Assembly: GCA_903822595.1 (NCBI GenBank)
Contig: CAIJPS010000097.1
Coordinates: forward strand, 1-35,060
Reading direction: 5' to 3'
Length of the DNA stretch: 35,060 nucleotides
DNA from: an uncultured Chlorobiaceae bacterium
GTDB lineage: Bacteria; Bacteroidota; Chlorobiia; Chlorobiales; Chlorobiaceae
Shown here: positions 1-35,060 of the stretch, piece by piece
How the letters are laid out: each line of letters begins with the position of its first letter
How positions within the stretch are numbered: the first letter of the stretch is position 1
Program-made: the position numbers and the translations under genes
Notes under the pieces: generated by a model
Seen by the model: only the letters and a program-made list of their open reading frames with translations
The model's database searches: none
What the model was told of the DNA's origin: nothing

Positions 1-138
1 CTTTTCTACAAATCCTGAGTGTCAGTGTTTTTGAGAAAGTCGATATAAATCAATTAGTTACGAATTCTGCTGGCACAATTGAGAACACCTATACCTCTAA
101 CCAGTTAGATTTATTTAACTTATAACCGGACAGTAGTG
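1..138 (+). mobile_element. 3' end of an IS4-like insertion sequence, left copy (partial)
   Basis: The frame beginning at position 3 encodes the C-terminal 40 residues of a transposase (FLQILSVSVFEKV at the front, NQLDLFNL at the end) and stops with TAA at 123-125. This tail is typical, from memory, of IS4-family DDE transposases that carry an N-terminal DUF4372. The element boundary is put at 138 because identity with the inverted copy at 34876-35013 stops there. The two copies differ at one base (acc versus act, a synonymous Thr codon), so they diverged recently. The 5' part of the element lies outside the window, so the far terminal repeat and target duplication cannot be checked. Confidence 0.8.
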
Positions 139-181
139 ATTGCTGAACATAAAATCTCGTATTCATTTAAAAGTTAAAACG

Positions 182-1189
182 ATGAGAAGCCCGATAACAG
201 GCAGGGAAATGACCCTGAAACGGGAACAGCGGATCATGGGATTCCGTAAAAATAACTATCCGGTTCAATACCACTATTACTACTGCAACGATAGTAAGCA
301 GCAGTTCACCAGCACTGAGCTTGATGAGATTAACCTGATTCAGGTGTACAATCAGTACCGGGATGAGCATAACCTCCCTTTTCCGGAAGAGATAAGCGCA
401 ATAAGGGCGTCCTATGAATTGTCAGCAGCCAAAATTGCGGAAATACTCGGGTTAGGAACAAACACCTACCGAAACTATGAGCAGGGTGAGGTTCCCAGTG
501 AATCGAATGCCCGACTGATACAGGTTGCTCAAGAGCCGGAGGAGTTTAAGAAAATTGTATACCTGAGTGGCGCTTTGCAGGGAAAACAACAGGAAAAACT
601 GACTGCGAGGATTGAACACCTGATAGAAAATCGTAAAAAAACAAGTTGTGTTGATCTTGAAGAGTATTTTCTTGGTTCAAAACTGCCCGATGAATATTCC
701 GGTTACAGAAGACCCTGCCTCGGAAAACTCTGCGAAATGGTTCTCTTTTTTGCGGAACAACTTAAACCATGGAAGACCAAGCTGAACAAACTGCTCTTCT
801 ATGCTGATTTCCTGCACTTTAAAACAACCGGATATTCGATCAGTGGCACCCGTTATTGTGCAATTTCCATGGGCCCGGTACCGGATAATTTTAACAGCAT
901 ATTTGAGTGGATTGAAAAACAGGGTGACGTCACTGTTGAAGAAAAGGAATTTCACAATGGCGGAACAGGTGAACAATTTTTTCCTGGAAATGGTTGTACA
1001 TTCAATGCCAAAATGTTTTCAGCGGAAGAGCTGCATACGTTAACAATAGTAGCCGAAACTTTTTCCCGTATCAGTACCAGAGAAATTATCAGGATCAGCC
1101 ATGAAGAAAAAGCATGGATTGAAAATGTTCACGCAAAGAGCCAGATGATCAGCTACCTCAAGTACGGGTTTGACTTGAAAGCCGTTTAA
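182..1189 (+). CDS. Panacea/SocA-type (DUF4065) antitoxin-like protein with MqsA-like N-terminus and HTH
   Basis: Predicted DNA-binding antitoxin or regulator of 335 residues. Domains in order: an MqsA/YgiT-like N-terminal segment (about 1-60) starting MRSPITGREM but lacking most of the zinc-binding cysteines of true MqsA; an XRE-type helix-turn-helix (about 75-110, with AAKIAEILGLGTNTYRNYEQGE); and a C-terminal DUF4065/Panacea domain (about 180-310, with KLNKLLFYADFLHF and MGPVPDNF). Proteins with this C-terminal domain act as antitoxins paired with varied toxins, or as proteolytic adaptors. The frame is open upstream to 140, but ATG 182 is preferred because it gives the family's usual N-terminus; there is no strong Shine-Dalgarno. 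The stop lies only 3 bp from the stop of the convergent MFS gene. No toxin gene is visible nearby: the upstream side is occupied by the IS end, so a partner may have been lost or displaced. Confidence 0.75.
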   Translation: MRSPITGREMTLKREQRIMGFRKNNYPVQYHYYYCNDSKQQFTSTELDEINLIQVYNQYRDEHNLPFPEEISAIRASYELSAAKIAEILGLGTNTYRNYEQGEVPSESNARLIQVAQEPEEFKKIVYLSGALQGKQQEKLTARIEHLIENRKKTSCVDLEEYFLGSKLPDEYSGYRRPCLGKLCEMVLFFAEQLKPWKTKLNKLLFYADFLHFKTTGYSISGTRYCAISMGPVPDNFNSIFEWIEKQGDVTVEEKEFHNGGTGEQFFPGNGCTFNAKMFSAEELHTLTIVAETFSRISTREIIRISHEEKAWIENVHAKSQMISYLKYGFDLKAV

Positions 1190-1192
1190 GCA

Positions 1193-2503
1193 TTACGACG
1201 CCTGGTAGCTGCTATAGGCCTTGCGTACCCCACGGCTGGTAAAAATGAGTGTCACCGCCGCCAGAATTGTTACGAGACAGCCGAGGCGGATGGCAAACCC
1301 GGTGCCGAAGTGTTCGGAGAGATAGCCTATTTCAAGGTTGCCAATTGGCATGAAGCCCATGAAAATCATCATGTAGAGGCTCATCACCCTGCCACGAAAA
1401 CGGTCGTCAACCGTGCTCTGGATGGTGGCGCTGATGGTTGATACGGCTGAAACAAGCCCGAATCCGCTGACAAAGAGAGCGGCGAGCGCCACCGGAAGGG
1501 CGGTGGTGTAGGTAAAGCCGATAAGGGCGAGAGCGAAGAGGATTGTTCCCCCGGCGATGAAGACGAGGCGGTCAATCTTTCTGGAGTAGATGGAGACGAG
1601 CACGGTGCCAACAACCGAGCCGAGACCCGACACGCCGTAGAGGTAGCCCATGCCTGACGCATCCATGCCGAAGGTACGCTTGGCAATAACAGGCAGCATG
1701 GTAACGTAAGACCATGCAAAAATTGAGATGACCGCAATAAACAAGATACTTGTTCTGATCAGTGGATGATTCCAGGAATAGTGCAGCCCCTCCCTGATTG
1801 CCTGCAGGGGATTCTGTGTGTTTTTTGCGACCGGCTCTTTTTGCGTGTTCTTCATGGAGAGCAGGGAGAGGAGAACGGCAAAAAAACTGACCCCGTTGAC
1901 CAGAAAGGCGCTGCCCGTACCGGTAGCCGATATCAAAAAACCGGCAATGGCGGGCCCGATAACCCGTGAAACGTTATAGATCGCTGAATTCATGGCAATG
2001 GCTGAGGGGAGATGTTCCCGCTCCACAATTTCGCTGAGAAAAGCCTGGAGTGCGGGCACGTTGAGGGCATTCACACAGCCAAGAAGAAATGAAAGCACAA
2101 GAATAATCCAGATAGTCACCGTACCAGTCACAGCAAAAATGCCAAGGATAAACGCAAGCAGCATGGCCGCAGACTGCGTCCAGAGCAGAATGGTGCGCCT
2201 TGGATAACGGTCAACAACAACGCCTCCAAAGAGAGAGAGAAAGAGGGTTGGTAGTGTGGAGGCCGCAGCGGCAAGCCCCACGTCAAAGGCGGAACCGGTT
2301 ATTTCGAGCACCAGCCACCCCTGCGCCACCATCTGTATCCAGGTGCCAACCATAGAGATCACCTGCCCCGGAAAATAGAGCCGGAAATTCTGACTCTCAA
2401 AGGCGGGAAACGCTGAAAGCAGTTGGCCGGAAAGGCCTCGACGCCTTCGAGGCTCCGTCATTTCAGGATTGGTTGGGGTGGCCGGTTCAGCAGGTAAAAT
2501 CAT
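1193..2503 (-). CDS. MFS transporter, MFS_3/enterobactin-exporter-like
   Basis: Predicted 12-helix inner-membrane major facilitator of 436 residues, probably a drug or siderophore exporter; the substrate cannot be told from sequence. After a charged cytoplasmic N-terminus (TEPRRRRGL) come helices with the motif GVVVDRYPRRTILL between TM2 and TM3, the usual MFS loop signature, and NVPALQAFLSEIVEREHLPSA-type text characteristic of the MFS_3 (EntS-like) subgroup. The ATG at 2503 gives the full length; an internal ATG at residue 15 (MTEPRRRR) is an alternative. The gene converges on the antitoxin-like gene with 3 bp between stop codons, leaving no room for a separate terminator. Family assignment is firm, function is not. 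Confidence 0.8.
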   Translation of the reverse strand: MILPAEPATPTNPEMTEPRRRRGLSGQLLSAFPAFESQNFRLYFPGQVISMVGTWIQMVAQGWLVLEITGSAFDVGLAAAASTLPTLFLSLFGGVVVDRYPRRTILLWTQSAAMLLAFILGIFAVTGTVTIWIILVLSFLLGCVNALNVPALQAFLSEIVEREHLPSAIAMNSAIYNVSRVIGPAIAGFLISATGTGSAFLVNGVSFFAVLLSLLSMKNTQKEPVAKNTQNPLQAIREGLHYSWNHPLIRTSILFIAVISIFAWSYVTMLPVIAKRTFGMDASGMGYLYGVSGLGSVVGTVLVSIYSRKIDRLVFIAGGTILFALALIGFTYTTALPVALAALFVSGFGLVSAVSTISATIQSTVDDRFRGRVMSLYMMIFMGFMPIGNLEIGYLSEHFGTGFAIRLGCLVTILAAVTLIFTSRGVRKAYSSYQAS

Positions 2504-2653
2504 CGCATCAAAACATCTTCAGTTATACTCATTCTTCAGCGTTCAAAGGTATCAAAAGAAAGCGAAATTTCTTGCTGATTTAGCACCGATACCAGAGAAA
2601 ACAGGTTACGGCTGAAGGCGAAGAGCCATCGGCTGATTGATCATAAGAGATGC

Positions 2654-2679
2654 AATTCTCTTCCTCTTTCAAGAGAATT
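2654..2679. repeat. Inverted repeat upstream of the acetate-transporter-like gene
   Basis: Perfect 9-bp inverted repeat (AATTCTCTT / AAGAGAATT) with an 8-nt loop, ending 90 bp before the start codon at 2770. It lacks a following T-run, so it is more likely an operator or leader hairpin than a terminator. No role is established. Confidence 0.35.
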
Positions 2680-2769
2680 AGCCGTACATTAACGCAGCCA
2701 TTACCGATGACAATGGTGATGGTCATAGTGTTAACTTTTATCAACAAGAAAAAAAAAGGAGTTTTTCCA

Positions 2770-3315
2770 ATGAATGTTGTTAATCCGGAAGCTATCGGGT
2801 TGTTCGGGCTGATGATCACCGTCTGGGTGTTCGGACTTGAACAGTTGGGATTCGGACTTGACAAGGAGACAGATCACGCAAAACTGGGACGCAATCTCGC
2901 CCATATCGCCCTCTGGTTCGGCGGTGTTGCGCAGCTTTTCACCGCAACCTGCATGTATCTGTTCGACATGGGGTTGCCTGCTGACATCAGGATTTACCTG
3001 GGCACCATCTTTGCTACATACGGGCTTTTCTGGGTTATTGTCGCCATGCATTTCTACAACCCCGGCGACAAAAAGATCTATGCCCACATGTTTCTCGGTA
3101 TTTTTTTTATCACGGCAGTTTTCAGCTACAAGGCCATTCTTCTTGGTAAAATCTGGCCTTTGGCTACGGTGCTGCTGCTCATCAACCTGCTGACCATCCT
3201 GCTGCCGTTTACGTGGTACAAGCAGAACACTGTCATTACAAAAATCTGTGGTGCAACGAATGTTGCTATCGGCCTTTGCGCCATTCCACTGCTCTTCAAG
3301 GCCCTGGGCGTGTAA
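2770..3315 (+). CDS. GPR1/FUN34/YaaH (SatP)-like acetate uptake membrane protein
   Basis: Small membrane protein of 181 residues with about six hydrophobic segments. The N-terminal NPEAIGLFGL corresponds to the NPAPLGL signature of the AceTr (GPR1/FUN34/YaaH) family. The later GGVAQLFTA and YGLFWV match conserved segments of E. coli SatP (GGIAQIFAG, YGSFWL). The family moves acetate or succinate with protons, which would suit a photoautotroph that co-assimilates acetate. The start at 2770 is chosen over an upstream in-frame ATG at 2650 because a strong Shine-Dalgarno (AAAAGGAG, 2754-2761) lies 8 nt before it and the family signature starts right after. A 13-bp hairpin follows the gene. Transport substrate is inferred. 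Confidence 0.65.
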   Translation: MNVVNPEAIGLFGLMITVWVFGLEQLGFGLDKETDHAKLGRNLAHIALWFGGVAQLFTATCMYLFDMGLPADIRIYLGTIFATYGLFWVIVAMHFYNPGDKKIYAHMFLGIFFITAVFSYKAILLGKIWPLATVLLLINLLTILLPFTWYKQNTVITKICGATNVAIGLCAIPLLFKALGV

Positions 3316-3330
3316 CTGTTTGCACATCTT

Positions 3331-3367
3331 GCCCGAAACAGCCATCAGTTTTACGGCTGTTTCGGGC
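3331..3367 (+). terminator. Strong hairpin after the acetate-transporter-like gene
   Basis: Thirteen base pairs (GCCCGAAACAGCC / GGCTGTTTCGGGC) with an 11-nt loop, starting 16 bp after the stop at 3315. It sits between two convergent genes and probably terminates or stabilises transcripts. No T-run follows on either strand, so simple intrinsic termination is not certain. Confidence 0.5.
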
Positions 3368-3480
3368 CGCACCGATACCACCCCACGTTTCAGCTCCAGC
3401 GTAAGAGTTTTTACTATTTTTCTGAAGGAAGAGCCCAAGCAATAAGGCCTCCAGTTCAGCAGATCTTTGGATTGAAAAAC

Positions 3481-4095
3481 TCACAGGATAAGCTCACCAC
3501 CGCAGACCCGAAGAATCGTATTGATGAATGCTTTCAGCGCCGGGCATTGATTGATTGCCACCATCAAATCATTACCAAGCAGAATGTTACCAGCATCACG
3601 AGTTTTAATATAACCATGATTACACGTGCCAATCCTGAACATCTCAATAAGACGGTGAGCTGGCAGATTACCATGGTTCACCTTTTCCGGATTTCCTGAG
3701 GGAGCAGCCTTGTTATGACCCGCAAGTTTCTGAATCTTGGGCCAGTAGGGTAATAACCATGCCTCAAAATCGTGCTGAGCCGCGTGGGGATGAAAACGCG
3801 GTTCTTCTCCAACCCATTGCCGCATTTTTCTTTTTGCATCGGCTGCGTCAAGAAACTCAGGAGGCTGCGTACCTGTATAAACATCTGTCAATGCAATAAC
3901 ATGATCTGCCGGGTTTCTGCCTTTATAAAAGTTTTCAACAACACGTTTCAGTTTGTCATCTGTTGGAATGCGCCCATTATAAGGAAAAAAGTCCAACGCA
4001 GGCATCCTGCCTGAGAGACGATGCTTCAAAAAATCAAGCAAATAGGGCTTGAAAGTTTTTTCGGTTTTCCCCTCAACCAGTATGGTTATCTTCAT
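3481..4095 (-). CDS. Toprim-like DUF4276-family protein, partner of the upstream ATPase
   Basis: Predicted Toprim-fold nuclease-like protein of 204 residues. It begins MKITILVEGKTEK, placing the Toprim glutamate at E8. ALTDVY around D71 occupies the DxD position, but the second Asp is replaced by Tyr. QHDFEAWLLPYW at about 107-118 resembles the FEAWLL segment conserved in DUF4276/RloB-like proteins. The start is ATG 4095 because it overlaps the TGA of the ATPase gene (ATGA, 4095-4092), the usual sign of translational coupling; an extended in-frame start at 4125 is less likely. ATPase plus Toprim partners are known from OLD-like and PARIS-type anti-phage systems. Membership in a described system is not shown here, and a defence role is an inference from architecture. 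Confidence 0.65.
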   Translation of the reverse strand: MKITILVEGKTEKTFKPYLLDFLKHRLSGRMPALDFFPYNGRIPTDDKLKRVVENFYKGRNPADHVIALTDVYTGTQPPEFLDAADAKRKMRQWVGEEPRFHPHAAQHDFEAWLLPYWPKIQKLAGHNKAAPSGNPEKVNHGNLPAHRLIEMFRIGTCNHGYIKTRDAGNILLGNDLMVAINQCPALKAFINTILRVCGGELIL

Positions 4096-5255
4096 GAACG
4101 CCCCCCCATTCGCCCCATCTGCCACAACTCATCAAGAGTGTATTCGCCGAGCCAATGATCGAGATCAAGCTGGTCGGCCCAATTAGCAGTAGAACAACCA
4201 TCTTCATCAATATCCATAACGATCACCTCTTCAGGCTTCAAAAAGCGTATAAACCTGTCTGAATGGGTCGCAATAATCAACTGCGTTCTCGTTGACGCTT
4301 CACGCATCAGGTCAGCAAGCAAGCTTAACAGCTCAGGATGCAGACTGACCTCCGGTTCATCAATCATGGTAACCGTAGAAAGATTGGGGCTTTGCAGGAG
4401 CGATACAAGCCAGAGAAAACGAAGCGTGCCTTCAGAGAGCTCATTCATATACATTGGCTTGCTGAAGTTCCGGTCTTTCCAGGTCATTGCCAGCATCCCG
4501 GCGGCGACTGGTGGAAAACTTATCTCTTCAAAATCAGGAAAGGCCGCCCTGAGCGAATCCGTAATGACATCGAACCGGTTTCGGTCAGTTTCTCTTAGAT
4601 AGTAAAGATAGGGAACAAGATCCTCACCGTCAGGACCGGGCAATGTCGCAGGCTTCATTTGCTGCGGCAATTTCACCGGAGCACGTGGGCTAACATCAAG
4701 AACATGGTATTGTGTGGCGGTTGCAAGAATGCGCCGAAGTTCCTCAGGTTGACGATACATTTTCGGAACCTGTGCAAGCGCAGTTTCTATAGGGTTTTGT
4801 TCCCAATCAGGTGTGCAAAGTCCTTTTTTCCCGTTTTTTCCTTGCTCATAATAACGAATGCGCCCCTCTGAAGAATCAATATGCTTAAACGGTTCCGACT
4901 CAGAATATCCATCTCTTTTTTGTGAAAGAATCTCCCTTGATATAGCATAGCCATTCCCTTTCGGAACAAGAGACAAATCGTACTCAAGAAGTTCATGATC
5001 GGGAACTTCCATTTCAACAATAAAAGAGAGCTCTTCACTTTTGCCCCGTGTCAGGATGTTTGCTATCCCGCCAAATTTCGAAAGAGTGCCATTCAGATTA
5101 CCAGAGGCTGAAGCGGAAAGCGTGGTACACGCATCAAGCAGAGAGGTTTTTCCAACTCCATTTGCACCAATCAGCACCATAAAGGGCCTCATGGGCAGCT
5201 CCAAAGACCTCAACCTGCGAAATCCGGAGATTTTTATCCGATTAATTTTGAACAT
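4092..5255 (-). CDS. AAA_21/ABC-type ATPase of an ATPase-Toprim pair
   Basis: SMC/OLD-like ATPase of 387 residues. Visible motifs: N-terminal FKINRIKISGFRRLRSLEL, the usual start of this class; Walker A GANGVGKTS at 30-38; ABC-like signature LSEGT at about 273-277; Walker B MIDEPEVSLHP at about 297-306 with catalytic E300; and switch histidine H331 in IIATHSD. These are the marks of overcoming-lysogenization-defect and AAA_15/AAA_21 ATPases that sense or load an effector. The ATG at 5255 has a GGAG Shine-Dalgarno about 5 nt upstream. It is followed by the Toprim gene with a 4-bp ATGA overlap, so the two proteins are probably made in balanced amounts as a complex. It is an isolated two-gene unit facing away from the SNF2 gene. 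Confidence 0.8.
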   Translation of the reverse strand: MFKINRIKISGFRRLRSLELPMRPFMVLIGANGVGKTSLLDACTTLSASASGNLNGTLSKFGGIANILTRGKSEELSFIVEMEVPDHELLEYDLSLVPKGNGYAISREILSQKRDGYSESEPFKHIDSSEGRIRYYEQGKNGKKGLCTPDWEQNPIETALAQVPKMYRQPEELRRILATATQYHVLDVSPRAPVKLPQQMKPATLPGPDGEDLVPYLYYLRETDRNRFDVITDSLRAAFPDFEEISFPPVAAGMLAMTWKDRNFSKPMYMNELSEGTLRFLWLVSLLQSPNLSTVTMIDEPEVSLHPELLSLLADLMREASTRTQLIIATHSDRFIRFLKPEEVIVMDIDEDGCSTANWADQLDLDHWLGEYTLDELWQMGRMGGRS

Positions 5256-5511
5256 GTCTACTCCATTGAAACATACCTGATGTTTGATACACGAAACTTG
5301 CTCCCGTTGTAAAAAGTAACGAATAATTTATGATCATTATCCACAACAATTCCGGGAAACCATTGTTTTTTCGGATATTGACCGTTTGCATGTTGTTCTG
5401 AAGCACCTGTTATTCTATTTTATAACTTCTTTTGAATCATGGAACAAGCCTGAAATTACCTGTCAAGACATGATGATTGAAAATGAGCCGATTACCCCTG
5501 CAGGATAGCCA

Positions 5512-8500
5512 ATGATAGCACTGCATATCTCCATATTTGACGGTGTCCCGTTCCTTTGGAGTGAGGGAAAAAAGATCGGTATGCCGAAAGAGTTGCGACT
5601 GGCAATGGATGGCATTCGCATGATTTCCCTGCGCAGCAACACCACAAAAGAGTTTTGTGTCTGGCTGCCCTGCAGGGGAGAAAAACCTGTTCCATCTTCT
5701 CCGCTTGTCGGCACAGGGCCCGAAATGATGGGCGAGGAGAGCCTCAAAGCGTTTCCGATTACCGCGCTTCGGCTGAATTCCACATCATTGTTTGAGCTTT
5801 CCCTGCTCTCCGAAAAGGGCAACATCCCCGGAAGTGGCGTCATCTTCGGAAGCTCTCTCCTCTGGATACGGCAAGTTCGAAAAATTGCACTGAATATCAT
5901 CAGAAGCGAGTCGCTGCTGCCTTCGATGGTCAGAAAAGATACATTTCAGGAGGCCCTGTGGCAGCCACTCCCCGACAGTGCGACATCACAGTCGCTGGAA
6001 AAACTTGCGGCGACCATGCCTGCGGTATGCCGTTCGCTCAGCCGTACCGACACGCAACCACCGGAAGTGCCAAAACGGTTGGCGCTCCGGAGGCTTCTCT
6101 CTTTCATTGTCAATGTGCTGGTACGTCCTTCTGAGAAAGCGGGTACATTAAAAATCAACGAATTCGAGAGCGTCCATGATGCATGGCTTCATGCGCTGTC
6201 GAGCAGTGATGCAAGGGTGAACTGGAAAAATGAGCAGGAGATTGAGCAATTTTCCTGTCAACTCAACGCATGGCGCCGTCCAATTGAGATCCATGAACGC
6301 TCACCCTTCAGGTTCTGCTTTCAATTGACCGAGCCCGCGCTGAAAGGGAAAAAACAGGATCGCTGGCATGTCGGCTATCAACTGCAATTGAAAGCTGACC
6401 CAAGCCTGATTCTCAACGCCGGGGATCTCTGGAAGCCCGAGAGCGCTGCATCACAGCACGCCTCTTCCTACTCCTCCGATTATACCGAATTCATGCTCAC
6501 GGCACTGGGGCAGGCCTCCGGCCTCTGCCCCGCAGTCACCCAAAGCCTGAAAAAGAAAAATCCGGGCGGTTTCGATCTTGCTACAGAGGGCGCATACCAA
6601 TTTTTGCTGGAATATGCCGAGCTGCTGCGAAGCGCCGGATTTGTTGTCATGCTTCCCTCGTGGTGGAGCAGCCGCAGGGCGCTCAACCGTATCGGAATCA
6701 AAACAAAAGTGAAACTTCCTGCCATGAAGGGAAGCGGATCGGGTCTCACGCTGGAAAGCATGGTTGCCTGCGATTATGCCGCAGCAATCGGCAATGAAGA
6801 GCTTGACTTGCAGGAACTGAAAACGCTGGCCGAATTGAAATCTCCACTGGTGAAAGTTCGGGGGCAGTGGACACAGATTGACCATAAAGAGCTTCTCAAT
6901 GCCCTGCATTTTCTTGAAAAAAATCCAACCGGTGAGCTTTCTGCCAGAGAACTTCTCGGAACAGCGCTTGGAGCACAGAAAAAGGAGGATGCTCACGTTA
7001 TCAGGGCGGTTGAAATCGAAGGATGGCTTCAGGAGCTGCTTGAAAAGCTCTCGAGCCAGGGCCAGTTTGAGCTGCTTCCATCACCAGGGCATTTTCAGGG
7101 AACGCTTCGCACCTATCAGGAGCGGGGGTTTTCATGGCTCTCCTTTCTCCGCAAGTGGGGGCTTGGCGCCTGCCTTGCTGACGATATGGGCCTTGGCAAA
7201 ACCATCCAGACTCTTGCTATGCTGCAACGGGATCGTGAGCAGGGAGAAAAACGGGCGGTGCTCCTGATTTGCCCCACCTCCGTTGTCAATAACTGGCGAA
7301 AGGAGGCTGAACGTTTCACTCCGGATTTGGCGGTGCTGATACATCACGGTGGTGACCGGATGAAAACCGCAGATTTTCGCAAAGCAGCCAATGCGTCGGC
7401 TCTTGTTATTTCGAGTTACGGACTCTTGCAGCGCGACCTTGAATTTTTGTCGAAGGTTCCATGGGCGGGCATTATTCTGGATGAAGCGCAGAACATCAAA
7501 AACCCTGAGACAAAGCAGTCGAAAGCGGCAAGAGCAATCAAGGCCGATTACCGCATTGCCCTGACCGGTACCCCTGTTGAAAATCATGTCGGTGACCTCT
7601 GGGCGCTGATGGATTTTCTCAATCCCGGCTTTCTCGGCACCCAACACTTTTTCAGGCAGAACTTCTATCTCCCGATACAGTGGTATGGCGACAGTGAGGC
7701 ATCAGCAAGGCTGAAATCACTCACCGGGCCCTTTATTTTGCGCCGTATGAAGACAGACAAGACTATTATCTCCGATCTGCCCGACAAGATTGAAATGAAG
7801 GAGTATTGCACGCTGACCAAAGAGCAGGCATCGCTCTACAAGGCTGTTGTTGATGAGCTGCAAGAGAAAATCGAGAGCGCCGAAGGTATTGACCGAAGCG
7901 GACTGGTGCTGGCGCTGCTGGTGAAACTCAAGCAGGTCTGCAACCATCCGGCACACTTTCTCGGCGACAATTCTGCCATTGAACATCGCTCAGGCAAAAT
8001 AAAGCGGCTGACAGAACTGCTTGGCGACATCCGTGAAGCGGGGGAAAAAACACTGCTCTTTACCCAGTTTACTCAAATGGGCACGATGCTCCAGTTCTAC
8101 CTTCAGGATCTCTACGGCGAAGAGGTACTCTTTCTGCACGGTGGAGTAACAAAAAAAAGGCGGGATGAGATGGTGGAGAGGTTCCAGCATGAGGGGGGGA
8201 ATTCACCGGCAATTTTTATTCTGTCACTGAAAGCGGGAGGGACCGGCCTGAACCTGACAGGCGCCAACCACGTCGTTCACTTCGACCGATGGTGGAACCC
8301 GGCGGTGGAGAATCAGGCGACCGATCGCGCCTTCCGTATCGGGCAGCACAAAAATGTGGAAGTCCATAAATTTATTACAACAGGCACCCTCGAAGAGCGC
8401 ATTGATGAGATGATTGAGAAAAAAACAACGGTCGCTGGCCAGGTTCTCGGAACGGGTGAGCAGTGGCTGACCGAACTGTCGAATAATGATTTGCGCAGCC

Positions 8501-8535
8501 TGATTATGCTCAGTCAGGACGCAATGGAAGAGTAA
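5512..8535 (+). CDS. SNF2-family DNA helicase/translocase
   Basis: Large ATP-dependent DNA translocase of 1007 residues. The N-terminal half (about 1-500) is a long accessory region typical of bacterial SNF2 proteins. The motor follows: motif I DDMGLGKT at about 557-564, motif II DEAQ at about 657-660, TGTPVEN soon after, a helicase-C lobe with LFTQFTQMG, and motif VI with QATDRAFRIGQ near 935-947. Every motor motif appears intact. The start ATG 5512 follows a GCAGGA-type Shine-Dalgarno and gives MIALH, matching the usual beginning of relatives as remembered. The SWIM zinc-finger gene begins 6 bp after the stop. SNF2-SWIM pairs recur in bacteria (for example ywqA-ywqB in Bacillus) and are thought to act in DNA repair or transcription recycling; the specific role here is unknown. 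Confidence 0.92.
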   Translation: MIALHISIFDGVPFLWSEGKKIGMPKELRLAMDGIRMISLRSNTTKEFCVWLPCRGEKPVPSSPLVGTGPEMMGEESLKAFPITALRLNSTSLFELSLLSEKGNIPGSGVIFGSSLLWIRQVRKIALNIIRSESLLPSMVRKDTFQEALWQPLPDSATSQSLEKLAATMPAVCRSLSRTDTQPPEVPKRLALRRLLSFIVNVLVRPSEKAGTLKINEFESVHDAWLHALSSSDARVNWKNEQEIEQFSCQLNAWRRPIEIHERSPFRFCFQLTEPALKGKKQDRWHVGYQLQLKADPSLILNAGDLWKPESAASQHASSYSSDYTEFMLTALGQASGLCPAVTQSLKKKNPGGFDLATEGAYQFLLEYAELLRSAGFVVMLPSWWSSRRALNRIGIKTKVKLPAMKGSGSGLTLESMVACDYAAAIGNEELDLQELKTLAELKSPLVKVRGQWTQIDHKELLNALHFLEKNPTGELSARELLGTALGAQKKEDAHVIRAVEIEGWLQELLEKLSSQGQFELLPSPGHFQGTLRTYQERGFSWLSFLRKWGLGACLADDMGLGKTIQTLAMLQRDREQGEKRAVLLICPTSVVNNWRKEAERFTPDLAVLIHHGGDRMKTADFRKAANASALVISSYGLLQRDLEFLSKVPWAGIILDEAQNIKNPETKQSKAARAIKADYRIALTGTPVENHVGDLWALMDFLNPGFLGTQHFFRQNFYLPIQWYGDSEASARLKSLTGPFILRRMKTDKTIISDLPDKIEMKEYCTLTKEQASLYKAVVDELQEKIESAEGIDRSGLVLALLVKLKQVCNHPAHFLGDNSAIEHRSGKIKRLTELLGDIREAGEKTLLFTQFTQMGTMLQFYLQDLYGEEVLFLHGGVTKKRRDEMVERFQHEGGNSPAIFILSLKAGGTGLNLTGANHVVHFDRWWNPAVENQATDRAFRIGQHKNVEVHKFITTGTLEERIDEMIEKKTTVAGQVLGTGEQWLTELSNNDLRSLIMLSQDAMEE

Positions 8536-8541
8536 CGGTTA

Positions 8542-9426
8542 ATGGCATACTATTGGTATAAAAAGGCAACATCGTCAGCCCCAAAAGCAGTGACCGGTGG
8601 CATAAAGGCCCAGAACAAAAAGGGAGCATTTGGCCAAACCTGGTGGGGGAAACAGTGGATTACAACACTCGAGAACTTTGATATTGGCGCGAGGATTACT
8701 CGCGGAAAATCGTATGCCCGAAAAGGACAGGTGACTGACCTTGTCATCACGGCCAAAAAGGGAGTCGCGGCAAAAGTGCAGGGTTCAAGAGTCCGCCCCT
8801 ATAAAGCCTCTATCACTCTGACGCCCTACTCAAAAAGAGCGACTGAGTTTTTGACACAAAAGCTTACCTCAAAACACATCTACATCGCACAGCTTCTCAG
8901 TGGAGAGATGCCGGAAAATCTTGAGCGGGTATTCAAAAACGCAGGGCTCTCTCTTTTTCCCGAAAAATACAACGATTTGACCACCACGTGTTCGTGCCCC
9001 GACTACTCGAACCCCTGCAAACACATTGCCGCCGTTTTTTATCTGATGGCAGAGGCCTTTGACCAGGATCCGTTTCTCCTCTTCACCCTGCGCGGGATAG
9101 ACAAGGAGGAGTTTCTCAAGAAAATCGGATACAAACGCCAGACAGCAGGAGGTGATGAACCCCAGGCACTGCCGGAACCACTGCCTTCCGACCATGGTAC
9201 GTTCTGGGGATATACACCCTTACCCGATCCGCTATTTACTCATACCTCACCTGTAGTACACGCCTCAATGGCAAAACGGCTTGGCGCAATTCCTTACTGG
9301 CGCTCCTCCAAAAACTTCATAAGTATTATGGAGACCACTTATGCCCGAGCCTCTCTGTTCGCTGAAAAAATGATCGACATACAAACCGCCGAACAAGAAA
9401 AAAACGCATCAAAAAACAGTGACTGA
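8542..9426 (+). CDS. SWIM zinc-finger protein, partner of the SNF2 helicase
   Basis: Protein of 294 residues with a SWIM-type zinc site, CSCPDYSNPCKH, at residues 150-161 (C150, C152, C159, H161), followed by the hydrophobic helix IAAVFYLMAEAF that normally completes the domain. The N-terminus contains FGQTWWGKQWITTLE, a motif shared by bacterial SWIM partners of SNF2 ATPases. The gene starts 6 bp downstream of the SNF2 stop, so the two are almost certainly co-transcribed and probably act together on DNA. The C-terminal 100 residues show no domain I recognise. Confidence 0.88.
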   Translation: MAYYWYKKATSSAPKAVTGGIKAQNKKGAFGQTWWGKQWITTLENFDIGARITRGKSYARKGQVTDLVITAKKGVAAKVQGSRVRPYKASITLTPYSKRATEFLTQKLTSKHIYIAQLLSGEMPENLERVFKNAGLSLFPEKYNDLTTTCSCPDYSNPCKHIAAVFYLMAEAFDQDPFLLFTLRGIDKEEFLKKIGYKRQTAGGDEPQALPEPLPSDHGTFWGYTPLPDPLFTHTSPVVHASMAKRLGAIPYWRSSKNFISIMETTYARASLFAEKMIDIQTAEQEKNASKNSD

Positions 9427-9437
9427 ATGGAGGTTTT

Positions 9438-9465
9438 TTGCAGATTCCGACTGATTTGCTATTAT
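9438..9465 (+). promoter_or_regulatory. Candidate sigma70-type promoter for the dodecin gene
   Basis: TTGCAG (9438-9443) and TATTAT (9460-9465) are separated by 16 bp, close to the consensus arrangement. Transcription would start near 9472, just after the SWIM gene ends. Prediction from sequence only. Confidence 0.4.
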
Positions 9466-9514
9466 AAATGAAGGTCTTATGACTTTTTTTCACGTACTAA
9501 AACTCTTACATGCC

Positions 9515-9727
9515 ATGAGCGCTCATATCTATAAGAAAATCGAACTGGTAGGAACTTCAGCAACAAGTATTGAGGAGGCAGTCAATAATGCCGTTGCCAA
9601 AGCGGCTGAATCGATCAGAAACATCCGCTGGGTTGAGATTCTTGAAACCCGTTGCCATGTTGAGGAGCAGAAAGTTGCCTACTGGCAGGTTACCGTCAAA
9701 ATCGGCTTTACCCTTGACGAAAACTGA
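9515..9727 (+). CDS. Dodecin (flavin-binding/storage protein)
   Basis: Small dodecameric flavin-binding protein of 70 residues. The whole chain matches the family: MSAHIYKKIELVGTS at the start, W39 and Q58 (in YWQVTVKIGF) at the positions that sandwich the isoalloxazine ring, and the usual length of about 68-71. Dodecins sequester free riboflavin or FMN and protect against light-driven damage, sensible in a phototroph. The start at 9515 is chosen because dodecins begin M-S-x-H. An in-frame ATG at 9479 would add 12 residues; its AAGG at 9470-9473 is close and coincides with the predicted transcription start, so the choice is not settled. A strong terminator follows. Confidence 0.88.
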   Translation: MSAHIYKKIELVGTSATSIEEAVNNAVAKAAESIRNIRWVEILETRCHVEEQKVAYWQVTVKIGFTLDEN

Positions 9728-9746
9728 TTATAACTGACTGGCGAGC

Positions 9747-9780
9747 AAAAAAAAGGCGCCCTCGCAGGCGCCTTTTTTTT
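9747..9780. terminator. Bidirectional rho-independent terminator
   Basis: GGCGCC (9755-9760), a 6-nt loop and GGCGCC (9767-9772), flanked by eight A on the left and eight T on the right, so it works as an intrinsic terminator on both strands. It separates dodecin (plus) from the convergent PEP carboxykinase gene (minus). Confidence 0.92.
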
Positions 9781-9794
9781 CTTAAAAAAAAACA

Positions 9795-11660
9795 TCAGCC
9801 CTCGGAAGAGTAATTTTCCGGTGCCAGTGACCAGTGTGCCGGAGACATCCAGAGCGTTGAGAGCATGAGCTCACGGATATGGGGAAACTCTTTGGGAAGC
9901 CTGTCGTAAATCATCTCAAAAAGCGCCTCATGTGAAAGCAGCTCTTTTTTCCATGCTTCACGATCGACCGACATCAGTTTGATGAACTTCTCTTCCGTCA
10001 TCTCCTCCAGACCTGTCCAGTCGATCATCTCATACTTCGGCATCCAGCCAAGCGGACTTTCAACAGCACCAGCATTGCCCTGAACACGATCAACAATCCA
10101 CTTCAGCACCCTCATGTTTTCGCCAAAACCTGGCCAGAGGAACTTGCCGTTCTCGTCCTTGCGGAACCAGTTGACACCAAAAATTCTTGGCAATTCAGGT
10201 AGTGTACGGCCGACATGGAGCCAATGGTTGAAATAATCGCCCATGTGATAACCGCAGAACGGAATCATGGCAAAAGGATCGCGGCGAACTTCTCCGACCG
10301 TACCTGCTGCCGCAGCGGTCTTTTCAGAACCCATTGTGGCTGCAAGGTAAACTCCGGAATTCCAGTTTGCTGACTGGTAGACCAGCGGAACCGTATCGCC
10401 ACGGCGACCACCAAAAATAAACGCGCTGATCGGCACACCTTTCGGATCTTCCCAGTCGGCATCAAGCGAAGGGCACTGACTTGCCGGAGAGGTAAAGCGG
10501 GCATTGGGATGTGAAGAGAGTCTGCCGCAATCAGGCGTCCAGGAGTGACCCTGCCAGTCGATCAGTTGATCGGGAGCAACGTCCGTCATCCCTTCCCACC
10601 AGACATCACCGTCAGGCGTCATGGCGACGTTGGTAAAAATACAGTTACTGGCAAGGGTTGCCATGGCATTCGGATTTGATTTTTCCGACGTACCGGGAGC
10701 TACACCGAAAAAGCCATATTCCGGATTGATTGCACGAAGACGGCCATCTTCACCGGGCTTGATCCAGGCGATATCATCACCAATGGTGGTAATCTTCCAG
10801 CCATCAAAAGATTGAGGCGGAATGAGCATGGCAAAATTGGTTTTGCCGCAGGCACTCGGGAATGCTCCGCCAATGTAGGTTTTTTTTCCATCCGGAGACT
10901 CAACGCCAAGAATGAGCATGTGCTCGGCCAGCCACCCTTCATCCCGTGCCATTGAAGAGGCTATACGCAGGGCAAAGCATTTTTTACCAAGCAGGGCGTT
11001 GCCGCCATAACCGCTTCCGAAAGAGACAATTGAGCGCTCTTCAGGATAATGAACAATGTATTTCGTGTCATTGCACGGCCAGGCAACATCAAGCTCTCCG
11101 GGCTGAAGAGGCGCACCGACAGAGTGAAGACAAGGAACAAATTCGCTGCTTTCACCAAGCAGCTCCAAGACTTTGACTCCCATCCTCGTCATGATACGCA
11201 TGTTTGTTACAACATAGGGCGAATCTGAAATTTCGACACCGATGTGGGCAATAGGTGATCCAAGCGGCCCCATGCTGAACGGAATGACGTACATGGTACG
11301 GCCAGTCATACAATCCCTGAAAAGCCTTTTCAAAGTCTCTTTCATCTCCCTGGGAGCAACCCAGTTGTTGGTCGGGCCTGCATCCTGGCGTCGGATACTG
11401 CAGATGTATGTCCGGTCTTCAACCCTCGCAACATCGCTCGGGTCAGAACGGCAGAGATAGCTGTTCGGGCGCTTCTCTTCGGAGAGCTTGATAAAGGTAC
11501 CGCTTTCTACCATCTGTTGGGCGAGGGTGTCGTACTCTTCCTGGGAGCCATCACACCAGTGCACCGCACTCGGGCGACAAAGGTCAGCCGTTTCCTGTAC
11601 CCACTGGATCAGCCTTGTGTTTTTCACATAGTCCGGAGGATTGATCTGCATTGCTGTCAT
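9795..11660 (-). CDS. pckG: Phosphoenolpyruvate carboxykinase (GTP)
   Basis: GTP-dependent PEPCK of 621 residues, the normal family length. It interconverts oxaloacetate and phosphoenolpyruvate, linking the reverse TCA cycle to sugar synthesis. The P-loop signature FPSACGKTN lies at 267-275 with the reactive cysteine C271. The metal-binding kinase-2 motif has D295/D296 in TIGDDIAWI, and [13 protein letters not shown] follows. These distinguish it from the ATP-type enzyme. The ATG at 11660 gives [11 protein letters not shown]; a second ATG three codons later (11651) is equally possible. Transcription from the upstream TlpA-like gene is stopped by a terminator at 11690-11726, so pckG probably has its own short promoter region. 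Confidence 0.95.
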
Positions 11661-11689
11661 GATCGCACTTATCTTGCTAAAGGTTTATA

Positions 11690-11726
11690 AAAAAAAACGT
11701 TCGCAATCATCACTGACTGCGAACGT
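11690..11726 (-). terminator. Rho-independent terminator of the TlpA-like gene
   Basis: Perfect 9-bp stem (ACGTTCGCA / TGCGAACGT) with a 12-nt loop, followed on the minus strand by a run of seven T. It lies 75 bp past the end of the thioredoxin-like gene and just upstream of pckG. Confidence 0.85.
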
Positions 11727-11800
11727 GTAGAAGAAAAAAAATGTATGTCCGGACTAAATAGAGGCCGGAACTGACAACCATCAATCATGAAATGGCTTCT

Positions 11801-12346
11801 TTATTTAGTGTTTCCGGGTTTTCTGAGTGTGCCAGTAATGATTTTTTCAAACTCAGCTTTGTTTCGCGGCCCGGTAATGACCTGGGTAATGCGCCCTGAA
11901 GAGTTAACAACAAAGGATGTGGGAATAGCGCGAATCCCGCCCGCCACATATTTGCTGAAAGCGCTGATCAACTGCTCATTGACCATGACTACGGGATAAT
12001 TAATTCTGTTTCTGCTGATAAATGAGCGGATAGCCGGCTCAGTTTCATTGACCGCCACGCCAATAAAGGTAAAGCCCTGACGGCCATAAGTGTTTTGCAG
12101 GATAACCATATCGGGAATTTCCGAGCGGCAGGGAGGGCACCATGATGCAAAAAAATTCACAATATAGACTTTGCCGGCAAGTTTAGCTGATGCCACAGAT
12201 TTTCCATCAAGGGAAACCGCAGAAAACCCCGGTGCCAACGGCAGATCGGCTGACTGCGGAGCCGCAAACAGCATCCCCGTCATACCAAAGAGCAAGAGAG
12301 CAGATACCATCCATACCTTAACAGAGTGCCCGACCATCTTTTTCAT
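11801..12346 (-). CDS. TlpA/ResA-like exported thioredoxin
   Basis: Thiol-disulfide oxidoreductase of 181 residues facing the periplasm. A hydrophobic N-terminus (WMVSALLLFGMTGMLFAAP) looks like a type I signal peptide or a membrane anchor. The redox motif WCPPC places the cysteines at 70 and 73 within NFFASWCPPCRSEIP. The cis-proline segment is AIPTSFVV. WCPPC is typical of TlpA/ResA/CcmG proteins that keep cytochrome c haem-site cysteines reduced, which would suit a sulfide oxidiser rich in c-type cytochromes; no cytochrome gene is adjacent. ATG 12346 is preferred over 12379 because it is preceded by AGGA and starts the signal peptide with MKKM. Confidence 0.85.
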   Translation of the reverse strand: MKKMVGHSVKVWMVSALLLFGMTGMLFAAPQSADLPLAPGFSAVSLDGKSVASAKLAGKVYIVNFFASWCPPCRSEIPDMVILQNTYGRQGFTFIGVAVNETEPAIRSFISRNRINYPVVMVNEQLISAFSKYVAGGIRAIPTSFVVNSSGRITQVITGPRNKAEFEKIITGTLRKPGNTK

Positions 12347-12448
12347 ACTGTCCTGGTTAAAAAAAATCAAGAGAAACACATTTCCTTTGTCTATTAATAT
12401 ACAATTCTTCTTTTTTTTGACGACTATAAATCATGAGTTATTTAGTCT

Positions 12449-12476
12449 TTGTGATTCTCTGTCAAAAAAATTATAT
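12449..12476 (+). promoter_or_regulatory. Candidate promoter for tRNA-Thr and possibly atpDC
   Basis: TTGTGA (12449-12454) and TTATAT (12471-12476) are 16 bp apart. The predicted start is about 20 nt before the tRNA. The match to consensus is moderate. Confidence 0.28.
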
Positions 12477-12503
12477 TTGCTCTTGATTTTTCGCTATGCT
12501 TAA

Positions 12504-12576
12504 GCCACCTTAGCTCAGTTGGTAGAGCAACTGTTTCGTAAATAGTAGGTCGTGGGTTCGACTCCCTCAGGTGGCT
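12504..12576 (+). tRNA. tRNA-Thr (anticodon CGT)
   Basis: A 73-nt cloverleaf folds fully. Acceptor stem GCCACCT / AGGTGGC, D stem GCTC / GAGC, anticodon stem ACTGT / ATAGT with loop TTCGTAA giving anticodon CGT at 12537-12539 (reads ACG, threonine), and T loop TTCGACT. The T stem GTGGG / CCCTC has a T-T mismatch at its second pair. The 3' CCA is not encoded. It is followed by atpD at 121 bp, so read-through transcription is possible. Confidence 0.95.
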
Positions 12577-12676
12577 CGTATCCGGGAGAGTCAGAACAGC
12601 GAAATCATGTTAAGCAAACATTTCTGGTAAAAAAGGCAAACAAGCCCGGAAGCACGAACGTTTGATTATACCATAA

Positions 12677-14086
<1,410 letters not shown>

Positions 14087-14100
14087 ACCGAAGCATAACC

Positions 14101-14367
14101 ATGGCGAATTCCGATAAAGGCTTTAAAATAGAGATTGTAACTCCCCAGAAAGTCCACTTTTCCGGGGAGGTTGTCAGTGTAACCGCACCGGGTGAGCAGG
14201 GGCAGTTTCAGATACTCAGAAACCATGCACCGCTTCTTTCTTCACTGACAAAGGGCAAGGTCAAGCTTACTCTGGCAGATCGCAGCGAGCAATCGTTTTC
14301 TATCCTTGACGGTTTTTTTGAAGTCAGCAGCAATCAAGCAATTCTGCTGACCGAAACCATTTCCTGA
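14101..14367 (+). CDS. atpC: F1F0 ATP synthase subunit epsilon, short form
   Basis: Epsilon subunit of 88 residues, consisting only of the N-terminal beta-sandwich ([38 protein letters not shown]-type core). The C-terminal helical hairpin of about 45 residues, which inhibits ATP hydrolysis in E. coli and Bacillus, is absent and there is no continuation in another frame before the terminator at 14390. A short epsilon is, as I recall, normal for Chlorobium. It lies 14 bp after atpD in the same operon. Confidence 0.95.
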
Positions 14368-14389
14368 TTTCATCCCGATGAATAAAGAG

Positions 14390-14421
14390 CATCAGCATCT
14401 TCACCGGTGCTGGTGTTTTTT
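14390..14421 (+). terminator. Rho-independent terminator of atpDC
   Basis: Ten-pair stem with two G-T pairs (CATCAGCATC / GGTGCTGGTG), a 6-nt loop and six T at 14416-14421. It ends 6 bp before the ATG of the next gene, which it shares with the upstream edge of that gene's initiation region. Confidence 0.8.
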
Positions 14422-14427
14422 GGTTTT

Positions 14428-15381
14428 ATGAAAACCCTTACCCCAAAAGCCCTGCGCAAGGGAGAGACTATCGGGCTTGTCTCCCCCTCGTCACATTGCG
14501 CCTACCCTGATAAAATCGGGCTGGCGATCAGCTATCTCGAAAAAAACGGCTATCAGGTCAAACCATCCCGCCACCTCAACTGTATTGACACCGACCCGGT
14601 AATTGCCGACCAGCAGAAACTTCATGATCTTCATGGGATGTTCAGCGATCCAGCCGTAAAGGTTGTTCTCTGCCTGAGAGGGGGTTCTGGAGCTTCAAGG
14701 TTATTAAAAAAAATAGATTACAGCATCATAGCGGCAAATCCGAAAATACTGGTTGGTTATTCCGACATTACCGCATTGTCGCTTGCCGTTTTTGCAAAAA
14801 CAGGGTTGATCAGTTTTTCAGGTCCAATGCTCGCAACAGAGTTGTACGGCCCAACACCCTATACCGAAGAGCATTTCTGGGGAATGATTACCTCTCCCTC
14901 TTATGCGTTGTCGCTTCAGAACCATCCGGCACACCCCGTAACCTGTATCAGGGAGGGAAAGGCAGAAGGCCGGCTTCTCGGCGGTAACCTCTCCGTGTTT
15001 TCTTCGATGATTGGAACACCGTACCTGCCCTCATTGAACGATTCACTGCTCTTTCTGGAAGACATCAATGAACCAGCGTACCGTATCGACAGAATGCTCT
15101 CACACCTCGATAACGCCGGTCTGCTTGCACAAAGCAAAGGGGTTCTGTTTGGCCAGTTCGGCAATCATGCGGAGAATACAAAAGAGGAAAATCTCAGGCA
15201 GCAACATATCTTCAAGTATTATAGCGATCATGCCAATATCGACGGACCGGTCATGAGAGGGCTCTCTTATGGCCATATCAAGAATCTGATGACAATTCCT
15301 GTCGGTGCGCGTGTCAAAATGGAGCTTTCCGCGGCAGGAGACTTTTCGCTCGGGGCGCTCCATCCTGTGATTGACGCGTAA
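14428..15381 (+). CDS. LD-carboxypeptidase (peptidase family S66)
   Basis: Serine peptidase of 317 residues that removes the terminal D-alanine from tetrapeptides in murein recycling (LdcA-like), acting in the cytoplasm. The nucleophile is S112 in VGYSDITAL. A Glu in LFLEDINEPAYRIDRML and His in YGHIKNLMTIPVG complete the triad. ATG 14428 (MKTLTPKAL) is chosen over an upstream GTG at 14407 because the latter lies inside the atpDC terminator hairpin. No Shine-Dalgarno precedes it, and the terminator ends 6 bp upstream, so it may be read from a leaderless or read-through transcript. Family assignment is firm. Confidence 0.9.
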   Translation: MKTLTPKALRKGETIGLVSPSSHCAYPDKIGLAISYLEKNGYQVKPSRHLNCIDTDPVIADQQKLHDLHGMFSDPAVKVVLCLRGGSGASRLLKKIDYSIIAANPKILVGYSDITALSLAVFAKTGLISFSGPMLATELYGPTPYTEEHFWGMITSPSYALSLQNHPAHPVTCIREGKAEGRLLGGNLSVFSSMIGTPYLPSLNDSLLFLEDINEPAYRIDRMLSHLDNAGLLAQSKGVLFGQFGNHAENTKEENLRQQHIFKYYSDHANIDGPVMRGLSYGHIKNLMTIPVGARVKMELSAAGDFSLGALHPVIDA

Positions 15382-15448
15382 TGCGATCTTTTACGTTTCC
15401 GGATTTCCATGATCTTTTATGATTTTAACCTATCCCGGTCGATAAGCC

Positions 15449-15766
15449 ATGAACTCCTCTCTTGCCACCAGGTGGCAGTTATCCTTGCCAACACCGGTCA
15501 CAAATCCGACGGAACAAAGCTCCGGGCCCGATCTGCTTGATGCCTATCGCGTTGTTCTGTTTAATGACGAGGAGCATAGCTTCGACGAAGTGATTGAACA
15601 GATCATCAAAGCGGTGCGCTGCAGTCGCCAAAAAGCTGAAAAGCATACGTGGGAAGTGCATACCCGAGGTCGCAGCATTGTTTTTGCCGGAACAATGTTC
15701 TTATGTCTTCGGGTCAGCTCGATTCTGGAGGAGATCGCCCTCAAAACCGAAATTCAGACCGGATAA
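15449..15766 (+). CDS. clpS: ATP-dependent Clp protease adaptor ClpS
   Basis: N-recognin adaptor of 105 residues that delivers N-degron substrates to ClpA/C-P. The core begins [20 protein letters not shown], with the conserved N-D-x-x-x-(S/T) substrate-binding loop, followed by a basic helix ([13 protein letters not shown]) ending in a conserved glycine and V-F-A-G. The first 30 residues are the usual flexible tail. It stands alone, 67 bp after the peptidase gene, without clpA next to it. Confidence 0.85.
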
Positions 15767-15769
15767 TAT

Positions 15770-15806
15770 ACCCCGCATTCAAGACATCATTCAGCCTTGT
15801 CGGGGT
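15770..15806. terminator. Possible weak terminator between convergent genes
   Basis: Short inverted repeat ACCCCG / CGGGGT with a long loop that can pair further (CAAG / CTTG). It lies between clpS and the convergent unknown gene. No clear T-run. Confidence 0.3.
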
Positions 15807-15821
15807 TAAAGAAAGTTTATC

Positions 15822-16307
15822 TTAATTCTTGCCCGATTCGGAGAGGGCGAACCAATGGGGCCAAACCTCCATCGGCCACCCAGCCACCTGAAACTGCCGA
15901 TACACAACTCCCATCCACTGCCGCAGTTCAACCATGTTCATTTGCAATCGAGCCCGCTTTCCCCCATCATCAAGCGGAAAGATGATGGCCGCTCCCCCTG
16001 CCGGACATTGAAGATCGACCTGTTCCGGCAACACCGAACGCGCAAGCTCGCAAATCTTTACCGGCTCCGAAAACTTTTGCTGCCACTCCGCATTGTGCTG
16101 CTGAACAGAGAGCATCAACCCCTTGTCGACCAGGAGCGACTGCGGAGCAGAATGCTCAAGATGGTGCGCAAGCTTCCGAACCAGCAATAGGCAAAGACGC
16201 TGGGTCAACCAGAAGACTGCCGGCTCCTCATTGTCCAAATCTGCCGACATGCGTATCCGGTCTTCAATCTGGATATATTGCAGCGTGACTTTTTTAAGCA
16301 TTACCAT
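15822..16307 (-). CDS. Conserved-looking protein of unknown function
   Basis: I do not recognise this 161-residue protein. It starts MVMLKKVTLQYIQIEDRIRMS, has a central FWLTQRLCLLLVRKLAHHLE helix, and ends tryptophan-rich (GWPMEVWPHWF). It has no signal peptide or membrane helix and one cysteine-containing segment (QCPAGGAAIIFPL). ATG 16307 is chosen because an AGGAAAGAGTGG purine stretch precedes it; ATG 16301 is an alternative, and an extension to 16409 runs into the divergent region upstream of glyS. It is divergent from glyS and convergent with clpS, so it is its own transcription unit. Reading-frame use looks normal for the genome. Confidence 0.65.
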   Translation of the reverse strand: MVMLKKVTLQYIQIEDRIRMSADLDNEEPAVFWLTQRLCLLLVRKLAHHLEHSAPQSLLVDKGLMLSVQQHNAEWQQKFSEPVKICELARSVLPEQVDLQCPAGGAAIIFPLDDGGKRARLQMNMVELRQWMGVVYRQFQVAGWPMEVWPHWFALSESGKN

Positions 16308-16512
16308 GATCCACTCTTTCCTGTTTTCAATTCCACTCACTGCCCAACGGGCCACCTGCCAATTTTTATTATTTAAATTAAACGTACTCATTCCCTGCCA
16401 AAAGCCCAAGCCCGCCGATCGAGTGATTATCCTGCTTGCTTTCTTCTATTGAATGTTTTATCCTGTGGAACGGAAGTATCCGGGGATTTTTCCAAAAAAA
16501 TTTGAACAAACG

Positions 16513-17988
16513 ATGAGCAATTCTGATCAGACACGGGTGCAGAGTATAAATCTGCCTCCTGATAAGGTGATGCATAAACTGGTTTCACTGGCCAAACGTC
16601 GCGGCTTTATTTTTCCGTCGTCGGAGATTTATGAAGGTCTCTCCTCCTGCTTTGACTATGGTCCACTGGGTAGCGAGATGAAGAGAAATATCAAGGAGCT
16701 CTGGTGGAACTCAATGACTCGCCGTCACCAGAATATTGTTGGCCTTGATGCATCGATCATGATGAACCCGAGGGTGTGGGAGGCTTCAGGCCATGTGGCA
16801 AGCTTCAACGATCCGATGATTGACGATCGGACCACCAAAAGACGCTATCGTGCTGACCATCTGATTGAGAATCATATCGAGAAACTGCACCGCGATTGCA
16901 AGGAAGAGGAGCTCCAAAAGGTGCAGAGAGATTATGAAGCTGCTGCTGGAGCAGAGGATCCGAACCGCGCACTTTATGATATCATCATTTCACAGGGGAT
17001 CAAGGCGCAGGATACGGGATCAGGTGACTGGACCGAGGTACGCCAGTTCAACCTGATGTTCCAGTGCAATATGGGCGCTGTGGCCGACAAGTCAAGCATT
17101 GTTTACCTCCGGCCTGAAACCGCACAGGGAATTTTTGTGAACTTTCACAACGTTCGTGAGTCTTCGCGTATGAAGGTGCCATTCGGTATTGCACAGATTG
17201 GCAAGGCCTTCCGCAACGAAATTGTAAAAGGGAATTTCATCTTCCGCATGGTGGAATTTGAACAGATGGAGATGCAGTACTTCATCAAGCCCGGCACCCA
17301 GGTGGAAGCCTTCGAGTCATGGAGGGAGGAGCGCTTTGCCTGGTACACCACGGCACTTGGCATCAGCAAAGAGAAGCTCCACTGGTACAAGCATGACAAG
17401 CTGGCCCATTACGCTGACCTCGCCTACGACATCAAGTTCGAGTTCCCCTTCGGGATTGAGGAGATCGAGGGAATACACTCCAGAACCGATTTTGACCTGA
17501 AACAGCATCAGGAGTTTTCCGGAAAAAATATGGAGTATATCGACCAGCTCACCAATGAGCGTTATCTTCCCTATGTGGTTGAAACCTCGGCCGGGTGCGA
17601 TCGTCTTTTCCTTGCGCTGCTCGCGGATGCCTATACCGAAGATACCGTTGATGGTGATGAGCGTGTGGTGCTGAAGCTCTCCCCGAAAGTGGCACCGATA
17701 AAAGCAGCCGTGCTTCCACTGATGAAAAAGGGCGGAATGGGCGAAAAGGCCTTGTTGCTTCGGGACGAACTTTCGGCGGATCTCCTTGTCCAATACGATG
17801 ATGCGGGCTCTATCGGCAAGCGTTACCGTCGTCAGGACGAGATCGGCACCCCCTTCTGTATTACGGTTGATCACCAGTCTCTGGAGGAAAACAGCGTAAC
17901 GGTGCGCTACCGCGATACAGCTACACAAGAGAGGATCGAAATTTCGAGGGTACGGGAATTTCTCGCCTCAAAACTAATTACGCTTTAA
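16513..17988 (+). CDS. glyS: Glycine--tRNA ligase, alpha2 (eukaryote/archaeal-like) type
   Basis: Class II synthetase that charges tRNA-Gly, 491 residues from ATG 16513. Motif-1 region KRRGFIFPSSEIYEG and FDYGPLGSEMKRNIKELWW are diagnostic of the dimeric GlyRS; motif 2 is FRNEIVKGNFIFRMVEFEQMEMQ-like text, and PYVVETSAGCDRLFLALL is motif 3. A C-terminal anticodon-binding domain follows. An in-frame ATG at 16453 would add 20 residues (MFYPVERKYP); neither start has a clear Shine-Dalgarno, and 16513 is preferred because the added residues are not family-like. bchP starts 3 bp after the stop, so the two share a transcript. Confidence 0.93.
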   Translation: MSNSDQTRVQSINLPPDKVMHKLVSLAKRRGFIFPSSEIYEGLSSCFDYGPLGSEMKRNIKELWWNSMTRRHQNIVGLDASIMMNPRVWEASGHVASFNDPMIDDRTTKRRYRADHLIENHIEKLHRDCKEEELQKVQRDYEAAAGAEDPNRALYDIIISQGIKAQDTGSGDWTEVRQFNLMFQCNMGAVADKSSIVYLRPETAQGIFVNFHNVRESSRMKVPFGIAQIGKAFRNEIVKGNFIFRMVEFEQMEMQYFIKPGTQVEAFESWREERFAWYTTALGISKEKLHWYKHDKLAHYADLAYDIKFEFPFGIEEIEGIHSRTDFDLKQHQEFSGKNMEYIDQLTNERYLPYVVETSAGCDRLFLALLADAYTEDTVDGDERVVLKLSPKVAPIKAAVLPLMKKGGMGEKALLLRDELSADLLVQYDDAGSIGKRYRRQDEIGTPFCITVDHQSLEENSVTVRYRDTATQERIEISRVREFLASKLITL

Positions 17989-17991
17989 GTC

Positions 17992-19134
17992 ATGCGTTAC
18001 GATGTCGCAGTAATAGGTGGCGGCCCTTCCGGAGCCGTCGCAGCAGCCGTACTGGCAAAAGCCGGAGTATCAACCATTCTCATTGAACGAAATCTTGACA
18101 ACGTCAAACCCTGTGGAGGAGCAATTCCTCTTGGTTTGATCGAAGAGTTCCAGATTCCTGCCGAACTGATCGAAAAAAAGCTGTCGAACATGAGAGCTCG
18201 CTCTCCAAAAGGAAGAGTCATTGAGATGCATATGCCGAACGGTTATGTTGGCATGGTACGACGCGAAAAATTTGACCGCTATTTGCGTTCCGAAGCCGAA
18301 CGGGCAGGAGCCGTCATCGTTGAAGGGCTGGTTAAATCAATCTCACACTCAGGCGATGGCTTTGTCATCAAGACACTTAACGACAAGGTTCCTGCGATCC
18401 GTGCCCGTAAGATTATCGGGGCAGATGGAGCAAACTCAAAAACTGCCGATGAGTTGCATTTTCCTTCCAACGAGCTGAAGGTGATTGCCATGCAGCAGCG
18501 ATTCAAATACACTCCAGCCATCCAGAAATTCAGTGATATTGTTGAAATCTGGTTTGACGGTGAAGTCTCTCCAGATTTTTATGGCTGGATTTTCCCCAAA
18601 GCGGATCATCTGGCCATTGGCACCGGTACAGAGGATAAATACCACAACCTCAAATTGCTTCAGAAGCGCTTTGTTGAAAAAATAGGAATTACCGATGCAC
18701 CCTATCTCGACGAGGCCGCAAAGATACCGATGAAGCCCCGGAGATCATTTACCCAGGAAAAAGCCATTCTTGTCGGTGATGCAGCAGGGCTGGTGACTCC
18801 AGCCAACGGAGAGGGAATTTTCTTTGCCATGCGATCAGGAAAGCTTGGTGCACAGGCCATGATTGAGCATATAAAAAACAAGGTTCCTTTGCAGAGCTAT
18901 GAAAAAGAGTTTCGCAAGCTCTATGCTCCAATCTTTTTTGGCCTTGAGGTTTTACAGGCGGTTTACTACCGTAATGACCGACTCAGGGAGAGTTTTGTGG
19001 CAATATGCGCCGATGATGATGTTCAGCGGATTACCTTCGACTCTTACCTCTATAAAAAAATGGTGCCAGCCCCCTGGTCGACCCAGATGAAAATCTTTTC
19101 CAAAAATATCTACCACCTGATCAAGGGCTGTTAA
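17992..19134 (+). CDS. bchP: Geranylgeranyl reductase (bacteriochlorophyll tail)
   Basis: FAD-dependent oxidoreductase of 380 residues that reduces the geranylgeranyl tail of (bacterio)chlorophyll to phytyl. Dinucleotide-binding motif GGGPSG at 9-14, [13 protein letters not shown] soon after (a ChlP/BchP hallmark), a second FAD motif [11 protein letters not shown], and [19 protein letters not shown] near the middle. The start is 3 bp past glyS, and the next gene begins at the base following the TAA, so glyS-bchP-19135 are one operon. An archaeal-lipid reductase function is less likely, given the length and the phototroph-like context. Confidence 0.9.
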
Positions 19135-19866
19135 ATGTTGCTCTCCTTTCCCAACTGGATTATTCATCTCTCATCAGCGCTTGAATGGGGAGTTGCTGCG
19201 GCTCTGTTCTTCCACTATGGCAGCATAACGGGACGGCGTGACATACGCATCTTTGGCCTTGCCATGCTGCCGCACTGGAGCGGCAGTTTTTTTGTGCTGG
19301 GTTATCATATATCCGGAGATTCAATTCCGCTGCTTCTTGATATGTCGGAACTCATTAATCTCTTTGGAAGCACAGCGCTCCTGCTTGCAACCCTCAACCT
19401 GCTGAAATCGACCAAAAAAGCTTCTTCAACCGGTTCTATGGCCGCTCTTGCAGCCATCATGATTGCAGGAAAACCACAATCCTGGCTTGGTGCAGACATT
19501 TTTGACGCCATTTTGCAGCTTTCAAGCGTGGTCTATCTCACCTTTCTTGTCCTGCTGCTGATACTCTACAGGCGTGACCGGAGCATTTTTTCCGCACTGA
19601 CGGTTACCGGTTTCTGGTTTGTGCTGGTCTTCATCTCGGTCACCATTTTCTGCATGTACCTCGCCACCATCGTGAGAGGTTATCCAACACTTTCACACGA
19701 CGACCTGCTGCATGGATTGGCCGAAAGCCTGCTGAGCATCAGTAATCTCATGATTGTTATTGGCGCGCAGCGTAAAATCAGGGAATATAAGCAGGAGCAC
19801 TTGGGTGACTTCAAGCAGCGCGGTTTCAAACTGCACCCTCATGACGAAAAAGCTGCTCATGGATGA
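19135..19866 (+). CDS. Membrane protein fusing DUF2499 (Ycf49-like) and DUF3593-like halves
   Basis: Integral membrane protein of 243 residues with about six or seven helices. The N-terminal half (about 4-95), with LSFPNWIIHLSSALEWG and MLPHWSGSFFVLGYH, matches the DUF2499/Ycf49 pattern of cyanobacteria and plastids (LSxPTWxIHxSSxxEW). The C-terminal half (about 115-215), with FWFVLVFISVTI and LLHGLAESLLSISNLMIVIG, resembles DUF3593, which I recall as LHGGAESLLTLTNL. Both families are otherwise known from oxygenic phototrophs. Its ATG follows the bchP TAA without a gap, so translational coupling is likely. A role in chlorophyll handling is inferred. The last 10 bp overlap the end of the convergent ctpA. 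Confidence 0.7.
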   Translation: MLLSFPNWIIHLSSALEWGVAAALFFHYGSITGRRDIRIFGLAMLPHWSGSFFVLGYHISGDSIPLLLDMSELINLFGSTALLLATLNLLKSTKKASSTGSMAALAAIMIAGKPQSWLGADIFDAILQLSSVVYLTFLVLLLILYRRDRSIFSALTVTGFWFVLVFISVTIFCMYLATIVRGYPTLSHDDLLHGLAESLLSISNLMIVIGAQRKIREYKQEHLGDFKQRGFKLHPHDEKAAHG

Positions 19867-21641
19867 AGAATGCGCGAATAGTTTCGGGAATCGGAAAGTA
19901 CCTCAATTGCCTTGTTTACTGCCGGGTCATGGTCAAGTTCGGCCTTTCGCGAAGTACGCTCATCATAATGGCGGAGAATCTCAACGCCAAGAGCATGCAT
20001 AATATTCGATGACTCCTTTTCCATTTCCACCCCTTTGAGTCGATCAATCTCCTGCTGGAGAGCGGTGACGCATGTCAGATTACTATCACTGTGTTCAGGC
20101 TGAACTTTTTTCATACTCTCCTTCAGCTCAATGAATTTTCGTTCAGAGTCGGAGGTGTAAACAAAGTTTCTGCTCTGCAGAAAGTCCGCAAAGGATACAA
20201 AAAGTGTACGACTGTCGAGCGGTTGCGGAGGCATGAGAGGGTGGGTAGAGCAGTAGTCGGTAGAAAAAAGAAAGAGAAGGCCTCTCTTGTTCAGCTCCAA
20301 AAGATAGGGTGACGTAACCGGGTCGGATAGCTGGATATCTGGCATAATGCCTCCACCGCCGTAGACCTTTCTCTTCCCTTTGGTGTAAAAAACCTGAGAG
20401 GCCTTCTCTTTCTGTGCCGCCGGAAGCACCTCGCGCGATTCACGCACCGCATTATGACCCTCTTTCTGGATCAATCGGCCAGAGGGAGTATAGTATTTCG
20501 ATGTTGTCAGCTTCAGTGCGGTATTGTAGGAAATTTTCACAACAGACTGCACCAGTCCTTTGCCGTATGAGCGCTCACCGATAATAATCCCCCGATCAAG
20601 ATCCTGTATTGCACCGGCAACAATCTCAGCCGCAGAGGCACTTTGGCCATTGATCAAAACGGCAAGGGGAAGCGCCGCCTCAATTGGCTCTCTTTCCGTT
20701 ACATAGGATTTGTCCATTTCAGGAGAACGCCCACGAATTGAAACCACTGGACTGCCTTTGCTGACAAAAAGCGATGCAACATCAATAGCTACGTTGAGCA
20801 ATCCTCCGGGATTACTTCTGAGATCAAGAACAATACCTTTCAGCGGAAGATGTTGCTCTGAAGCCTGGCGCAAAAGTCCCAGAAAGGCTTCGCGCAGATC
20901 GTCGGAAGAGTGGGATCCGAAGCTTTTCATTTCGATATAGCCGGTACCCTTCACAATACCAGAATAACTTACCGTGCTTACCCGCACCTCCTCCCGCATC
21001 AGCCTGGCTGAAAATGAGGGCGCGCCCTTACGCTCAAGCCGAAGGGCAAAAGAAGTGCCCGCAGCTCCTTTGAGCAGCGTCTTGACCCCGTCCAGCGGCA
21101 TCTTTATGATCTCCCGTCCATTGACGGTAGTAATTCGGTCGCCAATTTTGATGCCTGCTTTTGCTGCGGGATAACCCTCAACAACCGATGTGACAAACAC
21201 CGTACCGTCAATGGAGGCAATGGTGATACCGATACCGACATACTGCCCACTGGTAAGCTCGTTCAGCTCATCCGAATCATTTTCGTCAAGAAAAACGGTG
21301 TAAGGGTCAAGGGTGTGAAGCATGCCGTCAATACCCGCATACATCAGCTCGCTGACATTGAGCTTGTCAACATAGCTTTTTGAAACTTCTTGGTAAACTT
21401 CACCGAAAAGGTCGATACTTCTGACAATATCGAAATACTCCTTGTCGGTAAAATCAGCGTGGAGAGATGGAACGGATGGAACGGACGGAATTGAGTGGAC
21501 GGATGGCTCGGAAACCGCAGAGAACGTCAGTGAAGGAAATCCGCAGAGAAAGGGAAGGGCAACCACAATGGCAAACACACTACGGCGCAGTGAGTCTCTC
21601 CACAGCCAGCATCCGTTACTCTCCCCGTTCCTCTGCATCAT
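19857..21641 (-). CDS. ctpA: Carboxyl-terminal processing protease (S41) with PDZ domain
   Basis: Periplasmic S41 protease of 594 residues. An N-terminal hydrophobic segment (SVFAIVVALPFLCGFPSLTFSA, about 21-42) is a signal peptide or anchor. It is followed by a repetitive PSVHSIPSVPSVPS stretch, a PDZ domain (about 130-205 with GIGI and AAKAGIKIGDRI), and a catalytic core with S336 in NGQSASAAE and K361 in SYGKGLVQ, spaced 25 residues as in Prc. The C-terminal 150 residues are an extension. It starts immediately after the TGA of dapD and ends 10 bp inside the convergent membrane-protein gene. Confidence 0.92.
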   Translation of the reverse strand: MMQRNGESNGCWLWRDSLRRSVFAIVVALPFLCGFPSLTFSAVSEPSVHSIPSVPSVPSLHADFTDKEYFDIVRSIDLFGEVYQEVSKSYVDKLNVSELMYAGIDGMLHTLDPYTVFLDENDSDELNELTSGQYVGIGITIASIDGTVFVTSVVEGYPAAKAGIKIGDRITTVNGREIIKMPLDGVKTLLKGAAGTSFALRLERKGAPSFSARLMREEVRVSTVSYSGIVKGTGYIEMKSFGSHSSDDLREAFLGLLRQASEQHLPLKGIVLDLRSNPGGLLNVAIDVASLFVSKGSPVVSIRGRSPEMDKSYVTEREPIEAALPLAVLINGQSASAAEIVAGAIQDLDRGIIIGERSYGKGLVQSVVKISYNTALKLTTSKYYTPSGRLIQKEGHNAVRESREVLPAAQKEKASQVFYTKGKRKVYGGGGIMPDIQLSDPVTSPYLLELNKRGLLFLFSTDYCSTHPLMPPQPLDSRTLFVSFADFLQSRNFVYTSDSERKFIELKESMKKVQPEHSDSNLTCVTALQQEIDRLKGVEMEKESSNIMHALGVEILRHYDERTSRKAELDHDPAVNKAIEVLSDSRNYSRILHP

Positions 21642-22505
21642 TCACCTTAAAGCCTCTTCCAAAGCAGTTGCGCTGTCAGTCCGTTCATCACGGTATTTTA
21701 TAATCACCGGCGTATAGATAGAGAGTCCGTGTTCAGAAGCAAAATCTCCCTTTATCCTTCGTGACCCGGCCACTACGACTGCTCCGGCAGGAATCACCAG
21801 GGGAGCTTCTGCGCTTTTGCGATAAATAGCATTCAGGGCAAGATCATAGACAGGAGTTGACCCGTTCAGGATCACCCCGGTACCGATAACCGCCCGCTCC
21901 TTCACAATGGTACCTTCATAAATGCCGCAGTTACCCCCGACCATCACCTCATCCTCAATAATGACAGGCATGGCACCGACAGGCTCAAGCACACCACCAA
22001 CCTGGACGCCCGCCGAAAGATGCACCTTTTTGCCAACCTGTGCGCAACTCCCCACCAAAGCATGGGAATCGATCATGGTACCCTCATCAACATAGGCGCC
22101 AACATTGACATAGGCTGGCGGCATAATGACCACCGAAGGGGCCAGCCAGGAGCCGTCACGCACAGCCGATCCGCCGGGAACAATGCGGACATTATTGGCA
22201 AGCGTTATTTTTTTAAGCGGATACGTGTCCTTGTCGATAAAGGCAAACCCTGTTTCGTGCTCATCAAGCGCTACATAGCTCTCCTGTAATTTCCCGAGTC
22301 GCATGCCAAGCAGAATACCCTCCTTGACCCAGAAGTTGACCTGCCACTCTCCGCCCGATTTTTCCGCAGCTCTCACCAGCCCCTCATTGAGTAACTGCTT
22401 GAACTGATTAAAAACGGTGCGCGCTTCAGGGATATCCCAGAGTGCGGTGGCACCCAGCGATGAAAAACCAAGAATCGCCTCTTTCAATGCATCATACTGT
22501 CCCAT
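21642..22505 (-). CDS. dapD: 2,3,4,5-tetrahydropyridine-2,6-dicarboxylate N-succinyltransferase
   Basis: Lysine/diaminopimelate-pathway enzyme of 287 residues. A helical N-terminus precedes a left-handed beta-helix with hexapeptide repeats ([25 protein letters not shown], then [28 protein letters not shown]), the diagnostic DapD order. It uses succinyl-CoA, so the succinylase branch of the pathway is implied. It sits 24 bp after the rne/rng gene, and its TGA abuts the ATG of ctpA, giving a three-gene minus-strand cluster. Confidence 0.93.
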
Positions 22506-22529
22506 AAAGCAAGCTCAACTGTTTTACTG

Positions 22530-24218
22530 TTAAATATCGCCATATTCGGCGGTAATGTCCTTGTTATTTTTTCTGCTGTAAAAGCGGAAATCGTCACTTC
22601 TCAGGCTCTCATCAGGCTTTACCTGCACAAAAAGCATGTGCTGAAGGAACCATTTCAGTTCCGTTTTCATGTCGCTGTTCTGCAGTGGCTCGACAACCGT
22701 CGGGCTGACATAGAGGTCAAGCTGCTGAAACTTCATGGAGTGCTGCAGCGCATACTTTCTAAGCCACCGTTCAATCTGGTTGATGGTGGTAAACCTTGCC
22801 TGCACCACACCGGTTCCCCCACAGGCCGGGCACTGATCGCCCATTCGCTGCATCAGGCTGGGACGTATTCTCTCACGGGTAATCTGCATGATCCCGAAAT
22901 CTGACATAGGCAGAATATTTGACTTCGCCCGATCATTGCGCAACTCGGTTTTCATGGAGTCATAAACCTTCTTGGCATTTTTCTGATCGAGCATATCGAT
23001 AAAGTCAACAACAATAATGCCGCCGATATCGCGTAACCGCAACTGCCGTACAACCTCACGTGCAGCTTCAAGGTTGGTTTTCAGCGAGTTCTCCTCCTGC
23101 TCCCTTTTAGCCGCATACCTGCCGCTGTTGACATCAACCACCACCATCGCTTCGGTATGCTCGATAATGATATAGCCGCCCGACTTGAGCCATACCTTGC
23201 GTGAAAAGATTGATTCAACATCCTTTGCAATGCCATACCCTTCGAACAAAGGAAGCTTGCCCTGGTAGAAAGTGACATTTTTCACCATCTCAGGTGCCGC
23301 CCACTGGATATAGTTCAGTGTCTCTTTGTAAATAAGTTGTGAATTTGCAACAATTTCTGTTACATCAGAGGTAAGCGAGTCGCGCAACACACTCGATATG
23401 ATGGTATCCTCTTTGAAAATCAACTGGGGAGGAGCCGCATCCTGCAGCTTTTCCTCAATCTGTGTCCATTTGGCCAGAAGCTTCTCAAGATCCTGCTTCA
23501 ATAGCGTCTCCTCCTGATCTTCAGCAACTGTGCGGATAATAGCACCAAAACCTTCCGGCAAGATGGAGCGCACCAGCTTTTTCAGTCTTGACCGCTCCTT
23601 ACGCGCAATAACCCTTCGCGAAACGGCAACCTGGCCGCCACCAAAAGGAAGCAATACCATGAAACGTCCGGCAATCGTAATGTCGGAGGTAAGGCGGGAG
23701 CCCTTGCTGCTGATCGGCTCCTTGATGACCTGCACCAGAATGGAGTCGTTCGGCTTAAGCTTCCCGGCAATCATCTGTGTATAGGACTGCCTTTTCTCCG
23801 CCCGATCCTGATCATCTGCCGAAGGGGTCTTGCCGCCACTGCGGGCAGCCGGTTTTACATTTGTACCCGCTACCGGTTCATTACCACTGCGGACCACCTG
23901 CGGCACATCATCGCCATCGTCCACGCCGCCATTCTCATCATCATCATCATCCTCAATCAGCGCGCGATAATCTTCATTTGTTGTGCCGACATCTGAAAAA
24001 TGCAAAAAACCGTCAGACTTCTGCCCGATGTCAACAAAAGCCGCTTTCAGCCCTTCAACAACCTTATGCACCCTGCCGAGATAGATATCACCAATACTTC
24101 TCCGGCTCTCCGGACGCTCAATAATCAACTCAACCAGCCGACCCTCCTCAACCAGTGCAACCTGTATCTCGTCGCCGGTCTTGTTCATCAGCAACTGTTT
24201 ATTCGAACTCTTCTTCAT
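22530..24218 (-). CDS. Ribonuclease E/G family endoribonuclease
   Basis: RNA-processing enzyme of 562 residues. An S1-like domain (about 40-190) is interrupted by an acidic, low-complexity insertion (about 85-145, with EDDDDDE). The catalytic DNase I-like region carries the metal-binding aspartates in VVVDVNSGR and IIVVDFIDM, and the zinc link is CPACGGTG near 465. No long C-terminal degradosome scaffold is present, so the protein is RNase G-like in length. Start ATG 24218 has GAGTG upstream. It leads the rne-dapD-ctpA cluster. Confidence 0.9.
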
Positions 24219-24593
24219 TCGTTCACTCTTTTATAATGGCAAGAACCCGGGGGATTCCCCCCTCTCATAACCTCTTTACTACCCAACAGCAACAAGCGTC
24301 GGCGTTCAAAAACCATGCCGATTGCCGCCAAGGGGAACACACTTCAACCGATAACTCTTTTTTTGTCATACCGTCAGCGGGGGAAAACAGCGCGAACGGC
24401 CCGCAGACCAACAATCAAGATAAGAAATAATAGACAGGAAACCGCCAAAACCACTCCAGAAGCACAACTAAGAATGTTTCGCATTGGTCAATCCAAACAT
24501 CTCCTGTCCCCCATTCTTTTTGCAGTAGTTATTTGAAGTTATGTACATTGAACATGTCAGTTTTTTCATGTTGCGACTCTCTCCTTTCACCTT
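24219..24593. other. Intergenic region between RNase E/G and hsdR
   Basis: Divergent 375-bp gap at the junction between housekeeping genes and the restriction island. It holds a GGGGGA-TT-CCCCC palindrome near 24248-24263 and a short AACATG / CATGTT repeat at 24551-24572 close to the hsdR start. No credible reading frame, RNA gene or integrase site is visible. Confidence 0.5.
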
Positions 24594-27389
24594 ATGCCGG
24601 ATAAAAACACTCTAAACCAGACGCCCGAGCAGCAAGCTCGTGACGCCATCGACCGCCAGCTCACGGCGGCGGGTTGGGCTGTTCAGGAGAAGAGTCAGAT
24701 CAACTGGCACGTTTCACCCGGCATTGCGGTGCGCCATTACCCGATGCAGGATGGCTCAGAGTCCGACTACGTCCTCTTTGTTGATCGCAAGCCAGTCGGG
24801 ATCATCGAAGCAAAACGGGAGGAGGAGGGGCAGCGCCTCACCTCCGTAGAGGATCAATCTTCAGGATATGCAACAAGCAAACTGAAGCACCTCCAGAACG
24901 CCCCGCATCCCTTTGTCTACGAAAGCACCGGCGTGTTGACCCACTTTACCGACTACCGGGACCCAAAACCCCGCTCACGGCCGGTGTTCACCTTTCACCG
25001 CCCGGAAACCTTCCGCGAGTGGCTTGGCAAGGAGCAGAGCCTCAGAGCACGCCTGCACTCCATTCCCGAGCTGAACCAACGTGGTCTGCGCGAGTGCCAG
25101 AGCATTGCCATCAACAACCTCGAAGGCTCCTTCCGTGACGCACGCCCGAGAGCGCTCATCCAGATGGCCACAGGTTCAGGCAAAACCTTTGCCGCCATCA
25201 CCTCGATCTACCGCCTGCTCAAACACGGCGACGCCAAACGGATACTCTTTCTGGTCGATACCCGCAACCTCGGCGAACAGGCAGAACAGGAGTTCCGGGC
25301 CTACACGCCCAATGACGACAACCGCAAGTTTACCGAACTCTAAAACGTGCAGCGGCTCCAGTCGAGCGCCATCGCCAGCGACAGCCATGTCTGCATCACC
25401 ACCATCCAGCGCCTCTACTCCATTCTGAAAGGCGAGGAGCTTGACGCATCGCTTGAAGAGGATAACCCTGCGGAAAAAAGCTGGCAACCAAAAGAGCCGG
25501 TACCGGTAGCCTACAGCGCAAAGGTTCCACCAGAATTTTTCGACTTCATCGTCATCGACGAGTGCCACCGCTCCATCTACAACCTCTGGCAGCAGGTGCT
25601 CGACTACTTCGACGCCTTTCTCATCGGTCTGACCGCAACGCCCGACAAGCGCACCTTCGGCTTTTTCCAGGAAAACATCGTCAGCGAATACAGCCATGAA
25701 CGCGCCGTAGCCGATGGCGTCAATGTGGGTTACAGCGTCTATCTCATCGAGACCGAGATCACCAATAACGGCGCAGAAATCAAGGCGAGAGAGTTTATCG
25801 ACAAACGAGAAAAGCTCTCCCGCCGCAAACGATGGGAGCAGCTCGACGAGGATGTCACCTATACGCCCACCCAGCTCGACCGTGACGTGGTCAATCCAAG
25901 CCAGATCCGCACCATCATCCGCACCTTTCGCGAGATAGTGCCGATCTTGTTCCCCGGACGGAGCGAGGTGCCCAAAACCCTTGTTTTCGCTAAAACCGAC
26001 AGTCATGCCGAAGATATCATCAAAATTATCCGCGAAGAGTTCGGCGAAGGCAACGCATTCTGCAAAAAAATCACCTGCAAGTCAGACGAAGATCCCAAAT
26101 CACTGCTCGCCCGCTTTCGCAACGAGTACAACCCCAGAATAGCCGTCACGGTTGACATGATCGCCACCGGCACCGACGTCAAGCCGCTCGAATGCCTGCT
26201 CTTCATGCGCGACGTCAAAAGCAGCAACTATTTCGAGCAGATGATAGGCAGGGGTACACGCACCCTCTGTTTTGACGACCTCAAAAAGGTGACCCCATCA
26301 GTCACCTCCGCCAAAACCCACTTTGTCATAGTCGATGCCATCGGCGTCACCAGATCGCTGAAAACCGACAGCCGCCCCCTTGAGCGCAAGCCCACAATTT
26401 CACTGAAGGAGCTGCTTGAAGCCATCACCTTCGGCGCAGAGGAGGAAGATCATTTCATCTCCCTTGCCAGCCGCCTTGCCCGGCTCGACCGGCAGATCAC
26501 CGAAGAGGAACGGGCTACCTTTATCGAAAAAGCGGGCGGCAAAAGCATCAACCAGGTTGTGCGCGAACTGTTCGATGCCTGGAACCCCGACGCTATCAGC
26601 CTGAAAGCACAATCGTTACAGGGAGCGCTTGTAGAAGAGGAGAGCGATAACCCGTCAGCCGAAACACATCTGTTGCAGGAAGAGGCACAGCGAGCGCTCC
26701 TGAACGAAGCACGCTCCACCTTCAACGGGCCGCTGAACGAGTTTATCGACACCGTCCGCCGCGTGCATGAACAGATTATCGACACCATCAACCTCGACCA
26801 GGTCACCAAAAGCGAATGGGCCACCGAAAGTGCCAGCAAGGCAACGGAACTGATCGGGGAGTTCAAGGCATATCTTGAAGCGCACAAAGATGAAATCACC
26901 GCGCTCACCATCTTCTACAACCAGCCCTTTCAGCATCGCACGGTCACCTACCGGATGATCCGCGAGCTGTTTGAGCGCCTCAAAGCCGACAAACCGGCTC
27001 TGGCCCCGATGCGCATCTGGCACGCCTACGAGCAACTCGAACAGGTCAATGGCACCAGCCCCAAAAACGAGCTTATCGCCCTTGTCTCGCTCATCCGCCG
27101 CGTCATCGGCATCGACACGGTACTGACCCTTTACGACAAAACCGTTGACACCAACTTCAAAAAATGGATCTTCAACAAGCACTCCGGCGCAGGCGAAAAG
27201 TTCACCGAAGAGCAGATGCAGTGGCTGCGCATGATCAAGGAGCACATTGCCGCCAGCATTCATATTGAGCCTGACGATCTCGACCTCACCCCCTTCGACG
27301 CGCATGGCGGTCGGGGCAAAATGTGGCAGCTTTTCGGGGAAAGAATGGGGACGATTATTGATGAACTTAACGAGGTGCTAACCGCTTGA
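24594..27389 (+). pseudogene. hsdR: Type I restriction enzyme R subunit, broken by an in-frame TAA
   Basis: 932 codons of one HsdR frame, interrupted by TAA at 25341-25343 (codon 250). The stop sits in the segment read as EL-stop-NVQRLQ; relatives typically read EL-Y-NVQRL, so a Tyr codon differing at its last base is the likely ancestor. The upstream part holds the nuclease motif (D58, E72-x-K74 in IIEAKRE) and Walker A ATGSGKT at 192-198. The downstream part holds DECH (codons 322-325), the rest of the motor, and an EcoEI-type C-terminal domain (LTPFDAHGGRGKMWQLFG). A GTG directly after the stop could in theory restart translation, but the nuclease and motif I would be in a separate peptide. 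Probably inactive unless the stop is suppressed or is a sequencing error. Confidence 0.85.
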
Positions 27390-27593
27390 TTGATAGAAAG
27401 ATAGTACTGACCACCTTCTCTATCTACGACAATTATGAGATGGTTATTGAAACGCAATAAGTGAGAAAAACTCTTTATATTTTCTACGACTTTGGGCTAA
27501 CGATGAAAAGGAAAAATTGCCGAATAAACGCAACTCATGGGATTCGTTATGAATCTGTTTCCTGAGAGCAATGTGCTTAACGATTCAATAAAA

Positions 27594-27599
27594 AAGGAG
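27594..27599 (+). promoter_or_regulatory. Shine-Dalgarno of the antitoxin gene
   Basis: AAGGAG lies 8 nt before ATG 27608 and fixes the start of the 59-residue antitoxin. Confidence 0.6.
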
Positions 27600-27607
27600 A
27601 TGCTACT

Positions 27608-27787
27608 ATGGAAAATCTGAAGCAGGAGGCAATCCGGGTAATTTCAGCTTTACCGGAGAGTGCCACTATTGAGGAGATTATGTATGAGCTGTACGTCGTT
27701 GATAAAATCAAAAAAGGCAAAGAGGCGGTTGAACGTGGAGAGTCACAATCAACAGAAGAGTTGAAAAAAGAGATGCTGTCATGGTAA
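27608..27787 (+). CDS. Small antitoxin of a ParE/RelE-type module
   Basis: 59 residues, MENLKQEAIRVI at the start, with ATIEEIMYELYVVDKIKKG in the middle and a C-terminus ending KKEMLSW. It matches the general pattern of short acidic-basic antitoxins encoded just before ParE-type toxins. Its strong Shine-Dalgarno (27594-27599) and the 7-bp overlap with the toxin start (27781) show it is the first gene of a coupled pair. The family name is not certain, and binding to its toxin is inferred from gene order. A GATTC-GTTAT-GAATC palindrome about 50 bp upstream might be an autoregulatory site. Confidence 0.75.
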   Translation: MENLKQEAIRVISALPESATIEEIMYELYVVDKIKKGKEAVERGESQSTEELKKEMLSW

Positions 27788-28092
27788 AATGGTCAGAGCC
27801 TGCAAAAACTGATTTACGGCACATTCACGATTACATTGCAAATAATTCCAAGTTTTATGCAGAGAAAGTTGCTCTTGAGATTGTTAAAAAGTCAGAGCAA
27901 ATAAGCGCTTTTCCTGAGGCGGGCAGAATTGTCCCTGAAATTGGAGATCCCGCAATCAGAGAATTTTTTATCTATTCCTACAGACTTATTTACGAAATTT
28001 TTCCCGCAACTATTGAAATTCTTGCACTGGTTCACGCCAAACGAAATTTCATCAAAGATGTGGTGAGTGAACAGCAGCACCCAAAAAATTAA
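27781..28092 (+). CDS. ParE/RelE-superfamily toxin
   Basis: 103-residue toxin-like protein. The pattern VKWSEPAKTDLRHIHDYIA, a mid-segment with FPEAGRIVPEI, and YRLIYEIFPATIEILALVHAKRNF at the end are typical ParE features; family members inhibit DNA gyrase or cleave mRNA. It overlaps the antitoxin gene by 7 bp. The pair lies between broken hsdR and a second hsdR relic, so it was probably placed in the restriction operon as an addiction or maintenance module. Which target it has cannot be told. Confidence 0.85.
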   Translation: MVKWSEPAKTDLRHIHDYIANNSKFYAEKVALEIVKKSEQISAFPEAGRIVPEIGDPAIREFFIYSYRLIYEIFPATIEILALVHAKRNFIKDVVSEQQHPKN

Positions 28093-28109
28093 GCCCCCCA
28101 ACTCTTTTT

Positions 28110-28347
28110 ATGCCACACAACGACTCTCTGAACCAGACTCCCAAGCATAACGCTCGCGACATCATCGATCGGCAGCTTACGGCAGGATGGGCGGTTCAGA
28201 AAAAGAGCGCAATCAACTGGCATGTTTCAGGAGGCATAGCGGTGACGCTCCTTCGACGAGCATGGCGGCCGGTGCAAAATGTGGCAGCTTTTCGGGGAGA
28301 GAATGGATGCGATTATTGATGAACTTAACGAGGTACTAACGGGATGA
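28110..28347 (+). pseudogene. Relic of a second hsdR with its middle deleted
   Basis: The first 46 codons (MPHNDSLNQTPKHNARDI, then INWHVSGGIAV) correspond to the N-terminus of the hsdR at 24594. From about 28245 the sequence jumps, in another frame, to the HsdR C-terminus (FDEHGGRCKMWQLFGERM, then IIDELNEVLTG) and ends with TGA at 28345-28347. About 850 codons are missing. The N-terminal part is clearly diverged from the upstream hsdR while the last 98 bp differ at only about ten positions. The stop overlaps the ATG of tcmP (ATGA at 28344-28347), so this lost hsdR was probably the original first gene of the operon. Confidence 0.85.
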
Positions 28348-29231
28348 GTGATCAAAACATTTTACATGTACAGGAACCATCTGAACATTGGGGTGGCCCT
28401 TGGACGGAGAAAAAGCTTAATGCCTTCAGCAAGTATGTTGATGCGTACCTAACCATTTTACAGGCTGACCCTTATTGGCAAACCATTTACTTTGATGGAT
28501 TTGCCGGAAGCGGGTCGAGAAAATATCCAAAAACATCATTATACAATCAACTTCAGATCACCCTTGAAGAGGAGGAAGGTTACAAAGGCGCCGCTGAAAG
28601 GGTTGTCCGACTTGAAAAAAGCTTTGATTACTATTATTTCGTTGACAATCAAGACAGCATTGAAAAGTTGCGGGCCAAATTAACGTCATTACCTGAAGCC
28701 GAAGGAAAGAAACTCTTGTTCATGGATGGCGATTGTAATTTGGAGCTAAAAAAATTAGCCACTACCATGAGAACCAATAAATATGCAGCATTGGTCTTGC
28801 TTGATCCTTTCGGCATGCAGATTAACTGGAATGCTATTGCTGGCCTGAAAGATACCCGCTCGGATATCTGGATTCTCCTCCCAACCGGAGTTATTGTGAA
28901 TCGGTTACTTGACAAAGCGGGCGAGCTTAAGAGCATCGAACTGCTTGAATCGCTCTTCGGCTTATCTGAAGAAATAATCCGGAATGAGTTTTATAAAAAA
29001 GAACAACAGTTAACTTTGTTCGGAGAAAACGAGATTATAAAAAAAATCAGCAATCCGATTCACCATATTGCCAGCCTCTATATCCGACAGTTAAAAACTA
29101 TATGGCCTCACGTCACTGATGAACCACTGATTCTGCATAACAGCCGGAATACTCCGATTTATCATTTTATTTTTGCCTCAAATAAGCCCGTTGCTGGAAA
29201 AATCGCAAAGGACATCATTAAAAGAATGTAA
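28344..29231 (+). CDS. tcmP: Three-Cys-motif partner protein TcmP
   Basis: Protein of 295 residues with a methyltransferase-like layout: FDGFAGSGS at 50-58 in the position of an AdoMet-binding motif, an acidic end of strand 2 (FVDNQ, about 100-104), and LLDPFGMQINW at 153-163 resembling a DPPF-type catalytic motif. The family is named for its habit of neighbouring a protein with three conserved cysteines, and that partner starts 3 bp after its stop. Its ATG overlaps the TGA of the hsdR relic by ATGA. It may modify nucleic acid or assist its partner; no activity has been established to my knowledge. Confidence 0.85.
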   Translation: MSDQNILHVQEPSEHWGGPWTEKKLNAFSKYVDAYLTILQADPYWQTIYFDGFAGSGSRKYPKTSLYNQLQITLEEEEGYKGAAERVVRLEKSFDYYYFVDNQDSIEKLRAKLTSLPEAEGKKLLFMDGDCNLELKKLATTMRTNKYAALVLLDPFGMQINWNAIAGLKDTRSDIWILLPTGVIVNRLLDKAGELKSIELLESLFGLSEEIIRNEFYKKEQQLTLFGENEIIKKISNPIHHIASLYIRQLKTIWPHVTDEPLILHNSRNTPIYHFIFASNKPVAGKIAKDIIKRM

Positions 29232-29233
29232 CA

Positions 29234-29965
29234 ATGGCACAATCGCACATAGAATGGACGGAAATGACCTGGAACCCGGTAACGGGATGTGACAAGGTTT
29301 CTGACGGGTGCAGGTTCTGCTACGCAGAGGCATTCGCAAAGCGTCTGCAAGGAATGGGAGTTGAGAAGTATCGCAACGGTTTTGAGCTTACCCTGCATCC
29401 CGAAACGCTTCAGGAGCCATTCAGATGGAAAAAGCCGAGAGTCGTTTTTGTCAACTCAATGGGGGACTTGTTTCACAAGGATATTCCACTCGACTATATC
29501 CGGCAGGTATTCAACGTCATGAAGCAGAATCCGCATCATGTGTTTCAGGTTCTGACCAAGCGGGCTGATGTTTTGAAATATTATGACAGTGAAGGATGGC
29601 TGGATTGGTCGCACAATATCTGGATGGGTGTATCGGTGGAAAATCAGCAGGCCATGCCGCGAATTGACAGGCTTCGGGAAACCGGTGCACGGGTAAAATT
29701 TTTATCCTGTGAGCCTCTGCTTGGATCATTGCCGGAGCTGAACTTGCAAGGGATAGACTGGGTAATTGTGGGTGGTGAAAGCGGCAGAAATGCCCGCCCA
29801 ATGAAGCCAGAATGGGTTCAGGAGATTCGTGAACAATGCCTTGCAGCAAACGTACCGTTTTTCTTCAAGCAATGGGGCGGATTCAACAAAAAGAAAGCTG
29901 GGCGTACACTCGACGGGTTAATATGGGATCAGAAGCCGGTAATGCCGGAGTTGTTTGTGGGTTAA
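29234..29965 (+). CDS. DUF5131 (phage Gp37/Gp68-like) three-Cys-motif protein
   Basis: Protein of 243 residues with the conserved three-cysteine motif CDKVSDGCRFCY (C19, C26, C29), a CX6CX2C arrangement reminiscent of, but not identical to, radical SAM clusters. FVNSMGDLFHKDIP, VFQVLTKRAD, GVSVENQQAM, FLSCEPLLGS and VIVGGESG follow in an order compatible with a TIM-barrel-like fold. It begins 3 bp after tcmP. Related proteins are common in phages and mobile elements. The biochemical function is unknown; an iron-sulfur enzyme is a guess. Confidence 0.85.
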   Translation: MAQSHIEWTEMTWNPVTGCDKVSDGCRFCYAEAFAKRLQGMGVEKYRNGFELTLHPETLQEPFRWKKPRVVFVNSMGDLFHKDIPLDYIRQVFNVMKQNPHHVFQVLTKRADVLKYYDSEGWLDWSHNIWMGVSVENQQAMPRIDRLRETGARVKFLSCEPLLGSLPELNLQGIDWVIVGGESGRNARPMKPEWVQEIREQCLAANVPFFFKQWGGFNKKKAGRTLDGLIWDQKPVMPELFVG

Positions 29966-29989
29966 TCAAGTGGTAATTCGTAATAGCAA

Positions 29990-31429
29990 ATGAGTGTATA
30001 TAGATCGGATTGGAAAGTTGAACGGCTTGGGGCTTTTGCCCTGCATGAAAAAGGGACGAAACCAAAACGATCACAAAAAAACGCGGATGATGTTTTTACT
30101 TGCCCATACGTGGACATTCAGGCTTTTGAAAAAGGTATTGTAAAGGAATACACCGACGGACACAAGTGTGTGCTGTGTGAAAAGAATGATTTTCTCATGG
30201 TTTGGGATGGTTCCCGTTCAGGGTATGTCGGCAAAGCAATAAAAGGCGCTTTGGGTAGTACTCTGATGAAGATCTCGTTTCCGGGAATTGAGACTGATTA
30301 CGCTTACTATTTTTTGCAATCGAAATACCTTGAAATCAACACAAGGGCAAAAGGAACTGGAACTCCTCATGTTGATCCCGGAATACTCTGGAATTATCAA
30401 TTTGCAATTCCGCCACTCCCCGAACAGCGAGCCATTATTGCAAAACTGGAGCAGCTTTTCAGCGAACTTGATAACGGGATTGCCTGTCTGAAAAAGGCGC
30501 AGGAGCAACTCAAGGTCTATCGTCAAGCCGTTCTTAAACAAGCCTTTGAAGGTGAACTCACCAAAGTATGGCGTGAGCAGCAACCCAGCCTACCAACAGC
30601 GCAGGAGTTGCTTGAAACCATCAAGACCGAACGAGCGCAAGCGGCAAAACTTCAGGGCAAAAAACTCAAGCCGGTTATTCCGCTTACACAGACTGAGCTT
30701 GTCGCATTACCTATACTTCCGAAAGAATGGAAATGGGTAAGAATCAGTGATATTGCTCAGAAAATTCAGATTGGCCCATTTGGAAGCCAATTGCATTCTG
30801 ATGATTACACGGAAAATGGCATTCCGCTGATAAATCCAAAGCACATCAAAAATCAAAAGCTCTCTCCAAGAGTTAGGATTTCGATAGACAAAGCAAATTC
30901 TTTGCCTCAATATTTTCTTGAAGAAAATGATATTATTGTCGGCAGAAGAGGCGAAATGGGAAGAACGGCACCTGTTTTAAAAATACATGCCGGGTGGTTC
31001 TGTGGAACTGGCAGCCTGTATATTCGATTGGGACAATCCTTTATTTCTAAATTATATAGCCTGATTCTGAGTGAACGACGTATTGTTGATTATCTCGAAA
31101 AAAAGAGTCGAGGAACGACAATGGCTAATCTGAATTCCCAGATTATTAATTCATTACCAATACAGCTCATCTCCCCACAAGAGCAATCCCAAATCGTGGA
31201 GGAAATCGAAACACGCCTCTCGGTTTGCGACAACATCGAATCCACCATCCGTGAATCACTTGAAAAAGCGGAAGCACTGCGGCAAAGCATTCTGAAAAAA
31301 GCTTTTGAAGGCAAATTGCTCAGCGAGGAAGAGCTTCAGATAACCCGCAACGCCCCAGACTGGGAACCTGCCGAAAAGCTGCTTGAGCGCATCAGGGCTG
31401 AAAAACGAACTGCAAGGAACAAGCATTAA
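29990..31429 (+). CDS. hsdS: Type I restriction-modification specificity subunit
   Basis: DNA-recognition subunit of 479 residues with two target-recognition domains (about 1-140 and 245-395), each followed by a conserved helical spacer (PPLPEQRAIIAKLEQLFSELD and SPQEQSQIVEEIETRLSVCD), and the repeated signature QAFEGELTKVW / KAFEGKLLSEEE that links half-sites. This symmetric arrangement is what determines a bipartite recognition site. The reading frame is intact. It begins 24 bp after the DUF5131 gene and ends 11 bp before hsdM. Its recognition sequence cannot be read from the protein. Confidence 0.93.
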   Translation: MSVYRSDWKVERLGAFALHEKGTKPKRSQKNADDVFTCPYVDIQAFEKGIVKEYTDGHKCVLCEKNDFLMVWDGSRSGYVGKAIKGALGSTLMKISFPGIETDYAYYFLQSKYLEINTRAKGTGTPHVDPGILWNYQFAIPPLPEQRAIIAKLEQLFSELDNGIACLKKAQEQLKVYRQAVLKQAFEGELTKVWREQQPSLPTAQELLETIKTERAQAAKLQGKKLKPVIPLTQTELVALPILPKEWKWVRISDIAQKIQIGPFGSQLHSDDYTENGIPLINPKHIKNQKLSPRVRISIDKANSLPQYFLEENDIIVGRRGEMGRTAPVLKIHAGWFCGTGSLYIRLGQSFISKLYSLILSERRIVDYLEKKSRGTTMANLNSQIINSLPIQLISPQEQSQIVEEIETRLSVCDNIESTIRESLEKAEALRQSILKKAFEGKLLSEEELQITRNAPDWEPAEKLLERIRAEKRTARNKH

Positions 31430-31440
31430 CTGTTGTACTT

Positions 31441-32925
31441 ATGACCAATACCCCGTCAGCCATTATTTCGAAAGTCTGGTCGTTCTGCCACGTCCTGCGC
31501 GACAGTGGCGTGAGCTATGGCGATTATCTCGAACAGTTGACCTTTCTCATCTTTCTGAAAATGGCCGATGAGTACAGCAAGCCGCCTTACAGCCGCACCA
31601 TCGACATCCCGCAGGAGTACACCTGGCAAAAGCTCAAGGAGAAGCGGGGCGCTGAGCTTGAAGTGCTCTACACCGGGTTGCTCCGCGACCTTGGCAAAAA
31701 GCCAGGGATGCTCGGGCAGATATTCCTGAAAGCGCAGAACAAGATTGCCGATCCGGCGATGCTCTACAAAGTGGTTGACATGATCGACAAAGAGAGCTGG
31801 GTGATGATGGGCGCTGATGTCAAGGGCGAAATTTACGAAGGGCTGCTTGAAAAGAATGCCGAAGATACCAAAAGCGGGGCCGGTCAGTACTTCACCCCCC
31901 GCGCCCTGATTGAGGTGATGGTGGAGTGCATCCGCCCGGAGCCGATGAAGAGCATCGTTGACCCGGCATGTGGCACCGGTGGTTTTTTCCTGAAGGCTTA
32001 TGATTTTATCACCAACCGTTACAGCCTCGACCGGAGCCAGAAGGAGTTTCTGAAGCATCGCACCTTCGGCGGCAATGAAATTGTGCCCGGCACCCGCAGG
32101 CTCTGCCTGATGAACATGTTTCTGCACAACATCGGCGAACTCGACGGCATTGCCGCCGTCTCATCCGCTGACGCGCTGCTTGCCGACAGTGGTGCCCGGT
32201 ACGATTACGTGCTCACCAATCCCCCTTTCGGCAAAAAGAGCAGCATGACCTTCACCAACGACGACGAGGAGCAGGAGAAAGAGAGCCTTGTCTACAACCG
32301 GCAGGATTTCTGGGCCATAACATCCAACAAGCAGCTCAACTTTTTGCAGCACATCCACACCATCCTGAAAGTTCACGGCCAGGCTGCCGTGGTGCTTCCC
32401 GATAACGTGCTTTTTGAAGGCGGCGCTGGAGAGCTTGTCCGAAAAAAGCTGCTCGAAACGACCGAACTGCACACCATTCTGAGGCTGCCGACCGGCATCT
32501 TTTATGCGCAGGGCGTCAAAGCCAACGTCCTCTTTTTCGACGTTATGCCTGCCCACAAAGATCCCTGGACACGCGAAGTGTGGTTCTACGACTACCGCAC
32601 CAACGTGCACCACACCCTGAAAAAGAGCCCGCTGAAGGCATCTGACCTGCAAGAGTTTGTCGAGTGCTACAACCCTGAAAACCGCCATAAACGCAAGGAG
32701 AGCTTCGCGCCCGAAACCCCCGAAGGTCGCTGGCGGAAGTATACCTGCGAAGAGATTGTCGCCCGCGACAAAACCAATCTCGACATCTTCTGGCTGAAGG
32801 ATAAAAGCCTTGCAGATCTTGATAATCTTCCTGATCCGGATCTACTGGCTGGGGAAATCATCGAAAACCTTGAGGCCGGACTTGCAAGCTTTCAGGAGAT
32901 TCTTGGGGTGCTGAACAGGGGGTGA
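31441..32925 (+). CDS. hsdM: Type I restriction-modification DNA methyltransferase subunit
   Basis: N6-adenine methyltransferase of 494 residues. The N-terminal HsdM_N domain (SKVWSFCHVLRDSGVSYGDYL) is followed by SGAGQYFTPRALI, the AdoMet motif I DPACGTGGFF at 174-183, and the catalytic NPPF at 260-263. All are intact, so methylation should persist even though hsdR is broken. It is the last gene of the hsd operon; the LRR protein begins 37 bp later. The unusual order is R-(TA)-relic-tcmP-DUF5131-S-M. Confidence 0.95.
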   Translation: MTNTPSAIISKVWSFCHVLRDSGVSYGDYLEQLTFLIFLKMADEYSKPPYSRTIDIPQEYTWQKLKEKRGAELEVLYTGLLRDLGKKPGMLGQIFLKAQNKIADPAMLYKVVDMIDKESWVMMGADVKGEIYEGLLEKNAEDTKSGAGQYFTPRALIEVMVECIRPEPMKSIVDPACGTGGFFLKAYDFITNRYSLDRSQKEFLKHRTFGGNEIVPGTRRLCLMNMFLHNIGELDGIAAVSSADALLADSGARYDYVLTNPPFGKKSSMTFTNDDEEQEKESLVYNRQDFWAITSNKQLNFLQHIHTILKVHGQAAVVLPDNVLFEGGAGELVRKKLLETTELHTILRLPTGIFYAQGVKANVLFFDVMPAHKDPWTREVWFYDYRTNVHHTLKKSPLKASDLQEFVECYNPENRHKRKESFAPETPEGRWRKYTCEEIVARDKTNLDIFWLKDKSLADLDNLPDPDLLAGEIIENLEAGLASFQEILGVLNRG

Positions 32926-32962
32926 ACAATGAACACATTCACCATAAAAGCTATTGATTACC

Positions 32963-34891
32963 ATGAATGATTTTGATTACCTGAGCCAGATTGAAAAAGA
33001 ACTTGGTATCAAACTGATAAAGCTTAATAAGCTAGATAAAAAACAAATTGAAGGTGATGGAGCAAATACATATTACTACCGCATTGAACGCGTCAGAATC
33101 ATCAGTTACACACAACACATTGGATACGTACTTGATGAAAACAACTGTGTAACTGGGATTTATTTTTATAATTGCGACATAAAAACGATACAACGAATTA
33201 TAGAGCCTCTTACATGCCTGTCAAACCTGTTAGAACTCGACATTTCAAATAATCACATCAATGACCTGGCTCCACTATCAGAGCTGAAAGGCCTTACTAC
33301 GCTCATTATTTCTGATAATCAAATCACTGATCTTGGCCCTCTTACAAAACTAACCCGCCTCTCATTCCTAAATGTTTTGAACAATCAAGTCTATGACCTT
33401 GATCCACTTTCCGACCTGATATGTCTTTCCTCACTCATTGTTTCAAACAATCAAATAACTGATCTTAGCCCGATTGCAAAACTAACTCGCCTCTCATTCC
33501 TAAATATTGAAAACAACAAAATCACCGATATTTCACCCTTAATAAATATAAAACGCCTTGTATTCCTAAATTTTTCATTTAATCGAGTTTTTGATCTTAC
33601 TCCTCTTTCAAAGCACACAGACCTTTCTACACTTATTATTTCTGATAATCAAATTACTGATCTTGGAGCGCTTGAACAACTAACTCACCTTTCATTCTTA
33701 AATGTTAGTAATAATCAAATCCATAATCTTAAACCACTTGCACAACTGATAAACCTTGTCAAACTCATTGTTTCGCATAATAATATCAATGATCTTAAAC
33801 CACTTTCGAAGTTAACAAACTTAACGCTTCTTAATCTTTTGAGCAATCAAGTTATTGATCTTGATCCGCTTGCTAATCTAATAAACCTCACAACACTCTC
33901 TATTTCAGACAATCAAATTATTGATCTTGCTCCACTAGCAGAACTACCATTGCTAATCTTTCTTGCTGCATGGGGAAACCAAATCACTGATATCGCACCT
34001 ATTGCTCATCTAACAAATTTATCGACTCTTCATTTGTCTAAAAATCCAATTAAAACGCTGCCCCAATGGATTACTAATTTTAAGATGGACATAGAGTGGG
34101 AAGATATTAGAAACAATAATTGTATAACATTCTTCGATAATCCACTGGAAACACCTCCTCCTGAAATTGTAAAACTGGGAACAAAGGCGGTCAGAAACTA
34201 TTTCATACAGTTAGAAGAACAGGGTCGTGATTATCTTTTTGAGGCAAAGTTATTGATTGTAGGAGAAGCAGGTGCAGGCAAAACCTCTCTGGCGAGGAAG
34301 CTTGAAAACCGTTATTCGCCTTTGCCAAATGATAAGGATACTACACGAGGTATTGATGTAAAACCTATCTTTTCCCCTCTTAGACCAGAAGATTTTCCGA
34401 ATCTTGAAGCAAGAAAACTTGATGAAAAAAAGTTCCGGATGAATGTCTGGGATTTTGGAGGGCAAGAGATATACAAGGCGACCCATCGTTTTTTTCTCTC
34501 AAACCGGTCGTTGTATGTGCTGGTCGTGGATAACCGAAGGGAAGATGTTGATTTCAACTATTGGCTGCATGTGATCGAAATGTTTTCAGGAAACAGCCCG
34601 ATCTTGATTGTCTCGAATGAAAAACAGCAACGCAAACGGGACATCGATGTAGATGCCTTGCGACAGCGCTTCACAAACATCAAAGAAATCTATGATGTGG
34701 ATTTTGCCGAGCCTGATAACCGTTTCGATAAACTGAAAATAGCCATCCAGTATCAGATAAAGGGTTTGCCGCATACCGGCATCTCCGTACCTTCACGATG
34801 GACAAGCGTTAGAAATGCCCTTGAAAAGAAACGCAAAAAGACTATATCCCTGCAGGAGTACCTTATACTTTGTAACACTACTGTCCGGTTA
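32963..34891 (+). CDS. LRR-Roc (ROCO-like) GTPase, truncated by an IS
   Basis: Leucine-rich-repeat protein with a Ras-of-complex GTPase domain. Thirteen 22-residue SDS22/internalin-type repeats span residues 87-372. The Roc domain follows: P-loop GEAGAGKTS at 434-442, DxxGQ motif in WDFGGQE, and NEKQQ where NKxD is expected. The reading frame ends inside the IS at 34892-34894, with the last five residues (TTVRL) encoded by the IS, so the COR and any C-terminal effector or dimerisation domain are missing. ATG 32963 is preferred to TTG 32954. Intact ROCO proteins dimerise and signal through nucleotide-dependent switching; the fragment is probably not fully functional. Confidence 0.8.
33221..34078 (+). 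repeat. Thirteen 66-bp leucine-rich repeats, partly duplicated in 330-bp blocks
   Basis: Tandem 66-bp units encode LxxLxISxNxIxDLxPL. Units 2-3 (from about 33300) and 7-8 (from about 33630) are closely similar at a spacing of 330 bp, five units, pointing to block duplication on top of single-repeat growth. Confidence 0.75.
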
Positions 34892-35060
34892 TAAGTTAAA
34901 TAAATCTAACTGGTTAGAAGTATAGGTGTTCTCAATTGTGCCAGCAGAATTCGTAACTAATTGATTTATATCGACTTTCTCAAAAACACTGACACTCAGG
35001 ATTTGTAGAAAAGTGTAGAGAGATATATCTAAATTCATGCGTTTTTTTATTAATGCAATA
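34876..35060 (-). mobile_element. 3' end of an IS4-like insertion sequence, right copy (partial)
   Basis: On the minus strand the frame reads IALIKKTHEFRYIS, then YTFLQILSVSVFEK, and ends with NQLDLFNL and TAA (34891-34889). It is the same transposase C-terminus as the left copy. The first 138 bp inward (34876-35013) match positions 1-138 in inverted orientation with one silent difference. The insertion interrupts the LRR-Roc gene. The remaining transposase and the other end lie beyond the window. Confidence 0.8.

Follow-up and report, generated by a model that had tools for sequence, protein, structure and literature searches.

The window, by which we mean the whole 35,060-nt stretch of DNA that was analysed, carries a type I R-M locus on the forward strand (Table 1). 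It begins with a long hsdR gene, followed by a ParE-type toxin-antitoxin (TA) module, a short hsdR relic, tcmP, a DUF5131 gene, hsdS, and hsdM. The accessory ORFs between hsdR and hsdS are parDE, tcmP, and DUF5131, and relatives carry other cargo in this region. Directly 3' of hsdM, a leucine-rich-repeat protein with a Roc GTPase domain is encoded at 32954-34894, and its relatives were found near the same locus in three other genomes (G014, G036, and G045). The analysed genome (G000) groups with Chlorobium/Chlorobiaceae, and the relatives with which it was compared include Chlorobium sp. L227-S-6D and several Chlorobiaceae MAGs. All compared genomes may be MAGs, and the relatives identified by name are.

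Table 1 Features of the type I R-M locus in the analysed window.
Feature	Position	Strand	Remarks
Upstream hsdR, class I	24594..27389	+	931 codons; ResIII, HSDR_N, EcoEI_R_C; complete but for TAA at codon 250
Nonsense codon TAA in upstream hsdR	25341..25343	+	Codon 250; TAC in 11/11 other aligned hsdR genes retaining the position
Antitoxin-like ORF (parD position)	27608..27787	+	No Pfam match; 93-95% aa in G033 and G047
ParE-type toxin	27781..28092	+	PF05016, E 2.5e-17
Relic hsdR 5' piece, class II	28110..28248	+	Aligns with hsdR nt 1-142; one codon (3 nt) lost near relic nt 71
Deletion junction	28239..28265	+	~2.55 kb gone, out of frame; G000 and G033 only among 86 family genomes
Relic hsdR 3' piece	28250..28347	+	Aligns with hsdR nt 2699-2796; frame +1 relative to 5' piece; TGA 28345-28347
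Stop codon ending the ORF from the relic ATG	28317..28319	+	69 codons
tcmP (three-Cys-motif partner)	28344..29231	+	TIGR04474, E 2.8e-37; start overlaps relic stop
DUF5131 gene	29234..29965	+	PF07505
hsdS	29990..31429	+	
hsdM	31441..32925	+	

Alignment of the relic (28110-28347) showed an hsdR gene of which approximately the first 142 and the last 98 nt are left, in two pieces joined head to tail near 28245. The missing part (hsdR nt ~143-2698, ~91% of the coding sequence) comprises the helicase/nuclease core, and the pieces are joined out of frame. The ORF starting at 28110 ends 24 nt before the start of tcmP, and the HsdR-like C-terminus (SFDEHGGRCKMWQLFGERMDAIIDELNEVLTG) is encoded in frame +1, with its TGA overlapping the tcmP ATG as ATGA. 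A search of the genome with the two relic pieces returned the upstream hsdR as the sole relative (E 8e-32 and 4e-20), and the 3' ends of the relic and the upstream gene were 86% identical over 111 nt. These E values and an identical junction in an independently assembled genome indicate that the homology is not due to chance. The relic resembles type I R-M hsdR genes (EcoEI_R_C/HSDR_N families) in that both of its ends are colinear with HsdR and it is linked to hsdS and hsdM. However, unlike an intact type I hsdR, it has lost most of its coding sequence and its reading frame, and it makes no HsdR. We therefore regard the relic as a deletion pseudogene of an hsdR gene that once stood directly before tcmP, with a probability of about 0.8. 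A reading made from the sequence alone (the sequence-only reading) had already described a hollowed-out hsdR whose stop overlaps the start of tcmP, and the alignment bore out both points. It had missed the frame shift at the join, the lost codon, and the TAA in the upstream hsdR.

In the independently assembled genome, G033, which belongs to a second Chlorobium species, parE and tcmP likewise flank this relic; the G033 copy has the same junction, the same 3-nt loss, and an overall identity of 96% (97.1% in the 5' piece and 94.9% in the 3' piece, a difference of ~3-5%). When 86 family genomes were scanned with a 27-nt junction pattern allowing up to two mismatches, only G000 and G033 matched, and a scan of viral contigs for the junction gave no match. 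The sole other copy of the short sequence thus shares the out-of-frame junction, and a complete, conserved gene of this kind was not found among the relatives. The 5' pieces of the two relics differ by only four substitutions, three nonsynonymous and one synonymous.

Comparison within the genus supported an older gene order of hsdR-tcmP-DUF5131-hsdS-hsdM, as the sequence-only reading had proposed from the window. Intact hsdR genes overlap tcmP by ATGA in G039 and G027, and the same overlap occurs in G046, where the contig ends after the last ~400 bp of hsdR and leaves the intactness of the whole gene unproven. The hsdR of G051 is reduced to its last ~113-126 nt, which stand before tcmP, again with the ATGA overlap. 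We found no report in the literature on TcmP/DUF5131 in R-M loci.

Fragments of hsdR were common across the genus, and in at least 15 genomes hsdR or its remnants were preceded by rng and accompanied by differing cargo. Beside rng, G045 has an intact hsdR, an internal piece, and a 3' piece, and at least one 3' piece is present in each of G057, G061, G062, and G056. Two hsdR pieces are fused to a tcmP remnant in G049. In G047 (L070, G047:C31, 817-861), hsdR nt 1-45 are fused directly to codon 75 of DUF5131 behind the same ParE module, which is an independent deletion that took hsdR, tcmP, and part of DUF5131. In G027 (L042), the intact hsdR with the tcmP overlap is preceded by a second hsdR 5' fragment at 1579-1945 (hsdR nt 1-403, 86%). 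Over all fragments, some of which share ancestry, the 3' tip was kept in ~12, the 5' tip in ~7, and mid-gene sequence in ~2. Hollowed hsdR genes in G002, G052, and G061 have their junctions at imperfect direct repeats of 7-15 nt, which points to slipped-strand deletion; the hsdR of G002 (L059, 5653-7213) is in four pieces, separated by three such internal deletions. A three-gene cassette (ORFs of 300, 82, and 573 aa in G045) was found in G045 (L054), G057 (L055), and G062 (L056), always followed directly by an hsdR 3' piece beginning at nt 2644-2648 and then by different genes. Read by eye, the large ORF of the cassette starts like a DUF2326-type ABC protein.

The frequent survival of hsdR 3' ends bears on two other readings of the relic. 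Cargo lies between hsdR 3' ends in G000, G045, G056, G057, and G062, and the intervening block might be an element that entered the locus at the end of hsdR and rebuilt that end as an att-like duplication. However, no integrase-sized ORF was present in 27390-28110, the repeats are imperfect (86% identity in G000) and vary in length, and the G000 remnant also includes the hsdR 5' end, so that we give this explanation hardly any credence. Also conceivable, though improbable, is a function for the short ORF, either as a small gene in its own right or as a leader peptide that couples translation into tcmP. A further 1-nt loss in the G033 relic opens a frame of 78 codons whose stop overlaps the tcmP start; the middle ~22 codons of this frame are in a non-hsdR frame. 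An hsdR remnant ending in an ATGA overlap with the start of a tcmP-family gene is found in G051, G045, and G056 as well as in G000 and G033, and G000, G033, and G046 do not differ in the last 37 nt. However, the G000 frame stops short of tcmP, nonsynonymous changes outnumber the synonymous one among the few substitutions in the 5' piece, and no member occurs beyond the two relics. A functional small gene was rejected, as its conservation stops at two genomes. Among intact hsdR genes, the last 37 nt are the more variable part (8.1 vs 5.3 pairwise differences per column), and all nine differences between the relic and G046 lie upstream of them. This identity would fit retention of the tcmP start region, and a short exchanged tract could have the same effect. 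The tcmP of G036 has no detected hsdR remnant before it, so that the family can do without the remnant.

Two further alternatives derive the relic from the upstream hsdR, or let the two exchange sequence. Full hsdR genes fell into class I (G000, G045, and G047) and class II (G033, G014, G064, G038, G043, and G052), between which identity is mostly ~77-85% over the first 600 nt and mostly ~85-90% over the last ~550 nt. The 5' piece of the relic was class II at all 13 diagnostic sites, and the upstream hsdR was class I at nine of these sites and class II at two. In-place tandem duplication of hsdR in an ancestor, with decay of the downstream copy, would account for two hsdR sequences in direct orientation flanking the TA module, with 3' ends as alike as noted above. 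However, the 5' piece is only 75% identical to the upstream gene, as opposed to 88-90% to the class II hsdR of other species (~90% for G033), and the nearest relatives of the upstream hsdR are those of G045 and G047 (92-95%). The allele classes contradict such a duplication, which we consider quite unlikely and which would regain weight only through a later replacement of the upstream hsdR. The sequence-only reading had noticed that the 5' end of the relic is more diverged from the upstream hsdR than the 3' end, which is correct (75% vs 88-91%), and had taken this as a hint of gene conversion or recombination-driven replacement, which is not supported. Conversion between these two sequences would explain the closeness of the 3' ends and two private 3' sites common to both (alignment positions 59 and 95), but one of these sites is also present in G046, and two sites are too few to argue from. 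The asymmetry is the ordinary difference between class I and class II, because the classes differ likewise along the gene, with identities that generally rise from ~77-80% at the 5' end to ~85-90% towards the 3' end. The 3' piece, in which there is a single class-diagnostic site, is closest to G046 (91-92%) and not to the upstream hsdR. In the tree of 5' ends, the class II clade including the relic had a support of 95 and the relic pair 93, with weak support inside class II; in the tree of 3' ends, the relic pair had 98 and the relics with G046 71. With the allele-class profiles, trees, and diagnostic sites, gene conversion is unneeded, and we judge it very unlikely.

The deletion pseudogene of a class II gene thus stands behind an hsdR of another class, and the earlier suggestion that the upstream hsdR is a later addition was upheld by the class sites, the trees, and the divergence from its nearest relatives. 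The upstream gene had a dS of 0.18 to G045 and 0.28 to G047, whereas rng had 0.61 and 0.62 for the same pairs, and this lower divergence fits horizontal acquisition. As to the TA module, which had likewise been taken for a later addition, parD is directly followed by the class II hsdR in G052 and by a fragment of the hsdR 5' end in G057. On this evidence, the intact precursor of the relic may already have had the module in front of it, and the class I hsdR may have been added further upstream.

The TAA codon in the upstream hsdR was unique to this assembly among the aligned hsdR genes that retain the position, and a GTG occurs 3 nt after it. The gene is otherwise constrained (dN 0.020 and dS 0.183 between G000 and G045), and therefore the TAA is either very recent or an assembly error. 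If it is real, neither hsdR of the locus is intact. Judged from the sequence, the locus is probably methylation-only for now in G000, unless the TAA is an assembly error, and restriction may be off in this genome.

Divergence between G000 and G033 varied strongly along the locus. The flanking core genes had dS values of 0.96 (dapD) and 0.87 (rng), in contrast to 0.56 for hsdR, 0.26 for parE, 0.07 for tcmP, 0.39 for DUF5131, 0.32 for hsdS, and 0.35 for hsdM. Between G000 and G047, parE had a dS of 0.008 vs 0.62 for rng. The low dS of the locus genes relative to the core genes therefore indicates that gene-sized tracts have been exchanged between species. Once the deletion had occurred, the relic and tcmP probably passed from one species to another, and they would have done so as one tract, because their divergence is about one-tenth of that of the flanking core genes and the junction is identical. 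Three species (G000, G033, and G046) have a nearly identical tcmP sequence from about 28600 to 29270 despite their strongly differing flanks, which looks like a very recent single-gene exchange.

Taken together, these results suggest the following course of events. A deletion of ~2.55 kb brought hsdR nt ~142 and ~2699 together; it presumably occurred only once, in a class II gene. Its mechanism was probably of the spontaneous short-repeat type, as in the sister relics of G002, G052, and G061, from which it is borrowed; no clean short direct repeat was found at the G000/G033 junction, and short repeats were not retained as the cause there. The relic and tcmP would then have crossed species as one recombination tract. 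A class I hsdR, probably acquired horizontally, now occupies the upstream place next to rng, with the ParE-type TA module between it and the relic. With its surviving 3' end, the relic still provides the region in which tcmP starts, and this overlap may explain why the end was retained. More tentatively, and with the odds rather against it, the hsdR 3' end could be kept both as the translation start of tcmP-family genes and as a homologous joint for swapping downstream cargo cassettes between Chlorobium species. If so, hsdR fossils would be by-products of a locus that swaps modules through conserved gene ends.

We found no report in the literature on this hsdR locus in Chlorobium. The locus provides a well-resolved case of type I turnover, in which one hsdR was gutted and its remnant probably travelled with tcmP. 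Another hsdR allele took the upstream place and now itself has a stop codon. The locus repeatedly loses and regains hsdR, often without loss of hsdS and hsdM. Which pieces move independently can be read from the gradient of divergence from gene to gene, and the transfer of a shared fossil, together with the genus-wide record of hsdR loss, would make a clear small study. The relic itself is an ordinary pseudogene of limited surprise, and the locus is of the hypervariable hsd kind already known, with a traceable hsdR fossil.

Campylobacter jejuni has a hypervariable type I hsd locus in which hsdR and hsdS are separated by accessory genes, with R-linked (rlo) and M-linked (mlo) ORFs (Miller et al. 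2005, as described in PMC5183652). The Chlorobium locus is similar in being a type I system whose chromosomal site is fixed, in having such accessory genes, and in being exchanged within the genus. However, its accessory genes are different (tcmP/DUF5131, TA modules, and a DUF2326-like cassette), several hsdR remnants remain, and the flanking gene is rng. The locus also resembles defence islands and hotspots in which TA modules lie inside R-M loci, as TA and defence cargo turn over at one site; unlike in those islands, the gene-sized tracts in Chlorobium can be dated against the flanking core genes.
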